Shown here in pieces: positions 1-36,339 of a stretch of 36,339 nucleotides of DNA. Within the stretch, counting starts at the first letter, position 1; every line of letters begins with the position of its first letter. This stretch comes from Candidatus Woesearchaeota archaeon (lineage in GTDB: Archaea > Nanobdellota > Nanobdellia > SCGC-AAA011-G17 > GW2011-AR18), in assembly GCA_016179945.1 (NCBI GenBank), contig JACPCE010000005.1:1-36339 (forward strand), read 5' to 3'. The position numbers and the translations under genes are program-made. Below the pieces are notes generated by a model that worked only from the letters and a program-made list of their open reading frames with translations, ran no database searches and had not been told where the DNA came from.

Positions 1-14
1 AAATAACAGGAGAT

Positions 15-64
15 CGTAAGAACCATTGGTTCTTACGCAGGCTTTAGGCTAAAACCTAAAGCCT
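15..64. terminator. Two adjacent perfect hairpins
   Basis: Two inverted repeats lie one base apart. The first has 11-bp perfect arms (CGTAAGAACCA at 15-25 and its complement at 27-37). The second has 10-bp perfect arms (AGGCTTTAGG at 39-48 and its complement at 55-64) around a 6-base loop. They sit just past the stop of the small minus-strand gene at 83-259, so a 3' end or processing signal for that transcript is the simplest reading. No U-tract follows directly on the minus strand, so a classical terminator is not proved. A structured RNA or small repeat element is an alternative. Confidence 0.4.
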
Positions 65-82
65 TACAAATAAAAAGTTGAA

Positions 83-259
83 TTATTCAAAGTTCTCTAT
101 ACCTGAAGCTTGTTCAACAGATTCTGCTCCCTCACCAAGATAAGTAACATGAGCAAGATGTCCTGTTCCTTTAGGCGCACCATAAACAACTCCTGGACTT
201 TGAGTATAAAGTGCTAAAAATGAATTAGTTGGATCAATTTCAAAAAGTTTACGCATCAT
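83..259 (-). CDS. Small hypothetical protein, 58 aa
   Basis: The frame opens with two consecutive ATG codons (257-259 and 254-256) and runs 58 codons to TAA at 83-85. The product starts MMRKLFEIDPTNSF and contains a glycine-rich middle (GAPKGTGHLAH) and an acidic tail ending GIENFE. I recognise no family. It has no signal peptide or membrane segment. It lies 70 bases downstream of tRNA-Thr on the same strand, and a TATA-like stretch (TTATAAAA on the minus strand) lies in that gap. The hairpin pair at 15-64 follows the stop. Non-repetitive composition and a tidy start and stop favour a real gene, but its short length keeps this uncertain. Confidence 0.5.
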   Translation of the reverse strand: MMRKLFEIDPTNSFLALYTQSPGVVYGAPKGTGHLAHVTYLGEGAESVEQASGIENFE

Positions 260-329
260 TTGAATTTTTAAAATAATTAAGTTTTATAAGAATTTATGGT
301 TTTTAAAATAAACAAAATAGAGATTATAA

Positions 330-444
330 TGGAGCCACCGAGGGGAATTGAACCCCCAACCTGCTGATCACTTTAAGATCATTTGCATAAAGCATCAGAT
401 GATCAGCATACAAGTCAGCTGCTCTACCATTGAGCCACGGTGGC
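330..444 (-). tRNA. tRNA-Thr (anticodon UGU) with a 40-base intron
   Basis: Read on the minus strand, the acceptor stem GCCACCG (444-438) pairs with CGGTGGC (340-334). It is followed by discriminator U (333) and an encoded CCA (332-330). The D arm is GCTC/GAGC and the T arm GGGGG-TTCAATT-CCCCT. The anticodon stem GCTGA (419-415) pairs with TCAGC (367-363) once bases 408-369 are removed, giving the loop CUUGUAA with anticodon UGU at 412-410. The intron sits at the canonical archaeal position 37/38. Discriminator U fits archaeal tRNA-Thr. The gene lies 37 bases past the stop of the eS1 gene on the same strand and could be co-transcribed with it. The intron starts with a copy of the anticodon-stem sequence (see findings). 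Confidence 0.93.
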
Positions 445-481
445 ATTAAAGAAAGTTTACTAAAGAAGTTTAAAAAAGTTT

Positions 482-1060
482 CTAGTCTTCTAACAAAGCC
501 ATTTTTACTGTAGAATTTATTACAGGAGTAACTTTCTTCACAGCATTTTTCATTTCCTTTTGGAGATGATTATCTATTACATCCTTCATAATCTGTGAAC
601 TATTTGTATTTTTAGTATAATTTGTCAAAAATTTTCTCACAGCTTTTCTAATTTCTTTAAGTGTTGTTTTGTAAGTTAAAGTTTTTGTTATAAAAATTGG
701 TTTTATAGTGATTTTCTTTCCATCTTTGCTATTGTAAACAAAAGAATCATCTAGTTTATTTTTGCCGCTTCTTGTTATTCTTTTTAATTGTGCTAATTGA
801 ATTTTATAAGCAACAAGTTTTGTCAAAGCCTGATTGTTCTTCACATCGACAATATCAAAATAAACATTAAAATTCTGTTTTTTAGGATCTTTAGTTAGCA
901 TCATAAGATTAACTTCAATTCTACGCCCTATTGCATGTTCAGGCTCGTCTACAATAGTTTCTCCTATCTCATAATTATTAAATTCGCTGCTAGCCAAGAT
1001 AGAAATCCATTTCTTTTTCTTCTTCTTTAATTCCTGTGAACTTGGTGTTTTAGTAGCCAT
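482..1060 (-). CDS. rps3ae: Small-subunit ribosomal protein eS1 (S3Ae)
   Basis: 192 residues, normal for archaeal eS1. This ribosomal protein binds the 30S platform near the mRNA exit and has no bacterial counterpart of the same fold. The N-terminal basic run followed by KKKWISILASSEFNNYEIGE, the GRRIEVNLMMLT segment and the C-terminal helical VRKFLTNYT region are the family signature. It starts 1 base after the stop of uS15, so the two form an operon. Archaeal genomes commonly place these two genes close together, often with RecJ-like or Pcc1 genes between them, which are absent here. tRNA-Thr follows downstream on the same strand. Confidence 0.95.
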   Translation of the reverse strand: MATKTPSSQELKKKKKKWISILASSEFNNYEIGETIVDEPEHAIGRRIEVNLMMLTKDPKKQNFNVYFDIVDVKNNQALTKLVAYKIQLAQLKRITRSGKNKLDDSFVYNSKDGKKITIKPIFITKTLTYKTTLKEIRKAVRKFLTNYTKNTNSSQIMKDVIDNHLQKEMKNAVKKVTPVINSTVKMALLED

Positions 1061-1061
1061 T

Positions 1062-1514
1062 TTAAATTGTTATCTTAGCCTGTTCTCTGCTGTAAGTCCA
1101 GTCTTCTGAAAGAACACCTTTTTTCTTGTAATATTTTGTTAATCTTTTAATTTTTGATCCTGTAAGTGAAAGTCCTCTTCTTGAAGGCATGTCATGTTTA
1201 TTTGATTCTAAATGCTTTATTATTTTAATCTCCTTTTTTATCAAAGAAATTAAATCATCAGGTATTTTATGTACTAATTTATGCTCCTTTAAGATTTGGT
1301 TTATTTTCTTACTAGTTAATCTGTGAACATCTGGAATACCATAGCTGTCCCTTAATACTAAACCTATTTGAGATGCAGGTTTGCCTGATTTTGCGATCTT
1401 TACAATTAATTGTTCAATCTCTTCAGGGTTATGTGTTATCCAGGGCTGAGGTTTGGTAACTAATGGTTTTTTGCTTCCAGCCCTTCCCTTCTTACGTGAA
1501 TACATTCTTGCCAT
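1062..1514 (-). CDS. rps15: Small-subunit ribosomal protein uS15
   Basis: 150 residues, the long archaeal/eukaryotic form (bacterial S15 is about 89). It binds 16S rRNA at the central-domain three-way junction. The basic N-terminal extension MARMYSRKKGRAGSKKP precedes a helical domain (PEEIEQLIVKIAKSGKPASQ). The conserved S15 core follows, with HxxDMPSRRGL at about residues 106-116 and a basic KRLTKYYKKKG motif. It is the first gene of an operon with eS1. The upstream AT-rich gap (1515-1603) is shared with the divergent gene at 1604. Confidence 0.96.
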   Translation of the reverse strand: MARMYSRKKGRAGSKKPLVTKPQPWITHNPEEIEQLIVKIAKSGKPASQIGLVLRDSYGIPDVHRLTSKKINQILKEHKLVHKIPDDLISLIKKEIKIIKHLESNKHDMPSRRGLSLTGSKIKRLTKYYKKKGVLSEDWTYSREQAKITI

Positions 1515-1573
1515 TTAAAAATTGAAAATTTAAAGGATTTATAAAGGTTTATGGTCTTTTAAAACAGCTTAAA

Positions 1574-1581
1574 TTTATAAG
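1574..1581 (+). promoter_or_regulatory. TATA-like box of a leaderless promoter
   Basis: TTTATAAG is centred 26 bases before the ATG at 1604, and no Shine-Dalgarno lies between. That spacing puts the transcription start at or near the start codon, as for archaeal leaderless mRNAs. Confidence 0.6.
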
Positions 1582-1603
1582 TTTTTTCTATTAATCACTA
1601 TAA

Positions 1604-2314
1604 ATGGGCAGTACACAAATTGCAGGATATTACTTAAGGATAGAACCAAGACAAGTAGAAGGTTTACATAATTTAGTTGTAGGTTTTTATGATGCTTTAT
1701 TAGTAGATGAAGATTTACAGGATATGCTTCTTGGTAATGCTAGTTCATTAAAAAGACGCCCAAAAAGCTATTATGATTTAATATCATCTGTTTTCCTAAG
1801 AACAAAAACACTTGTAAATTTAGCATATCTAGATTTTATGATTGATTTAGCTACAAGACCTGCATTAATTGTAATAGGTTCTCAATCTCTTTTAGGCAGA
1901 GTAGGAAGTTATACATCAAGAGGGCATGATGCAGAAATAGTAGAAAGAATTCAAAGAGAATGGTTTGAAAATGTAGATTGTGTTGAAAATATTAGGGTAT
2001 ATGAAAGAACACTTAAAGCAGCATTTGGTGATTTTAATTTACAATTTGTTTTAGGCCTTATTTATAATGCTAGAGGAATTTTTAAGGAAATATTACCAAG
2101 TAGGCTTGTAGACTTGAAAGAAAGAATTGATAATGCCTTAACACCAGAAGCGCATAATGCATTAGATAGCGCGTACTATGAAAAAGCTAGAGGATATCTT
2201 GCATCGGTTAGAGATTTATGGTTTAAATTAGATAGGAATGAATATGGTAAAAACTTTCGTTTGACACTTGCAGAGGAACGTCAAGGAATAGAAGATTTTA
2301 CAAGTAGAATATAA
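1604..2314 (+). CDS. Hypothetical helical protein, 236 aa
   Basis: I do not recognise a family. The sequence looks largely alpha-helical and soluble, with no signal peptide. Two hydrophobic stretches (around residues 68-95 and 145-160) could be buried helices rather than membrane spans. A central GSQSLLGRVGSYTSRGHDAE segment is the only glycine/serine-rich loop and may be a functional site, but it matches no nucleotide-binding motif I know. The start is the ATG placed 26 bases after a TATA-like box. It is transcribed divergently from the uS15 operon, and tRNA-Gln lies immediately downstream on the opposite strand. Confidence 0.75.
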   Translation: MGSTQIAGYYLRIEPRQVEGLHNLVVGFYDALLVDEDLQDMLLGNASSLKRRPKSYYDLISSVFLRTKTLVNLAYLDFMIDLATRPALIVIGSQSLLGRVGSYTSRGHDAEIVERIQREWFENVDCVENIRVYERTLKAAFGDFNLQFVLGLIYNARGIFKEILPSRLVDLKERIDNALTPEAHNALDSAYYEKARGYLASVRDLWFKLDRNEYGKNFRLTLAEERQGIEDFTSRI

Positions 2315-2318
2315 TTAG

Positions 2319-2453
2319 TAGCCCCGCCAGGATTTGAATTCCCAAACAATTTAATGTTCCTGGGTCAATGGCTTTCTCCATCGAGTACCAAAGGCCACTA
2401 TCCTTGGCCGTTGTCTTTAGCTTCAAAAAGAAACTAATCTAGACGACGGGGCT
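2319..2453 (-). tRNA. tRNA-Gln (anticodon UUG) with three introns
   Basis: Minus strand. The acceptor stem AGCCCCG (2453-2447) pairs with CGGGGCT (2326-2320), discriminator A is 2319, and the following CTA is not an encoded CCA. Removing 2438-2411 (28 nt, D loop), 2387-2374 (14 nt, position 37/38) and 2358-2339 (20 nt, between T stem and T loop) leaves exactly 73 nt. The spliced RNA has D stem GUCU/GGAU, anticodon stem GUGGC/GCCAU, loop CUUUGGA and T arm CCAGG-UUCAAAU-CCUGG. Each junction lies after the second base of a 3-base bulge. The intervening 4-bp helices are GUCU/AGAC for intron 1, CUUU/GGAG with two G-U pairs for intron 2, and CCCA/UGGG for intron 3. The outer helices also form. That is the bulge-helix-bulge substrate of archaeal tRNA endonuclease. 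A plain tRNA scan may miss or misplace this gene. Confidence 0.9.
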
Positions 2454-2537
2454 GTAATAAAACGTAATAAGGATTAGTTTTAAAAGTTTGCCTTTTTTAG
2501 CTAAAGTTTTATTAAGGTAATTAACATTAATTTAGTT

Positions 2538-2945
2538 ATGTCAGAAGCAAGAAGCACTAAAAATATTTTGGTGCATGAATTAGGCCATTATTTATGTGCA
2601 GAGAAATTGGGATATAAATCAGAAATTATATTTGATGTTGCAAAAAAAACTTTCTTAAACATATTTGATATAAGGGAAGACTTGCCCAAAGCTATCGACC
2701 TTAAAAATCAAGCCATTATTGCATGTGGTGGGATAGTTGCAGAAGGATTATTTGGAATAGAGAGCGAAACTTTTTGGGGAGATATGATTCACTTGTTTGA
2801 TGTAACTAAAGAATTAGCAAATATAAATGGAGAAAGGTTTCCTTACAAAAAGCCTTACGAAATGGGAATTGATTTTTATAGTATTTATTATAATGGGGCT
2901 AAAATTATCGAAAGTTACGGTGGGAAAATTATACTGAGATTTTAA
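2538..2945 (+). CDS. Stand-alone M41-like zinc metalloprotease, 135 aa
   Basis: Residues 13-17 are HELGH, a zincin HExxH with H13, E14 and H17. About 50 residues on comes ACGGIVAEGLFG (62-73) and then FWGDMIHLFDVTKELA (79-94). This order, HExGH, then GG-x-x-AE-x-x-FG, then an aspartate in G-D-x-x-x-x-x-D, is that of the FtsH/M41 peptidase domain, where the aspartate is the third zinc ligand. FtsH's AAA+ ATPase and membrane spans are both absent, so this is a single-domain protein of unknown substrate. It starts near residue 13, so nothing precedes the active site. It lies between tRNA-Gln and bud32. The assignment is by motif order only. Confidence 0.65.
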   Translation: MSEARSTKNILVHELGHYLCAEKLGYKSEIIFDVAKKTFLNIFDIREDLPKAIDLKNQAIIACGGIVAEGLFGIESETFWGDMIHLFDVTKELANINGERFPYKKPYEMGIDFYSIYYNGAKIIESYGGKIILRF

Positions 2946-2976
2946 TGAAAAAATATAACATAGAAGACACTATAAT

Positions 2977-3597
2977 TTAGTTTTTATTTTTTTGTTTATA
3001 TCTTCCCCTAATATCAACTTTATTCAATCTATCTAAAACTTCTTTGGATTCATTGCTATATTTTTTATATCCATCCAATACTGATTTAAAACTTGATTCA
3101 TAATTTTTGTAGTGTTTACTATCTAAGGCTTGCCTAATCAAATGTAAATCAACAGCTTTATGTTCTACTTTTGGATCAATAAAACTTAATCCAAAATCAA
3201 TCAAAAAAACTTTATCATCTTTTAATATCATATTAGATGTTGTCAAATCTCCATGAATTATATTTACACTATGCATTAAAGCAACTTCTTTCCCAATATT
3301 ATTACAAATTTCAATTCTTTTTTTATCATCAAATAAATCTAAACTTTCAGACAATTTTTTCCCATCTATAAATTCCATAAAAATTTTGAATTCTTTTTCA
3401 GAAGAACCCATTAGAATTTTAGGAACATTAATTATTTTAGATGCTTTTTCTAACATAGATATTTCTCTTCTTGTTCTTTGTTTTCTTATCTTTTCATCAA
3501 GTTCTTTTATTCTATAAGTTTTAGGAATTCTCTCTTTAATGATTATATTTTTATCTAAATAAATTTTAGCTTCAGCACCCTGATTTATTAGTTTCAT
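2977..3597 (-). CDS. bud32: KEOPS complex kinase/ATPase Bud32
   Basis: 206 residues, the normal size for archaeal Bud32/PRPK. It works with Kae1, Cgi121 and Pcc1 in making the t6A37 modification of ANN-decoding tRNAs, such as the tRNA-Thr in this window. Visible kinase motifs are the abbreviated N-lobe GAEAKIYL (7-14), K21, the Bud32-specific YRIKELDEKIRKQRTRRE block (29-45), catalytic loop HGDLTTSN (115-122) and the metal-binding DFGLS (134-138). The C-terminus ends in a basic RGRYKQKNKN tail, typical of the family. Kae1 is not fused or adjacent here, although the two are fused in some archaea. Confidence 0.95.
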   Translation of the reverse strand: MKLINQGAEAKIYLDKNIIIKERIPKTYRIKELDEKIRKQRTRREISMLEKASKIINVPKILMGSSEKEFKIFMEFIDGKKLSESLDLFDDKKRIEICNNIGKEVALMHSVNIIHGDLTTSNMILKDDKVFLIDFGLSFIDPKVEHKAVDLHLIRQALDSKHYKNYESSFKSVLDGYKKYSNESKEVLDRLNKVDIRGRYKQKNKN

Positions 3598-3651
3598 TAT
3601 ATAAAATAAATTAACTATATAGTTATAAATTTAATCTTTGGATTTAATTAA

Positions 3652-3831
3652 ATGAAATTGATATTTTCTGAGTCTAGAGAAATATATTATTTAGGACAAA
3701 TAAGACGATAGTTTAGAAAGAAGAATGGTAATCCAAACTATCACACTGTGAACCTTTCATGTTGGGACAAAAGAATAATTAAAAAAATTCGGACTTTACC
3801 AATACATGTTAAAAACGTTTTAGGATTATAA
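3652..3831 (+). pseudogene. Short ORF interrupted by an in-frame TAG
   Basis: From ATG at 3652 one frame runs 59 codons to TAA at 3829-3831, broken only by TAG at codon 20 (3709-3711). The part before reads MKLIFSESREIYYLGQIRR. The part after reads FRKKNGNPNYHTVNLS and continues to VKNVLGL. The composition looks protein-like (basic, with W, C, H and Y) rather than random AT-rich spacer. I recognise no family. Either a small gene has been disabled, or this is a chance open stretch of about 40 codons. Apart from this ORF, the gap 3598-3890 shows nothing else. Confidence 0.35.
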
Positions 3832-3890
3832 TTAAACCTACAAAGTATTATTATTTCAATATTCTTAATGCACCCTATATTAAGTAACGA

Positions 3891-4592
3891 TTATAATTGT
3901 TTAATTGCTGAATCATCAAAAAATTCTTTCATTTGCATTCCTAATTTTCTCTTTCCATCAGGACTGCTAAGATGGCATCCATCTTTTGCAGTTTCTTTTA
4001 GAGACATAGGTCCTAAAACAGGGCCCGAAAACACATCTTCGTTTTTAGTATCTAACTCTTGCACAAGCTCTTTACCTTTTTCTAAACCCCAAGTGCCAGT
4101 TATTTCACATACACCATCAGTGTAGTCTGCTAGTGCAGACACATAAATAATAGCATCTGGAATCCGTTCCCTGATTTTGTTTAGTATGACGCTGGCATTC
4201 TCATAACTTGTTGTCCTATCTTTGTTCATTATACAAAGCTGCCACCATATTGTGTTTGTTTTTGGATATCTTTTAAGATTGTCATCAAAAACATTCCAAT
4301 ATTTATTCACCTGATCTAAATTTCGCGACCAATCCAGAATAGTACCAGAACCGTATCTCCTTTCATAATCCCACATCTTTTTGCCGCCAACGTGATGATA
4401 ACCTTCTACTGTCTCTCTAGTGTTGGAACACCCAATATAACCAACAGTGCGTAATTCATTTTCTTCAGAATTTTTCTCAAGGTCAGATTGTTGTTGAACA
4501 CAACTTACCAGCATTAAAGGTATAAAAAATACAAAAAATATAGTTTTAATTATCTTAAAATTTTTTATTCCAAGAAATATATGGTAAATCAT
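3891..4592 (-). CDS. SGNH-like secreted lipoprotein, 233 aa
   Basis: A hydrophobic signal peptide ends in a lipobox-like LMLVSC with Cys31 as the likely lipid-anchored residue. The mature part resembles an SGNH/GDSL-type hydrolase: GCSNT with Ser56 in the block I position, and DGCH (Asp204, His207) near the C-terminus in the block V Asp-x-x-His position. A central TIWWQLCI strand lies in between. It shares this whole layout with the N-terminal domain of the upstream neighbour (GYxGCSNTR, KTNTIWWQLCI, VCEITG, GPVLGP), so the two arose by duplication. Its ATG overlaps the neighbour's stop by 4 bases, indicating translational coupling. The hydrolase call is a motif inference; the substrate is unknown. 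Confidence 0.7.
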   Translation of the reverse strand: MIYHIFLGIKNFKIIKTIFFVFFIPLMLVSCVQQQSDLEKNSEENELRTVGYIGCSNTRETVEGYHHVGGKKMWDYERRYGSGTILDWSRNLDQVNKYWNVFDDNLKRYPKTNTIWWQLCIMNKDRTTSYENASVILNKIRERIPDAIIYVSALADYTDGVCEITGTWGLEKGKELVQELDTKNEDVFSGPVLGPMSLKETAKDGCHLSSPDGKRKLGMQMKEFFDDSAIKQL

Positions 4593-6403
4593 TGTCTTTC
4601 TGCAAAGATTCTCTCGGCATTCTTATATGCAAATTTCTCTTGTACTGAAGGATCAAGCCTTCCAATAAAAGCCCTAGCAATTTTTACCTGCATCTGTCCT
4701 ACCTCTAAATCATAGTTCCAGACTGCGTCACCTCGATCTGTTCCCCAAATAAGCTGGTCAGGATGTCTTTCAATAACTGATTTCCATGTTTTTACATCTT
4801 TATTTATAATGTCATCAAATTTTTTATTTGTAGCATCAAGATAAGCATTCTTGCTTTTTCCTACAAACATAAGGAATAAGTTTCTGTCCCCACCCCAAAA
4901 ATCATCAATACCATAATATGCATTAGGATGTTTATTAAGTACATCCTCAACTTCACTTATAGATAGTTGATCTCCGTGCCATATAAAATTAATGTCTGGA
5001 TTTTGTTCTAACACCGTTTCAAAATTGTCTTTATGATCTTTTTCAAGGTGGAAGTAAATTACCAAATTTTCTTCTCTAATAATTGGGTAAATATAAGTAA
5101 GCATTTGTGAATCTGGAGAAAGCGCAGGCGATCCGCCATTTTCACGAGCATAAAGTCCAATTTCGCCATAACCTTTAAATAAATTAGGATAAACAGCAAG
5201 CATTTCTCTAAGGGTTTTAGAATCTACTGTTGGAAAACCATTCGGTTCATTATCATTGCCGGAAGACATTATAAAAGGAGTAAAAATTTCAGGATATTTA
5301 TACATAGTATCATTCCATATTTCTAGCAACTGTAAAGGAATCTCTTGATAAACAGGAAAAAATGCAAAATTTTTCATTGTTCCTTCCCGTTTTAAATTAC
5401 AAGCAATTTGACTCATTTTTATATTAAAGCCAAGTACTGCTCCTGGACCGCCAAATCTACCTTCCAATTCTTCTTCTAATGAATATTCCTCTCCTTCTTC
5501 AGGTAGTCCATCAGGAATAGCAGGAATATGTAAATGTGTATCTATCAAAGGACCTTGATAATAGTTGCTTGGAAATTCCAATTTATTTATATCAGGACAA
5601 GGAGTTGGAGCTATAGAGTCATCAATTCTCTTCTTCCATATTTTTTCCTCAAATGTTAATTCTTTTTCAACTAAGGAAGAAACTTTAATATTAGAATCTG
5701 TAGAATTTTCCTCAAAATTTTCAATTGCAGCAGTATTAACCGATTTTTTCCCAAAAAATTGTTTCAATTGTTCTCCCATTTTTCTCATGCCACCTTCATT
5801 TGGATGACATCTATCTTTTCCTTTATCTGAAATCTCAGCAAGTGATAAAGGACCAAGAACAGGACCAGGTAACACATCATCATTTTTCAAATCCAATTCT
5901 TCTGCTAAAGAAATTCCCCTTTCTATTCCATCTACACCAGTAATTTCACATACATTTTCTGTATATTCTGCAAGTGGTGAAATATAAATTGTTACATTGG
6001 GTATTTTTTCTCTTAAAGTTTCAATAACAGGAAAAGTCTGCTCATAAGTTATTTTTGCTTCACCTTTAGGTATACAAAGCTGCCACCATATTGTATTTGT
6101 TTTTGGATATTGTGCAAGATGATTATTAAAAACCTCCCAAAATTTATTTATTTCTACATCTCTTGCCCATGCATTAACAGATCCGCTATCGTAATCATGT
6201 ATATTATCCATATTGACAACCCAAATATCATTTCCTTCTACCAATTGATAGCCATATACTGTTTGTCTTGTATTAGAACACCCAACATAACCAACAGTAA
6301 TGTTGCTATTTTGAACTTCAGATTTAGTAGCAATATTATTATTGGTAACACAACCACTAATTAAGATAAGAATTATAAATAATAAGATAAATACCCCTTT
6401 CAT
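4589..6403 (-). CDS. Lipoprotein fusing an SGNH-like domain to a metal-dependent amidohydrolase
   Basis: The start taken is ATG at 6403; the codon before it is GTG, and a TATA-like box centred 26 bases upstream supports a leaderless ATG. 604 residues. The signal peptide ends ILISGC (lipid Cys18). Residues about 35-220 form an SGNH-like domain (GCSNT Ser43; DRCH Asp197/His200) homologous to the protein encoded next. Residues about 280-600 look like an amidohydrolase TIM barrel: IDTHLH (Asp288, His290, His292), GEIGLY (Glu414), YFHLEKD (His452), WHGD (His476) and GTDRGD (Asp556), the metal-ligand series of the COG2159-type amidohydrolases. Both halves would act outside the cell, tethered to the membrane. 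I do not know of this pairing. Confidence 0.8.
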   Translation of the reverse strand: MKGVFILLFIILILISGCVTNNNIATKSEVQNSNITVGYVGCSNTRQTVYGYQLVEGNDIWVVNMDNIHDYDSGSVNAWARDVEINKFWEVFNNHLAQYPKTNTIWWQLCIPKGEAKITYEQTFPVIETLREKIPNVTIYISPLAEYTENVCEITGVDGIERGISLAEELDLKNDDVLPGPVLGPLSLAEISDKGKDRCHPNEGGMRKMGEQLKQFFGKKSVNTAAIENFEENSTDSNIKVSSLVEKELTFEEKIWKKRIDDSIAPTPCPDINKLEFPSNYYQGPLIDTHLHIPAIPDGLPEEGEEYSLEEELEGRFGGPGAVLGFNIKMSQIACNLKREGTMKNFAFFPVYQEIPLQLLEIWNDTMYKYPEIFTPFIMSSGNDNEPNGFPTVDSKTLREMLAVYPNLFKGYGEIGLYARENGGSPALSPDSQMLTYIYPIIREENLVIYFHLEKDHKDNFETVLEQNPDINFIWHGDQLSISEVEDVLNKHPNAYYGIDDFWGGDRNLFLMFVGKSKNAYLDATNKKFDDIINKDVKTWKSVIERHPDQLIWGTDRGDAVWNYDLEVGQMQVKIARAFIGRLDPSVQEKFAYKNAERIFAERQ

Positions 6404-6456
6404 CACAAATAATTGATAAATAAGTATATTTAATTATTTCTATTTCCTTGTTTTAT

Positions 6457-6777
6457 CTACTTATTTTTTCTGCATAAATATGATCTCTGTAGCCATCTTC
6501 TAAATTTATTATTTAGATCTTTATCTAAAGGAAGATTTTTCAGAACTAGAATTTTTGGATTTTTATCAAAATTTAAGAAATTTTTTAGTGAAGAATCTAA
6601 AGATGGATAAAGTTGCTTAAGTATATTTCCTGCTTTTTCACTCATTGCATTTTTATAAGAAGAAATGGGATAATAATATTTTTGATTATAAGGATTAAAA
6701 TTTAAAGATTTTACCCAGTTTATGAATTTATTTTTCACTGACTCTGGAAATTTTAAATAAATAACATCAATACCCAT
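6457..6777 (-). CDS. Short ORF, possible N-terminal remnant of a TauD/clavaminate synthase-like protein
   Basis: 106 residues with no signal peptide. The segment GNILKQLYPSLDSSLKNFL followed by NPKILVLKNLPLDKDLN resembles the N-terminal lead-in of clavaminate synthase/TauD-like Fe(II) dioxygenases. Those are about 300 residues long and carry their His-x-Asp/Glu iron motif much later. That motif is absent here and the reading frame ends in a basic RRWLQRSYLCRKNK tail. Only 53 bases separate its stop from the next gene, so the rest is gone. It may be a truncated gene still open by chance, or a real small protein. The family link is weak. Confidence 0.45.
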   Translation of the reverse strand: MGIDVIYLKFPESVKNKFINWVKSLNFNPYNQKYYYPISSYKNAMSEKAGNILKQLYPSLDSSLKNFLNFDKNPKILVLKNLPLDKDLNNKFRRWLQRSYLCRKNK

Positions 6778-6865
6778 GTGTTTATTAATAACTTATTTTA
6801 TTTAAAATTTGCGAAATTGAGCTAAAATAATTATATATTATTTATTTGTAATATACCTCATTTTA

Positions 6866-7582
6866 TTAATGCTTTATTGTAACAAAATCTTCTTCACGAT
6901 AAACTGAAAACATAGCATCACCATTCTTAGTTCCATGAACTGGGCAAGGATCAGTGTCTCTTGCTTGCTTTAAAGTAATAATATTGTTAAGTGTAATACC
7001 ATTAGTTTTATACTCATCAAGAACAGGATTAGTCATATGTGAAAATACTGAATCAAAAATTTGGTTTTTTATTCCAAAATGTTTTAATCCAATATCAAAA
7101 TTATGGATATCTCTAGAAGCTATTCCCAATTGCTCTCCAGCCCTTACAGTCACTCCTTGTTTAATATTTGAAGCTGGAGTGACGTGAAAGAAAATAAATT
7201 TCCATCCTCTTGCAGCATTAGAAGTAGTAATAATTTGTTTGCCAGGTGGCGAATCTTTTATCTCAGAAATTTTTCCATCAAATGGTGCGAAAATTTGGAT
7301 CTTATCAGTGCCTATTAAAAAAGGTAGAGGTTCAATGTAATGTTTCATTGATCGCAATGTTTCTTTCTCTTTCTCAATGTTTAAACCACTATAATCATGT
7401 CCAACACAGCTCCTAAATTTAGAAATTCTCTGAATCTGTGATAAATTAATGGGGTTAGCAACAATAAATTTGTTATCATCAGAAAAAGTTGACTTTTCTT
7501 CTATAGGGGTGCAACTTACAAGTAAAACAAGAAAAATAAATACAGACAATTTACAAATTATACTTACTATTTTAATTTTCAT
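6866..7582 (-). CDS. M23/LytM-like lipoprotein, 238 aa
   Basis: The signal peptide ends VLLVSC (Cys24). The mature protein carries GHDYSG (His62, Asp63), then RSMKHYIEP and the beta-barrel core IQIFAPFDGKISEIKDSPPG. That core is typical of M23/LytM folds (the A-P-x-D-G-x-I/V strand). KFIFFHVTP (His133), VRAGEQLG and HNFDIGL (His160, Asp163) follow. The classical HxxxD plus HxH zinc set is not intact, so activity is doubtful and a binding role is possible. It starts 3 bases after the stop of the larger M23-like lipoprotein, a clear operon, and has a GAGAG-rich stretch upstream that could serve as a ribosome binding site. Confidence 0.7.
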   Translation of the reverse strand: MKIKIVSIICKLSVFIFLVLLVSCTPIEEKSTFSDDNKFIVANPINLSQIQRISKFRSCVGHDYSGLNIEKEKETLRSMKHYIEPLPFLIGTDKIQIFAPFDGKISEIKDSPPGKQIITTSNAARGWKFIFFHVTPASNIKQGVTVRAGEQLGIASRDIHNFDIGLKHFGIKNQIFDSVFSHMTNPVLDEYKTNGITLNNIITLKQARDTDPCPVHGTKNGDAMFSVYREEDFVTIKH

Positions 7583-7585
7583 TAT

Positions 7586-8902
7586 TCATCTCTCATATAT
7601 TTTTGCATTATCTGTAAATCCAATTACTTGCGAAGAAGTTTTTCCAGGAAAAGTCTCAAACTTAATTTTTCTATCTTCTAACATTTGTACTACTACAGTT
7701 CCAGCTACATGTGTTCCTCCAGTTGCCTTGATTATTTTAGCTAACTTTACCTTATTCCATTCTTCTCCTTTCTCAGTAGTATAACCCCAACTGACCAATT
7801 CATAATTTATTATACCATCATCCTTACTGATCTTTGCAGGATCTGGAGTATTTCCTTTTATAGCAAATTGATTTGGTATTCCTCCATAGTCAGCCATTGA
7901 AACAATTATCAATGAAGGATCTAAGAAGTCATATGTAAAACTCAAATGAGATTGCCAATACTCTTTACCCCCCTTACCGGCATAACCATTAGATTCTTCC
8001 TCAAACCAGTTACCAACTAATTTTCCATCAATATCATAATCAATTTTTCCTGCACGAGGTTCAATAGTTCGCACACTTTTTGCTAACAGTTCACTTTTTA
8101 TAGGCTCATTAAAATATTCATAAGTATTTGGAACATGGATTTTCCAAGGGTCTTGTTCCTGATAATGTTCAGGTATAACAAAACCTGAAAGAGTTACTTC
8201 ATTATCAACTATATTATAATCAACATTTGTTTTATACCACCCAATTACTTCACCTGCTTTCACCTGAATATTTGTGCCAGCAAAATTTTCAGATGCTTGA
8301 GAAGCTAATTTATCAGATAAGATTTCTATGTGAATAAAGATACTTGAAATAGTACAAGTATGTTGTATAACAACCCGATAATCTTTTTTATCAGGAGCTC
8401 CAGGCATGTGCTGTATTTCAGTTATAACACCATATCCTGGAGAATATACTTCTATGTCTGCTTCTTGATTAGCAAAATTCTGAAAATAATGGTGATCAAC
8501 AGGAGTAACATGGCCTCCAGACATTAAACCCAACGGTAGAAACAGTTCTGTTTTTTCTAAATTAACAGGGGCATTGTCAAACATTACCTTTGTTCCTTTA
8601 CAAAGGGAAGAAGATGAAGTATTTGTTTTAAAAGGAAATACTATGCCGCACAAATTATTATCAGAATGTTCTTTACAATACTGCGTACATCTTCCTTTAT
8701 TATTATGACAAAAACTTACACATTCTTCTTGACCAGAACAAAGTGTTCCAAGTTGCAGTTTTTCAGTATTTTGTGGTAGAACTTTCTGATCTTTACTAAT
8801 AGAAGCAGTTGTATCATCAATTTGAATATTTTTTTCTGGAACACAACCACTAATTAAAATAAAAGAAAACACTATTAAAAATAATAACATCTTTTTTATC
8901 AT
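7586..8902 (-). CDS. M23-like lipoprotein with a cysteine-rich N-terminal region
   Basis: The start chosen is the ATG at 8902 (MIKKMLLF). The frame is open to an ATG at 8914, but a TATA-like CTATTTAAC (8923-8931) is 25 bases from 8902, which fits a leaderless start. 438 residues. The signal ends LISGC (Cys20). Residues 55-85 hold six cysteines (CSGQEECVSFC, RCTQYC, LCG), suggesting a disulfide-bonded small domain. Residues about 128-225 form an M23-like barrel: GGHVTPVDHHYF (His131, Asp136, His137), VYSPGYGVITEI, IQHTC and IFIHIEIL, then VKAGEVIGWY. The HxH motif of active M23 enzymes is missing. Residues about 250-438 are beta-rich and unrecognised. It is the first gene of the secreted-hydrolase island. 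Confidence 0.72.
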   Translation of the reverse strand: MIKKMLLFLIVFSFILISGCVPEKNIQIDDTTASISKDQKVLPQNTEKLQLGTLCSGQEECVSFCHNNKGRCTQYCKEHSDNNLCGIVFPFKTNTSSSSLCKGTKVMFDNAPVNLEKTELFLPLGLMSGGHVTPVDHHYFQNFANQEADIEVYSPGYGVITEIQHMPGAPDKKDYRVVIQHTCTISSIFIHIEILSDKLASQASENFAGTNIQVKAGEVIGWYKTNVDYNIVDNEVTLSGFVIPEHYQEQDPWKIHVPNTYEYFNEPIKSELLAKSVRTIEPRAGKIDYDIDGKLVGNWFEEESNGYAGKGGKEYWQSHLSFTYDFLDPSLIIVSMADYGGIPNQFAIKGNTPDPAKISKDDGIINYELVSWGYTTEKGEEWNKVKLAKIIKATGGTHVAGTVVVQMLEDRKIKFETFPGKTSSQVIGFTDNAKIYER

Positions 8903-9021
8903 GCATATCATCATACATATTACTATTTAACTTTTTCTTAATTTTTTAATAAAATATTATTTGGATTTACGCGAGTTTCGAACTTTATAAAAATTAGTTT
9001 TTCAGAACATAGATTTAAAAT

Positions 9022-10380
9022 TTATATACCAAAACCTTTAGGCAATTTTCCTTTAAACTTTTTCATAAGTTTATTCATGTCTTCTTCTGCACCCATTCCC
9101 TTCATCATTTTCATTACTTTCTTGCTTTGTCTATACTGCTTTAATAATCCTCTGACTTCTTCAATAGAAACACCAGCACCGTTAGCAATACGTTGTGCTC
9201 TTGAAGGATCAATTATTTCAGGATCCTCTAATTCCTTTTTAGTGCATGATTGAAGCACATATTTCCATTTTTTTAATTTATCTTCCTGAACATCAAGCAT
9301 ATCTTTTGGAACGGCACTTCCCAAACCAGGAATTAATTCCACTAGTTTTGATAAAGAACCCATAGAAGACATTTTTTCCATTTGATCATATAAATCTAAG
9401 AAATTAAATTCACCCTTTAATAATTTCTTGCTCATATCTTTTGCTTCTTCTTCTGTTATTGCTTCCTTTGTTTTCTCTAATAAAGCTTCTAAATCTCCCA
9501 TACCTAATATTCTGGAAACAAAACCTTTAGGATTAAAAGTCTCTAAATCATCAACCTTCTCACCAATACCAATAAATTTTATAGGTGCTCCTGATACAGC
9601 ACAGGCACTCAAAGCACCACCCCCCTTGGCAGTGCCATCTAATTTAGTAACAACAACACCAGTAATATTACAAGCATCATGAAAAGCTTTAGCTTGGGAT
9701 TGAGCAGCCTGTCCTATGTCAGCAGAAATTACTAATAATTTTTCATCAGGCTTAATTGTTTTGTTCAAGTCTTCAATTTCTTTGATTAGGTCTTTAGATA
9801 AGGCATCTCTTCCAGAAGTGTCAATAATTATTAAATCAAATTGACTTAATTCTTTTTCAAAATTCTTGTAAATCTTTAAAGGATTTTTCTCTTTCTTATC
9901 TATAAAAACAGCAATATTAATTGATTTACATATCTGTTCTAATTGGTCCATTGCAGCAGGTCTGTAAACGTCCAAGCCTAAAGCACAAACTTTGTAACCT
10001 CTTTTTGTATAATATTTAGCCAGTTTTCCAATAGTAGTGCTCTTACCAACACCATATAAACCCGTCATCATAATCTTAAATGGTTTTTTTGTAAGTTCAA
10101 TTTTAGCTCCTTCTCCACCCATGAATTTAACTAATTCTTCATAAACTATTTTTATCAAATATTCTTTTTGTGTTACACCAGAAGGGGGTTTTTCTTTTAG
10201 AGATCTTTCTTTAATGTTTTTACTTAAATCAAAAACCAGCTTTACATTAACATCAGAACTAAGCAAAGCTCTTTGTATATCTTTTACTAGTTCATCTATT
10301 AATTTTTCATCAACAAACATAGCTTTTGCTATTTTAGAAAGGGTATTCTTCAATGAATCGCTTAGTTTGTCTAATACCAT
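9022..10380 (-). CDS. srp54: Signal recognition particle GTPase SRP54
   Basis: 452 residues, the normal archaeal length. It binds signal sequences on the ribosome and docks with FtsY (also in this window) for targeting to the membrane. Helical N domain at about 1-90. The G domain has G1 GLYGVGKST (107-115), G2 DVYRPAAMDQL (137-147), G3 DTSGRD (187-192), G4 TKLD (245-248) and KGGGALS (252-258). The C-terminal M domain is methionine-rich (MEKMSSMGSLSKL, KVMKMMKGMG) and contains the RAQRIANGAGVS RNA-binding helix region. It ends KKFKGKLPKGFGI. Its upstream region carries one copy of the 25-bp repeat that flanks the next module. Confidence 0.97.
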   Translation of the reverse strand: MVLDKLSDSLKNTLSKIAKAMFVDEKLIDELVKDIQRALLSSDVNVKLVFDLSKNIKERSLKEKPPSGVTQKEYLIKIVYEELVKFMGGEGAKIELTKKPFKIMMTGLYGVGKSTTIGKLAKYYTKRGYKVCALGLDVYRPAAMDQLEQICKSINIAVFIDKKEKNPLKIYKNFEKELSQFDLIIIDTSGRDALSKDLIKEIEDLNKTIKPDEKLLVISADIGQAAQSQAKAFHDACNITGVVVTKLDGTAKGGGALSACAVSGAPIKFIGIGEKVDDLETFNPKGFVSRILGMGDLEALLEKTKEAITEEEAKDMSKKLLKGEFNFLDLYDQMEKMSSMGSLSKLVELIPGLGSAVPKDMLDVQEDKLKKWKYVLQSCTKKELEDPEIIDPSRAQRIANGAGVSIEEVRGLLKQYRQSKKVMKMMKGMGAEEDMNKLMKKFKGKLPKGFGI

Positions 10381-10392
10381 AAAATATTAATG

Positions 10393-10417
10393 ATAGAATA
10401 TTTTAAAAGCTTTTAGA
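10393..10417. repeat. 25-bp direct repeat, copy 1
   Basis: The 25 bases here are identical to 11452-11476. The copies are direct repeats bracketing the nucleotidyltransferase/HEPN pair, 1059 bases apart. Each contains TTTTAAAAGCTTTT, which offers a TATA-like box on either strand. On the minus strand its TTTTAAAA is 21-28 bases before the srp54 ATG, so it probably also serves as that gene's promoter. Confidence 0.85.
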
Positions 10418-10509
10418 ATGTGTTTTTAATTAAAAATCTTATTTTAATATTTTATTATTTTTGCCACTAATAGATAAATATTTAAACAAGTGTTCATAAT
10501 AATAAACAT

Positions 10510-11034
10510 ATGTTCAAAGAATTAAAAACATTAAAACCATTTTTCGAAGAACCCAATAAAGAGTTCAATGTCAGAGAAGTTTCTAGATTATTAAAAATTG
10601 CACCAGCAACAGCCAGTAAGGAGTTAAAATCTTTATCAAAAATAGGAATACTAAAAGACAGAAAAGAAAGAATGCTAAACCTATATAAATCTAATTTAGA
10701 AAATAGTTTATATAAAGATTTAAAAATATTTTATAGTATTCGCAAAATAAAAGAAAGTGGATTAGTTGATTCTTTAAATAATTTTTATCTAAGACCAACA
10801 ATAATTTTATTTGGTTCATCAGCTTACGGCACAGATACAGAAACTAGCGATCTTGATATTGTAATACTTTCAGAAAAAACAAAAGATTTTTCAGAGACTA
10901 ATAAATTTGAAAAAAAGCTTAATAAAAAAATACAATTTTTCATTCTCAAAGATATTAAAGATCTTAGAAATGATCATTTAATAAATAATGTAATAAATGG
11001 AATAATTATTCAAGGTAAAGTAAAATGGATCTAG
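10510..11034 (+). CDS. HTH-nucleotidyltransferase (MNT), antitoxin-type
   Basis: 174 residues. Residues 15-60 form a winged-helix/ArsR-like domain (FNVREVSRLLKIAPATASKE). Residues about 95-174 are a minimal nucleotidyltransferase: FGSSAYGTDTETSDLDIVIL with Gly102-Ser103 and the metal-binding Asp114 and Asp116 (GS-x10-DxD). In known MNT/HEPN modules the MNT protein adenylylates the HEPN toxin and neutralises it. The HTH domain here could also let it repress its own promoter. The gene overlaps the HEPN gene by 10 bases. A TATA-like AAATATTTAAAC lies about 30 bases upstream of the ATG. Confidence 0.85.
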   Translation: MFKELKTLKPFFEEPNKEFNVREVSRLLKIAPATASKELKSLSKIGILKDRKERMLNLYKSNLENSLYKDLKIFYSIRKIKESGLVDSLNNFYLRPTIILFGSSAYGTDTETSDLDIVILSEKTKDFSETNKFEKKLNKKIQFFILKDIKDLRNDHLINNVINGIIIQGKVKWI

Positions 11035-11438
11035 ATGATTGTTTTAAGAAGGGGTTTATTAAAAAAACCAATATAGACAAAGAATTAATAAAATCTCTTG
11101 TAGAAATGTCTCAAATAAAAGAAGATGCTGTAAAAACTGCAAAAATTAATGATGTAAATATACCTGCATATGTTTCTCTTGCATACGATTCTTTGAGAGA
11201 AAGGTTAGAAGCCCTTTGTATATTAAATGGTTATAAGGTTTTATCACATATTTGTATAGGTGAATTATTAAAAAATATACTTAATAATTTTGATTATGAA
11301 GAATTTGACAGGTTAAGATGGATTAGAAATAGCATTAATTATTATGGAAAAAAAGTTGAATTTGAACAAGGAAAAGAGATTATAGAAAAAATTTTTATTA
11401 TAAATAATAATATATTAGAAAATTATTTAAAGTTATGA
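11025..11438 (+). CDS. HEPN-domain protein, toxin-type partner
   Basis: 137 residues, all helical, typical of HEPN proteins paired with MNT genes (HepT/COG1895-like). The helix KEDAVKTAKINDVNIPAYVS and the next one containing YDSLRERLEALC form the usual four-helix layout. The RNase motif in active family members is R-x4-6-H. Here the corresponding segment is IRNSINYYG (Arg101, Asn102, then Tyr106-Tyr107), so the histidine is replaced by tyrosine. This HEPN may be inactive as an RNase or may use a variant site. The stop is followed 13 bases later by copy 2 of the 25-bp repeat. Confidence 0.82.
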   Translation: MDLDDCFKKGFIKKTNIDKELIKSLVEMSQIKEDAVKTAKINDVNIPAYVSLAYDSLRERLEALCILNGYKVLSHICIGELLKNILNNFDYEEFDRLRWIRNSINYYGKKVEFEQGKEIIEKIFIINNNILENYLKL

Positions 11439-11451
11439 AATATTATTTACA

Positions 11452-11476
11452 ATAGAATATTTTAAAAGCTTTTAGA
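11452..11476. repeat. 25-bp direct repeat, copy 2
   Basis: Identical to 10393-10417. Its TTTTAAAA lies 24-31 bases before the ATG of the transporter at 11490, so this copy probably serves as the transporter's promoter, with a leaderless start. Confidence 0.85.
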
Positions 11477-11489
11477 TCTTAAAATCTTT

Positions 11490-12716
11490 ATGGGATTTTT
11501 TGATAGTATTAAGAAAAGAGAAGTTCTTTCATGGGCTTTCTTTGATTTTGCAAATTCCAGCTATGCATTATTAATCGCTAGTTTTGTATTTCCAATATTT
11601 TTCAGAGAAGTTATTTCTCCAAGCAATGGTGATTTTTGGTGGGGGCTTAATGTAAGCATAGCAATAATTCTTGGAGCAATATTATCCCCACTAACTGGAG
11701 CTATAGCAGATTATGATTCAAGAAAGAAAATTAAATTTATTTTATTTACATTATTGTCTATTATTGGTACAACTTTATTGTTCTTTACTGGTTCTAACAT
11801 GCTTTTAATTGCTTCTCTTTTATTTATAATAACACATACATTTTATGAAATTGCAGTAACAATATATGACTCATTTTTAACACAAGTTTCCACTAAGAAT
11901 AATGCAGGTAGAATTTCAGGTTTAGGATGGGGCTTAGGGTATATGGGAGGCATATCAGCTATGTTATTATTAAAACCACTTTATGATCTAGGTTATCAAA
12001 ATAATTTATTTTTATATAAATTAACATTTCCCCTTACTGCATTGTTTTTCTTTGTATTTGCATTGCCTAGTATGATATTTTTAAAAGATATTAAAAAAAA
12101 GAAAAAAATTAAATTATTAAATTTAATAAAAATAGGGTTTTCAAGAATTAAAAATACAATACAAAATATAAAAAAACATAAGAATATTGCTTGGTTTTTG
12201 GTTAGTTTTTATTTTATGAATGATGCATTAGTGACAATATTTACTTTTCTTCCAATATATGCTAAGGCAACAATTCAATTAAATTTTACAGAAATTGCAG
12301 TTTTATTATTAATAGTGCAGTTAATAGGTTTTCCAAGTGCAGTATTATTTGGATATTTAAGTGATAAGAAAGGTGCTAAAAAAATATTATTATTTACTCT
12401 AATAATCTGGATAATTATAGTAATATTGATTGCATTATCAAGTTCAAAATTAATGTTTTATTTAATTTCAGCGTTAACAGGCTTAGTTATAGGTTCTAGC
12501 CAAAGTGTCGCTAGATCATGGTTAAGTAAGATAATACCCGCCAATAAAAAAGCAGAATTCTTTGGGTTTAATGGTTTTGCCAGTAAAGTTGCTGCGACTA
12601 CAGGACCTTTGATATTTGGTATTATTTCAGTTTATTTCAATCAAAGAATAGCAATGATCCCAATAGCTTTATTTTTTATAATAGCATTTTTATTATTTTT
12701 TAAAGTTAAAGAATAA
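11490..12716 (+). CDS. UMF1/Atg22-like major facilitator transporter
   Basis: 408 residues with about 11-12 hydrophobic spans. The N-terminal SWAFFDFANSSYALLIASF is the hallmark of the UMF1 (Atg22-like) branch of the MFS. The MFS loop 2-3 signature appears as GAIADYDSRKK, and its second-half counterpart as GYLSDKKGAKK. In yeast, Atg22 exports amino acids from the vacuole; for prokaryotic members the substrate is unknown. The gene converges with the M23 peptidase gene (12719), leaving 2 bases between their stops. Confidence 0.9.
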   Translation: MGFFDSIKKREVLSWAFFDFANSSYALLIASFVFPIFFREVISPSNGDFWWGLNVSIAIILGAILSPLTGAIADYDSRKKIKFILFTLLSIIGTTLLFFTGSNMLLIASLLFIITHTFYEIAVTIYDSFLTQVSTKNNAGRISGLGWGLGYMGGISAMLLLKPLYDLGYQNNLFLYKLTFPLTALFFFVFALPSMIFLKDIKKKKKIKLLNLIKIGFSRIKNTIQNIKKHKNIAWFLVSFYFMNDALVTIFTFLPIYAKATIQLNFTEIAVLLLIVQLIGFPSAVLFGYLSDKKGAKKILLFTLIIWIIIVILIALSSSKLMFYLISALTGLVIGSSQSVARSWLSKIIPANKKAEFFGFNGFASKVAATTGPLIFGIISVYFNQRIAMIPIALFFIIAFLLFFKVKE

Positions 12717-12718
12717 TT

Positions 12719-13783
12719 TTAAGAATCAATAAACACATAAGATGTAGGATCTATAACTTTATTATCTTTTCTCACACCAATATGAACGTGTGGCTCATAA
12801 CCTCTTGCATTTCCTGTATCCCCTGATTTTCCAAGAATAGTGCTTAAATATATTTCCTGTCCAGGTTTTAAATTTTTATTAATCCGACTTAAATGGCAGT
12901 ATTTAACTCTTAAACCACTATCAGTTATATACTCAGCAATTATTCCATTTCTCCATAATTTCCTGTCTTTTCCCAAATAGATTAATCTTCCTTTTTGGAT
13001 AGGATATAAATTAGTACCTTTTGGGCAGTCTAAATCTATTCCAGTATGTCTTGTAGCTGAATATCTTCCCCCACCTAAAGATCTTAATCTCCTAGCACCG
13101 TATTTATCTTCAGGATCTAAATTTCTTCTCAAATAAGAAATATCAACCCTTAATGGATTTTGTTTAGCAATACCAATTTTAGGTTTTTCTTTAGGAACTT
13201 CAAATTTCTTTTTTTTAGGTTTTCGTATTAATTCAGTTTTAACAAGTGAGCTTGGAACAATAATTTTTTGCTCATCATAAACAATATCACTTCTAGGATT
13301 AATGTTGAAGTTTAAGCACAATATTATGGCTTTCTTTTCATAAAAATCATAAGAATCATTCATGAAATCATGTATCAATTCCCATAAACTGTTTATTCCT
13401 TCATCACCCCATTTTTCTATTTCATATACAACAAACTGTTTTTTATACAATACATTTCCAAGAACTTTTTTAAGAGACATTCTTAATAATCTTTCAGGAA
13501 CAAAAGAAATATTACTTAAAGGAACATTATCATTGAAATCTTGAATTTTTGGACCATTGTCTTGCGTTCCAGTATACAACTCAGCCAAAGAATAATAACT
13601 GTCCCCCTTTCTGACAGGAATTCTCAATGCAAGCTCTTTTTTATGTTTAACATATTCAAGTGTTTCAGATAAATAACCTTTCTTTGCAAAAGCTTCTAAA
13701 TGAGAAAGTGCTGATAAACCTATAAGGCCTAAAAAACCTTTCAATAAAGTTCTTCTTTCAGGTATAAAATAATTATTATCCAT
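12719..13783 (-). CDS. Exported M23 metallopeptidase with Tat-like signal (paralog 1)
   Basis: 354 residues. The N-terminus has a twin arginine (RRTLLKG, Arg10-Arg11) before a hydrophobic stretch, as in Tat signal peptides; no lipobox cysteine is present. Residues about 55-110 have a LysM-like pattern (VRKGDSYYSLAELYTG ... FVPERLL). The C-terminal M23 domain is intact by motif: RHTGID (His246, Asp250), CHLS (His297) and HVHIG (His332, His334). It also has the usual GRLIYLGKD and GKSGDTGNARG segments. It should be a zinc endopeptidase acting outside the membrane. M23 enzymes classically cut peptidoglycan cross-bridges, which archaea lack, so the target is open. It is paired with the next gene, which shares the full domain order. 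Confidence 0.88.
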   Translation of the reverse strand: MDNNYFIPERRTLLKGFLGLIGLSALSHLEAFAKKGYLSETLEYVKHKKELALRIPVRKGDSYYSLAELYTGTQDNGPKIQDFNDNVPLSNISFVPERLLRMSLKKVLGNVLYKKQFVVYEIEKWGDEGINSLWELIHDFMNDSYDFYEKKAIILCLNFNINPRSDIVYDEQKIIVPSSLVKTELIRKPKKKKFEVPKEKPKIGIAKQNPLRVDISYLRRNLDPEDKYGARRLRSLGGGRYSATRHTGIDLDCPKGTNLYPIQKGRLIYLGKDRKLWRNGIIAEYITDSGLRVKYCHLSRINKNLKPGQEIYLSTILGKSGDTGNARGYEPHVHIGVRKDNKVIDPTSYVFIDS

Positions 13784-13817
13784 AAATATTTTAATTAATT
13801 TCTAGTTATAAACTTTC

Positions 13818-14879
13818 TCATCTTTTAAAAAATTGTCTGTCTAAATCTAAAACATAATCTCTAGTATCAACTAAAATATAAGGTGAAGGATTGACATTTT
13901 TTCCGTTAAAAGTTATTTGTACATGCACATGGGGATCATCTTTTTCAACATTGCCTGTAGTTCCAACTTTTCCTAAAATTGTATTTTTATTTATTTCGCT
14001 TCCCAGAGACAATTTATTATTTACCCAAGAAAGATGCAAGTATGTAACTATCAGGCCGTCTTTTGTTTTATAAGTTACCCTTATACCATTTCCAGGCTTA
14101 TCATTATCTTTGCCACCATATATAAATTTTCCATCTTGAATAGGATAAAGTGCAAAACCAACAGGCATAGGTATATCAATCCCTAAATGCCTGCTTATGA
14201 TAAAAAACTTACCTTCTTCATCATCACCCCTTAATCTCCTAGCACCATACACATATCTTCTCTTTAAATTTTTTATAATTGAATCAGCAGATTTTATTTT
14301 CAAAGGGTTTTGAAAATTATCACTCAATTTAGGTACAATGTCAAATTCATAAGGACTTGGTTTTTCTTCAATATTAAAATCTACAAAAAACCTTGGTACA
14401 ATAACTAGATCGCCCTCTTTTAATTCTTTATTTTTAGGATCTATATCATTAATTACCAACAAAACAGCAAGTTTATCATCAAGACCATAAGAATCATTCA
14501 TGAAATCTTTTGCAATATCATCCAAATCATTAATACCATTTTCGCCTTGAGCCCCAAGTTTATATATTGTATATTTGTCTTCTTCTATTGTATTATTCAG
14601 CACTTTTCTTAAAAGTCTTTTAGGTAAAAATAAAAATTTTTTATTCAAATTTTTTTCATTAAATGCTTTTATTTCATTAGCATTATTTTTATTTTCAGTA
14701 TAAAGCTCAGATATGTAAGTGTAGTTTTCTCTTTCCCATCTTCTTACCTTTACTTTTATAGCTGGTTCTTCATTAAAAATCTCAAATTTTGGTTTTGTTA
14801 AAGCAGAAGCCAGTCTTGAAAAACCAAGTAAAACAGCACTAACTCCAACCAAATTTATAAAATCTCTTCTCCTAAACAT
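13818..14879 (-). CDS. Exported M23 metallopeptidase with Tat signal (paralog 2)
   Basis: The start chosen is the ATG at 14879: AGAGGT lies a few bases before it, and it gives MFRRRDFINLVG, a near-perfect twin-arginine signal. An upstream TTG in frame (14897) would place this Shine-Dalgarno inside the gene. 353 residues. The layout matches the neighbour: Tat signal, LysM-like ENYTYISELYTENKNN ... FLPKRLL, a DFMNDSYGLDDK helix also found in the paralog as DFMNDSYDFYEK, then M23. Zinc motifs are RHLGID (His231, Asp235), LHLS (His282) and HVHV (His317, His319). The two genes are 34 bases apart and clearly a tandem duplication that has since diverged. Confidence 0.88.
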   Translation of the reverse strand: MFRRRDFINLVGVSAVLLGFSRLASALTKPKFEIFNEEPAIKVKVRRWERENYTYISELYTENKNNANEIKAFNEKNLNKKFLFLPKRLLRKVLNNTIEEDKYTIYKLGAQGENGINDLDDIAKDFMNDSYGLDDKLAVLLVINDIDPKNKELKEGDLVIVPRFFVDFNIEEKPSPYEFDIVPKLSDNFQNPLKIKSADSIIKNLKRRYVYGARRLRGDDEEGKFFIISRHLGIDIPMPVGFALYPIQDGKFIYGGKDNDKPGNGIRVTYKTKDGLIVTYLHLSWVNNKLSLGSEINKNTILGKVGTTGNVEKDDPHVHVQITFNGKNVNPSPYILVDTRDYVLDLDRQFFKR

Positions 14880-14913
14880 TTTACCTCTTTTATACAATTA
14901 AAAATATTATAAG

Positions 14914-15348
14914 TTATAAAACTTTCTCAAATTTAATGGGATCTATTCTTTTTAAGAAAGGAATTTTGTCTAATTCTTCATCAGCAGAGATAACTTCAAA
15001 CACCGAATTTACCTCCATAGTAGCAACATGTATGTAATCCACACCAGACACTTTAAAATTGTAATTTGAAGAATGTTTTATTATTAAAAAGCTAAGATCA
15101 TACCAAATTATAGGGAGTGAAAGGATAGCATTAATGTTATCTTGAATATTTAATTTATTTTTATTTTCTTTCCCCAAAATTTTATTTATCTTACACAAAA
15201 CATTTATTACTTCTACTAATACAAGAATTGAACAACAGGCTTCTATTTTACAATATTGTATTTTTTCTAATATTTCTTTACATTTCTTTCCATACTTATA
15301 GTTATTTTCTATAGCATAAATAATTATATTTGTATCTAAATATATCAT
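14914..15348 (-). CDS. vapC: PIN-domain ribonuclease toxin VapC
   Basis: 144 residues. The PIN-domain acidic residues are visible: YLDTNIIIYA at the N-terminus (Asp5), LVLVEVINVL in the middle (Glu), GVDYIHVATM and ISADEELDKI near the end (Asp/Glu). PIN toxins cleave RNA using Mg2+ held by these residues. The start ATG overlaps the stop of the AbrB-type gene by 4 bases, the standard antitoxin-toxin arrangement. Two cysteines in CCSILVL and others elsewhere are unremarkable. The host target is unknown. Confidence 0.9.
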   Translation of the reverse strand: MIYLDTNIIIYAIENNYKYGKKCKEILEKIQYCKIEACCSILVLVEVINVLCKINKILGKENKNKLNIQDNINAILSLPIIWYDLSFLIIKHSSNYNFKVSGVDYIHVATMEVNSVFEVISADEELDKIPFLKRIDPIKFEKVL

Positions 15349-15575
15349 CTAAAATCCTCTCTGGATTCTTTGACAAGTTTAACAGCATCAAGATCAATTT
15401 TGATTTGTGAAGTTAAAAATTTTACAGGATCTTTTATTTTCTTTTTTACATCAACAATAACCATACCCCTTAAAGTATTCCACGCTACATTATCACCGGG
15501 TTTTATACCTAAAATAGTTCTAACTTCATTAGGTATTGTTGTCTGTCCTTTTGTAGTTATCTTAGTCTCTTTCAT
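15345..15575 (-). CDS. vapB: AbrB-type antitoxin VapB
   Basis: 76 residues. The N-terminal half is a swapped-hairpin AbrB/SpoVT domain: TKITTKGQTTIPNEVRTILG-like sequence beginning at residue 4, then GIKPGDNVAW and a VIVDVKK strand. The C-terminal half (KFLTSQIKIDLDAVKLVKES) would wrap the toxin. It precedes vapC with a 4-base overlap. A 20-bp palindrome directly before its start codon is the likely operator for autoregulation. Confidence 0.9.
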   Translation of the reverse strand: MKETKITTKGQTTIPNEVRTILGIKPGDNVAWNTLRGMVIVDVKKKIKDPVKFLTSQIKIDLDAVKLVKESREDFR

Positions 15576-15595
15576 AAGTATTACGAGTAATACTT
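15576..15595. promoter_or_regulatory. Palindromic operator upstream of vapB
   Basis: A perfect palindrome with 9-bp arms (AAGTATTAC at 15576-15584 and GTAATACTT at 15587-15595) and a 2-bp centre. It abuts the vapB start codon, with a TATA-like TATATATTT just beyond it. AbrB-type antitoxins bind such sites as dimers or tetramers, so VapB/VapBC autorepression is a natural inference. Confidence 0.65.
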
Positions 15596-15654
15596 ACTTA
15601 TATATTTTTCTGATATTAACAAAGTTTATAATTAAGTTTAACAAAATAGATTAT

Positions 15655-16347
15655 ATGAAGAAAGAGGAACACAATAATAAAGTTAATTTTAGAGAGTTTA
15701 TTTTAGGTGGACAAGATGGTGTAGTTAATGTTCTTGGTTTGGTTTTAGGTGTAGCAAGTGCAACAAACAACACAAATATAGTTATTATTTCAGGCATCGT
15801 AGCAACTGTTGCTGAAAGTATTAGTATGGCTGCTGTGGCATACACCTCTTCAAAAGCTGCTAAAGACTACTATGAAAGCATAGTTCAAGAGGAAAAAACC
15901 CATGTTAGTTACAAACCAAAATTAGAAAAAGACACAATAAAGGAAATATATTATAAAAAAGGTTTTAGGGGAAAAGTATTAAACCAAATTGTTAAACACA
16001 TTATATCAAACAAAGAATTGTGGGTAGAAACCTTATTATCAGAAAAGCATAAAGTATCTAAAGAGGAATTTAAGAACCCATTGAAAAGTGCATGGATTGT
16101 AGGAATTTCAACAGTAATAGGAAGTTCTATTCCATTAGCTCCTTTTTTTATTTTTAATGTAAAAACAGGAATAATTACTTCTTTAATTTTTGCAGCATTG
16201 ATACTATATATTGTTGGTGCATTAAAAGCAAAATTAAGCATTGGAAGTTGGAAAAGAAGTGGTTTAGAATTAATGATTATAGGTATAGTTGCAGCATTAT
16301 TAGGATATGGTGTTGGATTATTGTTAAAAGGTTATGGTGTTGCTTAA
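15655..16347 (+). CDS. VIT1/CCC1-family transporter
   Basis: 230 residues from ATG at 15655. The frame is open much further upstream, but that region runs antisense through vapB and into the vapB-vapC overlap and is not coding. The signature FILGGQDGVVNVLGLVLGVA at about residues 13-32 is the first membrane segment of the VIT1/CCC1 family (vacuolar iron/manganese transporters). It is followed by GIVATVAESISMAAVAYTSS. A cytoplasmic helical part with Glu/Lys runs to about residue 135, then three C-terminal membrane spans. Characterised members move Fe2+ or Mn2+ out of the cytosol; the cargo here is not known. It is divergent from vapBC. Confidence 0.88.
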   Translation: MKKEEHNNKVNFREFILGGQDGVVNVLGLVLGVASATNNTNIVIISGIVATVAESISMAAVAYTSSKAAKDYYESIVQEEKTHVSYKPKLEKDTIKEIYYKKGFRGKVLNQIVKHIISNKELWVETLLSEKHKVSKEEFKNPLKSAWIVGISTVIGSSIPLAPFFIFNVKTGIITSLIFAALILYIVGALKAKLSIGSWKRSGLELMIIGIVAALLGYGVGLLLKGYGVA

Positions 16348-16361
16348 TTTTTTAATATATT

Positions 16362-16490
16362 TTATAATTTTGTATATTTTTCAAGTTCAATAATAAGTAT
16401 TTTTATTTTTTCTATTGCTTCCTTTGCTTTTTCATAGTTCATTCTTTTTTCATAATAAGTTATACTGTTTCTTTTCTGCCTTAGAGAAAT
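16362..16490 (-). pseudogene. C-terminal remnant of a HEPN protein
   Basis: A minus-strand frame open from 16490 to TAA at 16362-16364 reads ISLRQKRNSITYYEKRMN, then EKAKEAIEKIKILIIELEKY. This matches the last two helices of HEPN proteins. It aligns with the intact HEPN gene in this window: RNSITYY against RNSINYY, and EAIEKI against EIIEKI. There is no proper start, and a TAA closes the frame at its upstream end. The rest of 16348-16682 shows no intact gene. A second fragment on the plus strand, ending ADLRDCAQRYEKL at about 16674, also looks like a decayed C-terminus. Confidence 0.5.
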
Positions 16491-16618
16491 TTAGAAGAAT
16501 TAAGTTTTTCAGTGCTTTTTTCCTGTGGAACTCAAAAATTTTGAAGTTTTAAGCCTTAAAATTTTTCAAAAATCGAGTTTTGCAAAGTTCTCTAAAAATA
16601 GAAATTTAGAAGAATTAA
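16485..16618. repeat. 19-bp direct repeats around a 96-bp insert with an imperfect inverted repeat
   Basis: AGAAATTTAGAAGAATTAA occurs at 16485-16503 and again at 16600-16618. Between them, 16529-16579 forms an imperfect inverted repeat: AACTC/GAGTT at the outside and TTTTAAG/CTTAAAA at the centre. The layout resembles a small non-autonomous element with a long target duplication, or a tandem duplication that later diverged. No transposase ORF is present. The first copy overlaps the upstream end of the HEPN remnant. Confidence 0.5.
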
Positions 16619-16682
16619 AAATTGGAAAAGTTATTGCAGATCTTAGAGATTGTGCTCAGAGATACGAAAAATTATAATTATA

Positions 16683-18482
16683 TTAAAGTCCTAAATTTTT
16701 AATTATTTCTTCTTTGTCAAACTCTTTTAAGTCATCCAAATTCTGGCCAGTACCTATATATATTATCGGTTTCTTTGTTACAAAAGCAGTAGATACCATT
16801 GCCCCGCCTTTTTCATCGACATCTGCTTTGGATAAAATTATACCATCAATATCAATAGCAGAATTAAATTCTTTTGCTTGTTCAATACAATCATTTCCAG
16901 TTATACTCTCACCAACAAATATTTTCATATCTGGCTTAGCTACACGTATAATTTTTTGCATTTCCCTAACAAGATCTTTATTAGAATGTAGTCTTCCAGC
17001 AGTATCAATTAAAACAACATCAATTCCATGAGCTTCAGCATATTTTATAGTATCAAATGTGACAGCAGCAGGATCACTACCATAATCATGAGCTATAACC
17101 TTTAAATTTAGTTTACTTCCCCATTCTTTTAATTGTTGTATTGCAGCAGCCCTAAAAGTATCAGCAGCAGCCAAAACTACAGATTTTTTATTTTTCTGCA
17201 ATAAATGAGCAATTTTTGCAATGCTTGTTGTCTTGCCACTGCCGTTGATTCCAACAAAACAAATTATATATGGTTTTTTAGTTTTTACTTTCTCAAGTAG
17301 ATTAATTTTCTCAACGTTAAATAAATCTTCAATGCTTGATTTCAAAGAATTCTTTATCTCATCTTCAACATTTCCTCTTTTAATTGGTTTTTCAATAATA
17401 TTATTTTTCATATCTTCCTTTATTTTCTCCACAACTTCAAAAGCAACATTATTTTCTAGCAAAGCCAGCTCTAATTCATAAAATAATTCTCCAAATTTCT
17501 CTTCAGAAATTTTAGTTGTAGTTATTTTTTCTTTTATTAACCCGAAAATCCCTTTCTTCTCTTCTATAAACTCTTCTTTAGGTGCTTCTTCTATAATTTC
17601 TTTCTTCTCTTCTATTGGTTTGATTTCCTCTTCTTTTCTTACAAATTTCTCCTTTAGTTTAGAAAAAAACCCTTTTTTCTCTTCTTTTAACTCAACTTTA
17701 TTACTTATAAAATAATTCCAGCCTGGCTGCCATGCCTTTTTTAATCTCCAGTCTTCTTCAATTGCTTCTTCCCAAGATTTATTATTTAATAATACTTCAA
17801 TAGCTAGTTGTGGTGCTTTATGAGCTATAATAGCTGCATGTTTTCCATAGTAGTTCTCAAATAAATAATTCAAAAATTCTGCAATTCTTTTTTCTACATC
17901 TTTTAAGCTTTCACCATAAGGAAAATTTCTATTAATATGATCAACATAAAATATATTTTCTTCACCAGATTGGTTTAGATCACCATAGTCGCATTCTCTA
18001 AGCCTTTTATCTTGAATAATTTTAAAATTTTTAAATGTTAAATTTGCTGAATCAACAGCTCTTTTTAAATCAGAACTAAAAATAATATCAAAGTCATTTA
18101 AATTGATTTTTTCCCTAAGTTCTATTGCCTGTTTCTTTCCTAATTCTGATAATTCTCCTTGTGCCTGTCCTGTTGAAATTTCTTTTTCATTATCTGTTGT
18201 AGTTCCATGAACAAAATAAGTAATCTTTAATCCATTTATTTTTTCAGGCTCTTCAATAATTTCTTTTTCAGGAGTAAGCTCTTCAGACTTGTGTTCATCT
18301 TCAAGTGATTTACTTTTGATTTTTTCCCTCTTTTTAATCTTCTCAACTTTTTTCTTCTCTTGTTTTGGATTTTCCTCTTTAACTTTCTTAGTTTCTATTT
18401 CTTCTTTAGGTGCTTCTTCCTCTACTTTTCTAGATATTTTAGAAATTGCACTTTTTATTTTATCTTTTAAAAAGCCGAACAT
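16683..18482 (-). CDS. ftsY: SRP receptor FtsY with an inserted histidine-phosphatase domain
   Basis: 599 residues, against roughly 300-400 for ordinary archaeal FtsY. Order: amphipathic MFGFLKDKIKSAISKI (1-16); charged linker to about 84; histidine-phosphatase-like domain, about 85-265; a second charged linker with two more FxxLKEK-like helices (270-280, 311-320); FtsY N domain, about 325-395; G domain to the end. SRP-GTPase motifs are intact: GINGSGKTT (411-419), DTFRAAAIQQL (441-451), DTAGR (493-497) and SKAD (551-554). The phosphatase part has VHGTTTDN (His92; the usual Arg of RHG is Val91), SSDLKRAVDSA (Arg141), LRECDYGD (161-168) and AHKAPQLA (His221). FtsY receives SRP-ribosome complexes at the membrane; what the phosphatase-like domain adds is unknown. 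The frame is continuous. Confidence 0.93.
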   Translation of the reverse strand: MFGFLKDKIKSAISKISRKVEEEAPKEEIETKKVKEENPKQEKKKVEKIKKREKIKSKSLEDEHKSEELTPEKEIIEEPEKINGLKITYFVHGTTTDNEKEISTGQAQGELSELGKKQAIELREKINLNDFDIIFSSDLKRAVDSANLTFKNFKIIQDKRLRECDYGDLNQSGEENIFYVDHINRNFPYGESLKDVEKRIAEFLNYLFENYYGKHAAIIAHKAPQLAIEVLLNNKSWEEAIEEDWRLKKAWQPGWNYFISNKVELKEEKKGFFSKLKEKFVRKEEEIKPIEEKKEIIEEAPKEEFIEEKKGIFGLIKEKITTTKISEEKFGELFYELELALLENNVAFEVVEKIKEDMKNNIIEKPIKRGNVEDEIKNSLKSSIEDLFNVEKINLLEKVKTKKPYIICFVGINGSGKTTSIAKIAHLLQKNKKSVVLAAADTFRAAAIQQLKEWGSKLNLKVIAHDYGSDPAAVTFDTIKYAEAHGIDVVLIDTAGRLHSNKDLVREMQKIIRVAKPDMKIFVGESITGNDCIEQAKEFNSAIDIDGIILSKADVDEKGGAMVSTAFVTKKPIIYIGTGQNLDDLKEFDKEEIIKNLGL

Positions 18483-18516
18483 AGAATTAATATTTAATAA
18501 ATGTTTAAAAGTCTTT

Positions 18517-19494
18517 TTATTGTAAATAAGTACTTAATTTCTTAACTAGCATTGTAGCATAAGAACCCTTAGGTAAAAAGAAACTTAATTCAAGTTTTAA
18601 TTTATCCTTATTTAATTCTTCTTTTGCCCATTTATATTTTATATTTTCAACATTAACAAAAGCATCCCTATTAACACCCTGAGTAATAAGTTCAGGAATC
18701 TCTCTTACTATAAAATCCCCTCTTTTTATTCCTTCCTCATTCATTATTTTATCTAAAACATCGTTTTTATCAGTGTCAAAGTTTGCAATAGGTATTTTAA
18801 AATTTTTTATTTTAGAAGTTGTAAATAAAAATTCTCCAATGCTTGATTTAAATTTATTGTGTTTTTTCTCTTTTAAAATTTCATTTAATGTTTTATTCCA
18901 TAAATAAGATTGGTAACTGGAAATATAAAATCTCAAAAGCCTTCTCTGCTGTTTTTTTATCTCACCAACATAATTATTATTTTCAACTTTTAAATTCAAT
19001 AATTCACAAACTTCTTTAAAATTTCTTTTCAACAAAGACTTCCCAACAAAATGTGTATTTTGTTTGTTTCCAAATCTTTGCTCGTCAAAATAATTCTCCA
19101 AATGCAGATTTTTAGGAAGATTGGTTTTATTATTTAACTCTCTAACAACAATTTTAAAATTGTTCCCAATTAAATCACCAAGGTTAATTCTGTTTTTAGA
19201 GTATCCAACAAATTCTAATTTAACTTCATTAATGTTAATTTTTTCTATTTTAGATTTTGGGATTTTATAAATAGAAATATATTGTGTAGTGACTGCATTT
19301 CTGTCTTTATTTCCTGCAAAACCTACAAATTTGGGATTTGTTCTTAAAGATTTAGCTATTGCTTGAATTATTTTAAATGATTCCCAGCCTTTTTTAGTTA
19401 GTTTCCATATAGAATAATCTAATTTTTCTTTTTTTAATTTTAATTCAATTTTCTCTTCAACTATAAAATCCTCTGGAATTTGTTTTGTTTTCAT
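18517..19494 (-). CDS. truD: tRNA pseudouridine synthase TruD
   Basis: 325 residues, slightly short for archaeal TruD/Pus7. It modifies U13 in tRNA. The diagnostic motif FAGNKDRNAVTTQ (59-71) holds the catalytic Asp64. The N-terminal IPEDFIVEEKIEL and later YFDEQRFGNKQNTHFVGK, where the TRUD insertion begins, plus RFYISSYQSYLWNKTLNE are all family features. The TRUD insertion domain looks reduced, which would explain the length. It lies 34 bases from the FtsY start and is probably co-transcribed; the upstream promoter region is shared with the divergent gene at 19547. Confidence 0.93.
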   Translation of the reverse strand: MKTKQIPEDFIVEEKIELKLKKEKLDYSIWKLTKKGWESFKIIQAIAKSLRTNPKFVGFAGNKDRNAVTTQYISIYKIPKSKIEKININEVKLEFVGYSKNRINLGDLIGNNFKIVVRELNNKTNLPKNLHLENYFDEQRFGNKQNTHFVGKSLLKRNFKEVCELLNLKVENNNYVGEIKKQQRRLLRFYISSYQSYLWNKTLNEILKEKKHNKFKSSIGEFLFTTSKIKNFKIPIANFDTDKNDVLDKIMNEEGIKRGDFIVREIPELITQGVNRDAFVNVENIKYKWAKEELNKDKLKLELSFFLPKGSYATMLVKKLSTYLQ

Positions 19495-19546
19495 ATATAT
19501 AAAAATAATAAGAAATTCATTTAAACCTTATCATTTGAAGTTATTT

Positions 19547-20068
19547 ATGGTATCATGTCATGCTAGCTGGAGAGTGGTAGGTGGTTATGTTTGGAATAGA
19601 ATGAACATTCTTAAAGAAGTTGGAATTTTAACTTTAATAGAAGATAACGAAAAGGCAGTAAGTTGGATAAATAGTCTTGTAGACCAAGGTTGGGCTGTTG
19701 TGGAAAAACCAATACAATCTGATGGGTTTCAACTAACAAATATTAAAAGAATTTACATTAATAGTGAATTAAGGGATTACAATAGAGATATAACATTGCT
19801 TCATGAAATAGTAAGCACATTTTATGGTGATAAAATAAAAGATGAAATAGTAGTAGAGTGGATTGCTAGAAGAATTCGTGCAGATCCAAAAATATTAAGG
19901 CAAGCAATAAGAGGATTCGGACTAGAAGAAAGAGTACATGATAAAGCAAGTTACCAGGCTTTTAATCCTTATACATGTGATTTAGATAGGCAGCTAGAGT
20001 TTGATTTTGCAAGAGGTTATTTTGATAGGTTTAAAATTAATATAATGGCAGGAAAACATTACTCATAG
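19547..20068 (+). CDS. Degenerate zincin-like hypothetical protein
   Basis: 173 residues from the ATG at 19547. An in-frame TTG lies 12 bases upstream, but no ribosome binding site supports it. A TATA-like ATTTAAAC about 26 bases upstream fits a leaderless ATG. The middle reads ITLLHEIVSTFYGDKIKDE and then VVEWIARRI, which has the shape of a small metallopeptidase of the ImmA/IrrE type (HExxH, then a downstream Glu). The second histidine is replaced by Ser90 (His86, Glu87, Ser90), so zinc catalysis is unlikely. I cannot assign a role. It is divergent from truD and upstream of apgM. Confidence 0.65.
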   Translation: MVSCHASWRVVGGYVWNRMNILKEVGILTLIEDNEKAVSWINSLVDQGWAVVEKPIQSDGFQLTNIKRIYINSELRDYNRDITLLHEIVSTFYGDKIKDEIVVEWIARRIRADPKILRQAIRGFGLEERVHDKASYQAFNPYTCDLDRQLEFDFARGYFDRFKINIMAGKHYS

Positions 20069-20103
20069 CTAAATTTAAATATTAAACAATTTTAGTTTTT
20101 CTT

Positions 20104-21360
20104 ATGGTGAATGTATTTGTAATTCTAGATGGTGTTGGTGATAGGCCATGTAAAGCATTAGATGGTGCAACACCTTTAGAAGCTGCAAAAACTAAAAATT
20201 TAGATTATTTTGCTTCAATGAGCAACGGGGGTTATGTTTATACAGTTAGTGAACAAATTGCTCCAGAAAGTGATGAAGCAATAATAGCCTTATTAGGTTA
20301 TGATCCGAATAAATATTATTATGGTCGTGGCCCATTAGAAGCATATGGTTCTAATATGGAATTTAAAGAAGGCTATTTAGCATTAAGAACTAATTTCTCT
20401 ACTATTGAAAATGGAAAATTAATTGATAGAAGGGTAGGAAGAAGTTTAACAACAAAGGAAGCGTTAGAACTTGCTAAAGCAATAAATGAAAACGTAAATC
20501 TTGAAGTGCCATTTGAATTTAAAGCTACGGTTGGACATCGTGGTGTTTTAATATTTAAAGGAGATTTTTCTGATAATATAACAAACGTTGATCCTGCTTA
20601 TAAAAAAATAGGTAAGTTTGGTGTTGCAATGACCGGAAATTTAGAAAAATTACAAGAATGCAGACCATTAGATCCAAATAAAAAAACAAAAATAACTGCT
20701 AATTTAGTCAATGAATTTGTCAGGGAAAGTCATGAAGTACTTAAAAATCATAAGATAAATGAAAAAAGAAAAAAAAGATATTTATTGTCTGCAAACATCA
20801 TTGTTCCTAGAGATGCAGGTACATTTTTGCCAGATCTTCCTAAAAAATCTGATTGGGCAGCAATAGTTTCTATGCCTTTAGAAGTAGGTATAACAAAATT
20901 AGCAGGAATGAATATAATTAAATTTGAATATCCAGAAATGAAATCAACAGATGTTTATGACGCTTTATTCAAGGGTTTAAAGAAAACAATAGAAGAAAGC
21001 ATTAAAGCAATAAAAGAAAGAAAATACGATAAATATTTTATACACTTTAAAGAAACAGATATTCCAGGACATGATAATAAACCTAAAGAAAAGAAAAAAA
21101 TGATAGAGTTAATAGATAAAAAATTCTTCAAATTCTTAAGAAAGAAAGTTGATGATCTAGACCTGGTTGTAACTGGTGATCATTCCAGTCCTTGTGAGTT
21201 AAAAGCTCATTCTGCAGATCCAGTTCCTTTGATACATTATAATAAAAAAATAGAGAAAAATGATGATGTTCAAAGGTTTACAGAGCACGAATGCTTGGAA
21301 AATAGCTATTATGGAAAAATGTTAGGTAAGAATGTATTAAAAACTGTTGGGTTTATTTAA
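20104..21360 (+). CDS. apgM: 2,3-bisphosphoglycerate-independent phosphoglycerate mutase, archaeal type
   Basis: 418 residues, the normal size for aPGAM (alkaline phosphatase superfamily). It interconverts 3- and 2-phosphoglycerate in glycolysis/gluconeogenesis. The metal site begins VFVILDGVGDRP (Asp9). The phosphorylated serine sits in APESDEAIIALLGYDP (Ser56). Later metal ligands lie in HFKETDIPGHDNKP and in VTGDHSSPCELKAHSADPVP. RVGRSLTTKEA and the FKATVGHRGVLIF substrate region are also present. It is unrelated in fold to the histidine-phosphatase domain inside FtsY. Its last bases overlap, convergently, the in-frame extension of the HEAT-repeat gene. Confidence 0.95.
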   Translation: MVNVFVILDGVGDRPCKALDGATPLEAAKTKNLDYFASMSNGGYVYTVSEQIAPESDEAIIALLGYDPNKYYYGRGPLEAYGSNMEFKEGYLALRTNFSTIENGKLIDRRVGRSLTTKEALELAKAINENVNLEVPFEFKATVGHRGVLIFKGDFSDNITNVDPAYKKIGKFGVAMTGNLEKLQECRPLDPNKKTKITANLVNEFVRESHEVLKNHKINEKRKKRYLLSANIIVPRDAGTFLPDLPKKSDWAAIVSMPLEVGITKLAGMNIIKFEYPEMKSTDVYDALFKGLKKTIEESIKAIKERKYDKYFIHFKETDIPGHDNKPKEKKKMIELIDKKFFKFLRKKVDDLDLVVTGDHSSPCELKAHSADPVPLIHYNKKIEKNDDVQRFTEHECLENSYYGKMLGKNVLKTVGFI

Positions 21361-21430
21361 GAGCAAATCTGCGAACTTCTTTCTCTAATTTTCCAAGTGA
21401 ATGTGCAATTGTTAACTTAACGTCTGCATG
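21353..21430 (-). pseudogene. In-frame C-terminal continuation of the HEAT-repeat gene past its TAA
   Basis: Directly after the TAA at 21431-21433 the same frame stays open for 25 codons to a second TAA at 21353-21355. It reads HADVKLTIAHSLGKLEKEV and ends RRFALK. This has the hydrophobic spacing of a HEAT helix (compare EAAEALGRM in the gene itself). It looks like the lost end of the protein after a nonsense mutation, or a short stop-readthrough extension. Confidence 0.5.
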
Positions 21431-21799
21431 TTATACTCCATCATCATAATTTTTTATATTATCGTAAACCTTAAGTAAAAATTTATAAGCATAATAAGCA
21501 TCACGGCCTTGCATTCTCCCTAAAGCTTCAGCTGCTTCATGCTTGGCGACAATACTATTATCAAATTTAATTACAGTCATTAAATAAGGTTCTAAGCCTG
21601 TATTTCCTAATTCGCCTATGACAAAAGAAGCTTCATGTCTTACTATAGGATCTGGATGATAAAGCAATAAATCCCTTAAATCAAACCATTTAGAAGGATC
21701 ACGAAATTTGTTTGCATTTACTTTGTCTACTGTATATTTAGATATTCTCCTAAAATTTTCTTCATAGATATCACCAAATACAGTATGTTCTACTTTCAT
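21431..21799 (-). CDS. Small HEAT-repeat protein with two His-Glu motifs
   Basis: 122 residues. After an N-terminal helical part come two PBS-lyase-type HEAT repeats: DPIVRHEASFVIGELG (about 50-65) and NSIVAKHEAAEALGRM (about 81-96). Each holds a His-Glu pair. In deoxyhypusine hydroxylase four such HE pairs bind the di-iron centre, two in each half of the protein. This would be a half-size relative, conceivably working as a dimer. A plain protein-binding HEAT protein is equally possible. The frame continues past the stop (see the adjoining entry), so the true C-terminus is in question. It is 28 bases downstream of the ABC exporter gene. Confidence 0.72.
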   Translation of the reverse strand: MKVEHTVFGDIYEENFRRISKYTVDKVNANKFRDPSKWFDLRDLLLYHPDPIVRHEASFVIGELGNTGLEPYLMTVIKFDNSIVAKHEAAEALGRMQGRDAYYAYKFLLKVYDNIKNYDDGV

Positions 21800-21829
21800 A
21801 AATTAAATATATTTGATTATTATATAAAA

Positions 21830-23617
21830 TTATTTAGAATATCCGCCTTTCTGTAGATTCCATAGTTTTTTGTAAAGTCCAGGTTTATTTATCAGCTGTT
21901 GATGGGTGTCTACCTCAACAACCCTTCCATTGTCCACAACAACAATAAAATCTGCTTTCATAACAGTAGATAATCTATGTGCAATTATAATTGAAGTTCT
22001 TTCTTTCATTAAATCTTCCAAGTCTTTTTGAATTTCATGCTCTGTTTCAGAATCTAATGAAGATGTGGCCTCATCCAAAACTAAAACTTTTTTATCAGCT
22101 AAAATTGCCCTTGCAATAGATACTCTTTGTTTTTCTCCGCCTGACAATTTTATTCCCCTCTCACCGACAATTGTTTTCTCTTTATTTGGAAATTTATTTA
22201 TTATTTTATCAAGCTGCGCAAATTTAATTGCTTCAAATACTTCTGTTTTTGTAGCACTAGGTCTTGAAAACAAAATATTATTATAAATTGTATCATCAAA
22301 TAAAACACATTCTTGCGGAACAATGCTTAATTCAGATCTTAATGACTCTTGCATAAATTTATTAATGTTTTTTCCATCAATTAGTATTTCACCACTATCA
22401 ACATCATATAACCTATAAAGTAATTTTATTATTGTTGATTTTCCTGCTCCAGAAGGCCCAACCAAAGCTATTTTCTTTTTCTCAGGAATTACCAAATTAA
22501 AGTTTTTCAAAATGTTTCTGTTTTTGTAGCTAAAGTTTACATTTTTAAATTCTATTTTTCCATGTTTAATCTTTAATTCTTCTGCATTTGAAAGATCTTT
22601 AATATCATTTTCAATTTTAGCATAAGCATACAATGAATGAAAATCAGACATTGCCCTGTAAAAATTCCTTATACCATAAACAAAACCCCATAAAGGAGCC
22701 ATTAGATTTAAGTAAACTGTATAGATAAACACTAAAGTACCAAGTTCTATTTCATTATTCAAGAATTTAACCATTGGGAAATAAATCAATAGAATAGTTC
22801 CTATGGAAATAATAAATGCCTGTCCAGATTCAAGCCATCTGGTATATTGCCAGAATCTGAGAATGCTTTCTTTTGTAATATTCCCGATTTTTGCAAATCT
22901 TCTCTTAATGAAATTTTCCTTTCCAAAATATTTAATAGATTCTATGTTTGTAAATGTATCGCTTATGTTGGCCTTTTCAAAATCTTCTGCATCATTAAAT
23001 TTTATACTAGCCTCTTGCTGAAAATAATTAATAAAGACACTATAAAGTATAAATGCTAAAATTACAAAAACAACAATCAAAGCACTTACAAAATCAAAAT
23101 AAATAATAGAGCCAAAACTTACAACTAACTGAAAGAACAAAGGTGAAAAATTAAATACAATTAAATCTGTTAAGCTCTCAATTGAATGGCTGCCCCTAAT
23201 CAGCCTGGAGATTAAAGACCCAGTCTTATGTGAAGTATAAAAATTATGAGATAAATGCAAAATATGATTGAAAAATTTAATCTTTAGATCTAAAATTAAA
23301 TTGCCCTCAAGTTTATTTATGAAATGCAGATTTAACCATTTGCCCAAGACCCTAATTAATGAAACTATAATAAACATTATTGCAACAAATGTTAGAATTT
23401 TGATGAATGGTTCTAATTGTAATGTTCTATTTGATAAATCTGTAGCCCTGTCTATAAGTAATTTAAATAAGAATTTTTCAGCAACAGAAGTAGCTTCAAC
23501 TATTAAAATTAGCAATAAAACTATAAAAAAATATGCTTTGTATTTTTTTGCAAAATTAAAATACAGCTTAAGATTATATAAATAATCTATTTTATCAGAT
23601 TTTTTGTGGTTTGCCAT
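21830..23617 (-). CDS. ABC exporter, fused permease-ATPase half-transporter
   Basis: 595 residues. An N-terminal six-span membrane domain (about 25-320) is followed by one ATPase domain. ATPase motifs: Walker A GPSGAGKST (387-395), Q-loop Gln435 in VPQECVLF, signature LSGGEKQR (491-498), Walker B VLVLDEATSSLD (511-522) and the H-loop IIIAHRLST at about 545-553. The coupling segments (FYTSHKTGSLISRLI, IESIKYFGKE) are typical of the MsbA/ABCB-type exporter group. It would act as a homodimer. Substrates of this group include lipids, peptides and drugs, and nothing here narrows that. The HEAT-repeat gene follows 28 bases on and may be in the same transcript. Confidence 0.92.
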   Translation of the reverse strand: MANHKKSDKIDYLYNLKLYFNFAKKYKAYFFIVLLLILIVEATSVAEKFLFKLLIDRATDLSNRTLQLEPFIKILTFVAIMFIIVSLIRVLGKWLNLHFINKLEGNLILDLKIKFFNHILHLSHNFYTSHKTGSLISRLIRGSHSIESLTDLIVFNFSPLFFQLVVSFGSIIYFDFVSALIVVFVILAFILYSVFINYFQQEASIKFNDAEDFEKANISDTFTNIESIKYFGKENFIKRRFAKIGNITKESILRFWQYTRWLESGQAFIISIGTILLIYFPMVKFLNNEIELGTLVFIYTVYLNLMAPLWGFVYGIRNFYRAMSDFHSLYAYAKIENDIKDLSNAEELKIKHGKIEFKNVNFSYKNRNILKNFNLVIPEKKKIALVGPSGAGKSTIIKLLYRLYDVDSGEILIDGKNINKFMQESLRSELSIVPQECVLFDDTIYNNILFSRPSATKTEVFEAIKFAQLDKIINKFPNKEKTIVGERGIKLSGGEKQRVSIARAILADKKVLVLDEATSSLDSETEHEIQKDLEDLMKERTSIIIAHRLSTVMKADFIVVVDNGRVVEVDTHQQLINKPGLYKKLWNLQKGGYSK

Positions 23618-23662
23618 ATTAGGAATATATTTATATAGTTAAATAACCATAATTCTATACGG

Positions 23663-23770
23663 ATGCCTCAACACGATATAATGTACAGTCAGTATTTGCC
23701 TAAAAAGCCATACAAACGTCTATCTTCTGATGAAATTATTGATTATGAAGATGATAAAATTGAAAATTAA
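23663..23770 (+). CDS. Small hypothetical protein, 35 aa
   Basis: ATG at 23663 to TAA at 23768-23770. The product starts MPQHDIMYSQYLPKKPYKRL and ends with an acidic tail (SSDEIIDYEDDKIEN). A TATA-like TTTATATAGT lies about 25-30 bases upstream, fitting a leaderless start, and codon composition matches neighbouring genes. There is no homolog I can name. It stands alone between the ABC exporter, which is divergent, and the GINS gene. Confidence 0.45.
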   Translation: MPQHDIMYSQYLPKKPYKRLSSDEIIDYEDDKIEN

Positions 23771-23850
23771 TGCTTTATTTAAGTGTTTCTAATTCTAATA
23801 TATTTTTGACAATATAAACATTTAAATTTATAAAATTAATTACTTATTTT

Positions 23851-24444
23851 ATGCCAGATGATAGTATAATAACATATGAAAAATTGTATGAAGTTTTAAG
23901 ATTGGAAAAATACAAAAAAGAGCTACAAAAATTAGATTTAGACTTCTATAAAAAAGTTATAAATTATCTTGAAGAAAAAAAGTCAATACTTAAATCCCAG
24001 GAAAGCAAAGATAGTGTTTTTGCGTCTCAAAGTATATCTAAAACAAAAAGACAGCTTGAGAATACAAAAATGATTCTTAAAGAGCTGTATGAAAGAAGAG
24101 AAGGAAAAATCATACAAATGGCATTGTTTAGTTCAAGAACAAGTGAAAAATCAGAGGAAACAGACGCCCTAATAGACGAAGAGCTAAGTTTCTATAAATC
24201 CTTAGTTAATATATTTGGTAAATATAAATTAGGAATATTGGAAAATATACTTAACAATAAAATGCCTTTAATAGATAAAAAGGAAGAAAAAAAGAGCAAG
24301 ACTTTAAAGTTTCTGCATCCAATTCCTCAATTTATAGGGGATGACATGCAGGTATATGGTCCTTTTGAACAAGAAGATATAGCAGTCATACCTAATAGGG
24401 TTTCTGAGATCTTAATAAAGAATAATAAAGCCGAAGAACTTTAA
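23851..24444 (+). CDS. GINS complex subunit, archaeal Gins15/51 type
   Basis: 197 residues. The A domain comes first: YEKLYEVLRLEKYKKELQKL, then DLDFYKKVINYLEEKKS and the conserved QLENTKMILKELYERREGKI. The small beta-rich B domain is at the C-terminus: LHPIPQFIGDDMQVYGPFEQEDIAVIPNRVSEILIKNNKAEEL. That A-then-B order marks the Sld5/Psf1-like Gins51 (Gins15) branch. GINS activates the MCM helicase at replication forks; many archaea form a homotetramer from one such subunit. No primase gene is adjacent. A frame on the opposite strand (24392-24655) runs under its last codons. Confidence 0.9.
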   Translation: MPDDSIITYEKLYEVLRLEKYKKELQKLDLDFYKKVINYLEEKKSILKSQESKDSVFASQSISKTKRQLENTKMILKELYERREGKIIQMALFSSRTSEKSEETDALIDEELSFYKSLVNIFGKYKLGILENILNNKMPLIDKKEEKKSKTLKFLHPIPQFIGDDMQVYGPFEQEDIAVIPNRVSEILIKNNKAEEL

Positions 24445-24655
24445 AATATTCATAATGTAAAAATGTTGTTTTGATATCATTTCTAGGATATCTTTGATTT
24501 GTATAATAATTATCAATGCCTTTCTCAACTAATTTATTATGCATCCTGCCAATGGATTTAGTATGCAAACCTATTATAGTTAATATTTCTTTTCTTGTAA
24601 GTCCTTTATAATTTCTTAGAAATCATTTTTTCTTCTTGGAGAACTTATTTACCAT
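24392..24655 (-). pseudogene. Broken helix-turn-helix-like ORF antisense to the GINS 3' end
   Basis: ATG at 24653-24655 starts a frame (MVNKFSKKKK) stopped by TGA at 24623-24625. The same frame then stays open for 76 codons to TAG at 24392-24394. The segment YKGLTRKEILTIIGLHTKSI, then GRMHNKLVEKGI, looks like a helix-turn-helix with a following wing or helix. The last part runs antisense through the GINS C-terminus and is probably not real protein. A disabled DNA-binding gene or mobile-element remnant is likely. Apart from this ORF and the eL42 promoter, the gap 24445-24760 shows nothing. Confidence 0.4.
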
Positions 24656-24730
24656 AAAACGGCAATTAAACTTCCAAGATAAATGGTAACCTAATTACAA
24701 GATACTACAATAAATTTAGTCTTAAAAACC

Positions 24731-24738
24731 TTTATAAA
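24731..24738 (+). promoter_or_regulatory. TATA-like box for the eL42-eS27 operon
   Basis: TTTATAAA is centred about 26 bases before the ATG at 24761. It is preceded by purine-rich AAAACC, which could serve as a B recognition element. No Shine-Dalgarno lies before the ATG, so the mRNA is probably leaderless. Confidence 0.65.
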
Positions 24739-24760
24739 CCTATTATAATTTCGCAACCCT

Positions 24761-25075
24761 ATGAAATTACCTAAAATTACAAAACGTTATTGTCCAAAAT
24801 GCAAAAAAGCCACAGAGCATAAAATAGAGTTGTATAAAAGTGGAAGCAAAAGAAGTTCACTAACACATGGTTCAATAGAGAGAGCTAAAAGAAGAGGACA
24901 AGGAAGGGGTGTTGGAAATAAGGGAAAGTGGGGTAGCAAGCCCCCAATAACACAGTGGAAAAGAACAGGAGCAAAATCAAGCAAAAAATCAACGATTAAA
25001 TATACTTGTAAGGTATGCAATAAATCAACACAACAAAATCAAGGATTTAGGGCTAAGAAACTGGAGTTCAAATGA
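24761..25075 (+). CDS. rpl44e: Large-subunit ribosomal protein eL42 (L44e)
   Basis: 104 residues. It is a zinc-binding protein near the ribosomal E site. The N-terminal KRYCPKCKKATEHKIE (Cys11, Cys14) and C-terminal YTCKVCNKS supply four cysteines for zinc. Between them is the basic GSKRSSLTHGSIERAKRR, GRGVGNKGKWGSKPP region and the KRTGAKSSKK stretch typical of archaeal L44e. Its stop overlaps the eS27 start by 4 bases. The pair, together with aIF2-alpha and Nop10 slightly downstream, is a widely conserved archaeal gene neighbourhood. Confidence 0.97.
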   Translation: MKLPKITKRYCPKCKKATEHKIELYKSGSKRSSLTHGSIERAKRRGQGRGVGNKGKWGSKPPITQWKRTGAKSSKKSTIKYTCKVCNKSTQQNQGFRAKKLEFK

Positions 25076-25257
25076 AATTAAGAAAAGAATCAAAAACAAA
25101 CTTCGTAAGAATAAGGTGTAATAAATGCAAGAACGAGCAAAATTTATATAGTACGATATCGACAAAAGTTTATTGCCTGGTTTGCAACGAATTGCTTGCA
25201 GAGCCCACAGGCGGGAAAAGCAGAATACATGCAAAAGCACTAGAAAACTTAAATTAA
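25072..25257 (+). CDS. rps27e: Small-subunit ribosomal protein eS27
   Basis: 61 residues, the usual archaeal size. A single zinc-ribbon is formed by RCNKCKNEQ (Cys16, Cys19) and YCLVCNELL (Cys35, Cys38), followed by EPTGGKSRI, the conserved C-terminal loop. It is translated from an ATG overlapping the eL42 stop (ATGA), so the two are coupled. The convergent gene at 25319 follows 61 bases later. Confidence 0.97.
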   Translation: MKLRKESKTNFVRIRCNKCKNEQNLYSTISTKVYCLVCNELLAEPTGGKSRIHAKALENLN

Positions 25258-25318
25258 TTTTTATATTCTTTTAACAATGATTTAGCTTTACTTAATAAAT
25301 TAATTAACTTTTTTTTAC

Positions 25319-25570
25319 TTAATTCTGGATCCAAGTAAAAAAAAGGTCCAATATTTGTTTATCAAGGTAATTTTCAGGTGAGTTATCTTCAGGAGTCAAA
25401 ACTTTCTCAAATTCAAACTGAAACAATCTTAGGTTTTCTATGTCTTTTTTAATTGGTTTCTTTAATATTTTTCCTAATTCTTGAATAAAATATTCTAAAA
25501 CCTTAATATAAAAATCATTATCAAAATTAAGATTCTTCAAATATTCTAAAACTTCTTCTTTTTTTATCAT
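25319..25570 (-). CDS. Small hypothetical helical protein, 83 aa
   Basis: The start is taken at ATG 25570 (MIKKEEVLEYLKNLNF). The frame is open to an ATG at 25609, but that would read through the shared promoter: a TATA-like TTTATATATTT sits about 26 bases before 25570 on this strand. The product is acidic and helical, ends LDLFFTWIQN and has no signal peptide. I do not recognise it. It is divergent from the aIF2-alpha gene. Confidence 0.65.
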   Translation of the reverse strand: MIKKEEVLEYLKNLNFDNDFYIKVLEYFIQELGKILKKPIKKDIENLRLFQFEFEKVLTPEDNSPENYLDKQILDLFFTWIQN

Positions 25571-25622
25571 AATCACACAATAAGAACGACAAATATATAA
25601 ATATTCCACTTGTTCTAATTGT

Positions 25623-26396
25623 ATGTTGTATAAAAAACAAGGAAGGCCAGAGGTAGGAGATGTAGTTATTTGTACAGTTAAGAGAATATTATATCACTCC
25701 ATTTTTGTTAGTATAGATGAATATAATAATTTAGAGGGAATGGTTCATATTTCTGAAATTGCACCTGGAAGAATTAGAAATTTAAGAGATTATGTAATTG
25801 AAGGAAAGAGAATTGTTTGTAAGGTTCTTAATATCAATTTACAAGGCAATATAGACTTATCATTAAGAAGGGTTCCTTTGACTTTAGGCATTAGCAAAAT
25901 AAATGATTACAAACAAGAAGAAAAAGCAGAGAAATTATTAGAGCAAGTTGGAAAAGAAGTTAAATTAGACCTAAAAAAAATATATGATGAAATTGGTTAC
26001 AAGGCAATAGAGAAATATGGTGGTTTATATCCCTTCTTGCAAGCAATAGTTGATAAGGGAAAAAATATAATAGATGAATTAAAACCAAACACAAAACTTG
26101 GAGATTTAATTTTTAAAACTGTAAAAGATAAGATAAAGCCTATAGAAGTAAGTGTAAGTGGAATAATTAATCTAAGAAGTTTTAATGGAAATGGAATTGA
26201 GGATGTAAAAAACATATTGTTAAAATCAAAAGAATTTAATGTTAAAGTAAGTTATCTTGGAGCTCCAAAATATAAACTTGAGATTATCTCAAAAGATTAT
26301 AAAACAGCTGAGAATTCATTAAAAGGTTTTATAGATTCAGTAACAAGCATGGCTAAAAATCTTAATTGTGAATTTAATTTTGTAAAGAATGACTGA
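25623..26396 (+). CDS. eif2a: Translation initiation factor aIF2, alpha subunit
   Basis: 257 residues, the standard archaeal length. With the beta and gamma subunits it delivers Met-tRNAi to the small ribosomal subunit. An N-terminal S1/OB domain (about 8-85) has VGDVVICTVKRI, EGMVHISEIAPGRIRNLRDY and GNIDLSLRRV. In eukaryotes the regulatory Ser51 lies in the corresponding loop; here that loop reads SEIAPGRIRN. A helical domain follows and then the alpha-beta C-terminal domain (KPIEVSVSGIINLRSF ... APKYKLEIISKDY). It overlaps nop10 by 8 bases. Confidence 0.96.
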   Translation: MLYKKQGRPEVGDVVICTVKRILYHSIFVSIDEYNNLEGMVHISEIAPGRIRNLRDYVIEGKRIVCKVLNINLQGNIDLSLRRVPLTLGISKINDYKQEEKAEKLLEQVGKEVKLDLKKIYDEIGYKAIEKYGGLYPFLQAIVDKGKNIIDELKPNTKLGDLIFKTVKDKIKPIEVSVSGIINLRSFNGNGIEDVKNILLKSKEFNVKVSYLGAPKYKLEIISKDYKTAENSLKGFIDSVTSMAKNLNCEFNFVKND

Positions 26397-26553
26397 AGAA
26401 ATACTTCAATGTGAAATTTGTAAAAAATACACTTTAGAGAAATTCTGCGAGTGTAGCGGTAAATGTTTGTCTCCTAAACCAGCAAAATTTAGTCCTGAAG
26501 ATAAATATGGTTATTATCGTCTTTCTTACAAGAAAAAAAGCCAAAATTTATAA
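26389..26553 (+). CDS. nop10: H/ACA ribonucleoprotein protein Nop10
   Basis: 54 residues, the normal archaeal size. Nop10 joins Cbf5, L7Ae and Gar1 in RNA-guided pseudouridylation. An N-terminal zinc region (CEICKKYTLEKFCECSGKC; Cys8, Cys11, Cys20, Cys22, Cys26) is followed by the hallmark PAKFSPEDKYGYYRLSYKKK, which wraps Cbf5. The second cysteine pair is C-x-C with a further Cys at 26 instead of the usual C-x-x-C, an odd variation. The ATG overlaps the aIF2-alpha stop by 8 bases. It lies between aIF2-alpha and PAC2, exactly as in many archaea. Confidence 0.93.
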   Translation: MTEEILQCEICKKYTLEKFCECSGKCLSPKPAKFSPEDKYGYYRLSYKKKSQNL

Positions 26554-26575
26554 ATTCAATAAGAATATATTTAGT

Positions 26576-27349
26576 ATGGACAAAAAATGGATAATTAAAA
26601 GATTAAAAAATATTAAATTTAATAAACCAATAATGATAGAAGGATTGCCTGGTATGGGCAATGTTGCAAAAATAACAGTAGATTTTATTATAGAAAGCCT
26701 AAAAGCATCTAAAGTTTATGAAATATCCTCTTATGATTTTCCAAATTGTGTTTTCATTAATGATCGTGGAATTGTTGAGCTTCCAAAAGTTGAAATATAC
26801 TATAAAAAAATCAAAGGCAGAGATTTATTCTTTGTATCAGGTGATATGCAGCCTGTAAATGAAGAAGGTTGTTATGAGTTTTGTGATAAACTATTAGATT
26901 TTTTCCAGCAATTTCAAGGTACAGAAATAATAACCTTGGGTGGCATAGGTTTGGAGGAAATGCCTAAAGCCCCAAAAGTTTATTGTACAGGTACAGATAA
27001 AAAAACAATATCTAGATTTACTTCTGATGGAATTAAAAGTGCAGAAGGTGTTGTAGGTCCAATAATTGGTGTCAGCGGCTTGCTGATGGGTCTTGCTAAA
27101 ATGAGAGAAATGAAAGGTACAGTTCTACTAGTAGAGACCCTAGGAATACCAACTTATTTAGGGGTTAAAGAAGCACGTGAATTACTCAAAGTATTAAACA
27201 AACATCTTAAACTTGGATTGAATATGAAGGAGTTAAATAAAGAAGTAAAAATAATAGAGTCTGAAGTAAATGAGAAATTAAGCAAATTTATTGCACATGA
27301 AGAAAAAAGAGTTAAATTTAAGAAAGAAATTACAAATTACATAGGTTGA
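26576..27349 (+). CDS. PAC2-family (proteasome assembly chaperone-like) protein
   Basis: 257 residues from ATG at 26576. An earlier in-frame ATG at 26507 would overlap nop10, while a TATA-like TTTATAAA lies about 26 bases before 26576. The family signature is IMIEGLPGMGNVAKITVDFI near the N-terminus. TLGGIGLEEMPKAPKVYCTG and SAEGVVGPIIGVSGLLMGLA follow in the middle. Eukaryotic PAC2 helps assemble the proteasome core; the archaeal role is not settled. It follows aIF2-alpha and nop10 in the conserved neighbourhood and overlaps the frame of the next gene. Confidence 0.9.
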   Translation: MDKKWIIKRLKNIKFNKPIMIEGLPGMGNVAKITVDFIIESLKASKVYEISSYDFPNCVFINDRGIVELPKVEIYYKKIKGRDLFFVSGDMQPVNEEGCYEFCDKLLDFFQQFQGTEIITLGGIGLEEMPKAPKVYCTGTDKKTISRFTSDGIKSAEGVVGPIIGVSGLLMGLAKMREMKGTVLLVETLGIPTYLGVKEARELLKVLNKHLKLGLNMKELNKEVKIIESEVNEKLSKFIAHEEKRVKFKKEITNYIG

Positions 27350-27362
27350 ATTATTTTATAAA

Positions 27363-27367
27363 AGAGG
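27363..27367 (+). promoter_or_regulatory. Shine-Dalgarno deciding the phosphorylase start
   Basis: AGAGG lies 5 bases before ATG 27373. It supports that ATG over the upstream in-frame TTG at 27346. Confidence 0.65.
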
Positions 27368-27372
27368 AATTA

Positions 27373-28125
27373 ATGTCATATCCAAATTTTCAAGGAAAGC
27401 ATTTAGAACAAGCACTTTTTAACCCAGAGGATTTTGTTAATTGGAGAAATTACCTAAAGAAAAATTATAAAAATGCTCCGAAGAAGTATATTATAATTTA
27501 TTATCCGAAAATCCTAAATAACTTTAAGAGAAAATACAAAACAAAGAAAATAAAGCTTTATAGACTTATTACTATTTATCAATATAAAGCCGTTGGAGTA
27601 ATTTGCATGACTGGAATTGGTTCTGCACATGCTACAGTAGTATTTGAAGAATTAATAGCATTAGGCGGTAAGGAATTTTTTAATATTGGTTCTGCTGGAG
27701 GTCTAAAAGATTTTGGTGTTTTTCTATGTGATAAAGCAATTAGGGATGAAGGAACAAGTTATCATTATATTGCCCATGAAAAATTTGCTTATCCTGATAA
27801 AGAGTTAACAGAAAGATTTGAAAAAATTTTGCTTAAAAATAACATTTTATTTCAAAAAGCAGCATCATGGACTATAGACGCACCCTATAGAGAAACAAAG
27901 GCAGAGATTCAAAGATATAAAAAAGAAGGCATATCAACTGTTGAGATGGAAGCATCAGCTCTATTTACAGTTGCAAAAATCAGAAAAGTAAAAATTGCTT
28001 CTGCTTTTGTTGTTTCTGATCTTCTAGATAATGATAAATGGAATCCACAATTTGATGCAAAGCATGTAAATAAAAAAATCAATAAATTGTTTGATCTAGC
28101 ATTAGAATGTTTATTAAAAAATTAA
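27373..28125 (+). CDS. Nucleoside phosphorylase (PNP/uridine phosphorylase family)
   Basis: 250 residues from the ATG with an upstream AGAGG. These enzymes split nucleosides with phosphate into base and ribose-1-phosphate for salvage. Family motifs: VICMTGIGSAHATVVFEELI, FFNIGSAGGLKD (phosphate/ribose loop), IRDEGTSYHY, and VEMEASALFTVAK with its ribose-binding Met-Glu. ASAFVVSDLL follows, with the acidic residue that contacts the base in purine-type enzymes. Uridine phosphorylase-like members share all of these, so base preference is open. The gene ends convergently with EndoQ, overlapping by 4 bases. Confidence 0.88.
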   Translation: MSYPNFQGKHLEQALFNPEDFVNWRNYLKKNYKNAPKKYIIIYYPKILNNFKRKYKTKKIKLYRLITIYQYKAVGVICMTGIGSAHATVVFEELIALGGKEFFNIGSAGGLKDFGVFLCDKAIRDEGTSYHYIAHEKFAYPDKELTERFEKILLKNNILFQKAASWTIDAPYRETKAEIQRYKKEGISTVEMEASALFTVAKIRKVKIASAFVVSDLLDNDKWNPQFDAKHVNKKINKLFDLALECLLKN

Positions 28126-29372
28126 AAATCACTCAAACTTTTTTGTTTCTTCACATAAATTTGTTTTTTATGTTCTTGGCTGGAATTTAATATGATAGCA
28201 CCGTAAATACCATCATAGCCTGGGTTTATTTTTAATTTGTTTTCTCTATTGAAAATTATAACATTAGCTAACTTTTCATCAACAACTTTTTTCAAATCTT
28301 CTAAAGAAACATTTAATAAAATATTATACTCATTTTCAAAATTCTTAATCAATAAATTATAAATTTCCCAAACTTTCTTAGAAGATAATAATTTTATGTT
28401 ATAAACAGAAGCAATTAATTCAGTTAACGGAATGACTTCATAAAATTTGGGAACATTTACAGGTTCTTTTCTGTCTGCTAATTGTTCAATTCTATAAGCT
28501 ACTCCAATAGTTAATGGTTTTTTGCAAACAGGGCAAATTCCTTTTAATTTCTTAGTTTCTTCAGGTTCTAAAACTACTCCGCAAGCCCTATGACCGTCAA
28601 CATGATATTTTCCATAAGAAGGATTTGCTTCTATAGTACCAGCAAGACCGTCTCCAGTTCTAATTGATTTTAATATTGATTCATAGCTTAAATTTTTTAT
28701 ATCAAAGATTGTAGATTCTCTTCCCAACCTCCATGGATGAGAAGAATGAGGATCAGAAAAAGAAACTAAATTATACTTGTCAAGTTTGGATATTCTACGA
28801 TTCATTTTAGGATCCGAAGATATCCCTGTTTCCAATGCATGTATGTATTTTGCTCTATCTTCAAAACATTCTTCTACAGAATCATATCCAGATTTTGAAC
28901 CAAAAATACTCATCCATGCGGTCCAAACATGAGCAGGTATAACTTCTATCCCAGGACTAATTGATCTTAACATATCTATAAATTCTATACTGCTCATTCC
29001 AAAAATAGGTCTTCCATCATAGTCTATTCTTCCTCTTTTTAGCAAAGCATCAGTAAATTGTACAACAATTTCTTTATTTGGAAATAAAACAACATGATGA
29101 ATTCTTCTTCCTTTTCCATTGTGAGTATAAGCTAAAGAAATTTCTGTCTGCCATATAAATGGAAATTTATTTTTAGTCCATAATATCCCATTTTCATCTT
29201 CTGTTAATTTAGAAGTTATCTCTTTAAACCATAATGGATGCTGCGCATCTCCTGTGCCCAAAACATCCAATCCTTTAATCCTTGCATTTTTTTCTAAGTC
29301 TTCAATAGTTGTAGTTTTACTACATGCTTGAGCATACCTTCCATGTATATGAAAATCACCTATTATTTGCAT
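28122..29372 (-). CDS. Endonuclease Q (EndoQ), PHP-family DNA repair nuclease
   Basis: 416 residues, as expected. EndoQ, known from Thermococcales and some bacteria, nicks DNA 5' to deaminated bases (uracil, hypoxanthine) and abasic sites. The PHP metal site begins DFHIHGRYA (Asp6, His8, His10), then GTGDAQHPLW, WQTEISL and RIHHVVLFP. The family block PAHVWTAWMSIFGSKSGYDS follows, then ALETGISSDP and SFSDPHSSHPWRLGRE. A zinc finger is formed by HRACGV and GICPVCKKPLTIGV. The C-terminal tail beyond about residue 370 is less conserved. Confidence 0.9.
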   Translation of the reverse strand: MQIIGDFHIHGRYAQACSKTTTIEDLEKNARIKGLDVLGTGDAQHPLWFKEITSKLTEDENGILWTKNKFPFIWQTEISLAYTHNGKGRRIHHVVLFPNKEIVVQFTDALLKRGRIDYDGRPIFGMSSIEFIDMLRSISPGIEVIPAHVWTAWMSIFGSKSGYDSVEECFEDRAKYIHALETGISSDPKMNRRISKLDKYNLVSFSDPHSSHPWRLGRESTIFDIKNLSYESILKSIRTGDGLAGTIEANPSYGKYHVDGHRACGVVLEPEETKKLKGICPVCKKPLTIGVAYRIEQLADRKEPVNVPKFYEVIPLTELIASVYNIKLLSSKKVWEIYNLLIKNFENEYNILLNVSLEDLKKVVDEKLANVIIFNRENKLKINPGYDGIYGAIILNSSQEHKKQIYVKKQKSLSDF

Positions 29373-29482
29373 GATTTATTAGAAGTTTATCAATTTTTAA
29401 TACTTACGAAAAATTGAGCTGTATAATAATATTAAATTTTCACAAAGAATATAATATTGTACAAAAATCCATTGCTTTAAAT

Positions 29483-31540
29483 CTATTTAATACTACGATA
29501 AATACCGTAATCATTTACTGCTGCATACAAAATACCTTTACTTAAAGTTAGCCCCATAATTTTTGCATTTGGAATAGATGTGACCTGTTGCCAACTTAAA
29601 CCATCATCAAGGCTTGCATACACTCCATTTTCAGTTGTACCAACAAATATAGTGCCTATAGTATCAATGACAATACTTTCAACTTCAAATTTAAGAGAAG
29701 TTGTATTCCATCTTTCTCCATCATTAGAGACAAATACTCCTTTTTTAGTTCCTGCAAAGACTTTATTATGAGGACTTACTTTTACAGTATCTACATCCAA
29801 TGAGGTTAATCCTTTATTAACAATATGCCAGGACTTTCCTTGATCAATACTTTTATAGATTCCGAGCGCCTCTTCAGTGTCAGGAAGACCAATCTCCTCG
29901 TGAGTCGTTGTTATATAAACAACATTTGGGTTATTAACATCAAATGCAACATCATGAATACTTGTGTGAGTTCCTGCAGGAAATCCTGTTTCAGAAAGTT
30001 CCCAAGTTATTCCACCATCTACACTTCGAACAATATGTGCTCCAGGAAGCTCTGATGAATCTGGACCCATTGCAGGATCAAAATATTCAGGAGAAGTTCC
30101 TGCAATTATAACATTAGAATTATAAGGATTGACTGCAATACCATGATAGTGTCTTCTAACACCTGTGATAGACCAAGTTTTTCCATTGTCAGTACTTTTC
30201 GTAATACCGAAGCGTCCAGTGAGAAAAACATTTGAATCTGAGTCAACAACCATTTTCATAGTATAATGTCCTATATCAAAAGATCCTTCTTCTGGTCCAC
30301 CATTAATAAATTCAAAAGATTTGCCACCATCAAGCGAACGATAAATTCCACGAGAGCATTCTGTTCCTACATAAATATTATTGGGGTCATTTGGATCAAC
30401 AGCAATAGTATCCACATCACGGTCATAGAATTTGCCTTCGATTTTTCTCCAGTTATTTCCTCCGTCTGTAGTTTTATAAATTCCTTCTCCAAGTGTTGAG
30501 GTAGGAAATGATTCTCCGTGATATGACCACTGCCAGATATTAGTTCCTGTGATAACCATATCAGGATTTGTAGGGTTTATTGCCAGAGCACCAATATCTA
30601 GATTTTGTATGCCTTGACTAAATTTAATCCAGGTCGTTCCACCATCTACACTTTTATAGACTGCATCATCTGCTGTTCCAGCATATACAATCATAGGGTT
30701 AGAAGGAGCAATTTCCACAGTACGTACATTTCGATTCATAACAGTCTCAAATTGCCCTGTTGTTTTTCGTAGTATACCTACTGGTGTCGCTAAAAATATT
30801 ATATCATTCACTTTGGCGATCTTTATAATTTCTATATCTTTATATTCATTAATCCAGGTATTTCCTAGATCACGAGATACAAACAAGCCACGCTCTCTTG
30901 TTCCTACATAAATATTGTCTTTATCAACAAGAATTGGACCAATAGTGCCTCCAACATTGGAAATTTTATTCCATGTTTCTCCTGAATCTGTGCTTTTCCA
31001 AAACATTCCATCTTCTGTTCCTAAATATATATTGCTTGGTTGCAAAGGATCAATTGCAAGGCCAAACAAAGCAGTTTTTGAAATCTCAGAACGTGTGAAC
31101 TGTCCATTTAATCCTTTACTAAAATAGCCGTGGACGTCAGTAGCATAAACTATCTCTGGGTTTTTAGGATCTACCCGTACAGTATTCATATGCGTACCAG
31201 CTTGATCATCATAATATATACGTAACCATGTTTCTCCTGAATCTGTGCTTTTCCAAATGCCCATCGCATTGACATTAGAGGCAAGATAGAGGATGTTTGG
31301 GCTTGATGGCGAGAACTCAATATCACTAATATGCCCGCCCGGTAGTTCTGCTAGCTTCTCCATTTTTGGAACAGTAGTAAAACCTTTTGGAGGTTCTGTT
31401 GTAGATAAATCTTTAATGGAAGATTGGGCTGCTTTCTGAACCTGCTGAGAAGGATGAAGATTTTCGACAGGCTGTTCTGCATTCTTAGGAGTACAACTTA
31501 TTAGCAGAATAATACATAAAATAATCAACCACTTTTTCAT
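29483..31540 (-). CDS. Asp-box (BNR) beta-propeller lipoprotein
   Basis: 685 residues. The signal peptide ends LLISC (Cys16), so it is anchored outside the membrane. The rest is built of about eleven Asp-box repeats of the S-x-D-x-G-x-T-W type, for example KSTDSGETW (twice), VSRDLGNTW, KSVDGGTTW, KTTDGGNNW, RSLDGGKSF, KSTDNGKTW, RSVDGGITW and KSIDQGKSW. Each is spaced by strands such as PNIYVGTEC or NVVYITT. This is the sortilin/Vps10- and YCF48-like type of propeller, probably two stacked propellers. Such proteins bind or process polysaccharides or act as surface scaffolds; I see no sialidase Arg triad. It is a single gene, with nothing recognisable in the flanking gaps. Confidence 0.88.
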   Translation of the reverse strand: MKKWLIILCIILLISCTPKNAEQPVENLHPSQQVQKAAQSSIKDLSTTEPPKGFTTVPKMEKLAELPGGHISDIEFSPSSPNILYLASNVNAMGIWKSTDSGETWLRIYYDDQAGTHMNTVRVDPKNPEIVYATDVHGYFSKGLNGQFTRSEISKTALFGLAIDPLQPSNIYLGTEDGMFWKSTDSGETWNKISNVGGTIGPILVDKDNIYVGTRERGLFVSRDLGNTWINEYKDIEIIKIAKVNDIIFLATPVGILRKTTGQFETVMNRNVRTVEIAPSNPMIVYAGTADDAVYKSVDGGTTWIKFSQGIQNLDIGALAINPTNPDMVITGTNIWQWSYHGESFPTSTLGEGIYKTTDGGNNWRKIEGKFYDRDVDTIAVDPNDPNNIYVGTECSRGIYRSLDGGKSFEFINGGPEEGSFDIGHYTMKMVVDSDSNVFLTGRFGITKSTDNGKTWSITGVRRHYHGIAVNPYNSNVIIAGTSPEYFDPAMGPDSSELPGAHIVRSVDGGITWELSETGFPAGTHTSIHDVAFDVNNPNVVYITTTHEEIGLPDTEEALGIYKSIDQGKSWHIVNKGLTSLDVDTVKVSPHNKVFAGTKKGVFVSNDGERWNTTSLKFEVESIVIDTIGTIFVGTTENGVYASLDDGLSWQQVTSIPNAKIMGLTLSKGILYAAVNDYGIYRSIK

Positions 31541-31659
31541 TAAAAGTAATAAATCTTATAAATAATATAAAGTTTACTATTTGATAAACTGTTAAGTTAG
31601 TGTATCTCATTAAAAGTAAAAGTTTTTATCTAAAATTATTTATAAAAATATAAAAATTT

Positions 31660-32619
31660 TTAAACAGGATTTGAATTCTTAATAGTTACAGTTGTTGAAA
31701 CGCTGTCCTTGTACACATACTGAAAACTAACTCTAAGTGGTGTTTCAAATGAACTCTCCTGTAGACTTGAAGTATCTATTGTACAAGACAATTGCATAGA
31801 ATTTTGTATTACATTAACATATCCTTCATTTCCTCTTAACCCACTACAGCTTACTAAACTAGCACTATTTTTAAATTCAGTTAGTTCAACCTTTACATAT
31901 ACTTTATTTCTGTCTTTATCACTATCTACGCATTTTCCTTGAGATAAATAATCTTTGTCATACATAATGCCTTTTCCAGGATTCTTTGCCTCTATGTAAA
32001 CATTAACTTTGCTTTCGCCTGCTGGCCTTTCACTAAAAGTTGTTACTTGAAAAGGAGCAGCAGAGCTTTCTGATAATTTGACTTCATCTATTTTACAGGC
32101 AGTAGCACTTACAGCTCCAGTAATTTTTTTCCTTAAGCATAAATTCTTAATTCTTGATATTGTTTCATATTTATAACACACATTTGCTCCTATTGTCGTT
32201 GTTCTGTCTGCATCTTCATCTGATAAATAATTTGCATCATAAACTATTGGAATCTGTGCAGGAGTTGTAACTTTTCCAGCTTCTCTTCTTATAGCTGATA
32301 ATGGTATTGTATTACGCTGTGTTGGGTTTTTAATTTGAAAAGCCTGAAGGTTTATACCATCTAAGGTAACCATAACATCATTTTCAGGTATTGAATGCTC
32401 TCCTTTATTTTGTACATTAACAAGTATTCTAAATGATTCAACTCCAGCATCAAGAACTTTATTTCCGCCTGAAGCAGAATCAATATTCATAGTAGAAACT
32501 AATCCTTCTTTAGTTCCTATAAAACCACCAGCTTGTGTCTTTTTTGAATCTGCACCACCTTTACAAGCAGTTAATATGACTAGTAAAACAAGAATGAATA
32601 TCAAAACTTTTTTTCTCAT
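31660..32619 (-). CDS. Surface lipoprotein, last gene of the four-gene operon
   Basis: 319 residues. Lipobox LVILTAC (Cys19). The mature part is beta-rich, with paired cysteines (NVCYKYE, KNLCLRKK, TACKIDE, GKCVDSDKD, LVSCSG, LSCTID) suggesting disulfides outside the cell. Repeated strand patterns such as FRILVNVQNKG and VNVYIEAKNPGKG look like immunoglobulin-like or CARDB-like beta sandwiches. The ATG overlaps the previous stop by 4 bases and has a strong Shine-Dalgarno. I recognise no family; a similar two-domain layout in the gene upstream suggests they are distant paralogs. Confidence 0.8.
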   Translation of the reverse strand: MRKKVLIFILVLLVILTACKGGADSKKTQAGGFIGTKEGLVSTMNIDSASGGNKVLDAGVESFRILVNVQNKGEHSIPENDVMVTLDGINLQAFQIKNPTQRNTIPLSAIRREAGKVTTPAQIPIVYDANYLSDEDADRTTTIGANVCYKYETISRIKNLCLRKKITGAVSATACKIDEVKLSESSAAPFQVTTFSERPAGESKVNVYIEAKNPGKGIMYDKDYLSQGKCVDSDKDRNKVYVKVELTEFKNSASLVSCSGLRGNEGYVNVIQNSMQLSCTIDTSSLQESSFETPLRVSFQYVYKDSVSTTVTIKNSNPV

Positions 32620-33569
32620 ACTATTACCTCCTCTTTTACAATCATAATTTTTGGACCATCTACAGACTTAATAAAGCCATAACCCATTTTTATTTTTATC
32701 GGTGCGTCCCTTATATAATTCTGGTCTACTATTAATTTAGCTGAGCATTTAATAATCTTTTGGTCTGTGTCTTTATTTATCTCAAGCATATTGTTAACTA
32801 AACCAGTGCAACTAGCACGATTATTATTTATTAATACATCAAAACTAACTAATGCACTGCCTGGCTGCATAGTCATACTAGCAACGCCTGTTTTAGTAGT
32901 AAAATGTCCAATTTCACTTTTAATTAAAGTAATTTCAAGCAATACGCTAGTATCAGTAGAACTTAAAGAAAAAGTTCTTGCATTTATAGAACTAACTTTA
33001 AGTGGAAGGTCTGGTTGATCAATTCTAAGATTCTGTGTATCTTTGCATTCAGAAGGAACAGATTGTGCAGCAGAGCTCTTTATACACATGGTAGATTCTG
33101 CTGTTGTATCTATTTCATATTTAACATCTGCTATAATTTTATTTGTTTCTGTAACAGAAGGAAGTTCTCTTATTGCACCTTTATAAGAATAAGGTCCAAA
33201 GAAATAAGGAGGATCGGTAATGAAAGGAGTAATTCTACTATCTGTTTTTCTTGCAGGCTGTAAATTCATATCCAAGCATTGTGTGCCATGAATCCCCCCA
33301 AAATTATCAGTTACAGTATCTCTTAAACATATTTGTCCGCTTATTCCAAAATCGCTTACAACATAATTTTCTAATTGGATTTTAACACTGAAAGGAACTC
33401 CTTCAGGAATATTAATTGAACTTCCCTTTGGTTCTAAAAATCTCAACATCAAACCTCTTCCTCCTAATTCACCACTTCCTTTACTAAAATAGTTTCCAAA
33501 ACCACCAAATGTTGCACATGAAGTAAGAAATAAACTTAATACTATAAGGATAATTGCCTCTTTTTTCAT
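32616..33569 (-). CDS. Surface lipoprotein, third gene of the operon
   Basis: 317 residues. Lipobox LFLTSC (Cys18). A glycine-rich segment (FGGFGNYFSKGSGELGGRG) follows the lipidated cysteine, then MLRFLEPKGSSINIPEGVPF starts a beta-sandwich-like domain: VKIQLENY ... ISGQICLRDT. A second similar unit starts near LPLKVSSINARTFSLSS. Four or more cysteines could form disulfides. No enzyme motif is visible. The downstream neighbour is a likely distant paralog, coupled by a 4-base overlap. Confidence 0.8.
   Translation of the reverse strand: MKKEAIILIVLSLFLTSCATFGGFGNYFSKGSGELGGRGLMLRFLEPKGSSINIPEGVPFSVKIQLENYVVSDFGISGQICLRDTVTDNFGGIHGTQCLDMNLQPARKTDSRITPFITDPPYFFGPYSYKGAIRELPSVTETNKIIADVKYEIDTTAESTMCIKSSAAQSVPSECKDTQNLRIDQPDLPLKVSSINARTFSLSSTDTSVLLEITLIKSEIGHFTTKTGVASMTMQPGSALVSFDVLINNNRASCTGLVNNMLEINKDTDQKIIKCSAKLIVDQNYIRDAPIKIKMGYGFIKSVDGPKIMIVKEEVIV
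32626..32633 (-). promoter_or_regulatory. Strong internal Shine-Dalgarno
   Basis: On the minus strand GAGGAGGT lies 6 bases before the ATG at 32619. It sits inside the end of the upstream lipoprotein gene and is an almost full anti-16S match, marking this as an internally re-initiated operon gene. Confidence 0.7.
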
Positions 33570-33604
33570 AAGACTATTTTAAATCTAGTTATTAAAAAAG
33601 GTTT

Positions 33605-34906
33605 CTATGCAACCAATTGCCCCCTAATATCAAATACATTTTTCTTTTCTACTTTAACAGTATATTTTCCTTCTGCAACAAATGTATCAGATTGTAAGCC
33701 CTCATCTGGAACTTTTGTAGGAATAAAGTTGCATGTAAACAAGGGCTCTTTAAATATAGAAATACATTCAGATTCGCTTATTGCAAGTTCCTTTAATGTT
33801 TTCTTTTCGCAGTTTCTATTTGTTTCAATTAGTTTTGAAGCGCTTAACTCATATTCATTATAACCTTCTTCTGTTTGTCCAACAAATTCAAAATCACAAG
33901 CTCCAGATGCCAAGTTAAATCCTTTTTCACCTTTAGTAGCTATAACTAAATCTTCTACATTTGGTAGTTTCAAAGTCAGTCTTTCCAATGTTTGTAAATT
34001 TCCCTGCTGTATAGATCTCGATAATTGTATTAATAACTGGTATTCAGCTCCAGATGTAAAAGGCTGCTGAAATGGAACATTAATTGCCAAATTCATAGGT
34101 CCTGGGGTTTGTTTTGATTTCGCTATCCTATTGCTACTTAATAGTGGATCTTCTACTTGATAAACATTAAAAGGATTAAGTCCCCTTCTATTAAGATCTG
34201 CTAAAGCAACTTTATTCAAAAACCAAGGCCTCATATAAGATCTAGTAATAAAATTATAAACAACAACAAACTTAGCTTCTTGTGCTGTTATTTGTTTTGT
34301 AACTTGTACTGGAGGAAACTTGCACTCAGCAATAAAGCTCCTTGATGTTCCAGCATAAACAGTGCCTTTATTTCCAATAACATCAGCACCTAATAATCTT
34401 CCAGGCACCAATTCTCCATTTTTATATCCTTCTAAGCTGCAATAAACCTCTAAATCATATTCATTTTCTTTAAAACCGCCAGCAGCTATTTCACCATTTA
34501 ATATTATATCCTGTCCTGCAGGCAAAAAAGTTCTATCTCCTTGCAATCCAAATTTCACAATTTTAACACCTAACTCTTTGTTATCTGCACTTACTTCAAC
34601 TTCAGATTCTATAGCATAAGGATTAAAAGAAGCAGGATCTAAAAGATAAGCATATTTTGGAGGTAATCTTCTAGCTAGTCTTTGAATAGGATTTAATGCT
34701 TCTTCACCAGCAACCTTTGCATGAGTAACAGTAGAAGCTAATTGTCCAGTTTCTTTTTGCAATATGAAAGAACGTGCTACTAAAAAAATCACAATCCCAA
34801 CAACAGCCAAAAATAACAAAATACCTAATCCTTTAAGTATCCATAAAAAAGGCTTAAAAATTTCACTTAGTGCACTTGGTTTTTCACTTGCTGAAACATC
34901 AGCCAT
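33605..34906 (-). CDS. Single-pass membrane protein, second gene of the operon
   Basis: The start is ATG 34906, preceded by AGAGAGG at 34913-34919; an in-frame TTG two codons earlier is less likely. 433 residues. A short cytoplasmic N-terminus is followed by one membrane span (about residues 23-47, ILKGLGILLFLAVVGIVIFL). The large extracellular part is beta-rich, with LARRLPPKYAYLLDPASFNP just outside the membrane and then domains such as ILNGEIAAGGFKENEYDLEV and NLAINVPFQQPFTSGAEYQL. No catalytic motif is visible. It sits between a pilin-like protein and two lipoproteins in one transcript, so a shared envelope complex is likely. Confidence 0.82.
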   Translation of the reverse strand: MADVSASEKPSALSEIFKPFLWILKGLGILLFLAVVGIVIFLVARSFILQKETGQLASTVTHAKVAGEEALNPIQRLARRLPPKYAYLLDPASFNPYAIESEVEVSADNKELGVKIVKFGLQGDRTFLPAGQDIILNGEIAAGGFKENEYDLEVYCSLEGYKNGELVPGRLLGADVIGNKGTVYAGTSRSFIAECKFPPVQVTKQITAQEAKFVVVYNFITRSYMRPWFLNKVALADLNRRGLNPFNVYQVEDPLLSSNRIAKSKQTPGPMNLAINVPFQQPFTSGAEYQLLIQLSRSIQQGNLQTLERLTLKLPNVEDLVIATKGEKGFNLASGACDFEFVGQTEEGYNEYELSASKLIETNRNCEKKTLKELAISESECISIFKEPLFTCNFIPTKVPDEGLQSDTFVAEGKYTVKVEKKNVFDIRGQLVA

Positions 34907-34921
34907 TATCAACCTCTCTTT

Positions 34922-36115
34922 TTATTCTAGTGTAACTTTCAATCCAACTATATTGAAAGAATTTACAGGAATAATTTTAATAAAATTAGTACCTTCTAAT
35001 ACATAATCTCTTAAATCTTTATCAAAAGTATTTCTATCAGTCTGCATTAATATTTCATTGCTGTTTATTAATATCCTGGAATTCTTTTGTTTTCTGTTTT
35101 GTTCAAGCAACATATGTAAATTAATGTTTCTCTTTCCATTTTTAATAGCATTAAATTGGTCTTGATTCAATGAAAAGTAAAATGTCGGTCTCTCGCTTGT
35201 TCTTGTTTCAGTTTCTAGTTTTATTAGATTAAATGAAAAATCTCCCTTTTCCAGTCTAAAAGTGATTGTATTTGTTCCAGCTATTATCAAATCAGGATCA
35301 ATTTCAAATTCATCATCTGTAGTTATACATCTTATCTCTGCCTCATGAGCCCTTTGTTCATTAACCAGGATATCTAAATGTGTTGTTTCTTTTACCATAG
35401 GAAAATTGCATACTTGTGTGTATTTTATTTTTACACTCTTCAAATTGTTCTTTTCTTGTGCAGGAATAACAAAAGTTCTTGATTCTTCATTGTTTCTTCT
35501 TTCAAATTCTTGTTTTACACCAACATCTTTTAGATTATATTTATTGGTTTTCCAAAAAGCAACACCTGGCGACGATACACTTATCTCAAGTTTGTTGTCA
35601 TCCTGAAGAAAAGACTTAGCTACTTCTATGATTTTAACCCCCGGGGTTTTAATTTCTTCAGCATAAACAGTATTTCCATTTACTTTGAATCTTAGTTCTC
35701 CACCTGTTGTTTGATCAACAGAAAAAAACAAAGTTAATTTAGTTGTTTCATCCAAGTCTCTTGTTTGAAATTTTAAATTAGCAAAAGATTTTGAAAATAA
35801 ACCTTTTGAAACAAACAAATTCTGTGCAAGTGTTATTAATTTTGGCTCTTCCTTTAGAAATACATTAACAGAAGGAATTCTATGTACTGTAGCAGACTCC
35901 GTTGTTGGTGTAACTAATCCAGGAGATTCTGCAAGCAATTCAACTTTAGGAGGAAGACCGCCTTCTACACCAGTTTCAGTAGTGTCTTTCTGTAGAAGCT
36001 GATTCCTTTCTTGAGGAGGAATAAACAAAATATAAAGTGTCATAAATAAAGCAATAACAATAAGAAGTATTGCAACAGCAGTACCTTCTCTTTGAGCTTT
36101 TTTAGATTTAAACAT
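34922..36115 (-). CDS. Membrane-anchored beta-rich protein with pilin-like N-terminus, first gene of the operon
   Basis: 397 residues. The N-terminus MFKSKKAQREGTAVAILL, followed by a hydrophobic stretch to about residue 33, resembles the short basic head plus hydrophobic segment of archaeal pilin-like (class III) signal sequences. It could equally be a plain N-terminal anchor. The rest is extracellular and beta-rich; TKLTLFFSVDQTTGGELRFK and then VNGNTVYAEEIKTPGVKIIEV have a jelly-roll/carbohydrate-binding look. A second such unit follows (LKSVKIKYTQVCNFPMVK ... HLDILVNEQRAHEAEIRC). No family is recognised. A TATA-like box 30 bases before the ATG marks this as the promoter-proximal gene. Confidence 0.82.
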   Translation of the reverse strand: MFKSKKAQREGTAVAILLIVIALFMTLYILFIPPQERNQLLQKDTTETGVEGGLPPKVELLAESPGLVTPTTESATVHRIPSVNVFLKEEPKLITLAQNLFVSKGLFSKSFANLKFQTRDLDETTKLTLFFSVDQTTGGELRFKVNGNTVYAEEIKTPGVKIIEVAKSFLQDDNKLEISVSSPGVAFWKTNKYNLKDVGVKQEFERRNNEESRTFVIPAQEKNNLKSVKIKYTQVCNFPMVKETTHLDILVNEQRAHEAEIRCITTDDEFEIDPDLIIAGTNTITFRLEKGDFSFNLIKLETETRTSERPTFYFSLNQDQFNAIKNGKRNINLHMLLEQNRKQKNSRILINSNEILMQTDRNTFDKDLRDYVLEGTNFIKIIPVNSFNIVGLKVTLE

Positions 36116-36140
36116 ACTAGATTTAGTAGTTGCTTTTGCT

Positions 36141-36148
36141 ATTTAAAT
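36141..36148 (-). promoter_or_regulatory. TATA-like box of the four-gene surface operon
   Basis: ATTTAAAT is centred about 30 bases before the ATG at 36115, with no Shine-Dalgarno between. This suggests a leaderless first gene. No similar box with this spacing was found before the other three genes, which follow with overlaps or short gaps. Confidence 0.55.
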
Positions 36149-36176
36149 GTTTTGCGATTAGAAATTATCATTTTCA

Positions 36177-36339
36177 TTATAATGCTTTGAATGCATATCT
36201 TAATAGTCTAGGTTCATTTAGCAATAATTTTAAAATAAACTTGCTTGGAAAGTCTCTAACGTTCTCAGATAGAACGTTTTTTACTCTGTTTTGAGTAAAA
36301 TATTCAACTAACTTATTATAATCTTTTTCTCTAAAATTT
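36177..36339 (-). CDS. 3' end of an unidentified gene, cut by the window edge
   Basis: A minus-strand frame runs from the window edge to TAA at 36177-36179, giving at least 53 residues: NFREKDYNKLVEYFTQNR, then a helical FPSKFILKLLLNEPRLLRY and AFKAL. It is basic and helical, with a possible amphipathic C-terminus. Too little is present to assign a family. Two 8-bp hairpins fall inside its coding sequence. Confidence 0.6.
   Translation of the reverse strand, partial: NFREKDYNKLVEYFTQNRVKNVLSENVRDFPSKFILKLLLNEPRLLRYAFKAL

Follow-up and report, generated by a model that had tools for sequence, protein, structure and literature searches.

FtsY is among life's most conserved proteins, and its A domain is usually viewed as a membrane tether. 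The FtsY described here resembles other members of the family (TIGR00064) in three respects: firstly, it has a complete NG core that scores above the family cut-off; secondly, it has a charged, acidic A domain with predicted membrane-binding helices; thirdly, it is the sole receptor of a genome in which SRP54 is also present. It differs in having a histidine phosphatase (HP) domain inserted in the A region; elsewhere in the phylum the insert can also be an alpha/beta hydrolase or a NUDIX domain. In the open-access literature we found no description of an FtsY with an enzyme domain in its A region, and full-text searches of open-access papers also bore out the original prediction's claim that an FtsY-phosphatase fusion had not been described.

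The inserted domain is closest to the branch-1 phosphatases PspA, PhoE and CobC (PF00300; 4ij5, 1h2e, 6e4b), with which it shares its fold (TMq 0.76-0.81), the catalytic His/Arg/Glu/His set and Asn98. It is 24-26% identical to PspA and 20-21% identical to CobC and PhoE, from all of which it differs by a valine in place of the RHG arginine and by an added DWR...WQPGW signature. Histidine phosphatases have been found on other housekeeping proteins. A catalogue of archaeal fusions, whose text does not mention FtsY, records a Sat-histidine phosphatase fusion in one Sulfolobus (PMC11237513), which is likewise an HP on an unrelated housekeeping protein but is a single case with another partner. Class I aminoacyl-tRNA synthetases with an inserted HP also occur in CPR-type genomes (L145, L163, L164); two of these (L163 and L164) differ from FtsY-HP in carrying another HP subfamily, of the RHG/RHT type, within the folded core and not in a disordered linker. 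We consider it probable, at about two chances in three, that the protein studied here is a working SRP receptor with an autonomous, predicted phosphatase-type enzyme plugged into the disordered linker of its A domain.

The window, meaning the whole stretch of DNA analysed, comprises 36,339 nt of Candidatus Woesearchaeota archaeon (GCA_016179945.1, contig JACPCE010000005.1, positions 1 to 36,339 of the forward strand). The original prediction, that a single uninterrupted 599-codon frame joins a phosphatase-like domain to a complete NG domain, was confirmed by Pfam and TIGR00064. The frame (18482..16683, minus strand) has no internal stop and encodes, from N to C terminus, an amphipathic helix, a charged linker, the branch-1 HP domain, a second charged linker and the NG domain (Table 1). 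Pfam matched His_Phos_1 at residues 92-227 (E=1.6e-23, 83.8 bits against a cut-off of 21.7), SRP54_N (E=6.8e-7) and the SRP54 GTPase domain (E=2.4e-71). The protein scored 304.9 bits with the NCBIfam FtsY profile (cut-off 260.7) and 215.4 with the ffh profile, below the ffh cut-off of 473.2. No other FtsY accompanies it: the only other NG-type match in its genome is SRP54. Archaeal SRP RNA was not found in this 74%-complete genome (G000) and scored above the RF01857 cut-off in both sister species.

Table 1. Features of the fusion gene and of its relevant neighbours, in window coordinates
Feature	Residues	Position	Strand	Basis or remark
FtsY-HP fusion gene	1-599	16683..18482	minus	599 aa, 599 codons + stop
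N-terminal amphipathic helix MFGFLKDKIKSAISKISRKVEE	1-22	18417..18482	minus	AF2 helix 3-22, pLDDT ~84
Charged disordered linker 1	24-79	18246..18413	minus	pLDDT<50 at 24-79; HP slot
HP domain (branch 1, VHGTT subfamily)	83-262	17697..18236	minus	PF00300; AF2; Foldseek
His92, putative phosphate-accepting nucleophile, after Val91	92	18207..18209	minus	invariant
Arg141, phosphate-pocket arginine	141	18060..18062	minus	invariant
Glu163, putative proton donor	163	17994..17996	minus	invariant
His221, second catalytic histidine	221	17820..17822	minus	invariant
Asp244-Trp245-Arg246, subfamily signature	244-246	17745..17753	minus	invariant
Charged disordered linker 2	267-311	17550..17684	minus	pLDDT<50 at 267-320
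Second amphipathic motif KKGFFSKLKEKF	269-282	17637..17678	minus	same place in HP-less sister FtsYs
SRP54_N helical bundle	311-370	17373..17552	minus	Pfam
SRP GTPase G domain	405-597	16692..17270	minus	Pfam; TIGR00064 above cut-off
truD		18517..19494	minus	directly upstream of FtsY-HP, 34-bp gap
SRP54/Ffh, partner GTPase		9022..10380	minus	NG-type match

The same fused frame occurs, at 73-74% identity, in the two remaining species of the genus (3/3 species), and the order of truD and FtsY is kept in both. The same domain order is present in many other MAGs: a search for the domain pair recovered it from 13 of 371 phylum genomes and from 15 named GenBank records. An assembly error or chance frame is ruled out by the three species, the 20 distinct fused FtsYs included in our trees and the named records. 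Elsewhere in the window, two pairs of genes caught our attention: two M23 peptidases encoded in tandem, here in an archaeon, each with a twin-arginine-like signal sequence (12719-13783 and 13818-14897, minus strand), and an overlapping pair resembling an HTH-nucleotidyltransferase (MNT) and a HEPN protein, possibly a toxin-antitoxin system (10510-11034 and 11025-11438, plus strand).

An AF2 model of the HP domain built with 30 relatives reached a mean pLDDT of 96.7 and a pTM of 0.91, and Foldseek against the PDB (E 1e-12) matched it to the phosphoserine phosphatase PspA (TMq 0.81), PhoE (0.79) and the alpha-ribazole phosphatase CobC. His92, Arg141, His221 and Val91 lie where the original prediction placed them. 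Across 30 aligned domains and 25 fused copies, His92, Asn98, Arg141, Glu163, His221, Trp237, Asp244, Trp245 and Arg246 are invariant, and the arginine of RHG is replaced subfamily-wide, by valine in general and by alanine in one copy. Because this arginine is missing, we claim descent from the superfamily and its fold, not canonical catalytic membership. The NCBIfam equivalogs of the phosphatase subfamilies score below their cut-offs (CobC 63.4 against 162.9, PspA 52.6 against 350, dPGM_arch 42.8 against 225). Its loss throughout the subfamily also means that catalysis could be altered, or given up in favour of binding. The domain might thus be a catalytically dead module that binds phosphate or another ligand or serves as a scaffold or spacer, a reading in keeping with the Val or Ala at this position in every copy examined. 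We think this improbable: both histidines, the pocket arginine, Glu163 and Asn98 never vary, although a spacer could do without them; long plain linkers exist in other FtsYs, so a folded spacer is not required; and the additional invariant Arg246 of DWR may be a candidate substitute that compensates for the lost arginine. The constancy of the catalytic residues instead argues for a predicted active enzyme.

In the full-length AF2 model the N-terminal helix, HP and NG are folded and set apart by disordered linkers. The helix, which precedes the charged A region, is predicted from its sequence and modelled structure to bind the membrane, and its motif is common to FtsYs without HP. In HP-less sister FtsYs the A region runs from helix 1 through a charged linker, a KKGFFSKLKxKF motif and another linker to KKGFFG-I-KEKITT, and it is the first of these linkers that HP occupies. 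In every tabulated fused FtsY but L063, in which HP follows the second amphipathic motif, the domain comes after the first motif and before the second, or before the N domain in proteins that lack the second motif. We also considered whether every long FtsY A domain bears a domain and rejected this, as most HP-less ones are plain low-complexity charged linkers. Two FtsY linkers (L212 and L214) have in common a patch of ~65 aa that is not of low complexity (LSIEL..LKESLDEHPEEDIDSVMN.LGFP).

A scan of one genome collection yielded 453 confirmed loci of a coherent HP subfamily (VHGTT...DWR...WQPGW), the best 80 of which belong to DPANN archaea, CPR bacteria and gut Clostridia, Bacilli and Mycoplasmatota. 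In DPANN archaea, CPR bacteria and gut Firmicutes the subfamily occurs as a horizontally spread, predicted stand-alone enzyme. A viral origin for the domain was dismissed, viral contigs holding no HP relative. When the phylum was sampled evenly (371 genomes), 37 had the domain: 13 in FtsY, one C-terminally in GyrA and 23 as a stand-alone protein. The FtsY fusions span seven families (f1, f27, f30, f33, f48, f49, f54), so that a genus-specific oddity is rejected. Each HP-bearing genome of this sample has one copy, fused or free; whether the two forms exclude each other was considered and set aside, the numbers being too small for significance. We also surveyed 914 genomes from four other groups and found the subfamily in 40 of 380 CPR genomes, in two more archaeal phyla (17 of 156 and 4 of 87 genomes) and in a Clostridia class sample (4 of 291). 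None of these 914 genomes (0/65 HP-bearing) has the FtsY fusion, and the open frames are all of stand-alone size except one fusion to RsmG. Partners other than FtsY are GlyRS (L098), ValRS (L145), RsmG (L096) and GyrA (L032). The neighbourhoods of 62 stand-alone HP loci showed no conservation that hinted at a substrate; NUDIX-like genes lay within three genes of HP at six of the 62, which we judged near expectation.

To follow the history of the fusion, we compared a quick tree of 135 FtsY NG domains (SH-aLRT support only) with trees of the HP domain that took in the 20 distinct fused FtsYs. HP presence is scattered over the NG tree and requires at least 16 changes. Two pairs of FtsYs with nearly identical NG domains (L112/L243, 95.3%; L046/L173, 93.9%) differ by the whole HP domain, through gain or loss; at the DNA level, L112 and L243 have flanks that are 91-96% identical and ~650 bp present or absent between two GAACCT hexamers. 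In the careful HP tree the FtsY copies formed a single clade in 0 of 200 bootstrap trees, and 5-8 label changes were needed. The HPs of L112 and L122 nest within a stand-alone clade (support 100/98) and find their closest relatives among stand-alone proteins, at 81-83% identity, whereas identity with the other FtsY copies is 63%. The opposite case also occurs, in that the stand-alone L060 groups as sister to an FtsY copy (97/91). One ancestral fusion inherited vertically is therefore disfavoured by the trees, though an AU test against a single origin of all FtsY-HPs was borderline (p=0.055, quick tree) and a one-clade topology was not rejected once L112 and L122 were left out (p=0.505). Because the HP trees split the FtsY copies and these two nest among stand-alone genes, at least two independent entries of HP into FtsY are well supported by the sequence comparisons. 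A separate observation concerns one sister species (G001), whose HP (L003) groups with L064 of a distant family and not with its own genus (94/98), on long branches; this suggests, with uncertainty, a domain replacement.

The fused HP domain is under purifying selection. For pairs with unsaturated dS, omega was 0.089, 0.087, 0.207 and 0.236 for HP as compared to 0.091, 0.059, 0.138 and 0.103 for NG, values that are approximate because dS is high (0.8-2.2), and the linkers of FtsY-HP pairs evolve much faster than either domain. Together with the 453 loci and the invariant catalytic residues, this low omega upholds the original view of a coherent subfamily rather than decay. It also bears on whether a stand-alone gene was simply fused by chance in a reduced-genome lineage and neutrally carried since. 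The scattered distribution and recent presence and absence of HP would fit such an accident, which the sequence evidence for selection already disfavours; with fused HP omega near 0.1-0.2, the same linker entered more than once and none of the genus's three species lacking the fusion, we regard it as very improbable.

Could the domain act on FtsY itself? The original prediction had proposed that the domain may dephosphorylate a metabolite or protein where membrane translocation takes place, or couple targeting to nutrient state, and HP might sense or dephosphorylate a metabolite or phosphoprotein and so adjust how FtsY binds the membrane or its GTPase cycle with SRP. No other partner comes near FtsY in frequency (13 of 37 HP-bearing phylum genomes), which could mean FtsY-specific selection beyond mere tolerance; no FtsY fusion occurs in the other groups that we sampled, HP almost always takes the same slot between membrane helix and NG, and its sequence is constrained. 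By contrast, the subfamily also sits on a gyrase subunit, two tRNA synthetases and an rRNA methylase and mostly stands alone, it comes and goes among near-identical FtsYs, and both linkers are predicted to be disordered, with no conserved contact. This diversity of partners, scattered presence and disordered tethering argue against a role within the SRP cycle, and we consider the regulatory reading unlikely; neither control of SRP targeting nor its coupling to nutrient state gained support from the analysis. The preference for FtsY (13/37 as compared to 0/65) may instead reflect unusually long FtsY linkers in this phylum, or selection for a location at the membrane.

If the protein is, as we favour, an SRP receptor carrying an autonomous enzyme, HP would be a real phosphatase that works through a phospho-His intermediate at His92 with Arg141, Glu163 and His221, and Arg246 of DWR would take over from the missing RHG arginine. 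Its substrate would be a small phosphorylated metabolite, shared with the stand-alone enzyme. By analogy with FtsY biology, HP is probably placed near the membrane and translocon; the fusion would tether it at the inner membrane face, beside docked ribosomes, and leave it outside the SRP GTPase cycle. The A-linker would then be a tolerant port that also accepts other enzymes. An alpha/beta Ser_hydrolase domain lies in FtsY linkers alone (L207, 78-1964) or with HP (L114/L049 and L122), and in a single case a linker holds both NUDIX and HP (L112:2186-4849), its 95%-identical counterpart L243 having neither. Haloferax can dispense with the A domain of its FtsY (PMC2905702), which agrees with a tolerant port.

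A further step is possible, and we take it only tentatively: that the A-linker is an evolutionary docking port which has time and again taken in, with the reading frame kept, small enzymes that move horizontally, HP foremost, with alpha/beta hydrolase and NUDIX. The advantage would lie in their display at the membrane near translating ribosomes, where a phosphate-metabolite reaction would be linked to co-translational targeting. In these symbiont-type archaea, whose genomes are mostly <2 Mb, the A domain of FtsY has acquired a whole enzyme domain more than once independently. FtsY-HP offers a means of testing if docking at the A-linker is general, if histidine phosphatases without the RHG arginine have activity, and by what route a single small enzyme gene moves among bacteria, archaea and essential proteins as unrelated as the SRP receptor, gyrase, tRNA synthetases and an rRNA methylase.

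Several relatives showed further arrangements. The GyrA fusion (L032:1185-4478, G005, same family) has its C-terminal HP behind an acidic linker, and one stand-alone HP (L165:1186-2139, G110) bears a long, strongly basic C-terminal tail that looks nucleic-acid-binding. Among the tRNA synthetases, the ValRS of a CPR genome (L163:1407-4802, G386) has an ASCH domain and a canonical RHT-type HP inserted after the GHRIPVWY site. A partial IleRS (L164:1259-3586, G390) has an RHG-type HP at the equivalent place, and the same genome also encodes the ValRS with a VHGTT-type HP (L145).
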